A DNA stretch of 64,000 nt from Thecaphora thlaspeos (Eukaryota; Basidiomycota; Ustilaginomycetes; Urocystidales; Glomosporiaceae), in assembly GCA_900291925.1 (NCBI GenBank), contig UWYS01000030.1, forward strand, positions 186,001 through 250,000, written 5' to 3'. Below the pieces are notes generated by a model. That model had not been told where the DNA came from. It saw nothing but the letters and a program-made list of their open reading frames with translations, and searched no databases. Position numbers and translations under genes: made by a program. Below, one piece after another: positions 1-64,000 of this stretch (positions are counted from its first letter, which is position 1; every line of letters starts with the position of its first letter).

Positions 1-536
1 GTTGGGGCCATCGGGGTGCCATGTGCGGATGACGGCGTTGTCGTCCTCGGTGGCGGAGATGGGGACGCGGTCGCCGACGATGTTGCCGATGGTCGAGGCC
101 TTCTGCCTCATGTCGGCCTCGGCCTCGGCGACGGTGGGCTTCATAGCGGCGACCTTTGCGTCAAGCTCCTTTTTCTTGGTCATCTCCTCGTCGGCATTTT
201 CCTTTGCCTTTCGCTTCTTTGTGATCTCGGCCTGTGTGGTGTTGACGTCGCGGCGGACGGCGTCGATTTCCTTCTGCAGGGCGACCCAGTTCTTGTACAT
301 ATCGAGGACCTCGTCGACGAGCTCCTCTGGCGCGCCACGCTTGCGCTGAGAGTCCTTGACCAGCTGCGGGTCGCCACCCTTGTCGGGCTGGAGCACTGTC
401 GGTGCGATGGTAGTGGCGATTACAATGGCGGTGGGGGAGAGGCGGGGAAGGGGGCAAGGTCAGCGATCAGGTGGTCGGAGGCGTGGTCGGAAGGTACGGA
501 GGCCGCATGGTTGTACTCACTGAGAAGGTCAATCAT
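1..536 (-). CDS. SES1: Seryl-tRNA synthetase, cytosolic (5' part; runs off the window)
   Basis: Charges tRNA-Ser with serine in the cytosol. Only the N-terminal tRNA-binding coiled-coil arm and the start of the linker are present; the catalytic class II domain lies beyond base 1. Exon 1 is 521-536 (16 nt, ATG at 534-536). A 125-nt intron (396-520, GTGAGT...CAG) follows, and exon 2 is 1-395. The spliced protein reads MIDLLMLQ then PDKGGDPQLVKDSQRKRG, the conserved opening of eukaryotic SerRS. A charged helical hairpin follows, then TIGNIVGDRVPIS and a segment containing IRTWHP, the usual transition to the catalytic domain. A 16-nt first exon is easily missed by gene finders. The gene is divergent from the zuotin gene. 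Family assignment is firm; the tiny first exon is inferred from splice sites and frame. Confidence 0.9.
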
Positions 537-972
537 GGTGTCTGTGGGGTGAAGGGTGTGGTTGAGTGAGGATGCGGTAAGGGGGCAGTAGTGGTGGTGC
601 TGGTGAGGGCGAGGCGAAGAGGGCGGTAGGGATCAAAGATCGTTGATGGTTGAAGTGACTGAGCAAAACGGCAAGCGCGGCGGGTGCGGCTTGGCAAAGT
701 GTGACTTTGGAAGGCGCATGTCGGTCGGTGCCTTCTTCTGGCAGGGCTGCAGCTGCAGCTGAGCTTCAGCGCAGCCCGCGCCCGCGCGCCACCCTCTCAC
801 TCGCTCGGGGCCGCTGGAATAATTGCAGGAAAAAAAGCCAGATGAAATCCTCCTTTCTTCGCGCCGGCCCCATCGATCAACCGGCACAATGCCGCCCTCG
901 CCCTCGCCCACTCATTCTTTCAACCTTCATCACCATCACCATCACCATCACCCCCTTCCCCCACCCTCCACC
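537..972. promoter_or_regulatory. Divergent promoter region, SerRS / zuotin
   Basis: About 435 bases separate the start codons of two divergent translation genes, so both promoters must lie here or overlap the leaders. I see no clear TATA box. Possible out-of-frame upstream ATGs for the zuotin transcript occur near 719 and 842. An in-frame ATG lies at 889. The block at 923-972 is rich in CAT/CAC repeats. Confidence 0.4.
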
Positions 973-2328
973 ATGTCCGCCATCATCGAACTCCCCTTTG
1001 AGCTCTCCGCCGCTCCCTCGAGCTTCAAGCCGGGCCAGCCCTCCAAGCTCTCGGCACCCGTCAACCAGGTCCTCTTCCCCGTTGGCCCCTCGTTTGTCGC
1101 CCATAAGCGCAGGGAGCTTCAGCAGATCGACTTTGCCACCGACGACAAGAACGAGTCCGACCGCATCGCCACAGAGGCCGCTAACGCCGCCAACGGTGAC
1201 GACGCAGAGGTAGACGTCGGCGACGAGCAAGAGTCCCAGGACCTCCTCGAGCGTGACCCCAAAGAGTGGAAGACCCAGGACCACTACGCCGTCCTCGGCC
1301 TCTCCGCTCTCCGCTACAAGGCGACCCAGGAGCACATCAAGGTCGCACACCGCAAGAAGGTCCTCAAGCACCACCCGGACAAGAAGGCCGGCGCTACCGG
1401 CCTCGCAAACGACGACTCCTTCTTCAAGTGCATCGCAAAGGCCCACGAGATCCTCTCCAATCTGGAGAAGCGCCGCCAGTTTGACAGCGTAGACGAGGCC
1501 ATCGACGACGACGACGTCCCCTCGGGCAAGGAGGACACCAAGAAGTTCTACGAGCTCTGGGGCCCCGTTTTCGAGCGCGAGGCGCGCTTCAGCGAGGCCA
1601 AGAACGGTCCCGTCCCCTCGCTCGGCGATGAGAAGACGAGCCGCGAAGAGGTGAACGCCTTCTACGACTTCTGGTACAACTTCGAGAGCTGGAGGTCGTT
1701 CGAGTACCTCGACAAGGAGGTCCACGAGGACTCCGACAACCGCGACGAGAAGCGCTACCAGGAGAAGAAGAACCGCAGCGAGCGCGCGCGCAGGAAGAAG
1801 GAGGACAACACGCGCCTCCGCAGCCTTGTTGATAAGGCGCTCTCGGTCGATCCGCGCATCAAGCAGTTCAAGGCCGACGACAAGGCCGCCCGCGAGGCCA
1901 AGCGTAACAAGGGCAAGCCCGCCGCCGTCACTGACCCCAAGGCGGCCGAGGCCGAGCGCAAGGCCAAGGAGGAGGCCGAGAAGAAGGCTAAGGAGGAGGC
2001 CGCCAAGCAGGAAGAGGCCGACAAGGCGTCCCGGGCTGACGCCAAAAAGGCAAAGGAGGCCGCCAAGAAGAACCTCAAGAAGACGAAAAAGGCGCTGCGC
2101 GACCTCGTCACATCGAACAACTACTTCCAGCCCGCCGCCGCCGCCGTGGATGTCGGCTTCATCGAGGCGCAGCTCAACGAGCTCGACGCCATCTGCTCCA
2201 AGCTCGAGGCCGAGGTCGTCGCAGAGGTCAAGCAGAAGGCCGAAAAGGCCTCTGGCCCCGACGCCATTAAGGCCGAGCTCAAGGCGGCTGGCGAAAAGGC
2301 CGGCGCCTCGCCCTCTGCTTTCGCCTGA
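973..2328 (+). CDS. ZUO1: Zuotin-type J-domain protein of the ribosome-associated complex
   Basis: Partner of Ssz1 that docks on the 60S tunnel exit and stimulates Ssb-type Hsp70 on nascent chains. It is a single-exon frame of 451 aa. The N-terminal zuotin region is followed by KEWKTQDHYAVLGLSALRYK, which opens the J domain. The J domain has HPD at residues 134-136. The zuotin homology domain follows (FYDFWYNFESWRSFEYLD), then a long Lys/Ala/Glu-rich charged helix of the kind that spans both ribosomal subunits. The protein ends without SANT domains, as in yeast Zuo1, whereas animal MPP11 has them. I chose ATG 973 for its CCACC context and because MSAIIELPFE resembles the family start. An in-frame ATG at 889 would add 28 residues including eight consecutive His. 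Divergent from SerRS. Confidence 0.92.
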   Translation: MSAIIELPFELSAAPSSFKPGQPSKLSAPVNQVLFPVGPSFVAHKRRELQQIDFATDDKNESDRIATEAANAANGDDAEVDVGDEQESQDLLERDPKEWKTQDHYAVLGLSALRYKATQEHIKVAHRKKVLKHHPDKKAGATGLANDDSFFKCIAKAHEILSNLEKRRQFDSVDEAIDDDDVPSGKEDTKKFYELWGPVFEREARFSEAKNGPVPSLGDEKTSREEVNAFYDFWYNFESWRSFEYLDKEVHEDSDNRDEKRYQEKKNRSERARRKKEDNTRLRSLVDKALSVDPRIKQFKADDKAAREAKRNKGKPAAVTDPKAAEAERKAKEEAEKKAKEEAAKQEEADKASRADAKKAKEAAKKNLKKTKKALRDLVTSNNYFQPAAAAVDVGFIEAQLNELDAICSKLEAEVVAEVKQKAEKASGPDAIKAELKAAGEKAGASPSAFA

Positions 2329-3399
2329 TCGCCTGCCTGCACAGGCAAACCTCTCCGCCTGCCCTCGTCTTGTCTCTCTTCTTTTTTCCGCTGCTGTCGA
2401 CTTCTCGTAGATATGCAGCTGAGTTAGATCATCTGCATTGGAAGCAATGACAAAGGGAGAAAGCAAGATCAGCCGAGATAGCAATTCAGCCTGACCTGTC
2501 CGTGAATCGTGTGTGTGATCCAGGTGAGGTTTCAAAAAAGGCACAACGGCAGGGCCGTCGGAGGGATGTACGTCGCTACCAGCGTCCAGTTCGTCGTCAA
2601 CTTGGGATAAGTCAAATCACCAGCTACCGGCTTTCGTCCCTAAATCGCACCACGACTTAACTCAAAACAGGAAGTCACAAGTGGGGCAGTGCATGGTCGT
2701 CGTTTGCATAGTGTGTGCGTATGTGTTGTAGTTGGGGGTTACGGGAAGAATGACAACAAAAAGCCACAAAGAAGATGGGAGTGAGGAACAAAAAAGTACA
2801 ATGCTTCAAATAGACAACCCAAGGATGGACGTCGTATGAGTTCGGTCGCCACCGTTTTCTCCCGTTCGAAAGAAAGTCGAGACAGGACGAGTAGAGCCTT
2901 ACGGTTTGGGAGGGAGATAAGACGAGGTGGTCGCTTGGCCTCTCACGAGAGATGGTCCCACCACTCCTTTCTTTCCCCAGGAAGGTCCGACTTGGTTCCC
3001 CCGTCTGGTCGTCGTCTGTCGATCGAGGGTGAAGGTGTGACCGTCCCGTCGATGCCATCTCAGTCGGCCTCCTCTTCCCTTTCCCCCCTTTTTGCACCGA
3101 ATCGTCATAGCGCGCGCGCAGTGGGTGGTCCGGTGCGAGCCCTGCCTCTCAGCGCCACCGAAAAGCAGCAAGCGCGGAGATGCCTCAATTCCATAGGCCA
3201 GGCGAGTCCATCTCCAAAATCGAGCGTCGTCCGTCCGCCGCATCGCCGCTACCGGCGGCCGAAGCAGCAGCATCGACTTTCCCACCCAGCACCGTCCGAG
3301 ATGTCCACCTTCCCGTCCCTCTCGATACCGCCGTCCAGCCACGGCTCCGGCTGGCTACCCTCCTCCTCGTTGTCGTCTTGTTTGTCGCAAGGGGGCCGT
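2329..3399. other. Tail-to-tail intergenic region
   Basis: Holds the 3' ends of the zuotin (+) and eL42 (-) transcripts. Several short open frames run through it on both strands, but none resembles a protein family and none has supporting splice or start context. No RNA gene recognised. Confidence 0.5.
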
Positions 3400-4200
3400 T
3401 TAGAAGACAAGGGCGGCGTTCTTCTGCTTCTTGTCACCGCCGAGCTCGAAGTGCTTGCAGCGCTTCAGGGCCATGTGGGAGCGGTACTTGCAGGCGACGC
3501 ACTCGAGGCGGAGAACGACCTTCTTGGTGGTCTTGGCCTTCTTGTGGAAGACGGGCTTGGTCTGACCACCGTAACCGCTCTGCTTCCGATCGTAACGGCG
3601 CTTTCCCTGAGCGTAGAGCGAAGCCTTACCCGTCTTGTACTGGGTAATCTTGTGCTGGCTATTAGAGGCAGCGAAAAGCGATGACAGAAGCGGGGACGTA
3701 ATCTCGTCAGCACCTCTCTTCTCGTTGTCGTGTGTCCCTGATCCAGTGACCTCCTGCGACATCGTTTCCGCTGCCATCGTTGCCAGAGCGAACGTTGACT
3801 AGTCTCCCCCTGGCTTAGACCGGCTGCGTCGGCGATGCGGAGAGGACGTCTTCCCACTGCCAATCTTCCCTGTCCCCCACCTCCTGCTTGGCGCCTGAGG
3901 ATGGCCGTGCTGGCTGCCACCATCGCTAAGAATCGCTCTCTGTTTCGCTCCTGCTGGACCCAACAGCGGGCGGCAACCTGTGTTCTCTCCGACCTCGAAA
4001 AGTGCCAGACTTCGTCATTTTTGAACTGCACTCGATTCTGTCCGTCGGTCCACTGTTTCCGCAGTGCAGGTCCGATACCTTTCTCGTCCAGACGATTGCT
4101 CCCACCGCCTGGTCCTTCCTCGACGTCGAGACACTTACGTGTGCTTCTTGCAGGGCTTGCCCTTGCAGTAAGTCCTCCTAGTCTTGGGAACGTTGACCAT
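3400..4200 (-). CDS. RPL42: Large ribosomal subunit protein eL42 (L36a/L44 family)
   Basis: 60S protein near the E site. Exon 1 is 4139-4200 and encodes [20 protein letters not shown] plus part of a Thr codon. A 480-nt intron (3659-4138, GTAAGT...TAG) follows. Exon 2 is 3400-3658, starting [11 protein letters not shown] and ending AALVF. The total is 106 aa, the normal length. Four zinc-ribbon cysteines are visible: two in CKGKPC and two in the later LECVACK segment. The intron is very long compared with the 100-200 nt introns elsewhere in the window. I looked in it for C/D-box snoRNA signatures and saw none. The start codon is fixed by the invariant MVNVPKTR sequence. Confidence 0.97.
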
Positions 4201-6131
4201 TTTTCTGTTGAATGAGAACCAAGGTGGAGTAGGCAGAAGGGCGGAGCAGAGAGGAGAGGTTGAGATAAAGGTGTTCGTAGGACGTGGGCGTGGCGAGACG
4301 AGAGGGAGCTGTTGACTGTCGGTCTGGGCCAGAAAAAGCGTCCGTCTTCCGATTGTGAACCGTCTCAAGCTAGGCTGAAAAGTCGAGGCAGAGGTTCCGT
4401 TCTTTAGGCACGCCGTAGAGAGCCAGCTGCTGATACCGTTTCAATCCGGCGAGAGGTTGGCTATGCTCCAAGATGGCACGCTGTACGACGATCCTACGAG
4501 ATCGGATTCGATGTTGGAGTGCGGCGCGTGCGACGAGTAGCGGTCGTCCTTGTCGTCGGCGTTACTTTGCACCGGAAGAAGGGCAGATACTCACGCTGTA
4601 TGTTGTGAGGGGGGAACACTTGCTGGTTGGGAGAAGGGTGGCAAAGGGGAGGCGCAGCGGGCCAGAGATCGCAAGGCCGCAGACCCTCTCGTCGCCTCGC
4701 CGCCCTCTCTGGCCCACTTCGTCGCCCAGCAGCGATCTCGGCGGATCCCCTCCGGTCCCGCCCTTGCCCCCACGGCCTGACCCTGCGTGTCTCGACTTGG
4801 CCTGGCCTGCGGTCCCCCCAGCCCACTCCTGCGCGCCGTCCCTCGAGACCGGCCAAGCCTCGGATCTGCCCGCGCAGTGAGGAAAAAAACCAACAGCAGC
4901 TCGAAGCCACCAACTGCACGTGCCGGTTCCCACGCCCTTAACAAGAAATCAATTAGCGGCTTTTCCGAAAAGGTTCGGTTCCGAGTACCGCGTCTGGAAT
5001 ATGTCCGGCCATGAGAGGGCGGGCGAGAGAAAGAGATAGAGAGAGCGAGGGCGAACAGGCAGCTCGCAGTCCAGCCTGGCGGCGCAGCAGGTAGTGGGCA
5101 GCGGACAGCAGCGCCCGTCGCCATCGGCCAAGTCCTCGCGAGCTCCCCCCTCCCTCGATCTCTACCACGCCTCCCCAACCATTCCCTCATCCCCCCCCTC
5201 CGACTCTCAAGAAAACGTAAGTTTCGCCATCAGCAGTAGCAGCATCGTCGCCGTCACAGTCGTCGTCAGTATCGAGAGAACAGCTTCATACGCCACCGTC
5301 CCGTTGAACCTGGCACTGGATCCATTCGACATGCCCCGGAAAGTCGTCCGACCACGAGGACGACAATGCCGTCATCATCGACGACTGCAGACCACGCATT
5401 GGCCACAATAGAAGCCTTGACGTCTCGGCCTACGACGTTCGCCCAGCATTCACGCACCCTTCTGCGATCCAGTGGAAGGGAACCTCTGGCCGGCCGGAAA
5501 GGTCGGAGGGCTCGGCAAGTGGGCGGGCTATTAAGGGCCGTATGATGCTCTGGACAAAGGTTGCAGTGTCGGATGGGCCTTGCTACACAAGGTGACGGCC
5601 TGGGACTCAGATGAAGGAATGTCTTTCGGACAGAACGGACTCTGCGCGGACAGGCCAGACAAGCAGGCATATCGGACGTTGGTCAATGGCATGGAAACTA
5701 TGATTGTTGGTGGAAGGCTGACGGAAGCAGCGATCCTCACGACATCGAAACAGAGAAAACCCAGTCCGCCTTGACCGACAACGACGAATCGACGAATCAC
5801 GCTTCTGTCCGACGGCGGGCGGTGGTGCGCTGCTTCTGCTGTCCTTGGAGCCGCAACAGAGACCGTTCGAACACCTGACTAACTTTGAGCTTCCCATGTT
5901 CTCCTCGTTCCCACGCACCCCTTACGTCTCGCTTTGCACACGACTTCTCCCTGCACACTTTCACCTCACTTCCACCTCACCGACCGTCCTTGACTCCGAC
6001 ACCCGCTCCGCCATTTCTTTACTCTCCCTCCGCCCGCGTCCGCCACCACTTGGTTCTTCCGACCCTACTCTACCTGCTCCTTCTCGTCCAAATCTCCGCC
6101 ACCGCTTCCCATCACGCTATTCAGATCAAAA
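4201..6131. promoter_or_regulatory. Long divergent upstream region of eL42 and eL14
   Basis: 1.9 kb between two divergent ribosomal protein genes with no convincing coding frame. A good donor (GTAAGT at 5217) and an acceptor (TTCAG ending at 6124, eight bases before the eL14 ATG) would fit a 908-nt 5' leader intron for eL14, but this is inference only. The stretch 4600-5200 is a GC-rich, CT/AG-skewed block. Confidence 0.35.
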
Positions 6132-7096
6132 ATGGGTGCCCAGTCCTTCAAGCGTTACGTCGAGGTCGGCCGTGTCGTTCTCCTTAACGACGGCTCCAAC
6201 GAGGGCAAGCTCGCCGTCGTTGCCGAGATCATCGACCACAACCGGGTGAGTGTCTATCAGCACGGCACGTAGCTTGGATCGTCAGGCTACTTGAAGGGCG
6301 GAGTTTTGCGGGGCAAGGTTGATTGAACGTTGGATGTCAGAGTCTCAATCGCACTTAGACCAGGCCTGGTGGGGCCGGGGAGTACGGATGGAGGCCATCT
6401 CAGGATTCTTTGCATTGCGGCACGGGTTGCAGAGTCAGACCGCGAGGCGGCGAGGCGGGCACAAGGACAGATGAAAAGGGGTACCAACCCGACATCCTCC
6501 AAGGTGATCTGCGTCGCACGCATCGCAGATCAAGACCCACTGCACAATGCCGCTTCTGACATTGCTGCCTCAGACGGCATGGAGGCAGAGGTCAGAAGGC
6601 GCGGTCACAAGCTGGCATCTATCAGCGAGCGGAAGGCGGACGTCCAGAAGCTCGGAGATTTTGGGACAGGACCAAAGAGCGTTGCGCCGAGACGTGGACA
6701 GGGATGGGCAGGTCCGGAGGTCGACGCGTCCCTTGAAGTGCAGCGGGATCTTGCATACTGACTTCCCATCATAACTCCTGCGAATACTCCCTCATTCCTT
6801 TGTAGGCCATCATTGACGGACCCCAGACCGGTGTCGAGCGCCAGGCGTTCCCCTACAAGCACCTGACCCTGACCCCCCTGGTCGTCAAGGACCTCCCCCG
6901 TGCCGCCGGTACTGCCGCTGTCAAGAAGTACTTCGAGAAGGAGAACATTGCCGAACGCTGGGCCGCCTCGGCCTGGGCCAAGAAGCGTGCCGCCGTCCAG
7001 ACCCGCCGTGCCGGTACCGACTTTGACCGTTTCCAGGTCGCCCAGCTCAAGAAGCAGCGCCGTCACATCCTCGTCGCCAAGAAGGCCTCGGCCTAG
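6132..7096 (+). CDS. RPL14: Large ribosomal subunit protein eL14
   Basis: 60S subunit protein. Exon 1 is 6132-6245, starting MGAQSFKRYVEVGRVVLLND and ending IIDHNR. A 560-nt intron (6246-6805, GTGAGT...TAG) follows. Exon 2 is 6806-7096, starting AIIDGPQTGVERQAFPYKHL and ending VAKKASA. The protein is 134 aa with the KOW-type N-terminal barrel and the basic C-terminal helices of the family. Length and motifs are normal. Like eL42 next door it has an unusually long intron, and it may have a further leader intron. Confidence 0.96.
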
Positions 7097-9033
7097 AGAA
7101 TGTCAATCCGCCACCAACCCTTGTGCTTTTGACTATTCCTCTCCCACTGGCCGGACGTGCGCTCTTCTAGTTTGACGGTACACCCAACCTTCTCGTTTGT
7201 TTCTCTTTTATCGGCTCTCCGTGCAAGCCGCCTCCTTCGACTTGGTCTCAGATCGCCCGCTCTTCCTCGTCCCAGTGTTCTGGCGGGCCGGTCTGAGTAG
7301 CTCGGCGAAGGAGGCCCTTTCCGCCATGTACTGTGCATCATCCTCCTTACGCCTCGGGGCGCATCATTCATGATAGCCCTCTCATCCTCCTCCAGAACCG
7401 GGACAACACCAACACTAACACAATCCAAAAAACATCAGAAAGCCGAAAGAGAGACTTTCTGGTAACGATCTAAAGAAGCCGTTGCTGCTGTGTCTAATTC
7501 TGTGTCTATATCTGTCATCGTCTTCCACTGGGATGTGTGCTGCTGCTGTCTTGTAGCTCTTTGCTTGATGTGCTAGAGGAAGAGAAGGAAAGCCGAACTT
7601 TGCGCGAAAAGGGATGCTGGAGAAGGCTGGGCTTCGCATCGTCCCGCGAGCAGCAGACATCCGATAGGCGCACGCGCACGGCAGAAAGCGCTTCGATCGG
7701 TCTGCGTACGGAAGCGCCGACGGAGGCCTTGCTGATGAGCGGAGAGGGAAGGTCTCGGGCACCTTCCGGCTCCAGTGTCTACGCTACGCTGTGCTTTGAC
7801 CGTGATCAGAAGAGAAGTGACGGACGGCGGCCGAACGCCCGGGGACTGAGCCGACAGACCTGCTCTTGCTGTCCGAAGGCACTCTCAGGAAGGCTGCCGT
7901 TGGCTTGGACGACGGTCGCAGCGGGATCGCTTGGGCGGCAGGTACGCAGCAGGTCATGACGGAGACGACGAACGATGCAGCGGAATGGAGAAAGGAAGAG
8001 TGCTGGCAGCACCGATGGTCGACCGAGGGAGCGAGACGGGGTCCAGCCCTCGCCGGAGGACGGGGGAAGAAGAGAGCTTTCTTTTCCCTTCTCTCGGCGC
8101 CAGAAGGGAGGTGGAAGGACGGCTCAGGTTGACCGACGGCCGCGGAGCGGGGGAGGGGGGCAAGGCGAAGAAAAAACGTTGGGGGCCGCCCTCCCTATCT
8201 CGCCCCGCCCACGCCGACGCCTTCGGTCCATGCCCAGGCCAGGCCACGCCACGCCGCGCTCGCTTCCGCAGCCACGCCAGCTTGCCGGGGGCCAGGCCAT
8301 GCCTGCCTTTGCTTGCTTGCGCACCCCGCTGCCTGCCTCGCTGCCTCGCTGTCTCGCTGTCCTGCTTGTCTGGCTCGCCCCTCTCCGCTCCGTCGCCGCC
8401 GTCGCGAACCACCAACACCATTGCCACCACCTTCCACGGCGGCTGACCCCGACCCCTGTCACTGCCGCTTGCTTTCCACGAACCGACCGGACCGCCCTTC
8501 ACCTCTGCACCACCCCGCTGATCTCATCACCTCCGTTCGGTCCGGTCCGGTCCGGTCCGGTCCATTTCTGCTCGTGCGCCCTCTGACTCGCCGGCCAGGT
8601 CACTTAACAGCGGCCATCGACACCCGCCGACACCGTCCTTACCTTCGAAGTCAACAACTTGCCGGACCACTGCGGAACGGATCAGCAGCAGCAGCCTCAG
8701 TCTCAAGGTCGCTGCCACCACCACGCGGAGCCACCACCACCACCAACCCCACCACCATCATCACTGTCGTCGCCCGCCGCCGCCGATTTGAGTTCCTGCC
8801 AGCGACTAGGCCACTCGGCCCACGCGAACCTTCGCCTTCGCCTCCCTGGTCTCGGCTCTCTGCACCTCCCACTTACGGGTGCTCTGGCCGCTGCTCCTCC
8901 ATTCGCAGGGATCGGTATCGTATCGAGTTGCACCGGGTACTGAACATCTCCTCGGCAACGGCGGGATTCTAGTCAGGAATCTTCTCGACGTCAACGTCCA
9001 CTCGACATCATCCTGCCGTCCGACGTCGCAACG
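7097..9033. other. Intergenic region upstream of the ubiquitin protease
   Basis: Contains the eL14 3' end and the presumed promoter and leader of the USP gene. From 8180 the + strand becomes very C-rich. Open frames on both strands here look like composition artefacts. A short GGTCC tandem repeat lies inside. Confidence 0.4.
8539..8563. repeat. GGTCC pentanucleotide repeat (5 copies)
   Basis: Five perfect tandem copies of GGTCC, about 470 bases before the USP start codon. Likely a small satellite in the leader or promoter; no function is implied. Confidence 0.85.
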
Positions 9034-12000
9034 ATGGTCTACCCGCGCAATCCCTACTCGACTCCAAATGTCAGCTTCTTTGGGGGCTCAGGCGGCAGCT
9101 CAAAGGCTAATGGCGCCAGTGTCAAGTTTGACCCGGCGCCGCACCCGGGCCTCATCAATCTCGGCAACACCTGCTTCCTCAATTCCGTCCTCCAGGCCAT
9201 GGGTGGGACGCGCCAGTTCAAGCAGCTCCTCCAGGGCCCCGCTGAGGAGCTCCAGGACCGCTTCGGGCAACCCTTTGACTCGAACAATGACGTCCAGTTC
9301 GACTGGACCAGGCGGGCCCAGTCGCCGGCCCTGCGCGTTCGCGATGAGGAGCACGGGAAGCTACCGCCGCACCACCAGGCCACGATCAACCATTCAACAA
9401 TGGAAAGGGGCAGCCTCGTCGATGGCGCCGCTACAATGAACCCGAAGCGGGAGACGGTCGACTCCGCAGCATTCGCTCCGCACGAGCCGACCGTCATCGA
9501 CCTGCCGCTCAACACCGCCCTCCGGCACACGCTTGAGAAGATCTGGGGCAGCTCCAACAACCTCCGCGGGCCCAGCATCAATCCAAAGCGCCTTGTCACC
9601 CTGCTCGGCGCAAAATACGACCAGTACCTCGAGTATGGCCAGCAGGACAGCCACGAGCTGATGCGCCACCTGCTTGATGCCTGCAGAATGGAAGAGATGG
9701 ATCTCATCAAGAAGATGCAGCCGCTAAAGCCGTCCAAGAAGGCGAGGTCGCCGCAGCAGGCGATGACGACACAATCGGCGGTCGACGGCTGCGGCGGCGG
9801 CGGTGGCGATGTTCCGGAGCTCGTCTTGCAGCTCGGCGACGTGGACCGCGGCGAGGCGATCGCCGCGCCCATGTCCGTCGATGAGGCCGACCAGTTGGCT
9901 GTGGTTGCTGGCGAGGGGCAGCAGCCGGACCCGAACAGCGACGTGACGACAGCGCAGGCCGCGCTGAGCGCGGCCAGCACGCCCGAGGAAGCTCTTTTGC
10001 CCTTCCTCGACATGCTTTTCTGCGGCAGGCTGGCCAGCATGATCGTTTGCGAGAGCTGCAAGAAAGTCTCGCACACCTACGAAGACTTTTTCGATCTCAG
10101 CCTGAGCATCCGCGGCGAAGTGGACACCAAAGTCAAGAAGGTGAGTTGATGTTGTCCTACGAAAGCGGAACGCGGGCCGACTGCGTCGCCTTGTCAGGAT
10201 GGCTCGTCCGTGCTGCGAGAAGGTTACGCTGACCTCAAATCTTTCCTGCTCCGGTCACAATATACGCCTGCCTATAATTGCCTTGTCACGCTGCGACCAG
10301 CGCGATCGCATCCGCAGCATGGCGGACCGCTGGAGGCGGGCCACGCAGGGCAAGGCCATCGAAAAGTCCAAGCTGCACGACTCGACGGGCGCCGCCTCGA
10401 CGACGCCGATCGCCACGCCGGTGTTCAGCGAGACTGAGACGAGCGACGTCGAGGGCAAGAAGCCGCAGAAGAAGCGCACCAGCTTCCTTTCGACGGGCGA
10501 GGAGAGCAAGACGCGCTTCTCGCTCCGCACGCGCAGCATCACCCGGAGGCCGACGACGACCACGAGGGCCGAGAAGCTGGGCGCCACCTCCGGCAGCGAG
10601 ATGGAGCCGGACTTTCCGGACGTGGCCTCGCTCGCCCTTGCACCTTCGACGCGGGCGCGGCAGCTCGTCGTAGACTCTGCGCCTCCCTCGGCGGGCGAAG
10701 AGGACGGCGATGCGCGCACCCATACGCGCCTGCCCCGGATGCTGGCGCCCCACGAGAATGGCGGCGGAGGAGGAGGAGAGAGCAGTCGAGAGCCCAGCCC
10801 CGCCCCGCCTGCGAATGGTCGAGCGCCTCCACCCGCACTCAACGGAGTCGGCGGCGCAGCACCCGCAGCGGCGACGATGTCCTCGCACCAGGCGGCCTAT
10901 ATTGATCGGATCTTGGCCGAGGATGCGGTTCCGGCGCCTGCCTTACACGGCCTTCCGCGCAGGCCGGCCACCGCGTCGGAGTCGCTGTCGGATGTTGTTA
11001 GCCAGGCATCTGCAGCAAACGGGCGGCCCTTCCAGGGTCTTCACCGTGGTTTTACCACCCGTGGCCCTCGCACGAGCGCGCTGAGCGAGTTTGAGACCGA
11101 CCCGGGCTCGCCGTCGGCCAAGAGGCGCAAGCAGATTCAAGAGGAGCAGAAGTCGACCGGTCTGATCGCGGCGCTGCGCCAGTTTACTAGCGTAGAGGTG
11201 CTCGACGGCGACAATAGCTTCGCCTGCAAGAACTGCTGGCGGCTCCAGAACCCGCCCAGCGCCAGGGAGCGGGAGCGCTACCGAAGGAGGAAGGAACGAC
11301 GCGGGCTGAGGCCAGGGTCGGATGATGAAAGCGAGCCTAGCAGCTCCGAGGGTGGCTCCGAGTCCGGTGATGAAGGGCAGGATATCAACGGATCGACGAG
11401 GATCAACGGCCCGCGTACGCCCACGGTGAGCCGCCAAGCTTTTGTCGAGCACGGTGGAGAAGAGACGCGCAGCGGCGAGACGACCGCCACGGAGCTGGCG
11501 CCGAGGCGCTTCAACGCCTCGATCCCTACGATTACGACGCACGCCGGGACGCCTCCCGCAATCGAACCGTCCGAGATGAAGCAGCTCGGCCTCAAGGGCC
11601 AGCCGGGCCAGACACCGAATAAGCTCGCGGCGCCCCAGTGGGACGAGCACGGCTACCGACCGCCGGACTCGCCCATGGCGACGTCCAGCTACGCCTCCGA
11701 CTCGAACCTCAGCGCCGGCGCCAGCGGCTACGACACCGGCACCGAGACCGACCAATCTGGCGCGGCAACCAGTCTCGACTCGGAGACCGGCCTCGATGAC
11801 GAGAGCGACGCCGAGGGCGAGGCGAGGCTGCCGGGTGCCCCCGCCAAGCCAAAGGGCCCCAAGCGGTCAACGCAGAGCCTTCCGCGCCGCGCGCTCAAGC
11901 GCTACTTGATTGCGTCGGCCCCGCCCGTGCTGGTGTTCCACCTCAAGCGTTTCCAGGCGACGGGGCGCGGCTTCGTCTCGGGCCTTGCCGGCTTAAAGAA

Positions 12001-13318
12001 GATCGACGACCAGGTCTCGTTCCCCGAGTATCTCGACGTCACGCCGTGGCTGGCGCCTCCGCGCGAAGAATACGACCGCAAGGGGCGCCTCAAGGGCAAC
12101 AGCGATCCGCTCGTCCTGCGAAAGCGGGCCGAGGAGGAGGCGAGGCGGGCCGGTATGGATGTCAAGGACGTCCAGGTGCAGGTCGAGAGCCACGAGGCGA
12201 TGCGCAGACGGGGTCGACACCGGCACGGCCACGGGCATGGACGCCGCGAGGGTGCGGTGGCAGGAGACAAGGGGTTGGCGGGTAAGCGGCACTCGATGTG
12301 GTCCTGGACCGCCAAGAATCGCTGCTACAGCCCCGGCCCGTCCGGCGCGGGCGATGCGTTCATCGAGGAGGCCGAAGAGGTCCAGGAAGGGCCCCGCGTC
12401 AAGCAGGGCGATCGCGAGATTCTGCCCAGCGTCGTCTCGCGGCCCAAGACGCAGTATCGACTCTACGCCGTCATTGTCCACCAGGGATCCCTCTCGGCGG
12501 GCCACTACACTGCCTACGTGCTCTCGGACAAGGTCCGATTGAGCAGCGAGGAAAAGGCCGCCCTCGCTCTCACCGCGACCGTCACGCGCTCCGCGCCCGC
12601 GAGCCGCGCCAACACGCCCGCCACGCCCGTCGAGCCGCGGCGGGAGAGGCGGCGATCGACCCAGCTGGCTGAGGCGCCTTCGCTTCAGCCGCTCTCAGAG
12701 GCCGGAGCTGGGGAGGTCAAGGACGAGACAGCAGCAGCGGTACCACCTCCGCCGACCACATCTGCCGGGGACATCAGCGTACTGTCGAGCAGTGGCAGCA
12801 GCAGCAAGAGCAGCAGCAGCGGTGTTGCCAACCCCGCTGTCGCCTTGGCCGTCACACCAGGAGGAGCACCGCCGCTCCTGCAACCCAAGCCTCAGCCCGC
12901 CACGATGCAGGCCGACTTCCTGCGTCCACAGACATCGATTTCGTCCATGGGTTTGCTGGACAGCGAAGCATCGATTCACAGCGGCCTGGACGCCCACCAG
13001 CCTTCGGCGGCATCCGAGACGTCCTCAAACGGCAACGGAAGAGGCAGCGGAGCAGCCGCCGCCACCACCAACTCGTCGGCTGAATCGCTCAAGGCGAAAG
13101 CGACCGAAGCGCGACCGCCGAGCAGCGCGTCTGCTTCTGCAGCTGCGGCCCGGGCATCGAACAACTCTCGCGCGGTGGCAAAGCCCGACGAAGGCGGCGC
13201 ACCATCGGCAGACGACGGGCGGAGATGGGTCTACACCTCTGACACCGTGGTCTGGGCTGCGACAATCGACGAGGTGCTCAAGGCGAAAGCATATATGCTC
13301 TTCTACGAGCGTGTATAG
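9034..13318 (+). CDS. Ubiquitin-specific protease (USP/UBP, peptidase C19; USP16/45-like)
   Basis: Cysteine protease that removes ubiquitin. Exon 1 is 9034-10140. A 160-nt intron (10141-10300, GTGAGT...CAG) joins in phase 0 to exon 2, 10301-13318. The product is 1374 aa. The Cys box is GLINLGNTCFLNSVLQAM with catalytic Cys47. The QQDSHELMRHLLD motif follows at the end of the first subdomain. The His box is GSLSAGHYTAYVLSD with His1104, and the C-terminal box ends KAKAYMLFYERV. Two CxxC pairs (CESCKK and CKNCWR) mark the USP zinc ribbon. The two halves of the catalytic domain are separated by several hundred low-complexity Ser/Gly/Ala/Arg-rich residues, so the protein is much longer than a bare USP core (about 350 aa). 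USP16/45 kinship is a judgement from the layout; substrate unknown. Confidence 0.9.
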
Positions 13319-13818
13319 CGCCGGGTACCTGCTGGCTCTACCTTGCTCCCTGTCCTTCACTCGTTTTTGGATTCCTTAGGTTTTAGAAAGGAAGAGCTAG
13401 GCTCTGCTCCTTCCCTCTCTCGTGTCATGTCGACGCATCTCCTTCCCGGGCCAGCATCAATGTTCAGACAACCCATCGCATATCTTATCTCTACACACGC
13501 ATGCAAAACAAATCTCAACTAAATATCGCACAAGCTCCGTGCTGACGAAAGGGCGACCCCTGCTATATGTGCGAAGCGACCGATGCGCTACAAGGCTTAG
13601 TTCTGCTCTCGACCGGTACTAGACCGCACCGGACCAAGCTCAGGGAGGATGAGAACGGACAAACGTTATACGCCACCTCTCACGTATTTCATCACCGGGA
13701 CTGCTTCGTCAATGAATTTTCAGCGCTCTCCCCATCGCAAGCCTTCAGGACCAAGGACCAACCATTCTTTGAAAGCTAACCTACATAAGACAAGCGCCGC
13801 TAGGTGGGCGAAGGGTAA
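13319..13818. other. Tail-to-tail intergenic region
   Basis: Holds the 3' ends of the USP (+) and the SQR-mL58 fusion (-) genes. Nothing else recognised. Confidence 0.5.
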
Positions 13819-15828
13819 TCACCACAGCTTCCTCCTCTCTTCCTTCTCAGCCCTTGCCATACGTTTGTTTGCGCCCCAGCTCAACTTCCTAAGCTGGGCA
13901 TCGGCCTTCCTGCCTTCCTTGACCACCTTGGGAGCGGGCGCTACAATCTGGATGAAGAGAGGCGAGCATCCAAACACTTTCGCCAATCTACCCGCCGTGT
14001 TCTTGATCGGATCCTTGACTCGCAACGCCTGGACACGTGTGATCTGTTCCGACGTCAACATCTTCTTCGCCGCCGAGGAGGATGACGACTTGAGCAGAGG
14101 TGGCAGCATCGACTCATCGACCGTTGAAGCGGGAGATGGGGTAAGAAGGGGTTGAGCGATGAGAGTGGTAGAGCTGGCGGAGCCCGAGGTGGGGGGAGGA
14201 CGGACGATGAACGTCTCGCCCGAAGTGAGGGCGTGGCGGATGGCGTTGGGGCTGCTGTTGAGCGGGTCGCGAGGGCGGCGTGCGGGTGTGTTGCGCGAGG
14301 ATGCGGAAGAAGTGGCGAAACCGCGCTTAGAGCCGGGCAGGCTGGTGCTGCCAGTGAAAACGCTGGTGGTGCTGGTGGAAAAGCCGCGCTTGGCCGTACT
14401 GGCCACCGAGGCGGGCGGGATCACCGTCCCCCATCCCTTAGGACCCGCCCAAGAGCCCTTGACGTACGACTGGTAGTAGACCCACGGGAAGAAGTCCTTC
14501 TTGAGGTGGTAGAACGCTCGCCGCGGCGTCGCCTGGTCGATGCCAAAGAGCTCGCCGAACGTCTCCTTGGGCTGGCCGCCGTACTTGAACTCGGCCAGCA
14601 TCACCTTGCCGTACTCGGTCAGCAGCGGGCACGACGTGTAACCATCGTAATCGGCATCGGCCTCGTTTCCGGCCAGCGTCTGCGTCAGATTGCGCACCAG
14701 CACGGGCGCCTCGGCCGTGATGGCTGCGGCCGTTTTGGACGTCGGAAGGCTCGAGGCGTCGCCGATGGACCAGACGTTGTCGTACCGCTTGTGGCGCGTC
14801 GAGGCCTGGTCGACGTCGACGTACCCGGCGTCATCAGCAAGCGCGCTCTCGCGAACAAAGGCGTGCGGGCCCATCTTGGGCGTGACGTGAAGCAGGTCAA
14901 ACTGCTTGCGCACCGGCTCGGCGCCGTCCGGGCGCGCAAAGACGGCCGTGTTGCCGCCCTCGATGGCGACGAGGTCGTGCTGGAAGAGCCCACCGACGCC
15001 GCGCTCCTCGCGCAGCTCGTTAAGGCGCTGGCTGTACTTGGGGACGCCGAACATGACGGGCAGGCCCGTGACAAAGTCGATCGAGATGGCCGACTTGGAA
15101 GAGCCTGAGGGGTCGTAGAGTCCGGCCTTCTTCCAGTAGTCGAGCGCGAGCCACATGGCCTTTTGCGGTGCGCCGGCGCACTTGATGACGCCGGCGGGCT
15201 GTGTGAAGATGGCGTTGCCGGCCTTGAGCTTCTCGATGGTGGCAAAGAGCTTGTCGCACGTCTCGTAACCGTAGATGGACGAGACGAGCGAATCGGGGTC
15301 GCTCAACGCGTCGGGAAGGCCCTTGACCGAGCCAAAGTCGATGCCGATGCCGGGGACGACGACAAGCTGGTCGTAGCTGATCGTGTCGCCGTTTGCGAGC
15401 GTAATGGTGTTGTCGTTGGGCAAGAAAGCCTGAACGGAGTCGGCGTAGCGTTTGAGCTTGGGGTCGAGGAGACTCTTGAGGGGCCTGCGGAGGTCTTCCT
15501 TGTTCTTCAGGCCCGCGCCGACGAGAGTCCACCCGGGCTGGTAGTGATGCCACTCGGAGGGGTCGATGACGGCGATGTCGTCCTGACGGAAGCCGTCGGC
15601 GTTGAGGAGCTGGTGGCTGACCGCCATGCCGGCCGACCCGCCGCCGACAACGACCACCTTGTGGCTGCGGCTACCGGACGCAGCGTGGCTGGTGGGCGTC
15701 GACGTCGACGAGGCAACGGTGGCGAGGCTGCGGGCTGCTGCTACGGTTGCCGTCGGGAGGGCTGCTCGCTGCTGCTGCTGCTGAGCCAGCGGTCGGAGCA
15801 GCTGCTTTGTCGCGGTGAAGCGCTGCAT
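13819..15828 (-). CDS. Fusion: sulfide:quinone oxidoreductase + mitochondrial ribosomal protein mL58
   Basis: One intronless frame of 669 aa holding two unrelated mitochondrial proteins. Residues 1 to about 475 are a sulfide:quinone oxidoreductase like S. pombe Hmt2. It has an Arg/Ala/Gln-rich presequence after MQRF, the FAD motif GGGSAG near residue 58, redox cysteines Cys217 (KCAGAPQK) and Cys400 (YTSCPLL), and SIGDASSLP near the flavin. It oxidises sulfide and reduces ubiquinone at the inner membrane. Residues from about 505 to 669 are mL58 (yeast Mrpl20): SGETFIVRPPP, LTSEQITRVQALRVKDP, FGCSPLFIQIV and a basic tail ending ERRKLW. The Ser/Thr-rich linker carries KRGF-STS (Arg481) and KRGF-ATS (Arg502), which resemble matrix-peptidase sites. 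There is no stop or Met between the modules to start mL58 separately. Start ATG 15828 is chosen for the presequence; the frame stays open upstream without a better ATG. Confidence 0.93.
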   Translation of the reverse strand: MQRFTATKQLLRPLAQQQQQRAALPTATVAAARSLATVASSTSTPTSHAASGSRSHKVVVVGGGSAGMAVSHQLLNADGFRQDDIAVIDPSEWHHYQPGWTLVGAGLKNKEDLRRPLKSLLDPKLKRYADSVQAFLPNDNTITLANGDTISYDQLVVVPGIGIDFGSVKGLPDALSDPDSLVSSIYGYETCDKLFATIEKLKAGNAIFTQPAGVIKCAGAPQKAMWLALDYWKKAGLYDPSGSSKSAISIDFVTGLPVMFGVPKYSQRLNELREERGVGGLFQHDLVAIEGGNTAVFARPDGAEPVRKQFDLLHVTPKMGPHAFVRESALADDAGYVDVDQASTRHKRYDNVWSIGDASSLPTSKTAAAITAEAPVLVRNLTQTLAGNEADADYDGYTSCPLLTEYGKVMLAEFKYGGQPKETFGELFGIDQATPRRAFYHLKKDFFPWVYYQSYVKGSWAGPKGWGTVIPPASVASTAKRGFSTSTTSVFTGSTSLPGSKRGFATSSASSRNTPARRPRDPLNSSPNAIRHALTSGETFIVRPPPTSGSASSTTLIAQPLLTPSPASTVDESMLPPLLKSSSSSAAKKMLTSEQITRVQALRVKDPIKNTAGRLAKVFGCSPLFIQIVAPAPKVVKEGRKADAQLRKLSWGANKRMARAEKEERRKLW

Positions 15829-17675
15829 GGTGGGCGGGTGAGCGGGTGGGTACCGCCGGGATCCAGGAGTGAGGTGGGGGTTGCGGGCGCAAAGTGCGAT
15901 CGGGAGAGCCGTACTAAGACGCCGTATCTGCGAGTGATGGACGTGAAGGGATGCGGATCGGATTGAAGCGCAAGCGATGTGATGGTGATGGTGATGATGT
16001 CGAGAGGCAAAGGTCAATTCTGTCGGGACGCTCCGAGAGGCAAGGCAGTCAAGCAGATGCAGGTGCTCGGCGTCCCTCGCCGCTGCTTTCTTCTCATGGA
16101 CCACCAGAAGAGATCCCGCCCGCCAGAAGTCAAAATTGCGTAATCCCAATTTTCGTGGTGGGATCCACCTTCTGTCCCCCAAATTATTCGAGGCAGGCCC
16201 GACTCCGCGCTCGCGCCTCAAAGTCCGTCGGAAGCGCCCCGATCCATTTGATTAATTCGCTTCTCCCCTCGGCGCCCGGCCGACTGCCGCCGCGCCCACC
16301 TCGCCCACCTCGCCCGACACGAACACACCCTCATCGTCCCCCTTGCCCCAGTCCCCTCTTCTACGCTTAAGTCCACGCTAGCGCTTACAACGCCCACGCC
16401 CCGTTGCATCTGCAGGAACAGGGGCTCGATCCAACACTCATTATGACTCTCTGATCCTCTTCGATCAAGTGTGGCGTTTCGTCAGCCAAGCAACGGCCGC
16501 CCGCAACGCAGTGGCGACCGGCTAACCTACCTTGGTGCGCTCAATGAGACTTGTTGCTATACGGTCAGCACTACCAACCTTCTGATGCAATCAGGGGCTC
16601 GGCACTCCCTCCCTTAGTCATCGATCCTTGAGACGACGTCCGTGATCAATACCTGTTATCAAAGCAGCGTCCCCTGCGCCGTCGACAGGTTGTCAGGCTT
16701 GCGCACCCTTGGCACCCCCACTTGGCCCGTCGACGTGTGCCAACCGTCCGGCCAGATGAAGGACTGACGCCGTGCGACGGCTTAGTTGCCGCTAGACTTG
16801 CCATCGTGTCCTGCTTCCTCCGACGGTAAGTGGCTCGCGAGATGGCCTGAAGCCGTACGCGTGTTGCCTCGGCCCAGGGGCGAACGACAGTGGTGTCGCC
16901 AAGCGCTACGCGGCCTATCGTGATCCGCGACCGGGATACATCTCCGGCCTGGTTTTCAGTAGTCAGCGCTTCAGAGGGCACAGATTTCGTCTCCTCTACA
17001 CCCACCCACTCGGCGTCGCTCTCCGGTCGACAAATTTGCAAATCGAGAATAGCTCATCTTGCGAAGACAACGGCGACGCTAGGGATATCTTGCATTGCCT
17101 CCCACCTCCCCACCTCCGCGCGTCCTTGGAGAATATCATTGTGGTGGTGCTCAAATAAAAGAGCGGACGTTGTGTGCGAGGAGGCTGTGACCGGCGTTTC
17201 AACCCCTACGCCCAATGCCCTTCCTTCGCCACGCCCCGGCGCGCCTCTGTGCTGGCGCCCTCATCGCTGCACTGCAAGCGGACCATCAGAGCCAAGCAGC
17301 GCCGCCTGATGGCCAGCCCCACTTCGAGCGACTTCCCGAGCTCTGCAACGCAAATAGATCGACCTTTCGCCATCTAATCATCAGCTAGCGCTCCGATTGG
17401 TTTGTGCTAGGATGGGAAGGAGGGACTAAAGGGATAAAAGGCCCCACTTCTCCCATCTGCACTCTGCCCCAATCGCTCCTTCCCTCGTCAAACAACATTT
17501 CCTCCAGGAGACCTGCCAGACCACCCACCTTGGTTCGCTTCCCCGTCGGCTCGCTCGTCGACAGACACACGACTTTCGTTCAGTACTCAACATCCGCTCG
17601 CTGGTCGACGCCGACTTCTTTCTCTCCCGCTGCTCCTTCGCTCCCACTCATCCCCGCCCTCTACACTACCTCAAG
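15829..17675. promoter_or_regulatory. Divergent upstream region, SQR-mL58 / secreted Cys-rich protein
   Basis: 1.85 kb with no credible gene. A TATA-like ATAAAAG lies at 17434-17440, about 240 bases before the secreted-protein ATG, followed by a CT-rich leader. The part nearest SQR (15960-16350) is A/G-rich then C-rich. No RNA gene seen. Confidence 0.4.
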
Positions 17676-19300
17676 ATGCGCTGCCCTAGTTCTGGCCTTG
17701 CTCTTCTATTCGCCACCCTGGAGGTGGCGATGCTGGCTCAAGCGCACTTCAGCTACTCGCCCCGGGTCCGTCGCGGTCTTCACGAGAGCATCGTTCACCA
17801 CAAGCGCGACGTGGCGCCGTTTCCCTCGGACCTGGTCCGCAATCAATGCAATGTCGATCCGGACTGGCTGCAAAATCCCTGGTACTTCGAGCCCAAGACC
17901 AGCCAAAAGATGGTCTGCAACTTCGTCATGAACAAACACATCCAGAAGTCCGAGTGCACGACCAACAGCAGGTGAGTGTCGCTGCCCAGCCTTCCCACTC
18001 GCGCGTGCTCTCGTGAGAGCAATGGGCTCGACTAACGCGGACGTTGCGATTGTCTTTCATCTTGCCACGTCTTTGCCCCTACGTTCAACCCTTGCTACAA
18101 TGCAGGGTCATCAACAACGTCTTCGCAGCTTTTGTCCCCTACACTCTCGACGACAAGGTGGCCAAGAACGAGGGCGGAGTCTATGGCGACTGCTTCGGCT
18201 TCGACTGCGGACCCCCAGCCGAGGTGCTGAGAGAGGCGCCCAACGACAACTTCGCCTGCGCCTGGTGGATGGACGGCGGCAAGGTGCGCTATCCGCTGAT
18301 CCCGCCCAAGCTGCCCGGCTACACGGCCATCCTCGCGCCGATCGCGTGCCCCTCGACTAACGGATGCTACTCGCAGAACTACTACGAGCCGGGAGGAAAG
18401 TTGGCTCAACTGGCCAACGTGAAGATGGAAACGTGCGAGATCTGGTTCCCCGTCAAGGACAAGAGCCACAAGGAGACTTGGTGCCACGGCGCCAATCTCG
18501 GCTGCGAGACTCCCACCTACGCACAGCTCGTCAGGGGTGAAAGTGAGTAACGGTCATCGCTCGACCTGCTCTTCTGTCCGAGCGCTTCTCGGCCGTCAAG
18601 CCCTTGCGGTCGAACCCGCTCACTGACCTCGTTTCCTCCTTTTGCCTACTCAGCCGGATGCGACACCTCCAAGTGCAAGGAGCATCCTGGCTTGACCTCG
18701 TCTGCCTGGAAGTTTGACAACTGCGACTACAACCCTGTTTACGACGGATGCTCTGTCAAGAAGACGGGCTGGGGCAACTCGGACTCCGTTGCATGCTCTG
18801 GCGGCGGTGGTGGCGGTGGTGGCAACAAGCTCGAAAAGAGGGGATCGACTCTCAGCACCAAGTGCGCCGCGGTGCCGAAGCTGTCCGGCGCGCCCGCCAG
18901 TATCGCCAGCTATGTTCAGGGAACTCCGGATACCAAGGAGAAGGTTCTCGCCATGTTCCCCTTCACTGGATGCAAATCCGCCGGTAGTTTTGGCACTTCT
19001 GGTGGTCCAGACATCGGCACGATCTCTGGTCAAGGCACCACCGTCGCTGGCGGTCCCGGCGGCGGCACAGGCACTGGTCAAGGCAACGGACTCGCCGGTG
19101 GCTCTACCCTTCACAAGGGCACGAAGCCCGTATCGACCGAGAACGGTATGGTGAAGGACAATTCCCCGGATGGTTACAAGAACGCGGACAGGAACAAGGG
19201 CGAGGACGAGGACGAGGACGCAAAGCCGTCGAAGATCGCCTCGACTGACGACTGTGTTAAGGACCGGTCTTCGGACCACTGCAAGAACAATAAGGCTTAA
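17676..19300 (+). CDS. Secreted cysteine-rich protein with Kex2-type sites, unknown function
   Basis: Three exons: 17676-17971, 18106-18542 and 18654-19300, with introns of 134 and 111 nt (GTGAGT...CAG). The product is 459 aa. It opens with a signal peptide whose cleavage is likely after residue 23 (LAQA). Dibasic KR sites follow at 43-44 (HHKR) and 306-307 (KLEKR). The region between them has over a dozen cysteines with spacings such as CFGFDC and CDTSKC, plus Trp/Tyr-rich segments, suggesting a disulfide-bonded extracellular domain. Just before the second KR is a run of eight Gly. The C-terminal part is Gly/Thr-rich then acidic (GEDEDEDAK). I do not recognise the family. The layout of signal, short pro-segment, Cys domain and Kex2-released tail fits a secreted or wall-associated protein, possibly host-facing; that role is inference. 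Confidence 0.75.
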
Positions 19301-19879
19301 TAAGGGGGGGCGGCAAGAAACAGTATCCAGGGCTTGGGCTATCAAACGTTCGAGATCACTGGCGAGCCTTAGTGCCACTAGAGTTGCGAGGTGGGCATGG
19401 ATTCTGGAAAAGTCGGCGGATATCCATCCACGGCGGCTCGAAGCCCTTTGCCCACCTAGACTGGCCTTGCCTACTGCCCATCAGCAAGCAGGTCACGCAA
19501 GATCTTGTTTATTCCCTATTTATCTTCCCAGTCCCCTCTTTGTTCCCCCCTACCTCTCTTCCTCCGATCCATCACCTGTCATGTTATTTAGACAGAAAGC
19601 CCCATACACTATCTTTCGCTGGCCGAATGACTAGATCCCCCCCCTTTTTTTTTCCACAGCTTCGTCTGCCAAAGTATTCGTCCGTGGCGACAACTATCTC
19701 GACTCGTGTCGGTGTCGATTGGACCGTGTGCGCTGAACTTGCTGCTTCTCAGAATCGATGAAGCCTTCGGAGCGTGGTCAACCTTGGTAGCAAGGGCCAC
19801 TTGATGTCACTGCCACAGACGGATGCAATGCCAATCAAATCGCCTTAAAGAGAGAAAGAGTGGGAGAAGGAAAAAGAGA
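19301..19879. other. Intergenic region downstream of the secreted protein
   Basis: Holds the 3' end of the secreted-protein transcript. A C-run followed by a T-run at about 19630-19653 is a low-complexity tract. The last bases before 19880 are A-rich, so the tRNA read on the minus strand is followed by T-rich sequence suited to Pol III termination. Confidence 0.5.
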
Positions 19880-19994
19880 AGCGGCGACCGAGGATCGAAC
19901 TCGGGACCTCAGGATATACTTGCAAACGATCCGCTGACTAAATCAATGAGAATCGACATTGCAATCCCACGCTAAACCACGAAGCTTTCACCGC
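19880..19994 (-). tRNA. tRNA-Cys (GCA) with a 43-nt intron
   Basis: Read on the minus strand. The acceptor 5' strand GCGGTGA pairs with 3' TCGCCGC (one G-U). The D arm is GCTT...AGC, and the anticodon stem TGGGA pairs with TCCTG. The anticodon loop is TTGCAA plus A with anticodon GCA. The T arm is CCGAG-TTCGATC-CTCGG. The discriminator base is U73, as expected for eukaryotic tRNA-Cys. The mature tRNA is 72 nt. The intron sits at the canonical 37/38 position and contains a second TTTGCAAG that can pair with the anticodon, as in typical pre-tRNA introns. Confidence 0.93.
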
Positions 19995-20767
19995 CTTGCT
20001 TGTCGAGTCCCTTCCATGAGATATTAAATAGAATTATACAACTTGGGGCCGAACAAGAGGTCCGAAAAACGATGCCGGGCAATCGCTTGGCTCCGCCATC
20101 GAAACGAGGAGAACATATAGCACGCCTGCCTGCCTGAACCAGTCTACATCTAGATAGTCCCAGAACCATCCCTGCCGGCTAGACCGTACCATACCAAGCT
20201 CGTCCGTCCGTCCGCGCCCGTTCGCCTTGACCCTCCAAGACAGAGAGAGGGTATATAGCCGCCCGATCAGCCTCAGAGAGAAGCAATAAGCAAAGCATTT
20301 AGAGTGATATAATGTGCCAAGCATCAGGCGCTCGGTCCCACGCCTGGAGGGTCGAGGGAACAAAAGAAATGCACTACAGGAGCACCTACAACAGACCGTC
20401 CCAAAGAGATGAGCAAGAGGCCAGGCGAAAGATGTTTTGGGCGGTCCGGTCCATACTATAGTCGAGAAATGGCAAGGAACGAACAAAGAAGGGGGTATGA
20501 GGGAGGACATGGATCCGTCGTTGTTTGTACAGACTTTCCAGGATCAGGAGAATGGCAGAGGGGGAGCAGCGATCGTTGAAAGAACGTGATGGTTGAAGCG
20601 TGACCTTGTACGGTGAGCATCTCGTAAGGAGCGTGTGAAGTGTACGGCGCCAAGGGGAAACACAGAAGCAGGCAAGGAAACAAGCAGAACGAGGAAAGCA
20701 GAAAGGAGGAACAAAAGCAGTGAGAACACGAGAAAGACAGGGCGAGGGATTGCGCGCGCGCGTGCGG
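19995..20767. other. Intergenic region
   Basis: Carries the upstream region of the tRNA (-) and the 3' end of the giant DUF3712 gene (-). Overlapping minus-strand short frames are composition artefacts. Nothing else supported. Confidence 0.5.
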
Positions 20768-23700
20768 TTACACTGCCGGGGCGCTTGGCGGCGGCGGCGG
20801 CGCAGGTGTTGGTGAAGGCGCCGCCGGTACAGGAACATCCCTTCGTAGACCGCCCAAGAGCCCTCCGAGGATGTCGCCTGGTGCGGACGTCGCACCCGCG
20901 ACGGCACTGGTGATCGGATCGACGACCGAGCCAACGGCAGACGTAGCGGCCGACGCGCCGTCCGCCAGCGCTGGCGTGGCCGACGAAAGAAGGTTGGTCG
21001 TGACGCTCGATGTAGCGGCGGAGGAGGTCGGGGTGGCGCCGGGGCAGTTGGCGTTGAGCTGGATCCCGTTGAGCAGCCCGCCAAGAAGGCCGGCCACTCC
21101 GGTGAGGCTGGTGAGCTCGCACACCACCGAAGCGGCCGTGCCCGTCAGTCCACCGAGCAGATCCTGGGATGAGAGACTGGAGAGGAGGTCTGCGATGCCG
21201 GGCAAGTCGCCGAGCCCGCCTAGGAAACCGATCAAGTCCGTCAAGCTGTTGACGATCGGGAAGGCGATGGGAAGCGGCGATGCGTCGAGGAAGTAGGTAG
21301 CCGACACGTTGAGCTCGCTGTACTGCAGTGCCGGGATCTGGTAGCTATCGCTGGTGCTCTGTCCGAGGTTGACCGTGATCTGGTTGTACAAATCGAGGTT
21401 CTTGCCGATGACATCCAGACTGCCGAGGAGGCCCTGGGTCAGGACGACGTCGGTCACCCTGCCCGACGTTGCTGTGCCGCCGTTGGGCGCGACTACGAGC
21501 GGAGTTGGGAAGGTGTAGCTGACCGTTGCGTCTGGATTGCTCGCGTCTCTCGGCTGCGAGCCGGCGATCTTGGCCGTTGTTTGCAAGGTGTCGATGTACA
21601 GGTTGGTATCAAGATCGTTGACGACCGCAATGGTGATCTCGACCATGGTCGACGTGGCCGCCTGGCCGAGGAGCAAGTTGCTGATGCCCGTGATCAGCGT
21701 CTCGAGGCCGATGTAGACGTTGACCTGCGTCACGATCCTCAAGCCGACGCCGTTGAGCGTCGTCGTCAGCTTGACGCCGGCCAGGGCGGGGCGCAGCGAG
21801 TCGTAGGGCGTGAGGTTGGTCTGAGGACCCTGCGTGCCGTCGATGACGAGGTCGGCAGACTGTGGGCTGGTCCCGTCACTGAGCGAAGGCTGCACGTACC
21901 GCGTGAGCAACTCCTGGGCCGTCGTTTCGTTGGCGTTGGTCGGTGCGTAGTAGAAGTATGACTGGACCAGGTTGTCTCCCGGGATGAGCCCAAGCACAGG
22001 GATCTGGGCTCGACCAACGAAGACGTTGCTGAAGAGGACGGGAAGGAAGACCTCGTTGGTGAAGACGGTGAGGTTGGACGGGTTGAAGAGCGTGACCTTG
22101 AGCGGAACCCAGAGGAAAGCGGGCGCGCCACTGCTGACCGAGACGTCCGACAGCGTGGTGACGCCGTTAAAGCTATTGATGCCGGTGAGGGTCGTGGTGA
22201 CGTTGATTGGGATCCCACCAATCGGGATGTTGCCGATGACGGTCTTGGCGACGACGTCGGTCGATCCGCGCAGGTCGAATGTCCCGCGCGGCGTGTCGGT
22301 GAGCTGAGCAAAGAAGGCCTGGAAGTTGGGCCGGTCGCCGGCGACAAGAGGTACGTCGCGCCACATCAGCTGCAGGATCTGGAAATCGGACGGTCCGCGC
22401 GACGTCCCCGCCTCGACGTTGGCGAGCGGCAGGTCGAGCGCGGCCGTGTCGCCGCCGTTGTAGACGATCTGAATCATGGGCGCCGCTTGGATCGGCTGGA
22501 GGCTGAACATGAAGGGGTTGGCGAACGTCGCGATCGTCGAGTTCGAGCTCGAGGGGATCGTGTACGAATCGTCGGGCGCGCCGTTGATCATGACCGTCAG
22601 ATCCGAGATGGTGATCGAGTAGATGATCTTGTAGATCTTGCCGGGCAGCAGGGCGTCGAGCGTCAGCGTCCGGAAGGCGGCCGAGAGCCAGTTGACCGGC
22701 TGGTTGCCGTTGGCTGCCGTGACGACCGAGACACCCTTGACCTGGAGCGTCTGGTTCCTGCCCTGGAGGAAGTTGGTGAACAAGATACCCGTGTTGGCTA
22801 GCCCCGTGCCGGACTTGGCGGTGATCTGCCCATACAGCTCGGTCGTCGTCGTCGTGAGCGCGGCGAGGAAGAGGTTGCGCGAGTTGACGGGTCCGATGTC
22901 GGTGCCCATGAAGAAGATCTCGAAGTTGGCCGTGTCGAGCTGGATACCGAGCGTCGCGGGCGACGGGATCCTCGCGCCTGTCTGGATAATGAACGCGTTG
23001 CTCGTCTCGCCGGGAATGTCAAAGTCGAACGTCTCGACGCCTGGCAGGTTGTTGAACGCCCTGAAGTCGATCGTCTTGGAGATGATGACGTTGCTGAAGG
23101 CGATGCCGAGCGCGCGGACGCGAAGCTTCTTGGAGCTGACCGTCCACTGGAAGCTCGGGTTGTGCAGAATGAAGGTGGCAAAGTCGGTGAAGCGGGCGAG
23201 GTTGGTGATGACAAGCGTGCCGGACGTGACAAGGTCGGGGACGCCGACGTTGGCGAACGCGCAGATTGGCGGGAGCGAGAGCGTCGCGATGTTGCTGCCC
23301 TGCCAGTTGACGATCAGCGGCTCGGGGAACTCGATGTAGGCGTCAAACGGTCCGGTCCCAAGCAAGGCGCCCTGGAGGTCGACCTTGAAACCATTGTTGG
23401 TGACATCGGTGACGTTCGCGATTGCGACCGTCAGCGTCGCCTGATTGACGAGGTTCTGGACGATCGGGGCGCCGGCGGGTCCGAGCAAGTAGAGAGCCGT
23501 GTTGTCCGTCTTTGTCGGGACGGGCTGCTGGACAAAGTTGAGGTCGGTCTGATAATCGTCGAGCTTGACGGTCGACTCGACGTTGAGCGTCGTGGTGAGG
23601 CCCTGGAGCAGCCTGAGGACGGCGCCCTGCACGTCGAACTGCGTCCCGGAGCTGCAGGGGGGCGTGCTGTCGTCCGGGTAGGGACTGACCGTGGTGTCGG

Positions 23701-26700
23701 TCGACTCCTGGGCCAACACCTGATCAAAGAGCGGCGGCAGCGGTCCAAGGTCGGTACCCGTGTTGGCGGCGGCGGCCGAGACGAAGCGGATCAGGTTCTT
23801 GGGGTCTAGATCGAACTTGAACGGCAGCGGGTATGACTCAATCGTCGTGTGGTCGGGCGCCGTGATGACGCGCGAGCGCAGGTTCTCGTTGATCTCGCCA
23901 AGGAAGATACCCTGGTACGAGGCGTCAGCCTTGACCTGAAGCAGGTTGATCGACGCCGTGAACGGGTTCTGCAGCTGGAAAGTGACCGAGGCATAGTTGC
24001 TCTGAGCGATGTCCTTGGGGATTACCAGGCTGGCCTGGATGATGAGCAACTGGTTAAGCGGCGGGATCGAGGCGGCCAGGCTGATGCCCGAGAGCGCCTG
24101 CTTGAGCGACGCGATCGGCGTCGTGTCCTGCGTCCCTTGAATGATGGTGTCCGAGACGATGCCCTGGACGTAGTTCTCGAGCAGCAGCTGGCCGGCGGCG
24201 ACGTTGGCAGCGCCCTGCGGCGAATACCTGACGTCGGTGGAGACGCGGTTCTCGCCGGGGACGAGGACGAGGTTGTAGATGTTGGCCGTTCCGATCTTCC
24301 TGCCCATGAAGTAAAGGTCGAAGACGACATCGCCCGTTCCAATGGTGATGTCCGACGGGTTGAAGAGCGTCGCCGTGATCTTGATCAGCAGGTAGCTCGG
24401 GTAGCCGTGGAAGACGTCGAGATCCGAGACGGTGACGGGACGAGCATTGAGGTTCTGCAGACCCAGGATGTTCGTGTCAACGTCGAAGGGGATGCCGGTG
24501 ATCGAGACGAGGCCGGCGGCGGTGTTGGCCTTGGTGTCGGTGCGGCCATTGAGGTTGAACGTCACCTCCGTCCCGGCCGTCGTGTCGGCGAGGAACTGCG
24601 AAAAGGTCGGGTGCTGGTCGTCGTAGACGGCAAAGGGCACGTTGGTGAACATCAGCGTCAGGATGCGCGCGACGATGTCGGTGATCGACGGCGAGAGCGG
24701 GATGTCGAGCACGGCGACGTCGCGGTCTTGGTAGTTGGCGATGAAGCCGCCGCCAACCTGCTGAATGTCGATCGGAAACGCGAACGGAATGAAGAACGCG
24801 GCCGTCGTGTTCGATGAGCTCGTCGACGGCGACCACGCGGTCGCCTGGGTGAAGAAGAGCGACAGCTGGTTGAGGCTGATGCTCCGGATCACGGTGAACT
24901 TCTGCGATGGCAATCCGACGATGACCGAGAGCACCTTGATGCCCTCGTTGAGCCAGGTCACCGACTCAGGGCCAGCGTAATCGCCGTTGATGGTGACGTT
25001 AGTGTTGATGTTGCCAACAAAGTTTGTGAAGATTTGGGATAGCGCCGCTAGGCCGGCATCGGTCGTCTGCGGGATGAGGCGGCCGACCAGCGGAAGCGTC
25101 GTTACCGCGAGCGCCTGCAGGACAAACTCTGACTCGGCCGCCGACGGCCCGATGTAGCTGTCGTTTAGCGTGATGCCGACGCCGAAGCGGCTCAGCTGAA
25201 CACCAACCTGGGCCGGGTTGTAGATGGTCGTGTCGGCGGTCAGGTGGATGCCACCGACGGGGTCGTTCGAGGGAAGGTCGAACGAGTTGATGATGACGCT
25301 ACCCTTCAGGCCGTTGAAACCGCTGAGGATGACGTCCTTGGAGATCGTCACGTTGGGGACCGCGATGCCGAGCGCGCCGACCGTGAGGCCCTTGCCGGCA
25401 ATGTTCCAGACGAAGCTGGGCTGTGTGAGGAGGTGCTTTGTGAATTCGGTGAGGTACGCGACGTCGGCGACGGCGAACTGCGCCTCGAGCTCGAGCGTCG
25501 CACCGACGTCGCCAGCCAACGAGACGTTGGGGAAGGCAATCTGACCGAGCGGACGTCCCTCCCAGGAGATGGTCAGGCCCTCGGTGAACTGGATCATCGC
25601 GTCGAACGGTCCCGCGTTGGTGATGGTGCCCTGCAGCGCGGTGGTGAACGAGTTGAGCTGCGGGTCGAGGATCGTCACGCGGTCGATGGCGAGGATCGCG
25701 CCGTCGACAATCTTCTGCACGATCGGACCGGCCAGCACGGGCAGCAGCTTGTTGAGCGTGACGTCGGTTCCGAGCGGAACATTGGTCTGAGCAAAGGTGA
25801 GCGCAGTGCTGTAATCGCCAATCATGGTATCCGAAGCGATCTCGAGGTTGGCCGTAGCGCCGGCAAAGGCGTGATCGACATAAGACGGCAGGTCGAAGCC
25901 GGTGTAGAGGTTGTCGCGCTTCTTCAGCAGCGCCTCGCGCACCTCGCGCGTCGAGAGCGCCGCCTTGGCGGGCAACTCGGTCTTGATGAGGTCGTCGTCG
26001 TCGTCGTCGCGCTTGACGTAGCGCCAGACGGTCGCCTCCTCCTCGTGCTCCTGCATCTCGGCCAACATGGCGACGTTGTTGCCGACGCCGACCAGCGCCT
26101 GTCCAACTTCGTCGTCCTCGAACAGGTCAAACGTGTCGACTGCCTGGTCGCGAGCGGCGCGCTTATCGAGCGATCTCCGGGCGTTCGTGTTGGCCTTGGT
26201 CGAAGGCGTCAGCGTGTAGCCGCCGAGTTGGACAACTCCGTCAATGTAGGCGGGGTCCTGGCCTGACTGGACCGCGAGCGCGCGCACCAGTCCGAAGATG
26301 TCCGGCGGATATAGGTTAAGGTTGAGCGGGATCGCCGGCGACTGCGTTGTCGCCTTGCCCGCCGCGACAAAGTTGAGCGGCGTGTCGATGCTAGCAACAA
26401 AGATGCCGTGCGAGGTGACGTTGGAGCGGATGCGCGTGATGGTCAGCGGCGAGGTGAACGGGTTTGCCAGGAAAACGACCGAGTTGGCGACGTCGTCGAC
26501 GATGCCTGTGGTGTCGAGCACGGTCAGATTGGCCGTCTTGACCAGAGAGCTCGTCAGGCCGGGCAGCGTCGCGTTGAGCCGCAGCGCCGAGAGAGCGGGC
26601 ACGAGTGACTCGACGGCGCTGCTGCCCTGGAAGCCGTTGATGTCGAGCAGCGTGTCCTGACCCGAAATGAAGCGGTTGAGCGTCTCGTAGCCCTCAGGGC

Positions 26701-28650
26701 TGACGTTGGGGCTGAAGACCGAGGTGGCATTGATGTCATTGCGGCCCTGCATCAGGTTGAGGTTGGGCAGTGTGACGGTGCCCAGGGTTGCGCCATCCTT
26801 GGCCAGCTGCAGGACACTGTCGCCGATGCTGAGGTTGAGGTTCGATGGGTTGACGAGCGTCGTTCCGACGACGAGATTGATGCCGTCGCGGGTGCCGCCC
26901 ACCACGTCGACCGTGTTGATGATGGTCGGGTAGGCGGTGAGCCCCTGGAGGCCAAGGATGCCGCTGTCGACGTCAAAGATGATGCCGTTGAGCAGGACGC
27001 GGCCGAGTGGCGTGTCGGTCAGAGCGCGCGCCGCACCCTGGAGCCGGATGCCCGTTCCGTCGCTGAAGGTGAAGAACTTCTGGAAGTTCTCGAGCTCCGT
27101 CTTTGCCGCTTCGGTCTGGTTGGGCGGCGTCAGCAGCGAGGGCGCCAGGGTGAGGTCGAGCGTGCCCGCCGTCTGGCCGGCGCTGATCAGGCTCAGCCTC
27201 GTCGTCGAGTTGGAATAGGCTCCCTCGATCGTCCCGACCTGGGCGCCCTCGTACAGCAGCGTGATGGTGTTGGCCGTGCTGACAATGCTGAGCGAGAAGC
27301 CAAACGGCAGGCCGAGCGTCGCCGAGAGGGCGCTGGAAAAGACCGTCGGCATGTAGGCCGTCTCGGGCGTGTAGATGAGGGAGAGCGAGCCGATCGTGAT
27401 GCTCTTGATCGGTGTGATGGGCTCCGGCGCCTTGAGCGGGACGGCGATGACGAGGGCCGTGATGCCTTCCGAGAGCCAGGCGACCTTGGAGCCGTCTGCC
27501 TGCGTCGCTGAGACGCCGCGGGCCTCGGCAGGGAGCGTCTCGCCGTTGATGTATCCGGTGAAGAGCTCGCCGAGCAGGTCCAGCTCGGTCTGGTTGGTGT
27601 TGTGCGGCACCAGCCTGCCGTTGAGCGTGACGACATTGAGACCGGCGGTGACGTTGAGGTTGCTCGTCGACGCGGGCCCGAGGTACATGCCCTTGTAGAA
27701 GAGGTCAAAGGCGAGCGTGCCGATCTGGACGCCGAACGGCGAAGGATTGGTCAGCGAGGTCATCACCTGGAGCGTCACACCGCCGGCCGGATCGTCGCCG
27801 GGCAGCTGGAAGTCGAGGATCCCGACGTTCTCAAAGTTGTTGAAGCCCTTGATGATGATGTTCTTGGAAAACTCGAGATTCTTGTAGGTCGGCAAGAAGG
27901 AAAAGGCCTCGACGTGGACATTGCCGCAGCGCAGCTTCCAGGTGAACTCGGGCTGTGTGATGAGGAAGCGGGCGAACGAGCTGAAGGCCTCCTGGTCGTT
28001 GATGATGAAGTTGGATGCCTGCAAAGAGGTAGGTGCAGCGGCAGGAACAAGGGAGGGTGGGAAGGAGGGAACCGTACAGCAGAGTCAGTTCTGCCTCTCA
28101 TTCGATCGCGACGGCGAGGCGAGGCCTTGACCGCCACACTCACCTGCTTGATACGGCCATGGCCGGCGGCGACGCCGATGTAGTCGAGGTTGAACTGTCC
28201 CAAGTTGACCTCGCGCAAGCCCTCGTCCGGTGGCAGGGTCCAAAAGACCTGGACCGGCTCGCGGAAGTAGAGGTGGGCGGGGAAGATGCCCGTCTTCTTG
28301 ACCTGTCCCTCGAGCGTCAGCGGGAACGAGGCGTTGCCGGGCGACGTGATGTTGGAGGCCGAGACGTGCAGGCTGGCGGTGTGGAGCGCATGGTTGGCCA
28401 CGGCGTAGAGGACAGGGACGAGGGTGATGACGAGCGTGACGATGATGAAGCCGGGGACGATGAAGAGGCAGCAGTAGCCGAGCTTGCGCGAGAGGTACTT
28501 CTTCTCATAAGGGGTGCCGCGTGCCTTGAGGAAGCCGATGGGCTGGCCCGGCTGGAAGTAGCCGCCGGCCGCCGGAGCGCCACCGTCAAAGGTGGGGCTT
28601 AGCCCACCCCTGCGACGGAGGTTCTCGCGGGAACCATAGCCGTCTGACAT
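20768..28650 (-). CDS. Giant type II membrane protein with three DUF3712/LEA-2-like units
   Basis: Exon 1 is 28144-28650 and exon 2 is 20768-28018, joined in phase 0 over a 125-nt intron (GTGAGT...CAG). The product is 2585 aa. A short cytosolic N-terminus precedes one hydrophobic segment at about 58-84; everything after should be lumenal or extracellular. The lumenal part is built of three long units beginning near residues 170, 1018 and 1775. Each starts with a F(A/T)xFLLxxPxFxW-like motif, then an LxVxALG(I)A segment, a GFNN/GFNG-type motif and a PxxxxGVQL strand segment. The units are rich in NPS/NPF turns and N-glycosylation sites. The C-terminus is Ser/Thr/Ala-rich, then Pro-rich. DUF3712 domains occur in fungal vacuolar proteins including Tag1. 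Dibasic KR sites near the end of unit 1, beside an Asp run, could be processed. Exact function unknown; vacuole location is inference. Confidence 0.82.
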
Positions 28651-29383
28651 GGTGGCCGCGCGAAACACCTGCTGCGTCTGGTGCTCTGCCGTGCGACGAC
28701 GATGACGAAGGGCAACTGCTCGCAAATGCTGCTAGAGTATTTGACAGCCGAAGGACTACTCCGCTCTACCGCTGGGGCGAGGTGGGACGGAAAGGGCAAT
28801 GGAACGTTGTCGAGATGGTGACGGGCGTGTGGTGGCCTCGGACGTGGTTGCGGCGCCAGTAATATCAAGCAGGCGAAGCCGGGAGGGGAAAGGTGGGGAT
28901 AAGCAGTGGTCGAGGGAGGGTATGCTAACGAAGCTGGGTGCGAGGCGTGGCCGAATTACAAGGTTCGGTGACGACCGGACGTGCTCAAGTGTAGATCGGT
29001 GGACCAGGGCAGAGGCGAGTCGAGTCGGGTCGGGTCGGATCGAGTCGAAGAGCGCAGGGTTGGGACACTGCGCCGTGGTCTAGGGCGGTGCTAACCCTTG
29101 AATGGGCCAGAGGAGAGGCGATGCAATACGCTGTGGCGGGGGCATGCGAGGGGCGAAGAGCGTCTTTCGAGCGTTGCGAAACGAATCCACCACAAGACGG
29201 CGACGAGAGAGTAGCGAGGAGAAGCTGAGAGAGGAGGGAATATGGGGTCGGGTGGCGATCTGGGCCAAGGAGAGGAGTGAGGGAGGGCGAGAAAGGGGGT
29301 GAGAGGAGGAGGAGGATGGAGGAGGAAGAGCGCGAGGGCGATGGCGAAGGGAAGCGAGATCGAGGACGAGGACCATAAGCGAA

Positions 29384-29438
29384 GGGGGGGGGATCCGGGG
29401 CCGGGGGGATGGGGATGGGGATGGGGAAGAGGGAGGGT
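29384..29438 (+). other. G-quadruplex-prone tract upstream of the DUF3712 gene
   Basis: Seven or more runs of three to eight G within 55 bases, including three GGGGAT units. It sits about 750 bases upstream of the minus-strand start at 28650, with the G-rich strand being the template strand for that gene. The potential follows from sequence only. Confidence 0.6.
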
Positions 29439-31440
29439 CGACGGCGTGATGCGGGGGCCAAGGCGAGGCAGAGAGGAGGACAGACAGACAGAGACAGGGT
29501 GGCGTCGGAGCACTGACATGGACGCACGCACAACGCAGCGAGCCAGCAGCCAGAGGGCTGAATCCAGATTCAGCCAGGCAATTACTGTAACGATGCGATA
29601 CGATGGCGGGGCGCCAGAGGCTAGGCTGCTTCCCTAGCTGTCATGGTCATCGCGTCGGCGGCAGACCAAAGGAGAGGGAAAAGGCCAAGGCTAAGGCCAG
29701 GCAGGCTAAGCTAGGCCGCCGCCGCCTAGCGGGGGCGACCGCATCTGCACCGGATGAAGTCTACTGTACATGTACGAGCTGCAACGGGTCGATCGAATTA
29801 CATGCCCCAGCAGCATCGGCTATTTTCTTTGGTGATTCATCTATTTGAATCTAACTTCCAGCTAAGATCGATCAACTTAGCGAGCCACCGCGCCTCGGCG
29901 CACTATCAACCAACGACCGCAAGACCGCCGCCAGGCAGGCCTTCCTTTGTACCCGGTGACGGAGCCGTGCCCTGGACTAAGCCATCGGGGTGCCAGGGTA
30001 AAGTCGTTCAGTCGAGCAAAGGCTCAGCTTGATCGCGGTAGAAGCGATTCGAGGTCAAAGAGGAGCTCCTCTCTTCTTCCATGTCGTTGATTTCAGCTAC
30101 CGCGATCGCAACCCCCATCCTGCTTCTGGCCGCCGCGCTCTCCTCGACAGGCCCGTGGTGCCGATCCTCCGTACAAATCAAATAAATGTGTGCGGGGTGT
30201 GGAAAACGAACGAGAAAAGAACGCGGAAAAAGGTAAGGCGGGAGAGGAGATAGCGCGGACAGGGCGCGGGGACCGAGCGTGGGGGACCAATAATCAAGGA
30301 GCTGAGGCGAGCGCAGGCGAGTTGAGACGAGACGAGGCGACGTCAGGTCCTGATGCGGTCGCAGCGACGGCCGCCTCGTCTCTCGCTTGAGGCTCCGTCG
30401 GCCGTCCGCTCAACACCGAAACGTCGAGTCGAGGCCGTACGGTGCATCTGTACGGATCCGTCGTCGTTCGTCGCCGTTCGTCAACGACCTCTGTGGCAGC
30501 GCCGTACTTACCCTCTCGAGCATGACACGGGTGCCATTGAATGCGCCATCGTACTTCAGGACGCAAATGTACAGCATCTTCATAATTTGACCGCCACCTC
30601 TCTCGATGATGTGAGCGAGGGCGTCTCCTTTCTTCCCATGACTGATTTTCAAACCTGACGAGCAGAGTCCACCGCGGTGGCAGCGGCGGCGGCAACGGCG
30701 CAGCAGCTCTCGTCTCAGTAAAGACTCAAGCGAGCCAGGCGGCCTGGACCCCCACCTGTCCAGCTTCACCGCCGTCGCTTACAGTAAACATCAAGCACCT
30801 TAGTACTTTTATTCACATTGTCCTTTTCGGTCTGACGACCAGAAAGCTTCTTCCTTGCTCGCTCCCGGCGTGTCCCGTCGGGCGCTCAAGGTGCAACGAG
30901 ACAGGCAACAGAGTGAGAAGGACGTCAATGAAAAGTCGGCATTTGCGAAGATGTTGACGGGTCGGCGGAGCGCCAGGCCAAACTCTTCTCCTACCGTCGT
31001 AAGTACATGACTACATTCAAAAGAGAGGGTATTTATTTGTACATATGTTAAAGCAGACCCTGGCCCCGCCCTCCTTGCCGCGCCAAGAGGCCTGCAAGAT
31101 AGCAGCGGCTTTACAATTAATGTGCAACTCCGTCACATGATCACTCCAGTCATTGAAGCCGCCGCTGCGCCACCATCGCCATGCACGCATCGTTCATTTT
31201 TCCCTTTGGCTCGTGAAAGTCGGCTCATGATACCTCACTTATCGATATTTGATGTTCGCCTCACCCTCTCGCCATTTTCACGTCTCTCTTCGCGCCCCTC
31301 GATCGACGTCCGGACGAGAGCGACAAGAGGCGATGCAGGAACCAAGCCATCTTCATTCTTTCCCCCTGCCTGCCTCCTCGTGTTGCGCACTGAGACTTTG
31401 CGCCCTCGGTAAGTATATGGCTGTGGAAGAAGCGGTGGGA

Positions 31441-31461
31441 TACTGTATTGTACATACAGTA
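31441..31461. repeat. Perfect inverted repeat, 8-bp arms (TACTGTAT / ATACAGTA)
   Basis: TACTGTAT, five-base spacer TGTAC, then ATACAGTA, an exact reverse complement. It is one of many TACTGTA/TACAGTA elements in the gene-free stretches of this window. Confidence 0.8.
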
Positions 31462-32103
31462 CAGCTTGGTCTGTCTCTTTCGGGATCGTTGGTTAGTACC
31501 CCGCAAAACAACCCAACGACGGAAGAGGCTGTTCGTCTCGGTCGTCGAGTCGGTACGCGGGGCTTCGCACAGCCAGCAAAGCCCGTCTTGCCTTGCCCCA
31601 GATAACCTCCGTCTTCTTTGACGTAGCGACGGCGGTCAGCGGGACTACTTAGCCGTCATGAAGTCTACCATCGTCAATCCATCAGACCGAAAGGCGGATG
31701 GACATGTCGTTGTCCACGCCTCCATTGTTCCCCTCTCTTGGGTCATGCTTGGCGCAACCATATCAAGAATCTTCCAGGCAAAAGCCAGTCTCGAGACCAT
31801 CCCCACCCTTCCTCACTAAGACACGTAGTTACTGTATCATCATTTGCAACAACGGCCATGGACCCTTGAAAGCATCGCATCTAGTCAGATCCACGAGATA
31901 CCGCTCAGTCAGTGTGTACCTCTTTTCAAGATCCAGATCGATAGATTAGCAACGTAGCGAACCACAACAAAGCGAAAGGAGCGGAAGAATCGGATCGTGC
32001 GATCTACTTATGTACAATTCAGGACGGGGCACGATTGCCCCCGCATTCGACGGCTTGGCTGCTTCGTCGAAGCTGTACATTGTCCAGGTATCAGAGCAAC
32101 ACA

Positions 32104-35001
32104 TCACCTCTTGCCCACCACAAATGCCCCTTTGACGGGCAAGTTGCGCAGCTGGAGCGTCCCCAGACCGCTATTCCAGATCTTGGCCCTGCTGCTACCT
32201 TCGATGCCCGCCAGTGCCCCCTCGCCCGTGACGAGCTTCCAGGTGAAAGAGCGGAAGATATCTCCTCGACCGGGCAGCACGGTAAAAGGGACATCTTTCA
32301 GTTCCGATCGCAGCAGCTTCGTCTGGCCTGTAGGGTCGGACGGGTCCGTGTAGGTGGTGGCGGGTGAAAAGTCGTGCGGACGGACGCGGCCGAATGCTTT
32401 CGCGGGGAGAGGGTTGGGAAGAGGCGGAACGGGCTCCGAGGCAGACTTCTTGCGGTCCGCATGAACCGCACCGGCCGCCGATGAAGAGGAGGAAGACGAG
32501 GAGCTGAATACCTCGCCGAGATTGACAAAGTTCTTGAGCACAGAGATGCTCGAGGACGAGAGGCTAGCCGCGCGCTTGAGCCAGTCGCCGTCGTCGTCGT
32601 CACCGTCACCGTCATCGCCATCGTCGCCGTCATCGTCACCATCACCGCCGCCGGGGGTCCTCATGCTCGGCGGCATGCCGTCAAACACGAGGATGTCCGG
32701 CCACAGGTGCGTGATCTTGACATCGACGGTGCTCAGCTGCCCGGGAAGGTTCATAACGCCCAGCACCGTTCCGCTGCACAGCAGCTTGTCCTTCTCGAAC
32801 GGATGCGGCGTAATCTTGAGGTCGGCAATCGTGACGTTCTTGATCAGGTCTGTCACCTTGCTGCCGGGGAAGCTGATCGGCAGGTCAACCAGACGCAGTG
32901 CAGAGTCCACCCAGGCGGGGAGGGCGGAGCCCCCGCCGGGCAGTGGCGCTTCGTCGCTGCCGCCGGCGTCCGGGGCGGTAAGGTTCTGGCCGTCGGACGG
33001 CTTGGCAAAGGGCGAGCCGCCGCGGACGTAGACGGTGTTAGGGTCGCCACGGAGGAACTTGCTGAGGAAGTTGCTGAGCGCCAGCTGCTGGGGCGTATCC
33101 TCGCCACCGGCAATGTGGGCGAGCCCACCGTCAGACGAGGACGATGGAATCAAGCCGGGTCCGCTGGCAAAGACCAATTGTGATGTCGCAGAGTCTTCAT
33201 AGCCCTCGTCCGCATCGCCTTGCTGCTGTTGGAGACGGGGCTTGCTGTCCTTGGGCGGCGGAACGACCCGGCCCTCGAGGTTGAGCTTCACCTTCTTCTG
33301 ACCGGTCAGCGCGAACGGCTCGGTCGCGACGACCGCCATCAGTACTGAGTCGTCGGTAGTGTTCTTCTTGCCCTCTTTGTCACCGTCGCTCTTTCCGCTG
33401 TTCTGGACAGATGTCGGGGGAGCATCGACGGGTAGGTAGATTCCAAACGGCAGGCTGTAGCCGACATGGCCCTGAAGAACGCGGCCTAGCGGGTTCCTGG
33501 CCATCGCCTTGGCACGGATGCCAAGCGCACGCGTCGCCAAATCGGCGAGATCACCGCCATCGTCCTGACCAATCTCAAAGAACTCGTAGTCGTCGAGCTT
33601 GAGGAGACCGTCGGTATCGGTGTCGTTCTTGACCTTCGGAACCTTTTCCTGGACCGGGCTGCGGATCAGGCGCTGGCTGACATCGATCCGCCGCGGGACG
33701 TCGAACCAGCTGGTGTGCCTGTGGCTGTTCGTGACGCCGTGGAGCTCCATTTCCCCGAGCCCGCGCACGCGGAGGCTGCTGACCTTGACATCGAGCCTGG
33801 CCTTGCCCGTCTCAAGGGCGTGCTTGACGTAGTTCATGATATGCTCAGCGGGCGAGACTGGCTTGAGCAGGACGGTGAGGTTGAGCGGGTGCATGTTGTG
33901 GCGGGCGGCCGGGGTGCTGTGGTTGCCGAGGATCGGCGGCTTTGACGACTCGTCGGCGTCGTCGGGCACCTTGCGGTTGAGCGGCGGCAGCGGGAGGATG
34001 ACGGGGTCCAGGTGGAAGGCGAGCATGTCGAGCGGCTCGAAGGAGGAGCCCTCCTGGAAGTCACGAGGGGCCACAGGGTCTCCGTTGGTGGCGGATGCGT
34101 CTTCGCTCCAGGCGGCCCCCATCTCGCCGAGGCGCACCTCACCAATGTCGATCTGGACGCCGGCCACCTTGCCCATGACCCACTCCACGACCTTGCGCTC
34201 CTGGTATCTCAACCATCCCATGTCAACCTTACGGCCGAGCCAGGTGTCGAGAGCATGGTCCGGATCGAGGCCGAGACGTGCATCTACGCGGACGAGGATG
34301 CCGTCGTCGGAGATGTTGAGCAGCTGGAGGCGGTCGGGCCCCTTGAGGAGGAGCGACTCGTCGAGGATCTTTGACTGCGCCTCCTGCGAGGGTGCCGAGG
34401 GGATGGTGAAGAAGAGTGCAACGGCGATCGCAACGAGGAAAATGCCAGCGAGGAAGAGGCCGATGAACACGTAGAGGGCGCGCATGACATAAGGATGCTT
34501 GTGGCGCCATGCGGCAAACGACGAGGGCGGGGGAGGAGGCGAGGAAGATGCGTTCGAGGACGAAAGGTTGCGAGAGTTGCGGCGAGAGCCAGCCGCTGCG
34601 GCCGAAATGTTACACCGCTGTGCTCTGCGACGGGCGAGCCTGTTTGCGCGGGCAGGATCGCCGCTGAGGGCTCTAGGGAGGCGGGCGCGGACATGGTCGA
34701 TAAATGTCCATGCTGCGGTCGCATTGGCGGCGGCGTTCTTGCCATTCCTTGGCGCTCCTGGACCGGAGAGGAGTGAGCTACGCTCGTCGCTGCCGTTTGC
34801 GTTTGGTCCAAGGCGGGTCTCTAGGTGTTCGTCGTCGAGGTCGGCGTCGAGGCCCTCTGCCTCTGCGTCGCTGTCCGGGTAGATTGGCTTGCGTCCATGT
34901 CGCAACGGCTGCTGCTGCGGCTGTGATGCGGATGCAGATGTCGATGGTTTGCGCGAAAGGTGCTGCTGCGGCTGCGAGTTGCCGGCCTGTTGATCTGCCA
35001 T
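32104..35001 (-). CDS. Tag1-like single-pass membrane protein with large lumenal domain
   Basis: Intronless, 965 aa from ATG 35001; the frame stays open upstream but has no earlier ATG. The N-terminal about 165 residues are a Ser/Gln/Arg-rich cytosolic tail. One membrane segment lies near 170-198 (ALYVFIGLFLAGIFLVAIAV). The rest is lumenal. Segments such as ISDDGILVRVDARL, LPAWVDSALRLVDLPISFPG, VTIADLKITPHPF and the closing IWNSGLGTLQLRNLPVKG match the pattern of the fungal family often mislabelled 'pre-rRNA processing protein', which I believe includes the yeast vacuolar membrane protein Tag1 (autophagy termination). An Asp/Gly repeat lies near residue 790 and a poly-Ser run near residue 845. 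It lies on the same strand as, and 3.5 kb downstream of, the giant DUF3712 protein. Family membership is moderately sure; function is by analogy. Confidence 0.72.
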   Translation of the reverse strand: MADQQAGNSQPQQHLSRKPSTSASASQPQQQPLRHGRKPIYPDSDAEAEGLDADLDDEHLETRLGPNANGSDERSSLLSGPGAPRNGKNAAANATAAWTFIDHVRARLPRALSGDPARANRLARRRAQRCNISAAAAGSRRNSRNLSSSNASSSPPPPPSSFAAWRHKHPYVMRALYVFIGLFLAGIFLVAIAVALFFTIPSAPSQEAQSKILDESLLLKGPDRLQLLNISDDGILVRVDARLGLDPDHALDTWLGRKVDMGWLRYQERKVVEWVMGKVAGVQIDIGEVRLGEMGAAWSEDASATNGDPVAPRDFQEGSSFEPLDMLAFHLDPVILPLPPLNRKVPDDADESSKPPILGNHSTPAARHNMHPLNLTVLLKPVSPAEHIMNYVKHALETGKARLDVKVSSLRVRGLGEMELHGVTNSHRHTSWFDVPRRIDVSQRLIRSPVQEKVPKVKNDTDTDGLLKLDDYEFFEIGQDDGGDLADLATRALGIRAKAMARNPLGRVLQGHVGYSLPFGIYLPVDAPPTSVQNSGKSDGDKEGKKNTTDDSVLMAVVATEPFALTGQKKVKLNLEGRVVPPPKDSKPRLQQQQGDADEGYEDSATSQLVFASGPGLIPSSSSDGGLAHIAGGEDTPQQLALSNFLSKFLRGDPNTVYVRGGSPFAKPSDGQNLTAPDAGGSDEAPLPGGGSALPAWVDSALRLVDLPISFPGSKVTDLIKNVTIADLKITPHPFEKDKLLCSGTVLGVMNLPGQLSTVDVKITHLWPDILVFDGMPPSMRTPGGGDGDDDGDDGDDGDGDDDDGDWLKRAASLSSSSISVLKNFVNLGEVFSSSSSSSSSAAGAVHADRKKSASEPVPPLPNPLPAKAFGRVRPHDFSPATTYTDPSDPTGQTKLLRSELKDVPFTVLPGRGDIFRSFTWKLVTGEGALAGIEGSSRAKIWNSGLGTLQLRNLPVKGAFVVGKR

Positions 35002-35959
35002 GGCGAGGCGGGGCCTTTCGCTGGCCGTGGCGGTGCGGCTCTGGCTGGTTAGGTCCGGGAGGCCTGCTGGTAGGGTAGCTGCTCGCTCTTTCTCTTTGTC
35101 TGTCTCTCTCGTCGTTGCTGGCTTGCTTGCTTGCTTATCGGGTCGATGCGGATAGCGTGACTTTTCAGCAAAAGTTGGCGTCGGGATGCTGCCGATGGGT
35201 GGTGGGTGGTGATAATGAGATGGGGATGAGGTCGAGGTCTGCGCTGTGATGGAGAGAGAGAGCGAGGGCGAGGGCGAGGGCGAGACGAGAGGCGGAGAAG
35301 TCGCCGATGCGCGCAGAGTGGACGGAGAAAGAGAGGGCCGTGCATGTGCGTGTGTGGAGAAACAGCTGGCCCTTCTTTTCTCCTCTGGCGCGGTGCGGTC
35401 CCTCTCCCTCTCCCCCTGGCGCCGCAAACTCCTCGCGGCTGGTCCGCCTGCACGTTGGAATCGCGGTTGCGTGGTGCGAACCCTTCCTGACCCCTTTCCT
35501 TACCGTCCGAGGGAAGAGTCTCCCCCTTTTGCCTCGCAAGCAAAAGACCCTGCCCAGTCGGAAGCGGCACCGCTGATGGTCCCGGCTCAGCCCGTCCTCG
35601 TCAAGAGGGCCTCATCTTCCTCGTTGCCTCCGACGGCGCTCTTTGACAGCCAGACAGCAAGCGTGGGAAGGGAGCCGGCGATTTCCTCTGCTCGCCATCA
35701 CCAGCCGTCGTCGGGTACTCCACCGTACCACCTGGGGATGCCCGCCTGCCTGGCCTCTACCCGACAAACGGCACCGGCGCAAAAAATTAAATAAAAATAA
35801 AATAAAAAAATAAAAAAGCGACGAGTCACAGACTCGCCGGGACAACCATCTGCTTTCCATCCTCTTGAATGGCTAGCTCATATCTTGCTCCGGCATCAAG
35901 CCTGCCTCTTCTCGTACCTTCCGGCAACCACGCGACGGTACGGATCCCTCCCATAAACG
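35002..35959. promoter_or_regulatory. Divergent upstream region, Tag1-like / acyltransferase
   Basis: 960 bases between start codons. It contains GA-rich sequence at 35250-35340 and an AT-only tract (A/T runs) at about 35783-35817, near the acyltransferase side, unusual in this GC-rich window. No gene seen. Confidence 0.4.
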
Positions 35960-38236
35960 ATGGCCCCGGAGGCCAATCTTCCCGATGCTGCCAGCACGGT
36001 CCTGCCGACGGCAGCAAAGCGCTTCGTCCGCAGCGTTGCAGACGTCTCCAAACCTTCGCCGTTGCAGTGGATCCGATGGCCCGCCCGGCCCGGGGCCTAC
36101 GTCCGCAGAATGGGCCTGGTAGAGGTAAGCGGCGCCGTCTCATGTCGACGACCACTTCATCGCCCGCCTCCAGGTAGACGTGCCGCTAAACACCATCCGC
36201 TTCACCGCCTCTGTCATGTCCTTGCCGCGCCGCGTCAGTCTTTCTTCAGCACCATGAGCTCGCTCCACCACGGCCGCACAGACATATTCTACAAGCTCCC
36301 GCTCTCATTGCCCTCAGAGGCGCTCCCCACGCTGTTCGCACGTCTGCCTCTGACTTACGCTATCCTCTGCCGCAGGCATCCGCTACTTGCGTCCCACGTC
36401 GTTGAACTCACCCCGGACCTCGAACGCTTCGACCAGGAAAAGGCCAGGCACCATCGTCAAAGCGGCAGCAGCGACGGCTCGCCCTCGGCCCTCTCCGAGC
36501 CTCATTTCGTCTACCAGGCACCGTCCTCGGCCAACGAGCTGCTCGATAGCGCCGCGGAGAGGGTTCTTTACCTGCCGGCCACCTGGAAGAACACCGTTTC
36601 CCTTGCCCCGGGTGATCAGGCGGACCACCTCGATCAAGACAGCGCAAAGGGGTGGATCAAGCAGTACATCTGGAACGGCCAGTAACGATTCCTGAGACAG
36701 GACTCTCCCTACGGACTTGGCAGGGTCGTCGTCCTGCCTTCGGCCACAGCCTCCTCTTCATCTTCATCATCGATCGACCTGGTGCTCTGCGTAGCACACT
36801 GCGTGGGTGACGGACTATCGGTCTCGGCACTCGCTGCTGAACTCCTGGGACTGCTGACCTGCAGTGAGCTGCCCGGCTTGCTCTCCGAAGTGAGGGACGC
36901 GTCGGCCGAGGCCCTCTATCCAGGAGCAATATACAAAAGGTATCAGGACCCATCGGCCAAGGTGCTGAACCTGCTCGAGACCGGGCTGCTCGAAGGGGTC
37001 GGTGGCGCCGGAGGCATTTCGTCGACATCAGTAGAGCCACTGCTCCCTCCGTCGATCGAGGCGGCCTACCCGCCTTTCCTCGCCGCTCCTCCTCACCCTG
37101 CTCCGCAAGACGGTCATCGCTCATCGGCGGCCCGCTTGCGGTGGTTCTGGGCCCTCCGCCGGGTGCGCGCCCAGGTCCAGTCCGCCCTCTCGCTCAACAA
37201 CTACCTGACCGACTTCGCCGCCCGGCCCGAGAAGGACGATGCATCGCCCCACAGTGAAGAAGAGCAGGATTGGGGCGCCCACACCGACTGGTCCGTCCTT
37301 CGGCTCAGCACGGACGAGACGCGATCCGTGGTGGTCTCAGCGAAGCGAAGAAAGGTTCGGGTCGGCGCCCTGCTCTACGCCGTCTCGGCCTGTGCGCTCA
37401 ATCAGTTGGCGAAAGAGGATCTCGAACGGAGCGGCGCCCAGGACAAGCACGAGGCGGCGCTCCATCGTGCCAGCCTGACGCAGAGCACAGTGATGGGTTT
37501 CCCCTTTAGCATACGGCCTTACCTCCGACCTGAAGCGACCCTCTTTGAGCCGAGCAACGTAACAACGACCGCCACTGCCGCCTCGGGCAAACCGTCGACA
37601 CTATCGGTCCAGCTAGGGTTCGGCGGCATCTCATTCCCGCCTCCGAACGTCTTTTCGCTCTTCCATCCTGCAACCGACGGGCTCGACGGCCGCGACAGGC
37701 TCCAGCTCTGGCAGATGGCGCGACACGCCCAGGCGCAGCTGGACGCCGTGTTCCGCGATCCGACGACGATGATGGCCGACGGTTTCGTCACTGCACTCGA
37801 CCGCGAGAACCGCTTCTGCGTCCAGGGCGTTCAGGATGTCTTTGTCGCTGCCCCCCGTTTCGATGACGACGACGATGACGACGACGACGAGCACAAACCA
37901 GGCAACCTCAAGAAGAACATGCAAGGACCTGGCTCTTCGTTGAACTTTAGCATGCTCGGATCTCTCGATGCCTTCTTCGGCGGCGTGGACCTGTCGTTAC
38001 CCCCCTCTTTTGGCGGAGGAAAAGATGAGGGTGGGGGTGCAAAGGTGGAAGTGGGAGAAGACGTGCTGATAGGCGTGAGGTGTAGGGCAGGCGAGGCGTT
38101 TGGGACTGCGTTTACGCTCAACGGACGGTTGACGCTGGAATTGGGGCACGATGGCAAGACGTGGAAGACAACAAAGGTTGAGAGGTACCTGGAGGTGATG
38201 CGAAGTGTGCTTGTAGGACTGGGAAAGGAGGCGTAA
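35960..38236 (+). CDS. HxxxD acyltransferase interrupted by an in-frame TAA (candidate pseudogene)
   Basis: Condensation/BAHD-superfamily acyltransferase, CoA-dependent by family. Exon 1 is 35960-36124. A 114-nt intron (36125-36238, GTAAGC...CAG) joins in phase 0 so the product reads RRMGLVE-SFFSTMSSLHHGRTDIFYKL, a plausible family N-terminus. The frame then stays in one register to 38236 except for TAA at 36683-36685 (codon 204). Sequence on both sides looks coding: IKQYIWNGQ before, RFLRQDSPYGLGRVVVL after. The catalytic HCVGDG (HxxxDG) lies 38 codons downstream at 36797, so truncation would remove the active site. A 42-nt GT-AG segment (36682-36723) would bypass the stop in frame, but it is very short and deletes conserved-looking residues. 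Similar enzymes acylate glycolipids or alcohols, such as Mac1/Mac2 of smut mannosylerythritol lipids, but no such cluster lies around it. Contains a nine-residue Asp run. Confidence 0.72.
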
Positions 38237-40631
38237 GGTTGAGATGGAGGGTCACTGCGAAGGCGACCCGACGACGATGCTCAACCGTGTCGACCTGCCT
38301 GCTGTCCTTGTCCTTGTACGAGAGATGGTGCGAGTCTGTGCGCCCTCGACATCCGGACTACATAGCCGCATTGCTATCCTAAACACTACGCCGATGAGAA
38401 TGTGAGGTTCGACTAGTTAACTCTAACTACTCGTGATCTCCTTCTCCCGACGGACTTTCATGTACACTGCGCCATTTTGCCGTGCACTCCTCTTATGGAC
38501 CATGTACTGTACCAGACACCTGCTCCTTGCCATCGATGCTCAAGGACGTGTGGTGCGTGTGGGGGGAAATTGGGAAAGGAGGCAGAGTTTGGAGCTTGAT
38601 CAAACGTTGACACATCGAAGTAAAGTAAGAGAGGGTGCGGAAGACTGTCGACCGATAAGTACGGCACGCCAGCTGCTCGGAGTGACCGATTGCAAATTGC
38701 TCTGCGGCCGGAGAACTTCCACTCGTCTGCCGTTGCAGGGAGGTGTGAACGCTCTTCGCCTTGGTAGATACTTCAGCTTGTACAGGAGTAGGTGCGTCTG
38801 CTGCTAACCCTACTGTATCCTTTAAGAAGCCCAGCGTGACTTGCGTGGAAAGGCTGGTTGTCTTCACCACTGACCCATGTCGCAGTATTTTTGGTCGAGT
38901 GTGGCCAATAAAATGAAGTCCATACGATGTCAGAACATCGATGGCGTATTGGGTGTATGGTTGCTATTTCTGTAGTCATACGGTACGGTACTGTACACAA
39001 CAGTCTGGCGATACATACCTGGCCGTACCTTTGGGAAGACGCTGCTATGCGAGATGCCTTGGCATTCAAGAGGCGACCCTTTTTGCTTGCTTTGATTGCA
39101 CGGAATGACTTGCCCCGACGATAAATACCCCTTGCCTTGCTCCCTTCTGTACATACAGTATAGAGACGCTAGAGTTCCGGTACAGTAGATTGGTACAGCG
39201 TGAGCTTGCTTCTGAACGTACAGCTGTACTGTATCATCGCGCGCGCGAGAGAGAGATAAGTGAGTGCTTGCGCCGGGGAGACATGGCGTAAGCACGCTTC
39301 GGTGAAGCTTGAGTGCGGTCGCGAGGGCTAAATGGGGTCAACTTATCGACAAACGTTCCTTGCCCGTATTTTCACCCTCTGGCGTAGCTTTGACAGCCCA
39401 TGCTCTTGGATCGAAGGTTGCTGCAAGCGCAGCAGAGTCGGACGACCATGACACTATGTTCGTGTCGTCGTGTAGGCCATGGAATGAGCCGTGTCGGATC
39501 GGGAATGGAGGGATTAAGATTGCGTTACTGTACAGTACAGTACTCATCGTCGCCATTTTGCGCGCGCCAGAGAGACGTTCGTAGTGCAAATTGACAGGCA
39601 GAGAAAGGCCGGCATAAGCCTCGCGCCCCCGCACCCCGGCCGCACGCCTTTCATGCCAGCACGACGTCTCTGCCCAGCTGGATCGACGGCGTAACGCCAA
39701 GCTCTCCCTCGAGCTCTCTCTCTCTCTTTCTTCTCTCTCTCTCTCACACACCATCTCCGCCCTTGTCCGCTGCTCGCATACGTAACTCAGCCTACATAGG
39801 GTCGCTTGTTGTCCGACACACAGAATGCACGAGGTGAGGGAGGATCTGCAATCATTCCCTACCAACCGCGCCCACCGACAGCGCGCAGTCAAAGCAAGCA
39901 ACATCAATCTGGAATGCTTGTACTTACTTACTGGAAACCGGCAGAGCGGATACGCTGGCATTGCTCCTTCTGACGGTGGTGCTCGATACGATCACAGACT
40001 GGTGGAAGCATTTGCGGGCACTCTGAACAATCTTGCAGTGTTGCAATCTTCTTCGCCACCCTTCTCGTTCCCTCTTTGCACAACAACACATCGGCTAACG
40101 CGTCCTCGCCGTCGTACAGTATTATTGTATGTACTTAGCGAAGCAACGACGGCCACCGGAGCAGTTTCTTCCGACCTGTGCTCCTCTCGTCTTGCCTTAT
40201 CGAGCTCGGCGAATAGCCTTTAAGCTCCAGCTTGACGCTTGCCCCTGGATCGGCGTCGACACTGTGGACCTTGATTGACAATCATGCCGGGGCGGAACTG
40301 CCTCAAACAATCCCTCACGATCCGGTCAGATTGCCGTACTGCCTACCTGCCTGAGGTCTGTATCCGTAGACGGTGGTCGTGGGACGAAAGATGGAGAAGA
40401 GATGCAAAGTGTTAGTGAGTTGTCCGTACCGCCGAGCCGCGACGGTGTGCGACGGTCGCTCCGGCCTCTCCTCGTGGTGTTCTAGTCATCACATCGATAC
40501 TCCTGCTGTCAAGCAGGTCGAGCCAGAAACATATATACGACCTGACAGTCCAGCCACCTCTCACCGTGATCCCTGCCCCTCACTCCCTTCTCCTACACCC
40601 ACTCCCTAAACCATCTCCCCACCCCAAAACG
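38237..40631. other. 2.4-kb gene-free region rich in TACTGTA/TACAGTA motifs
   Basis: No recognisable coding frame or RNA gene. Ten TACTGTA or TACAGTA sites lie between 38505 and 40121. A CT-repeat block lies at about 39715-39750. Base composition is more AT-balanced than the genes on either side. Confidence 0.5.
40532..40537 (+). promoter_or_regulatory. TATA box candidate of the secreted LVIVD-type gene
   Basis: TATATA about 95 bases before the ATG at 40632, at a plausible distance for a short leader. Confidence 0.45.
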
Positions 40632-42017
40632 ATGGTCAAGCTCTCCGCCCTGGTCGTGGCCGCCTCGCTGGCCCTCTTTTCGGCCATGCAGCCCGTCTCG
40701 GCCTCGCCTGCCGGCCTCTCTGCGCGACAGGCGCAGGAGCAGTCTCTGATGCAGGTCAAGGGTCTGATGTCGCACAAGGAGGAATCGCGCCGACGATGCC
40801 GCGAGTCTGGTCTCTGCGGCAACTACACGGTCGGCGATGAGAACTCGCGCCGCGCCGGTCCGCGTGCGGCGGCCTGCGTCGACGGAAAGGCGGGCGAGTA
40901 CCCGTGCAAGAACGTCAACATGCTCGACCAGCTGACGCACAACGAGCTCGGATCTTTTGCCGCCAACGGCGGAGGTGAGGGCAACGACTGCTGGGGATGG
41001 ACGTACCAGGGTCGTGAGTTTGGCCTCATCGGCCAGCTCGACGGTACCGCTTTCGTCGAGATCAACAGGTCCACCAACGCCATGCGACACCTCGGCCGTC
41101 TGCCGTCCAACACGGGTGCCGCCATCTGGCGCGACATCAAGACGTCCGGCAACTACGCCTACATCGGTTCAGAGGCAAAGGGACACGGTCTCCAGATCTT
41201 TGACCTGCGCAAGCTCCTCAACGTCTCGAGCGCCCAGACGTTCAAGGCGGATTCGCTCTTTACCAAGTTCGGCAACAGCCACAACATCGTCAACAGCGCC
41301 AACCCCAACGTCATGATCAGCGTCGGTCAGAACACGTGCTCGGGTGGACCGCACTTTGTCGACGTCTCCAACCCGCTCGCGCCCAAGGACCTCGGATGCT
41401 ACAGCGGCGACGGCTACACGCACGACATGCAGTGCATCACCTACGCCGGTCCCGACACGGCCTACCGTGGAAAGGAGATCTGCTTTGCCTACAACGAAGA
41501 CAGCCTCACCATCCTCGACATGACGAGCAAGAGCGCCGTCAAGATGCTCTCTCGCACGCCTTACCGCGGAAGCTCGTACACGCACCAGGGATGGGTGACG
41601 GACGGCAGCCACACCTACCTGCTGCTCGACGACGAGCTCGACGAGCAGGACAAGACCGTCACCGCCGCGGACGGACACACGCGCACCTACCTCTGGAACA
41701 TCAAGAAGCTCACCAAGCCTGTCCTAGAGGGCATCTACCGCTCGCCCGTCACCTCTATCGACCACAACCAGTACGTCATCAACGGCTTCTCCTACCAGGC
41801 CAACTACGCCAGCGGCCTCCGCATCGTCGACGTCCGCGGCATCACCTCCGGCGGTGGCGTCGCCTCCATGAAGGAGGCCGCCTACTTCGACGTCCGTCCC
41901 GAAGACGACGTCGTCGACTTCTTCGGCTCTTGGAACGCCTACACCTTTGCCAGCGGCAAGGTCCTCATCAACTCGATCGAGCGCGGCGCCTTCCTCGTCC
42001 AGCCCAACCTCTCCTAG
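40632..42017 (+). CDS. Secreted choice-of-anchor-B / LVIVD-repeat-type protein
   Basis: Intronless, 461 aa. An N-terminal signal peptide (MVKLSALVVAASLALFSAM...) probably ends near residue 25 at VSA. A short Arg/Cys segment follows (RRRCRESGLCGNYTVGD), then a repeat-built domain. Motifs such as HGLQIFDLRKLL, GPHFVDVSNPLAPKDLGCYS, LTILDMTSKSAVKMLSRTPY and LRIVDVRGI are successive LVIVD-like blades of a beta-propeller. This architecture matches the choice-of-anchor B family, secreted proteins found in bacteria and fungi without a known activity. N-glycosylation sequons and paired cysteines fit an extracellular protein. Ends QPNLS. The gene stands alone between two long gene-free stretches. Function unknown. 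Confidence 0.82.
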   Translation: MVKLSALVVAASLALFSAMQPVSASPAGLSARQAQEQSLMQVKGLMSHKEESRRRCRESGLCGNYTVGDENSRRAGPRAAACVDGKAGEYPCKNVNMLDQLTHNELGSFAANGGGEGNDCWGWTYQGREFGLIGQLDGTAFVEINRSTNAMRHLGRLPSNTGAAIWRDIKTSGNYAYIGSEAKGHGLQIFDLRKLLNVSSAQTFKADSLFTKFGNSHNIVNSANPNVMISVGQNTCSGGPHFVDVSNPLAPKDLGCYSGDGYTHDMQCITYAGPDTAYRGKEICFAYNEDSLTILDMTSKSAVKMLSRTPYRGSSYTHQGWVTDGSHTYLLLDDELDEQDKTVTAADGHTRTYLWNIKKLTKPVLEGIYRSPVTSIDHNQYVINGFSYQANYASGLRIVDVRGITSGGGVASMKEAAYFDVRPEDDVVDFFGSWNAYTFASGKVLINSIERGAFLVQPNLS

Positions 42018-42365
42018 AGGCTGTTGCGGGTCTGATCAAAGGAGAGATGTCTCCGCAGCGCTGTCCTCCTCTTCCGCCCTTCCCATCGGGTTGATGGATG
42101 AGTCTGATGGACGGCGAACCCATAGCTCCGATCCCTTTGTAATGAACACCACACCTAGCTAGAACTGAGTGTCACGCAGCAAAAGCTCTTGAACGGAATG
42201 AGACGTCATGACGCTACGAAAGCGGCCACATGTTGGATCGTACCTATTGTCCAGAGTTGGTCTGCCTGTGCGACACTGAAGAGGACTCCTACAGAGGGTC
42301 GGACGGTGATGACAAAAGTCAAGAAAGAAAGTGGCAGAAACAGAAAAAAAACTAAAAAAAAAAAA
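42018..42365. other. Spacer between the LVIVD-type gene and the 5S gene
   Basis: 3' end of the upstream gene plus an A-rich tract at 42343-42367 that forms the Pol III terminator of the 5S gene when read on the minus strand. Confidence 0.5.
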
Positions 42366-42367
42366 AA
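42354..42367 (-). terminator. Pol III T-run terminator of 5S rRNA
   Basis: Fourteen consecutive A on the + strand, i.e. a T-run on the transcribed (minus) sense, directly at the 3' end of the 5S gene. A further A-run at 42343-42350 could act as backup. Confidence 0.85.
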
Positions 42368-42483
42368 CTGCAACACTCAGTATTCCCACGTGATCCCCCA
42401 CCGCAGTACTAACTGAGCGACACCTTGCTTAACTTCGCAGATCGGACGGGATGCGGTGCTTTCAAGGTTCTATGGCCGCAGAT
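42366..42483 (-). rRNA. 5S ribosomal RNA
   Basis: 118-nt minus-strand sequence running from ATCTGCGGCCATAG to ACTGAGTGTTGCAGTT. It contains the invariant core CATCCCGTCCGATCTGCGAA followed by GTTAAGCA (loop A/C-box region) and the GGTGGGGGATCACGTGGGAA segment of helices IV-V. The ends pair to form helix I. It is very close to basidiomycete/smut 5S sequences as I know them. It stands alone with no other rRNA in the window, so it belongs to a dispersed type of 5S gene. Promoter elements are internal. Confidence 0.96.
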
Positions 42484-44951
42484 AACAGATTTTCAGCGCT
42501 ACAATTTATAACCTGTGTATGGAAAGCACAGGCTGATCTTTGACCATCGAAGCCTGACCATCAAACAAGGTAACAACTGGCTTTTGCTGAATCGAGGAAG
42601 GGCAAGTTCCTGAAAATGACTCCAGGAACGGCAGCCGGCTGCGGCGCTGAGCCTGGACAACGTTGTCAGCGGGCTCGGTGGGTTGAAAGCAGACGTCGCT
42701 CATGATGAAGCAGAGAGGCGAATGCAGAGCGCCCTGTCGGGTCCGAGCTGATAGAAGACAACACAGACCGATGAGGCTGCGGCGAAGGGCTAAGCATGTG
42801 AGCACGACGCGTACCACGGAGAGGGGCGGTCGTCGAAGTCGCGCTCTCAACTTGAGGTGGCCCTTCCTTATATGAGCGTAAGTTAGTAGTGAGCCCAGAG
42901 TCTTATCAGGACAAGGGACGACAGGGGGCACCGGCCGATCCCCTCGTTCCCATCGTCGGTATGGTGATCAAGATAGAGGGGAGAGGAGCCGTGAATAATG
43001 GGGAGGAGCCGTCGAAAACTTTTCGTCGGCTGGAGAGGAGCAAAGCTCTGCTCGACTCTCGGAAGTTGATATTTCCCATTCTGCCTGCTGCGCGTCCCCG
43101 ACCCTTAGTTGCCCCTCGAATGTGGCGGTGGAAAACGAGGGCAAAAGGGGCGGCAGGGGCAGGGCAGGGGTAGGGCAGGCGGCGCGGGTTCCCATGTTCG
43201 ACACCGAGACGCGCATCTTGCAGCGAGGTTTGTGTTGCTGTGGAGGAGCCGGGGAGCGTAAAAGGAGCCAAATCTTGAATGGATCCTCGCATGAAACGTC
43301 TGCGCATCCATAGTCTGTCAAAAAGGGGCCGACCAAAGGCAAGGAGACGCCATCACAAGGGTCGACGTCCCATCCACCATCGCGCAAAAGCCGCCCAACT
43401 TTGTTCGAAGCCGCCCCTAACTATTACAACTTACAGTACTGCCATCCCTTGACCCTATGGTCTGTTGTGGGACGGCGTTGAAGGCCCGGAGGTGGTGACG
43501 GCGGCGACCAAGGCGGCTCGGCCCGTTTGGAATGCGCTCGGCGGAGCGGCCCCATGGCGATGGACGTGCGTGTGCCTTCGCTTACTTCTCTTTCCGCTCC
43601 CCTGTGCCTTCGATCAGCTCGTGCCTCGAGCATCACCCGTAACCTTGGCACCCTTGCTGCTTGCTCATGGCCGCTTCTGCTTACGCAGTTATCTATAGAA
43701 ACCGGTGATGAGCAAGCGTGCTGTCGATCGAGGGCTGGCTCAACCGGCTGCGAAGTCGATCCCCACAGCCCGGGATCGTCGCCATAGGGGCAGCCTTCCT
43801 TGCCTGCCGGACACGCCGGCGAGAATGCAGTCAGCGTCAGTCTCTCGACAGCACGCTGCCTAGCCATAGCACACAGTCTGGCAGCATGCTAAGTAGTACT
43901 CTCTGGCAACTACGTGAAAGACGGAACTACCGAAAGGTGGGCGACGAGGAGGCATCACCCTTCGGGCCAGACGGTCGGCTGAGCATCGGGATCCTCAATC
44001 CTTTGTTGACCAAGAAAGTGGCTTTGGGCCGTGCATCATCCGAAACGCCCGCTCCCGGTCAGGCAAGTCGGGCATGAAGCTGGAAGAGGGGTCTGGAGCA
44101 GGAGGCTCAGCAGAAGGGGGAAAGACAGGGGGCCAACGGCCTTCTAGAAGTCACATTCTTGATGTCCACCGGGTGCCCGAAGCTTGCAGCTGCGGAAGCG
44201 CGTAGACCAACGATACCCCTGCTGCTTCATGACTGACGACCGCAATATGATGCTGCTGCTGGGCGAATTCCAGTCAGCAGCGTCGGCCACCTTGTTTGCC
44301 ATACCTGCGCCGATCGACGTGTGGTTGTGACCAGGACGGAGCAGGTAGGAGATTAGCTGTCAGGCACCTCTGCCGCGAGCGTCGCTCTTGAATATCCCGG
44401 CTGCTGGGATCAACACGGCGAGATCGCCTTTGGTTAGCTCGACGTACGTATCGCTTAGCTCTTGGCGACCTTGCAGAGCGGTAGGTGATGAGATGCGGTG
44501 CGGTGCGGATAATCGGTGATGGTCGAGGTAATCATCCCAAGGCAAAGGGGACAGGCTCATCTTGGTCCCATCTCAAACTCCGACCTGTCCCGGGCTAGTG
44601 CCGCCTTGTCTCATACAAGACGTACACGCTTCAAAGGGCGTAATCACTCCGTTGGGCCTCAGCCTCGCCCGATAGCTAAGTAAGCAAAAGAGGTAAGTAC
44701 TCTCTAGGCCCAACCCCCTTGTTGCCGGAACAACGACCTCAAAAGCCTCTCCAGCCTCGACGTCGACAACCTTTCTCTTGGACCATTAACAGCTCCACTA
44801 TCGACGGCCTCCTCCTCGACCACTAGACGCGTCCCACGCACCCAGCCGACAACCGTGCGACAGCGTCGGCTCAGCCGCTACTTCTGTTCTTGCTAGCTTG
44901 CAACAGGCCCTACGCCTCCGGCAACGGCCCGATAGAACGAGATAACGACCA
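42484..44951. other. 2.5-kb gene-free region
   Basis: Upstream of the eIF4E-like gene. Short open frames occur on both strands, for example near 43424-43867, but none is recognisable. One TACAGTA site lies at 43432. No further rRNA, tRNA or transposon sequence seen. Confidence 0.5.
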
Positions 44952-47843
44952 ATGTCTGTGGGCGTAGTCACCCCGAACATGGCCGCCGCCACCTCGGAGC
45001 TCCTCGCTAGCTCGCCGTTCAAGCCAAGGGACGCCATCCCGGCTTCGCCCTCGGGCCGCTCAACGCAGGCCTCGCACGATCGCCTGGCGGACCTGCGCCG
45101 GAGCACCACACGATCGCTTAGCAAGCTCCCCAGCCTCAGCGACATTGCGGCACGGTGAGTAGCAGCGCAACACCCTCGATAGATTGGGAGCGGCCGTCCC
45201 ACCCCCCACTACCATTGGACAATACCTGGTGGGAGAACGGCGCTACTTCCGGACTACTGCAGTCACCAGCTGCGGCCAGTAAACGAGCTCTGCACAGATG
45301 GTCGCTCGACATAGCCTGGAGCAGGGGCGGCACAGCGAGTTGGGCCGCATTTGGAGAGGAGGTGATGGTGTTGTCCCGCGTACCAACGCAGACAATGAGG
45401 AACATGTAGGCAGAAGGGGGAGCCGAGCGGCAGCGGCGACACTTCATCCAGAGAAGTGCTGGCGTCCTCTCACATCACAACACACAGAAGACAGGGACAT
45501 ACACATGAGGAGGGCTGAAGGGCGTGCCAGGGTCGCAAGGCCGGAATGATCCAAGACCTCTTGTTGGCGGAGGCCGGTGACTGATTTTCCTAGCACCTCC
45601 TGTCCTCCCCACCTTCCCTCCCTTCCATCCTCCTTCCAACTCTTCGCCTGGACGCCCTCCTTCCCTCCCGGCCTTGTCCTCCCCTACCTTGTGCCCCCTT
45701 GAACCAGGCTCAACATCGACAAGGACCTCATCGGCGAAGACGGTGTACCCCTCTCACCCTCCAAGAGCTCCAGTTCAGAAGGTGAGTAGCTGTCTGCCTC
45801 CTCCCCTTCCCAGTCCAGCCCCTTGCCATGTATGCTGCGCGCCCTGGAAAGCGCATCTAATATCGCACCCGGTCCTCCCACATGACCTCTGTCGCTGTCG
45901 GCTGCGCAGGGCGACCGAGACTCGACCTCACTGGCAGGCTCATCCCGACGACAAGCGCCTCAAAGGATGTTCTGAGCCCGACGACCACAACAACGACTAC
46001 AACAAGCCCAGCCCTCCGTCCTTTGAGTCCGTCCAAGTCTAACACTGCCGCACCGGCCCAGCAAGCGAGCGGATCCCAGCTGGCCTCCAGCTCCAGCTCA
46101 CCGACCAAGCGCATATCGGTCAGCGGCCTCCTGAGCCTCGACGAAATCCGCGAGCGCATGGCAAAGAAGGGCCTGACCGCCGAAGCAAACACCTCGACGA
46201 CCGACAAGGAAAACACCTCGGCGCTTTCCATTGCATCGCCCTCGTTTGCGCTCCTCAAATTCGGAGCAGGTCCCCTTGAGACCGAGCAGCAGAAGAAGCG
46301 AAGGTGCTCACCGCCTCCGAACATCATCATCCCCGCCAAGGACGCCTCCCTCCCGTCAAAGCCCTCGCCCGCCATCAGGGACGACAGCATCATGCGACTC
46401 GGAAGCTCGACCGTCCACCCGGGCAAGCCCATTTCGCCCACCCGGACGCCCACCGGCTCTGAGCCCGCCAAGGCAGAGAGGACCATCATCCGCCCGGGTA
46501 CCGGCTCTTTGCCCCCCACGCCCTCTTCGGCCGTCTCGAACTTTGCCATGTCGGTGACAACGCCGCAGCCGAAGACGCATCCATTACAGCACCTGTGGTA
46601 CGTGTGCCCTCCCAAACCCGGAGGCAGCTGCGACCCACCTCTCCCGTGCCTCAAACAATGTGACTGACGCTTTCTGGCCCTGCCATGACGGCCTCGCGTC
46701 TCCCTCTCTCTCTCTCTCTCTTTCGGATCCTAACTACCGCCCCTTAGGACTCTCTACTTTGATTCGAAGACATTCAATCCGAGTGCTCCCGTCACCACGC
46801 CCAAGTCTGCGACGTTCCCACCTACTGCGGAAGAAGGTCATGGCGGGGCGGGGGACCCACCGGCGACGCCGACCGTGTCAGGTGCCTCGTGGGAGGCCAG
46901 CCTCAAGTGTCTCGGGGCGTTCCGAACGGTCGAGGCCTTCTTTGGCACGTTCAAGACGCTGCGCCGCCCTTCGCAGCTCGACAAGACGTCCAACTACCAC
47001 ATCTTCAAGGACGGCATCAAGCCGATGTGGGAGGATCCGTGCAACGCCGAGGGCGGCAAGTGGACGCTCACCCTCAAGCAATGCAGCCCTGCCCTGACCG
47101 ACCGGAGCTGGATGTGGCTGGTGCTCGGCCTGGTGGGCGAGGAGCTAGACGAGCTCGACGAGGTGACCGGAGCCGTGTGCAGCCTGCGGCCGCGCGGCGA
47201 CAGGATCGCCCTCTGGCTACGATCCAAGAGCAACGTCGACCGCGTCAACCAGATCGGGCGCAGAGTGCTCCAGCTGCTCGAGCTCGACAAGGAGCCTGGT
47301 GTCACGCTGGAGTTCAGCAACAACACGGGCGCACCGCTCGAGGGACCGAGCCGCTTCATCAACGTCCAGAACCCCGTCGTACCCGGCGGCCCGGGTGGCG
47401 GCCAGCCGTCCCTGCTCGGCAACCAGCGCAGGCAGAGCTTCCAGGGCTCGATCTCGACGATGGGCGGCCTGGGCAGTCCCGTCTTCCAGCAGCCGCTGTG
47501 CTCGCCGCAGTCGCTGCCCAACGGCTCGCTCCAGCGCAGCCCCGAGAGGCGGGGCAATCACCCGGTCCCTCGCAATCCATCGCCCAGCAGCCTGGCCTCG
47601 AGTCTCGGCGTCCAGCTGGGAAGCTCTCCGGGAAAGCAGAGCCCGGACGCGCTCCAGCACCATAACCAACAGCCGCAGCCGCTCCATGGTCGAGACGCAG
47701 CAGCAGCATCAGCGACCGCGAGCAGTCATAGTAGCCGCTTCGGTCCTCTGAGTGCGACCAGCGGCGGTGCCTTGGGTCGAGCCTCGCTGGCTCGAACCGG
47801 AAGCGGCCTCAACCCCAACCTCCCGATGAAGATGGCCACATAA
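44952..47843 (+). CDS. eIF4E-like cap-binding protein with long N- and C-terminal extensions
   Basis: Four exons: 44952-45154, 45708-45781, 45910-46597 and 46748-47843. Introns are 553, 128 and 150 nt, all GT-AG with matching phases. The product is 686 aa. The eIF4E fold runs from HPLQHLWTLYFDSKTF (near 318) to about 505. Cap-binding tryptophans are kept at W370 (SWEASL) and W416 (KPMWEDP, with the adjacent Glu), as is GGKW. At the eIF4G-contact position, normally Trp in TVEDFW, this protein has Phe387 (TVEAFF). About 30 extra Pro/Thr residues separate the first strand from W370. The 317 N-terminal residues are low complexity with LSLDEIRERMAKKG as a possible helix; the 180 C-terminal residues are Ser/Gln-rich. 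Canonical eIF4E is 200-250 aa, so this is more likely a regulatory or class II cap-binding protein. Confidence 0.88.
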
Positions 47844-48385
47844 GTCCTTATTGATCCAGTCGACGTTCTGCTCGTCCCTCCCTCCTGCGTCTCTCTCACT
47901 CTCCCGTCCCTCCGTCTCTCTTTTGCACTTCTCGAGCTGAGCTCAGTCCGCAGTTAGCTCTTCATCACTGCGTCTCTTTGTGTCGTCGTTTCTAGCATGG
48001 GCCGCAGCCCCTCAGTCTCCCTCTCTCTGTCTCTGCTCCGAACCCACGCCGTCTCCCCGTATCCCTTCCCTGTCTTCGTCGCCTTGGTCCCCGCTCCTCT
48101 CTTTGCATCTCGGCACACCGCCTTCCTCTCTCCTCTCCTCTCTCTCACTCTGCATCGTCGCCACGACTTCCGCGTAACCCAACCCATTCACGCCATCATT
48201 GTACCAATCCATTCTTTGACCGCGAGAAAGCCTCCATAACACCTCTATTGATATGTGCCGAATCCAATCGAGAGACTATCCGTTCGTCCAGGACCTTTCC
48301 ATGGTCGCTGCGTGTCCTCCCTTTGTTCCCCTTGGCCCACACCGAGGTGTTCCGCGCGGTGCTGTTCCAGGTTTTGCCACGCATC
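47844..48385. other. Tail-to-tail intergenic region
   Basis: Holds the 3' ends of the eIF4E-like (+) and quinone reductase (-) genes, with CT-rich sequence at 47880-48150. Nothing else recognised. Confidence 0.5.
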
Positions 48386-49763
48386 TCAAAGCTTGACGAT
48401 GAGCTTACCCGTCGTACCCCTCGACTGAATGTCCGCTAGGGCCTTCCTGATACCCTGTGTAGAAAATTCATACTCTTCATGAATGTGAATCTTGACTTTG
48501 CCATTGAGGATCATCTGGAAGAGTTCGTTTGAGTAGGTCTCACGCTCCTCTATGGTGGTGAGGTAATTGAACAGCGTCGGACGGCAGACTGTCGACGTAG
48601 CGAGGGAAGGGAGAGAAGAGAAAGATATAGAGAACGGTCAAAGAGTGAAACCGGAGGGAAAAGTGAGAGGGAAGAGAAGGCGGACGAACCTTTGACGTTC
48701 TTCGCTGCCAATTTGAGCGGTGCGAATTCTGGCACTGCTCCTGAAGCGTTACCGAACGTCACCTTTCAAAGTGACGATGATGCGAGGACAGGGCAAAGAT
48801 CAACCACTCCTCTGCATTTCTCTCCAAACACGCCGAACAAGACGGACAAGGGCAAACTCACAATACTGCCCTTCCTAGCGACCATCTTGAATGCCGCCTC
48901 CCAGGTATCCTTTCCGACACCATCAAAGATGCCGGCACATCCTTTACCGGCGGTGATTTCGTCGACCTGGGCCACGAGGTCGTCGAGCTTGTTCTTGTGG
49001 TAGATCAGGGCGTGTTCTGCTCCATTTTTTTTGGCCAGCTCGGCTTTCTCGGCGGTAGAGACGGCACCGATGACGTGGGCACCGACGGCAGAGGCCATTT
49101 GGCAGAGGAGCAGACCCACTCCGCCTGCGGCGGCGGTGACAAGGACGAAGTCGTCTTTCTGAACCGGGTAAGCTTCGCGAATTAGAGTCAGGGCTGGAGA
49201 GAGGGTATCGAAGGAGACGAGATGCATGCGGGGATGGTAAGTTGCGGTGCTGGACGAACGAGCGAGCGAGCGAAGCTAGCAGGGGAAGGTGGGGGGAAGG
49301 AGAAGGGAGGACCCAACTCACCAGTAAGACCCTGCAAGTACGCCGCCGCTGCGGTCCTCGTATCGATGCCCTCTGGCAGCTTCACGGCCATCTCTTCCTC
49401 GATGACCCTGTTCTGAGCGTAGGCTCCCGCTCCATAGCTGACCACCTTGTCGCCGACGCTCAACTTGCGCACCTTGTCTCCGACCGCCTCGACTACACTG
49501 GCTGATTCCTGTCCAATGACGGCGGGGAGCTTGGGAAGTTTGTAGAGGCCGCTGTACATGTATGTGTCGATGTAGTTGGCGCCGCACCACTCAGTACGCA
49601 GCAGCACCTGCGTGGGCGACGGGGCAGGTTTGGGAATCTCCCTGACCTCGAGCACTTCCGGGCCGCCCTGTTTTTGGATCTCGAGGGCGAGGGTGATCAT
49701 TTTGCGGATGTGGTTGCGGGGGAGTGTGGTGGTCAGGAGCCGGAGAGGGTCAGGGAAGGGCAT
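48386..49763 (-). CDS. Zeta-crystallin-type NADPH quinone oxidoreductase (MDR family)
   Basis: Medium-chain dehydrogenase/reductase without structural zinc, like yeast Zta1; reduces quinones with NADPH. Exons, reading down the minus strand, are 49322-49763, 48862-49193, 48690-48762 and 48386-48588. Introns are 128, 99 and 101 nt with consistent phases. The product is 349 aa. Markers: EIQKQGGPEVLEV, the substrate-side WCGANYIDTYMYSGLY, AVIGQESASVVEAVGDKV, the Rossmann motif AAAGGVGLLLCQMASAVGA, GIFDGVGKDTWEA, and the C-terminal KALADIQSRGTTGKLIVKL. The second intron is located from homology of KGSI-VTFGNASGAVPEF. The 21 residues before MITLALEIQ resemble a weak mitochondrial presequence; translation could start at either ATG. 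The frame also extends to an ATG at 50024, which I consider less likely. Confidence 0.9.
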
Positions 49764-50722
49764 GTGACAGGAGAAACTGCGACGGTTGCGTCTGAGGATG
49801 GGGAAATGGTGGTGAGGGGGACAAGGTTCGGCGGGGGCGGGCCGCTTAAGTCTGAGGAAGGGACGGAGCTCGAGGCTCGGCGTGGTCTGTGCGCTCTCTT
49901 CTGCGCACGGCGTGCTGCTCCACCTGCCCCGCTTCCACCGGCAGGAACAAGGCCCCACGGACGGCACGTCTCGATCCCCCTCTCTCGGCCGACCCCCCTC
50001 GACCTCTCGCCACTCCTTGATCATGTCACGGCATCACCCGTCTTTCGCAGTGTCCCTTCGGCTTCGCGCTTCGTAGTCGCAGGACCAGCTCGAGGCACAG
50101 CGACGTCGCAGGACGCCAACGTGGTCGAATGATTGGAACGACGCGTCCAGGATTAAGACGACCAACGCCAACGTCTCGCCGATCTGCTCCATCGTTGCAT
50201 CTGCAACAGCCGACAAGAGCTTCGTCTAGCGACTCATCATGGTGATCTTCGTGGCCAAGAACGAAGCGAGGTCGTCAAAGGACGACGTCACAACTCAGGC
50301 AAAAGCCCAAGAGGGCCAGGGAGGTTAGCTGTTAAATGCTGTTCGTGATTACTTCGTTATCTAGAGAAGGGAGAGAGAAATGCCGGTTGAATGCAAGAGC
50401 TATGGGAAAAGGGAGCTGGGTGACTTGGTATCATGTTGAAGAAATACAGAGGTCGATGGTGACCGTGGATGAGGGGGGGAGTGTGAGGAGACGAGCAACA
50501 CCAGGACATCGCTCGTTGAGGGGAAGGCCGGGACAAGTACAAGTTTCGAGAGATGCGGGGAAAGGGCCAGCTGGAAACCGGGGGGGGGGGAGAGAAGGCT
50601 CTTCAAACTTTCACATGGGGGAGACCGACGCCGAAGTCGGGGCAGTTGATGCCCGTATGCTGCGTGCGCGGACGGAAAGAGTGAGAAGGGGGGCGGAGAG
50701 GGAGGCGAGCAACACGACACGC
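49764..50722. other. Intergenic region, quinone reductase promoter and MET6 3' end
   Basis: Promoter and leader of the quinone reductase (-) and 3' region of methionine synthase (-). A run of 12 G lies at about 50580-50591. No additional gene supported. Confidence 0.5.
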
Positions 50723-53247
50723 CTAGGCGAGCGTCTTGCGGCACTCCTCGGCAGCGGCGACCATGTTCTGGAGCTGGGCGGTGCACTCTTCCCAGGTACG
50801 CGTCTTGAGGCCGCAGTCCGGGTTGACCCAGATCGAGTCCTTGGGCAGAACGGCGGCCATGGCCTTGACACGCTCAACCATCTCGTCCTTGTTGGGGACA
50901 CGGGGCGAGTGGATGTCAAAGACGCCGGGGCCGATGTGCGAGGGGTAGCCGACGCGCTTGAACGAGCCGAGCAGGTGCTCGCCCGACTTGGAGTGCTCGA
51001 TCGAGATCATGTCGGCGTCGAGCTCGATGATCGACTTCATAATCTGGTCAAACTGCGAGTAGCAGAAGTGCGAGGCAATGTTCATCGCGTCCGTCGCGCC
51101 CGACGTCGAGAGGCGGAACGAGTCAACCGCCCAGCGGAGGTAGCTGTCCCAGTCCTTCTGGCGCAGAGGGAGACCCTCACGGATGGCGGGCTCGTCGACC
51201 TGAACAGCGCGGACGCCGGCCTTCTCGAGGTCGATGACCTCATCGCGGAGCGCCAGGGCGATCTGCTTCGACTGCACCTCCTTGCTGATGTCGGCACGGG
51301 GGAACGACCAGTTGAGGATGGTGACGGGGCCCGTGAGCATGCCCTTCATGGCCTTCTTGGTGAGGCTCTGGGCGTACGACGACCAGCGAACCGTCATGGG
51401 CGCAGGGCGGCTGACGTCCGAGACGACAATCGGCGGGCGGACGTAGCGCGATCCGAACGACTGGACCCACGCGTTCTGCGTGAAGACGAAACCGTCGAGC
51501 AGCTCGCCGAAGTACTGTACCATGTCGTTACGCTCCGGCTCGCCGTGGACGAGGACGTCGAGGCCAAGGGCCTCCTGCCTCTCGACGACCATCTTGATCT
51601 CGTCCTCGAGGAACTTCTCGTAGTCGGCCTGGCTGATCTCGCCCTTGTTGAAGCGGGCACGGTACTGGCGGATCTCCTTGGTCTGCGGGAACGAGCCGAT
51701 GGTAGTGGTGGGGAAGATGGGGAGGTTGAGGTGCTTCTTCTGGATCTCCTTGCGCGTCTCGAAGGGCGACTGGCGGGCCAGGTCCTCGGGCTTGATGTTG
51801 GCGACGCGCTCGCGGACGGCGGGGTCCGAGTTCTTCTCAAAGTTACGGCGGGCCTTGATGCTCTTCTCGTTGGCCGAGAGGCGGTCGGCCGCGCTCGAGG
51901 GGTCGCGGAGGGCGGCGGCCAGCGTGGCGACCTCGCCGCACTTCTCGTTGGCAAACGAGAACCAGTCGAGGACCTCGGGCTTGAGCTTCTTCTCGTTGGC
52001 AACGGTGATGGGGGTGTGGAGGAGTGACGACGACGAGGCGATCTGGACGCGCGAGGCATCGCCACCGAGCGCCTTCACGGCCTTCTGCGCCGTCTCGAGC
52101 GCGGCCTTGAGGTCAGTCTTCCAGATGTTGCGGCCCGAGACGAGTCCGAGCGAGATGACGGTGTCCTTCCAAGCGAAAGCCGAGAGGACCTCGTCGAGCT
52201 GCTGCGGCGCACGGTCAAGATCGATGTGGAGACCGGCGACAGGGAGCGACTTGACAATCTCGATGTTGTCCTCGAGCTTGCCGAAGTAGGTGGTGAGGAG
52301 AAGCTTGGTCTGGGGGGCAGCCTTGGCGATGGTCTCGTAGGCGGCCTTGAACTCGGCGGCGTACTTCTGGGCAACGTCGAGGACGAGGACGGGCTCGTCG
52401 ATCTGGACCCACTCGGCGCCGGCGGCCGAGAGCTTAGCGAGGATCTCGCCGTAGACGGGCGCAAGCTTCGAGAGGAGCGAGACGGGGTCGAAGCTGTCGC
52501 TCGACGCGTCCTTGCCGGCCTTGCCCAGGGCGAGGAGGGTGACGGGACCGACGAGGACAGGGCGGGCGTTGTAGCCGGCCTCCTTGGCCTCGAGGAAGTC
52601 GTCGACGGGCTTGGTGTTGTTGATCTTGAATTCGGTCTTCTCGCTCAGCTCGGGGACGAGGTAGTGGTAGTTGGAGTCGAACCACTTCTGCATCTCGGTG
52701 GCGGGAAGGTCAACGCCGCCCTTCTGGTGGCCACGCGCCATGGCGAAGTAGGTGTCGAGCGGGTCGAGGCCGGCCTGGGCATACTGGGCGGGGATGAGGT
52801 TGAAGGTGTTGGAGGCGTCGAGAACGTGGTCGTAGAGCGAGAAAGTGCCGGTGGGGACGGTGTCAACGCCCTGCTCCTTGATCGACTTGTAGGTCAGCAG
52901 GCGCTGCTCCTTTGCGACCTTGAGGAGCTCCTCCTGCGAGGTCTTGCCGGCCCAGTAGGCCTCGAGGGCCTTCTTGACCTCACGCTGCGGTCCGATGCGC
53001 GGATAACCGAGAACGGCGGAAGTGCTGCGTGGGAGCGGAAGCAGGGCCAGGGTAGAGAGAGACAATCAAACAGAGGCAGGGTCAGAGTCGATTCGACGAT
53101 CTGTCTCCTTCGTCTACGGCAGTGCCTATACGAGACCAGGCCGTGCCAACCGCGCAATGCGGCCAGCAGCACCATCCTGTCGTCGAGGCGACAGACATCA
53201 CAGGGTCAGAAGGGGGCAAGAAGAGACGGAAATGGAACTCACGCCAT
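50723..53247 (-). CDS. MET6: Cobalamin-independent methionine synthase
   Basis: Transfers a methyl group from 5-methyltetrahydropteroyl-triglutamate to homocysteine, the last step of methionine synthesis, in the cytosol. Exon 1 is only 5 nt (53243-53247, ATGGC). A 218-nt intron (53025-53242, GTGAGT...CAG) follows, and exon 2 is 50723-53024. The product is 768 aa, the normal length, starting MATSAVLGYPRIGPQRE. The N-terminal barrel includes WVQIDEPVLVLD. The catalytic C-terminal barrel has TTTIGSFPQTKEIRQYR, LVHGEPERNDMVQYFGE, the zinc ligands His and Cys of ASHFCYSQ, the Glu in ISIEHSKSGEHLL, and the last Cys in WVNPDCGLKTR. The 5-nt first exon would defeat simple ORF callers. All key residues are intact. 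Confidence 0.97.
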
Positions 53248-54646
53248 GATGAATATGTGACGAGAAGGGGGGAGCCGGGAAGGGAAGAAACGAAACAGGT
53301 GTGCGGTAGAAAGGATGGTGTGTTGGTGAGTGTGGTGGTGGTGAGGATCGCCTTTCAGTCAAGAGCGAGGTCGTCAACAGAAAGATGAGGGGATGGATGG
53401 TGTGGATTGAAAGGATGAAGGAATCGGATCGAGCGGGTTCTTGTACTCTTCCGGGGCGGTGAAAAGGCAGCGAGGGCGGGCTCGCCCTCGTTGAGCTAGC
53501 TTCTTCCTGGTGCGCCGCTGCTGCCGTGCGCCAGCGCGCTGGGGGGCGAGGAAGCGAAAAGCAACGTTTCAACCGCGCACGGCGCCAGGCTCACACGCTG
53601 GGGCCGGGGGAAGGGAGAGGGGAAGGGGAAGGGGAAGTGGTCTGATGCCTGCCTGGCCTTCCCTTCCTGCGCTTCTGCTGCCTGGCTGCCTGCCCTTGCC
53701 CTGCTCTGCCCCCCTCCTGCAGGCTCGAGGCAGGCAATCTTCTCGGCGCCGGTGGCCAACCAGCGTGGGCCCCTCCCTCTTCTCTTGCGCCTGAGCCGAA
53801 CCCACCCGGTGGGCAGCTCCTCGTTCTTCTTCCTTCTTCGCCCGGGCACGGACCCGCCTCGCTCCCTTGCCTCGCCCCACTTCCGTCCGCCCAACCGCGC
53901 GCACGTTGGGAAGGGTTAGCGCGAGAGGCAGAGAAGGTGTCGTTCGACATGCCGCGCCACACAATGCCATCGATAGACGGTTGCCTCCCTCAGACGAAGG
54001 CCTGGTCGGCCGCTACAGTATCGGGGCACCCTCCCAACCTCGTCTGTGCCCGCTATGGACCGATGTGGCGCGAGCGGGGAAAGACAGGCAGAGGGGCAGC
54101 CTCCGCATCCTGTCCGAGGCAAACCTGCACGCACGTTTGATGTCGTGTTCCGCCGAAGGAAGTTATGTGAAAAGGAAAAAGGCGTAGAAAATTTGGGAGG
54201 AAAAAAAGTGACGGAGGAGACGAGGTGACTCGAGCGACGCCTGGGTTGGGCACGCCATACGCAGCACACAGCAGGCGGCACGTCTCGAGCGCGGCACGGC
54301 CAGCTGGACGAAGCTTGATTGCAGCGATTATGGAAAGGGGCCGGACCCAAACGTTGCCCACTTGTCCGCCAATCGATCCCGATCGGACCCCGATTCACGG
54401 ATGGGGCACCGCCCCCGATCTGAGGCGCGAAGCCAGGGCGTCCTCGGTAATGGTGCTCTGGGCTCGTTCTGCCTAATTCGCCAAGGCAGCAGCAGTGCTG
54501 TCATATTATGGTACAAAGGACGACGCTGCAAGCGTCCGTTCGAGGAGCCACTTCGTTCACTGGAGATAATCGTTGCCGCTACCACAACCGGGCCACGCCG
54601 CCAGGGCTCCCGCGCCAGCCCCTCCCGCCATGCTGCCGCCGCCAGC
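53248..54646. other. Intergenic region upstream of methionine synthase
   Basis: Promoter and leader of methionine synthase (-) and the 3' end of the Sld7-like gene (-). Overlapping open frames at 53500-53970 on both strands have no family resemblance. No clear regulatory motif assigned. Confidence 0.45.
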
Positions 54647-56770
54647 TCACGGCGTGACGCCATCAAGGTACATATCGAGGTGCAGCCTGACCACCTTCTC
54701 GACCGCCATCCTGTCGAGCCGCTGCAGGGGGCCCTGCTTGCGAAAGGCGCACCAGGTGCCAGAGTAGGCCTGCGTGTAGCACGCCGCGAAGTCGTCGTCG
54801 CCCTTGCGCAGCCCTCGCTCCGAGACGAGGATCGTGTAGACAAGCTTCTTTATCATCGTTCGGTTCGATCTCTCGACCGTGTTTGCCGTCGATGACGATG
54901 ACGCAGACGACGCAGCCGCAGTTGTTGAGGTCGGCTGCTGCTGCTCGGTACCCAATTGCGACACGAACAGCGAGTCCTCGCCTGTGTCAAACAGCGGAAG
55001 CATCGGAAGCTCCGGCGTCATCGTTTCGCCCTTGACGGTGATGCCAGGCGACGGCGAGGGTCGGCCGGTGGTGCCTCCGCTGCTGATGCGAGACGCGGCC
55101 AGCAGGCGAGAGTGGAAGCTGCTGCTGCCCAATTGGATCCGGTCGGCCTTCGGACCCCTGCGCTTGCTCGGGGACAGGCTGGTGCGGCCCACCCGCGGTT
55201 GTTGGTGCTGATGATGGTCTGCCGCAGCCGTGTCCTCCTCGTCAATCGTCTCGTCGATGTCCAGCAGCCTGCGAGGCCGCTTCTCGCCCCTTCTATCTGG
55301 CGTGTTGTTCTTAGCGACGGCCACGCCGGTCGCTCCCCTCGCGCGGCCCGATCGCGCGGATTGTGGCATGCTGTACGCATCCTCCTGGCTGCCGCCGAGG
55401 CTATCGCTCGAGAGCGTTCGCCGAGAGCTCAGGATGGCGGCCGAGGGACGCTGACTCTGCGAGCTTCGACGGACTGGTGGCGCCATCGTATCGGAGTGGG
55501 GGCTGCTGGAGCGCGACCCGGCGATGGCGGCAGCAGACTTGGTCCGCTTCAGGGCTCGAGCCTGCAGCAGCGATGCGATCGATCCGCGAGGGAGGGGGTC
55601 GTCAGGTCGCGGCCCCGTACGCATCGATGCCGTCGGCGGCTCGAGACCAAATTGCGGCAGCGACAGGCCCGCCTGCGAGAAGATGGAGCTCAGCGAGGTG
55701 GCGGCATCGTGCGGACCTCGTCCTCTGCGCCCACCGCCCGGAGCCGCGGTGGCCGACGCCGACTTGCGGATGGTGACGACCTTGCGGCCGATCACGAGGC
55801 TCAGCACATTGCCCTCGACCGCGGGCGAGCCGCTCGACGGGTCCAGGTTGTCGCCAAAGTAGCTAAGCCGACGCGAGATACCTGGCGTCGTCGGAGGCGT
55901 CACGTGCAGCTGGCCGAACAGCGCGAAGTCGGAGGTGGTCGGTGCAGAGGCAGAGGCGGACGTCGTCGAACCGCCAATGCTGTCCCTGTGGCCGTCGAGC
56001 GAGACGGTAAAGATCTTCCTACTCCTCGGCGGCATTCCCGCAGGCCCGGATACGAGCTCCTCGTCGGTGCAAAAGTGCCGCTCGAAGAAGGCGAGCGTCG
56101 AGGGCTCGTTGGGGTCGATGTAGACGCGAATCTCTCCATTGGCGAGCCAGTGCGTCACCTTATCGAGCTGACCAGAGGGACGCCGCAGCAACTGAGAAGA
56201 GACGCCGGCGCCACCGGCGCCAAAAAATTGCTGGGGAATGCTGCTGGTCCTCGAAAGGCCGCGCGAGCTGCTAGCGAGGCTGAGGGCGTCCGGCGAGGCG
56301 GGCTTGGCGGAAATTCCCATGTCGGTGATGATCGAGGTAATCTGGAGGCGGCGATGGCGCACCATCTCGAGCGCGAGGCATAGGCTCTCCTCGGCCTCTA
56401 GTTGTCCCTTCATGGCCGCGATGTCATCGGCGGTGCCGGACGCGCTGACCGCGCCAAAGGCGGCGTCAGGCCGCCGCTGGAAAGGGTCGATGTGTGATGC
56501 AAATGCAACGCCCGGCAACAGCGTGCCGTCGGGAAGGGCCAGCGAGCTCTTCCATAGCAGGCGCGGTCTGCACAGCGTGGTACGCGGCGATGCCAGCGAT
56601 GCCGGAGTAAGCGGTCCGCAATGGCCTGGGGTGTCGACCTTCTGCTGACTTGCTGCCGTTGGCGGCTGCGGCGATGGCGATGGACCCAGGGTTTGGCTGG
56701 ACGATACATTGAGGTAATGAGAGGAGGTGCTCAAGGAGAGAGGAGAGAGGTTGGGCGAGGTGGACAGCAT
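54647..56770 (-). CDS. Low-complexity protein with probable Sld7-type C-terminal domain
   Basis: Intronless frame of 707 aa from ATG 56770. Most of it is Ser/Pro/Arg-rich and presumably disordered. An N-terminal structured stretch (RPRLLWKSSLALPDGTLLPG, then WLANGEIRVYIDPNEPSTLAF) resembles a small beta domain. The last about 70 residues form a helical module: NRTMIKKLVYTILVSERGLRK, GDDDFAACYTQAYSGTWCAF, then RMAVEKVVRLHLDMYLDG. That pattern fits my recollection of the Sld7 C-terminal domain, a replication-initiation partner of Sld3, in which long disordered linkers are usual. This is a judgement from pattern, not a search. Basic KRRPR-like patches could be nuclear signals, and many SP/TP sites suggest CDK control (inference). 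Confidence 0.5.
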   Translation of the reverse strand: MLSTSPNLSPLSLSTSSHYLNVSSSQTLGPSPSPQPPTAASQQKVDTPGHCGPLTPASLASPRTTLCRPRLLWKSSLALPDGTLLPGVAFASHIDPFQRRPDAAFGAVSASGTADDIAAMKGQLEAEESLCLALEMVRHRRLQITSIITDMGISAKPASPDALSLASSSRGLSRTSSIPQQFFGAGGAGVSSQLLRRPSGQLDKVTHWLANGEIRVYIDPNEPSTLAFFERHFCTDEELVSGPAGMPPRSRKIFTVSLDGHRDSIGGSTTSASASAPTTSDFALFGQLHVTPPTTPGISRRLSYFGDNLDPSSGSPAVEGNVLSLVIGRKVVTIRKSASATAAPGGGRRGRGPHDAATSLSSIFSQAGLSLPQFGLEPPTASMRTGPRPDDPLPRGSIASLLQARALKRTKSAAAIAGSRSSSPHSDTMAPPVRRSSQSQRPSAAILSSRRTLSSDSLGGSQEDAYSMPQSARSGRARGATGVAVAKNNTPDRRGEKRPRRLLDIDETIDEEDTAAADHHQHQQPRVGRTSLSPSKRRGPKADRIQLGSSSFHSRLLAASRISSGGTTGRPSPSPGITVKGETMTPELPMLPLFDTGEDSLFVSQLGTEQQQPTSTTAAASSASSSSTANTVERSNRTMIKKLVYTILVSERGLRKGDDDFAACYTQAYSGTWCAFRKQGPLQRLDRMAVEKVVRLHLDMYLDGVTP

Positions 56771-57366
56771 CGGCCGGACGTCATCGGGCGGAAGGTCCGA
56801 CGAGAGGAGGCTCTCCAGGTGGCGTCAGAGGCGGAGGGACTCTAGGGCGGGCTGGGGCGCGAGCAGAGAAACCAGGGTCATGAGTACATGGCGTCCAGGA
56901 GGCGAGTCTGAAGCAAGGAGTGGCGATGGCGGCAGCCGTAAAGAGGTAGCGCAGGGAGATGTGGGACGGCCGCAGATGCCGAATGCGACGATGGAGATCT
57001 GGTTTGAGGAGGGAAGAGAAGATGGTGGTGGTGTGTGTTGGTCGAGAGAAGAAGCCGGGCCAGGTCAGGGTCGCGTCCCAGTCGTTGCTCGTTCGCGACT
57101 GGCCGGCGGCCGTTGGCTGGCTGCACGCTGGGCTGGGCTGGGCCACTTGTCGGAACCTCCACATCGAGCGTTATCGGCGCGAAGCCAGGGCGAGAGCCAG
57201 AGCCAACTCAGTTAGAGCTTCTCGGCGGCCATAGTGCACGAGGTGGGGGGCGAAGGCTCGAGCGCCACCATCCCTCGCCCACCTGCCACCACTGCAGTCT
57301 CAACGCCTCCTCCCGGATGTCACGCTGAGCATCCCGATCCCTGGATCACCACACTAGCCGTACACG
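56771..57366. promoter_or_regulatory. Divergent promoter region, Sld7-like / DUF726 gene
   Basis: 596 bases between start codons. An out-of-frame ATG just upstream of 56770 on the minus strand could make a short upstream frame. No TATA box evident. Confidence 0.4.
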
Positions 57367-60337
57367 ATGTTCTCCTCAGCCAAGATAAGAGCCGGACAGA
57401 AGCAGCAGCAGCTCGACCTCTCGACGCTCCAATCCTACTCACCGAGCTGGTCGCTCCACCTCCGCCTCGCCACCTGCATCGCCGTAAAGTACGCCGTTCA
57501 GCGCTGCGTACAGCGTTCCGAGGTCCTAGCAGAGGCGTCCAGCGCTGTTCAGCGGGGCGATGGCGGCGGCTATTCCGACGGCGACGGTCTGAGCTCGGCG
57601 TCGGCCCGCGAGCTTGCCAAAGACTGGCGCGACTACGGCCAAAAGTTCCTCACTGCTACCTGCCAGCACCTCGGTGTCCAGGAGCAGACGCTACCGCCGG
57701 ACCCTATCTGCCTCGAAGATGTCCTCACGGCTGCTCAAGGGCGGACGGTCGACGGTCATCCCGAGACGCTCCCCTCGGAATTCGAACCGCTGTACGAGAC
57801 GGGCTCCGACCACAGCCGGAGGTTCCCCCTGCTCGCGCTCCCCATCCAAGGCATTGACGACAAGAATAAGGATCAGGGCGAGGACGGGGAAGGAGGTACA
57901 GGGAGGCCGACCAGGACCGACGCCGAAGCCAGGCAGAGGGAGATCGATCGGGCCTTTGCCGACCTTGACCTTGAGACGAGCTCGAGGCACTCGCGGACCC
58001 CCTCCGTTGGCTCGGACGACTTCAGCTATGACGCCGATGCAAAGGAGCTCCCCGAGTATCTCAGGCAGCCGGGAGAAGACGCACCACCGAGCGATGCCAA
58101 GGACTGCAGCTCCACCGCGAAAGGGCGCGACGATGGACTCCCGCAAACCCAGGAGATGCACGGCGCCCTTGGTGAGAGCGTAGCGGCGCCCAAGCGAATC
58201 CAGGGCGTCATCGACTCGGCGGGAGGACAGGACATTGAGATTGCACACGAGTTGCTTCTAATCGCTCTGGGTCTTGGTCAGTTCCGGGCGCAGGACGGAA
58301 GTACGACGCTCTTTGAGCAGGACGTGTTGTTCGGCGACACCGAGCTGCACCTGCCAGGCGAAGACGAAGAGGCAAAGGCTCCGGCGACATTGGCGGTGGC
58401 CGCCTTCACCGCTGACCCTGCTCCGTCCCCGCAGCCGCAGTCCCAGCCGCCGCCGCCGAAGACTCGCGATGGCAGCGAATCGGCCGGCCAAAAGCTAGCG
58501 TCAGCCCCCTCGAAACCCCAGCAGGGCCAGAACGACGCGCTCGACACCGTCAAGTCGGCTTTGAGCTCGTTCAAGACCAGCACCATCACCGGCTGGGGCA
58601 AGGTCTCGAGCGCGGGCAAGGACCTCGTCGGCTCGACGCCCATCGCCGCATCTTTTCCGCCGGGCCAACGCGGGACTGCTGCCGCCGGCGACGAGGGCAG
58701 ACCGCACCCTGTCGCGCCGGTCAAGCCGAGCGAGCCGTGCCACTACGATGCCCGCTCGCGCGCCATCATCTTTGTCGCGGTTCAGGCCATGGGTATCGGC
58801 GGCAGCCAGATCTGGCTGGCCGAGAAGGTCATGGCCCAGCACATCTACTTCATCATGGAGGAGGGCAACCGCGCCTCGACGTCCAAGGACGGCAAGGACC
58901 TGCTCGGCGTCCTCAAGACGCAGCGGGGCGCCGCCGCAGTTGGTGAAGGACGTTCGGCCTATATGAACCAACACAGCGGTTCGGTTGTCGAGCGCGAAAA
59001 GGGCAGTGCGAGCTGGGGCAAGTATGCAGCGATGGGTGCTGGCTTCGTCGGCGGCGGTTTGGTGATTGGACTGACCGGCGGTCTGGCTGCCCCGCTGATC
59101 GCTCCGGCGCTTGTGGGCCTCACCGGCGCCAGCTTCCTCGCCACGGGCGGCGGCATCGTCCTGCTCGGCACGCTGTTCGGCCTGGGCGGCGGTGGGCTGG
59201 CGGGCTACAAGGTAGAGCGGCGCCTGCGCGGCGTCTCGTCGTTCTCATTCGCCGAGCTGCAGACCGAGGCGCGGGCAGCGGGCGTGGCAATCCCCAGCCT
59301 GCACGCCACCATCTGCTGCTCCGGCCTGTTGCTCGACGAGGCGGAGCAGGTCAAGCCGTGGCAGGTGATCTTCAGCAGCGCGAGGGACGGAAGGGAGGCA
59401 TTCGCCATCCAGTGCGAGGCGGCTATGATGAAGAAAGCCGGTGCGGGGCTGAGGGGCTACATGATGGACCAGCTGCTGCGCAGTGGCGGGCAGAGGGCGG
59501 CAGAAGAGGTGCTCAAGAGGACCGTGCTGGCGGGTTTGGCGGCGCTGACGTGAGTGGGGGCATCGGGGCGTGACTTGAAAGACGCTGGATCCATCAGACT
59601 GACCCACCGCCCTTCCATCCCTTCGGCTCCCTTACCCTCTCCGGCCCACGCAGTCTGCCACTGACCGTCTTCGGCGCGGCGAGCGCGACGCTCGACGGCG
59701 TCTTTGTGCGCGCAAAGACGCGTTCCCACAAGGCCGGGCTGATCCTGGCCGAGACGCTCAAGGAGCGCGTCCAAGGCCAACGCCCCGTCATCCTCGTCGG
59801 CACGTCGCTCGGCGCAGCGACAATCGTCTCGGCGCTGGTGGAGCTTGCCAAGGACTCCGAGGCAAACGCTCACCTCGTCGACTCGGTCTTTTTGATCTCG
59901 GCGCCCATCACACCCAGCCCCGGGACGCTCAAGAAGGTCCGAAGCGTGGTTCAACGTCGCTTCTGCAATGTCTTTTCGAGCAAAGACATGGTAAGTGAGG
60001 GGTGGATGGGCGCGTGGGCAGATTGTGTTCTCCTCGGTCACGCGGTTGTGCGGCAGAAGGGCGGGCGATGGCTGACAATTTTTTTTTCCCTTCCCTCCTC
60101 ATGTCCTTCCCTGCCCGCATCCAGGTCTGCGGCATAGCAGCATGGCTGGGCAGCGGCATCAGCCTGGAGGAGCTGCGGGCGGGCAATATGCCGCGGGTGA
60201 TTGGCAGCCGCGCCATCGACGGAGTGCCGGGCGTGGAGAATATTAACGTGAGCGACCTAATTGCAAGCCACTTCGAGGTCAGCTCGCCGGACAAGCTTGA
60301 ACCGGTGCTGAGGAGGTGCGGTCTGATGGAAGATTGA
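57367..60337 (+). CDS. TMCO4/DUF726 lipase-like membrane protein (paralogue 1)
   Basis: Three exons: 57367-59549, 59654-59990 and 60125-60337, with introns of 104 and 134 nt and matching phases. The product is 910 aa. The N-terminal half is largely variable and acidic. The conserved part starts near PCHYDARSRAIIFVAVQAMG. A Gly/Ala-rich hydrophobic region follows (VGGGLVIGLTGGLAAPLIAP and more), the two-pass segment typical of TMCO4, then VSSFSFAELQ and a C-terminal alpha/beta-hydrolase portion with VILVGTSLGAATI. Ser779 in GTSLG is the likely nucleophile. Yeast Mil1, an adaptin-interacting putative lipase, belongs to this family, so a Golgi/endosome membrane role is possible by analogy. A second family member begins 1.5 kb downstream on the same strand. 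Confidence 0.85.
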
Positions 60338-60477
60338 TTAAGTGCGAAAGGATCATGCTGATGTGACTGTCAAGACCGGCTGGAAGGCTGTACACTCTTC
60401 GTTGTAGAATCCCTTTTCGATAGCATTCCACTTCCTCCCTATGTTTCTCTTCGTGACGTTTGTTGGGCGCAAGGTCT

Positions 60478-61072
60478 CTACTTCTCGCCCGGCCTCTTGC
60501 GGCCCCTAACGCGGATCCTCTCTGCCGTCTGTACTCTCGGGCCCCATCTTAGCAGAGCGGACAACGTGTCAAGAGGAGGATGACCTTTGTCAGCACGCCG
60601 CATCCTTTGTCTCGAAACGACGCAATCGGACCGAGGAGCCTACTCACCCTCTGACCTTCTTCTTGGGCTTGGGAGCATACGCGAATTGTTCGGGACTCTC
60701 GCCCTGCCTCAGCTTCTCGATGGCCCAGAGGAGGTACTTTCTGTCCTTTGGACCCAGTCCTGCCTTTTTGAGGTCGGTCGTCTTGACGGAAAAGATGGAG
60801 GCCCAGTCTTCGCCCAGTGCGGTGACAGCCGACGAGTTGGCGGCGAGGTCGCGACGAGGTTTCGAGATGGATGTGAGGAACTCGACTGGTGTGCTGAGCG
60901 AGGGGCGAGGGGCGGGGATGGGACGGGTGGTGAGGATGGGGAGACGGGCGGTGGAGGTTGAAGCGAAGGTACGTGATGAAGAGGCGCAGGTCGAGGGCGA
61001 GAGGCGGACGGAGGCTGTGAAGAGCGTGGTAAGGCGCCGTGTTGACGCTGCTGCTGCTGTTGATGGCGCCAT
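60478..61072 (-). CDS. FYV4: Mitochondrial small ribosomal subunit protein mS41
   Basis: Exon 1 is 60648-61072 and exon 2 is 60478-60547, with a 100-nt intron (60548-60647, GTGAGT...AAG). The product is 164 aa. The N-terminus is an Ala/Ser/Thr/Arg mitochondrial presequence (STRRLTTLFTASVRLS). The SAM-like mS41 domain follows: TPVEFLTSISKPRRDLAA, then WASIFSVKTTDLKKAGLGPK, DRKYLLWAIEKLRQGESPEQ. The exon 2 tail GWGPRVQTAERIRVRGRKRP fits the basic tail of homologues. An alternative acceptor at GACAAAG would end the protein with a few Ser and looks worse. The gene is antisense between the two DUF726 paralogues, only about 140 bases from the first. Confidence 0.85.
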
Positions 61073-61536
61073 GTTGTGTGTGTGCGTGTATGTGTGTGCG
61101 GTGGAGGGTCAGAAGAATGTTGGGGATGGCGATGATGGCTGGGCGAAGGAATCTTGAATGGGTCGTTCGAGCGTCGAACCTGGGCGAGCCTGACACCTCC
61201 GGACGAGCGAAAAAAAGGACTGCGCCCGATTTGGGCGGCCGCCGTGCGCCAGACGCTGGGTCGAGCCGTCGCCCGATCCGAATGAGGCTAGGATCGCCGG
61301 GCTGCAAGGGCGTGCCGTTGGCCGATGCACGCAAAGCCAGGCGAGGCCCATTCGAGTCAAGTCGACTCCACCCGCACGCCGCCTGGACCCTGGTGCGCTC
61401 AGCTCAGGCCTGCGGCGATCCAGCCTATCCTCTTAGCCTCCATCATCCTCCTCTCATCTCCCTCCCCTTCGTCTCCTGCACCGCTGCTGCCTCTACACCT
61501 CTCGCCCTATCTACAGCCTGCTCGTCGATCCGCCGC

Positions 61537-61589
<53 letters not shown>

Positions 61590-61843
61590 CTCTCTCCTTG
61601 CGGTACTCCGCCGCAGTAACCCCCACAGACACCGGATCGTGGCAGCTGCGCCCTGGCTCGTCTTCTCCCCCGAGTTGTCCGGCCGATCGAGCCGATCCGA
61701 GACACCCTTTCGATGCTCGCCTCCTCCAGCGCCGCCGCCGCAGCAGCTAGCACAACGGCAAGCCTGGCCTAGATCCCTTGCGCCATCTTTGAGCTTTCTC
61801 ACACCAAGCCCGGCCATCTTGACCGTCCTACCAACCGCCCACC
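61073..61843. promoter_or_regulatory. Divergent upstream region, mS41 / DUF726 paralogue 2
   Basis: 770 bases between start codons, C-rich on the + strand, including a long CT microsatellite. No gene seen. Confidence 0.4.
61539..61585. repeat. CT dinucleotide microsatellite (about 23 units)
   Basis: Uninterrupted CT repeat followed by a few imperfect units to about 61600, 260 bases before the downstream ATG. Probably in the leader or core promoter of the DUF726 gene, where CT-rich tracts are common in fungi. Confidence 0.9.
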
Positions 61844-64000
61844 ATGTCGCAAGTGCAGGGGGCTGCGCCGTCGGCCTTCAGCCTGGACGACGATGACGAG
61901 TGGCAGTCGATGCCCGTAGAGACCTTCTCCTCCGTCGATGACTTTGCCAAGCCGGACGCCTACGCCAACCCAGGCGACCTCCCCTATGGCGACGAAGACG
62001 ATGACTCATCCGACCCAGACGACCCGCGGCGCTTCCAGTCCTGGCCTTCCCGTTCCTCCAATGCGGCGCGTCCCTCATTCTCATTGAAAGGCGCAAAAGG
62101 CGCTTCCGATGCTGGGGCGGCGGCCGCAAGCAAGCCCAAGAAGGGCAGCTGGATCCGGTCTCGCTTCTCTTCGTCTTCAGGCTCCGCTGCCACCGCCAGT
62201 GCAAAAGCGGCATCAGGTGCCGACAGTGCGACGGCATCGTCGTCCTCAATGTCCAGCAGCGGCAACAGTCACCACCGAGCCCAGTCGGCCTCGACCAACG
62301 CGACCGGTCGCCACCTCAATATCGACGACGCCAGGGGTTACGACTGGCGCTCCAAGCCAGCCGGCACCTCGTCCGACAGCGACGACTCCGACGAGGGCAA
62401 GGAAAAGGGCTACACCCAGCTGCGGCTTGACGAAGACGACGAGTCCGAGCAGCTCCACGCTGCCACCGAGTACCTCTTTCAGGACGGCTCGGGCGGAATC
62501 AACGGACGCCACGACCCCTACGGAGACGGCGAGGGGGCCGCCGCGACGCCGCTCAACCAGATGAAGACTACCAAGCAGCTCCTCTCCGAAGCGCAGAAGA
62601 TTGCCTACGTCGGCCTCTGCAGCTTGGCGGCTGCAGGCATGGTGAAGATGACGACGCGCGTACCCGGCAAGGAGCTCGGCAGTGCAAAGCAGAGCATCGA
62701 AGGCTGGAAGGTCAAGGTCATGGCCCGCCTCTACCAGCACATGGACATCGAGCCCAGCGGTAAGTCGAGCGGCCCTCCCGGGCGCGGATCGCATGTTGCT
62801 GCTGCTGATCGTCCAGCCCCCTTTCCCTTCCTGTCCCCGTCCGCGAACAGAACAAACGATGATCGAGTCTCTCGCCGTCCACGGCGTGCTCCCTACCGAC
62901 CTGGCGCCCTCGCTCGTCACGACTCAGACTATCAGCAATCCCGAATTCGACCCAGAGGCGCTGAGGGAGCGGCAGGAAGAGGAAAAGGAGGAGAGAGAGC
63001 AGCAGGCCCGCGACGAGGCGTTCAAGAAACAGAGGGAGGAGGAACGTAGCCTCGCCGAGCGACTAGCCGGCGAGGCACCTGCTGTTGCTGTCGTCGCTCT
63101 TGCCGCGACGCCAAAAGATCCTACTCGGGACGACGCGCCGCAGCAGGACAGCAATCCCAGTCGGACGCCTTCACAGCCTGCTGGCAGCGGCGACGAAGAC
63201 CCTGACGAAAGCTCCGCCACTCAGGATGACGACGATGCGGCCGATGTCGACGGTGAGGCGGATATCGGAGATTTTGGCGATCTCGGAGGCGACCTTAGTG
63301 CTTCGGAGGAGCAATCAAGCTCCCGCGGACCTGCTGCCTCGGAGACCAAGCCCAAGGCCGGGTGGAAGGGCCCTATGCCAGCGGACGACTTCGACGGCGA
63401 CATCAGTGCGCCAGCGGCGGACGACTCTGATACGGAGGTCGATCTCGGCGATCTCGGCACCTCTACGACGGCCATCGAAGTGCCAAGCCAGCAGACTGAG
63501 AGCGCAAAGATCTCCATCTCAGAAAACCAGGATGCGAAAGCTCAAGGTGACGACGCAGAGTCCAGCACGCCAAAGGCCGTGAATCGGGAGCTTTCAGCGG
63601 CGGCAGACCCAGCGGAAGCACAGGAGGCGGCAGCCAAAGCAGGCAGCCAGCCTATCCTCGCCGATCCCAACACGGACTCGCAGCTCGGCAATGTGATCGA
63701 CGCTACCGCAGCCCTCCAACCCGCTGCCGCCGCCGCCGCTGCCGCCGCTGCTGGGCCCACTGATGCGTCGTCCGAGGGCAACACCACAACGCTTGGCCTG
63801 ACCAAGCAGCCCGAGGCCCTCGAGCCGCCGCCGGGCGCGCTCGACGGCGTCACAACGTCGATCAGCAGCGCTGACGAGACGATCACACTTGACCTGCGCT
63901 GGACGGTGCTGTGCGACCTGTTCCTCGTGCTGACGGCCGACAGCGTGTACGACGCCCGATCGCGCGCGCTGCTCGAGACGGTCGCTGCCTACCTCGGCTT
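61844..64000 (+). CDS. TMCO4/DUF726 family protein (paralogue 2; 3' end beyond the window)
   Basis: Exon 1 is 61844-62759 and exon 2 runs from 62851 past 64000, joined over a 91-nt intron (GTAAGT...CAG). About 688 residues are visible. The acidic Ser-rich N-terminus is followed by TTKQLLSEAQKIAYVGLCSL, GWKVKVMARLYQHMDIEPSG and EQTMIESLAVHGVLPTDLAP, the N-terminal domain usual for fungal DUF726 proteins. A long Glu/Ala/Asp-rich insert follows, with a coiled-coil start (RERQEEEKEEREQQ) and a poly-Ala run. Then comes LDLRWTVLCDLFLVLTADSV with YDARSRALLETVAAYLG, where the core begins; the membrane and hydrolase parts lie outside. It shares YDARSRA with paralogue 1 but keeps the LRWTVLCDLFLVL segment that paralogue 1 lacks, so this copy looks like the canonical one. 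Confidence 0.85.

Follow-up and report, generated by a model that had tools for sequence, protein, structure and literature searches.

The closest described systems are mitochondrial tandem precursors. In Arg5,6 of Saccharomyces cerevisiae, two mitochondrial proteins lie in tandem, and both parts serve arginine synthesis. According to the available portion of a study that cites Friedl 2020, the mitochondrial processing peptidase (MPP) takes off the presequence of Arg5,6, and the internal cleavage also depends on it (PMC8847149). Rsm22-Cox11 of Schizosaccharomyces pombe, a precursor of a mitoribosome-associated and an inner-membrane protein, is described in the available text of another study as cut after import, leaving Rsm22 in the matrix (PMC12375894). 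Etp1 of S. pombe and Atp25 of S. cerevisiae and Emericella nidulans are further composite precursors, and internal targeting-like sequences together with MPP sites have been found in silico in Atp25, Etp1 and Rsm22-Cox11 (PMC8847149, available portion).

Here we describe a gene of Thecaphora thlaspeos that encodes a full-length sulfide:quinone oxidoreductase (SQR) followed by a full mitochondrial ribosomal protein mL58 (MRP-L20), end to end in a single frame. The fusion is real in the assembly and is biologically credible. Like Arg5,6, it places two mitochondrial proteins in tandem, and like Rsm22-Cox11 it combines a ribosomal with an inner-membrane partner. The partners of Rsm22-Cox11 are a small-subunit factor and a copper-delivery protein, whereas here a large-subunit protein follows a flavoenzyme. 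Etp1 and Atp25 contain domains other than SQR or mL58. The two parts of Arg5,6 share a pathway; for SQR and mL58 we know of no pathway in common. The original prediction had compared the gene with Arg5,6, and the likeness is borne out to the extent that the kind is already known, with Rsm22-Cox11 as a second case that joins a mitoribosome-associated to an inner-membrane protein (PMC12375894, available text). No description of an SQR-mL58 fusion was found among the matches listed in the open-licence literature. With this gene, the mitochondrial tandem precursors gain an unexpected pair. A sulfide-oxidising enzyme and a large-subunit ribosomal protein are linked at the level of their synthesis, and the precursor is a natural substrate in which two candidate internal MPP sites are close neighbours.

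The gene lies on the minus strand of the window, by which we mean the whole 64-kb stretch of DNA that was analysed. The frame and its two domains are as follows.

13819..15828, minus strand: whole fusion open reading frame, 669 codons plus stop, with the ATG at 15828 and the stop at 13819-13821
14437..15663, minus strand: SQR domain, residues 56-464, from the match to a solved mitochondrial SQR and four bacterial SQRs
15178..15180, minus strand: codon of SQR Cys217, the first redox cysteine, invariant in the alignment
14629..14631, minus strand: codon of SQR Cys400, the second redox cysteine, invariant in the alignment
13822..14274, minus strand: mL58 (MRP-L20) domain, residues 519-669, from the Pfam profile and solved chains
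14107..14109, minus strand: Met574, the first in-frame methionine past the SQR core, 55 residues into the mL58 domain, from the translation of the frame

The frame contains no internal stop over its 669 codons, and the coordinates originally given for it proved exact. The open frame alone is weak evidence, as a linker of 54 codons would be stop-free by chance with a probability of 0.38 by base composition. The case for a fusion rests instead on three things: one frame holds both domains, mL58 lacks a start codon, and neither protein has a second copy in the genome.

We compared the first half with solved and bacterial SQRs. Residues 56-464 match 'Sulfide:quinone oxidoreductase, mitochondrial' (6mp5, which we take to be human SQR) with an E-value of 9.8e-87 in phmmer. 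The FAD-binding start VVVVGGGSAG lies at residues 58-67. Cys217 and Cys400, presumably the redox-active pair of SQR, are invariant across four bacterial SQRs that share 40-43% identity with this half. These four came from 18 pattern matches in a scan of genome contigs with the SQR half, and they were used only for placing the natural end of SQR and the cysteines. They stop 10, 10, 11 and 16 residues past the residue matching W460 (n=4). As these ends lie close behind W460, the SQR of the fusion looks whole at its C-terminus. The original prediction of a complete SQR with both redox cysteines and an FAD motif is thereby upheld, and the half reads as a full-length SQR of the mitochondrial type.

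In three of the four bacterial SQR genes, L063 (1096-2772), L064 (11-1561) and L066 (466-2667), SQR is preceded by a long N-terminal extension; of these, L063 and L064 are closely related. The extension resembles, we presume, the DUF442 / Blh type. In these genes, as in the fusion, SQR is one part of a longer frame. Unlike in the fusion, the extra part is N-terminal, bacterial and without a link to ribosomes. Given such extended bacterial SQRs, SQR may be prone to fusion.

The second half matches the Pfam family MRP-L20 (PF12824) at residues 519-669 with 90 bits against a cut-off of 30.4 bits, covering positions 4-164 of the 164 in the profile. The E-value of the half as mL58/MRP-L20 is 2.5e-25, and three distinct solved mL58/L20 chains were sequence matches: 6ywe, presumably from Neurospora, and 5mrc and 3j6b, presumably from yeast. 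By these comparisons the half appears to be a complete mL58/MRP-L20. With the SQR match, both cysteines and a nearly full MRP-L20 profile, both halves look complete, in agreement with the claim that a complete SQR is followed by a complete mL58 in one frame. Past the SQR core, in-frame methionines occur only at residues 574, 590 and 657, all within the mL58 domain, which starts at 519. The mL58 half therefore has no methionine of its own ahead of the domain, as had been proposed.

We then searched the genome (20.6 Mb in 32 contigs, possibly incomplete, with only the best candidates scored) for further copies. The MRP-L20 profile and the whole fusion protein each found one place, the fusion gene. 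A bacterial SQR as query found the fusion gene at an E-value of 7e-86, followed by short fragments at 0.005 and 0.015. Neither a second copy of SQR or mL58 nor a DNA duplication of the fusion gene was found in the 20.6-Mb genome; separate genes for the two proteins, a point on which the original prediction could have failed, were likewise not found there. With one place each, SQR and mL58, if the fungus makes them, most likely both come from the fusion gene. Viral contigs were scanned twice as well; no relative was confirmed among the 3 pattern matches of one scan or the 15 of the other.

Between and ahead of the two domains lie the stretches that could direct import and processing.

15724..15828, minus strand: putative N-terminal presequence, residues 1-35, ending RSL↓AT (residues 33-37), from an acid-free run to residue 77 and the consensus in the available portion of PMC8847149
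14275..14436, minus strand: linker, residues 465-518, Ser/Thr-rich with 0 acidic residues, a putative internal targeting-like sequence by its composition
14374..14388, minus strand: first putative processing site, RGF↓ST, residues 481-485, from its motif
14311..14325, minus strand: second putative processing site, RGF↓AT, residues 502-506, from its motif

The fusion contains only two acid-free runs of at least 35 residues, 1-77 and 446-520. The first 46 residues have a net charge of +5, with RSLAT at 33, and would fit the N-terminal presequence of the original prediction. The linker is basic as well as acid-free, but as a helix it reaches only a modest hydrophobic moment, at best 0.37 versus 0.31 in the first 46 residues. 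Among internal 46-residue windows of the other open frames of at least 300 amino acids, some of them antisense, 59 of 8,367 were acid-free with a net charge of at least +4.

MPP together with Icp55 leaves the motif R-X-F/Y/L↓A/S-X, and the Icp55 consensus is RX(F/Y/I/L)↓(S/A)(S/T), in the available portion of the source (PMC8847149). RSLAT, RGFST and RGFAT all fit the latter. The strict form, R-x-[FY]-[AS], has just two occurrences in the fusion, 481 (RGFST) and 502 (RGFAT). When residues 465-520 were shuffled, two or more strict motifs arose in 304 of 100,000 trials and at least one in 10,095 of 100,000; shuffling of the whole protein placed two at the junction in 3 of 5,000 trials. Other open frames of at least 280 amino acids held three strict sites, in 2 of 16 frames. 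A looser form, R-x-[FYLI]-[AST], is found six times in the fusion, also within both domains. RSLAT at 33 is one of the six, and three are places where no cut is expected or that lie inside a domain. We regard RGFST at 481 and RGFAT at 502 as candidate MPP/Icp55 sites in the junction. The first of them lies just beyond the natural end of SQR, as judged from where the bacterial SQRs stop.

We also looked for the same motif elsewhere in the genome. At one locus (L021), ARGFATEAS stands directly after an apparent intron and directly before the conserved part of an F1-beta-like gene, which we take by eye from its sequence to be F1-ATPase beta. As DNA, RGF(A/S)T is encoded at 30 places, 2 in the fusion linker and 28 elsewhere; the backwards control gave 67, so there is no enrichment. 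By eye, the places outside the fusion gene are mostly not at a recognisable protein start, with F1-beta as the one clear mitochondrial case. T(A/S)FGR is encoded at 51 places and does not serve as a control. MPP belongs to the M16 peptidase family and Icp55 to AMP_N. The genome contains six places matching M16 and one matching AMP_N, both families being wider than MPP and Icp55. In a separate comparison of 13819-14439 with chain M of 6ywe, RGFATSSAS of the junction aligned weakly (E-value 0.042) with RGYATAVAAS at residue 25 of the solved bL19m, another mitoribosomal protein. This likeness possibly reflects a shared presequence style only.

SQR faces the matrix. It is an inner-membrane flavoprotein in the available text of PMC11495197. 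In the available text of PMC11345376, mL58 is counted with mL44, mL50 and mL57 among the membrane-protuberance proteins of the fungal mitoribosome, and is described as absent from mammalian mitoribosomes and as part of an early assembly nucleus. We consider that the fusion is probably a nuclear-encoded mitochondrial tandem precursor that is cut in the matrix into SQR and mL58. One mRNA would give a 72-kDa protein, imported by means of the SQR presequence. MPP and then Icp55 would take off the presequence after RSL35, and would also cut the junction after RGF483 and/or RGF504. The released SQR (about 48-50 kDa) would dock on the inner membrane, while the released mL58 (about 18-20 kDa) would join the large mitoribosomal subunit. 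Translation of the whole frame, the cleavage and its site, and the destinations of the products are what we infer from the sequence. Four observations weigh against this reading: the modest hydrophobic moment of the linker, the acid-free, positively charged windows in other frames, the lack of genome-wide enrichment of RGF(A/S)T, and the looser motifs inside both domains. The predicted SQR product has 448-469 residues, 48.2-50.3 kDa and a pI of 6.4-6.9, and the predicted mL58 product 165-186 residues, 17.8-19.9 kDa and a pI of 11.3-11.4. A cut after RGF504 would leave an mL58 of 165 residues, close in length to its counterpart in 5mrc at 177.

The original prediction held that the two halves must part and that the proteins are produced in equal amounts. 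Two consensus MPP/Icp55 motifs in an acid-free junction lend support to parting, and we would soften 'must part' to 'probably part'. The reason that it gave, namely that SQR sits on the membrane and mL58 in the 54S subunit, is weaker than claimed, as mL58 is itself a membrane-protuberance protein (PMC11345376, available text). Equal amounts would apply to synthesis only.

For the same reason a stable fusion, raised originally as an alternative, stays as a minority reading. SQR on the inner membrane would then be a covalent anchor of mL58, and so of the large subunit or of an early assembly intermediate. With SQR on the inner membrane and mL58 in the protuberance, such an anchor would sit where the ribosome meets the membrane, which would make an uncut fusion striking. 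The linker could span the distance, having no helix or strand in a structure model of the fusion with the four bacterial SQRs, to which we give little weight given its low confidence (mean pLDDT 45.1, with 22-27 in the linker blocks). Against a permanent tether stand the two consensus processing sites within the linker itself and the need for one SQR per large subunit that it would presumably entail. Arg5,6 and Rsm22-Cox11, moreover, are both reported as cut (PMC8847149 and PMC12375894, available portions). On balance we hold a stable uncut fusion to be unlikely. We judge it quite unlikely that the fusion persists uncut, wholly or as a lasting fraction, with SQR as a built-in anchor of the protuberance and a stoichiometric part of the ribosome, in which case cutting may be regulated. 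If it were true, a sulfide-oxidising, quinone-reducing enzyme would be a stoichiometric part of the mitoribosome.

The halves could also be parted before or during translation, by a shorter transcript, a splice form or internal initiation, so that the long frame would be a minor or accidental product. Such a reading could draw on the chance of a stop-free linker calculated above and on a donor-like hexamer, GTACGT, at 14467, the best near the junction. This hexamer, however, sits in codons that align to solved SQR (SYVKGSW), and the CTRAY branch site is absent downstream of 14622 (the last 0.8 kb), where CTCAC-type sites fall outside the count. The apparent F1-beta intron at L021, by contrast, has by eye GTGAGT and CTGAC. 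The linker has a single AUG (14434), which is out of frame and begins an open stretch of just 35 codons; a start at Met574 would remove the first 55 residues of the mL58 domain. We therefore find this reading very doubtful. An assembly or sequencing error that merged two neighbouring genes and erased the stop and start between them is highly improbable, even with one genome only as the basis, because the domains are 54 codons apart, so that the error would presumably have to delete a stop, a 3' end, a promoter, a 5' leader and the start codon of mL58, and because the GC3 of the linker (0.78) is like that of the coding flanks and other segments of the frame (0.72-0.89). Splicing or an assembly error is thus an unlikely explanation of the long frame, and the tandem precursor cut in the matrix is the reading that we prefer.

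Several other genes were observed in the window. A ubiquitin carboxyl-terminal hydrolase domain is divided between plus-strand frames at 9034-10149 and 10199-13318; together (9034-13318) they are probably one intron-bearing gene, which is convergent to the fusion gene. An uninterrupted minus-strand frame of 2331 codons at 20768-27763 has five DUF3712 stretches. At 889-2328 lies a J-protein that resembles Zuotin and includes a ribosome-associated-complex head domain. A cobalamin-independent methionine synthase is encoded on the minus strand at 50723-52741 (region 50336-52741), and opposite it runs an open frame of 563 codons (50336-52027), which is perhaps a by-product of high GC.
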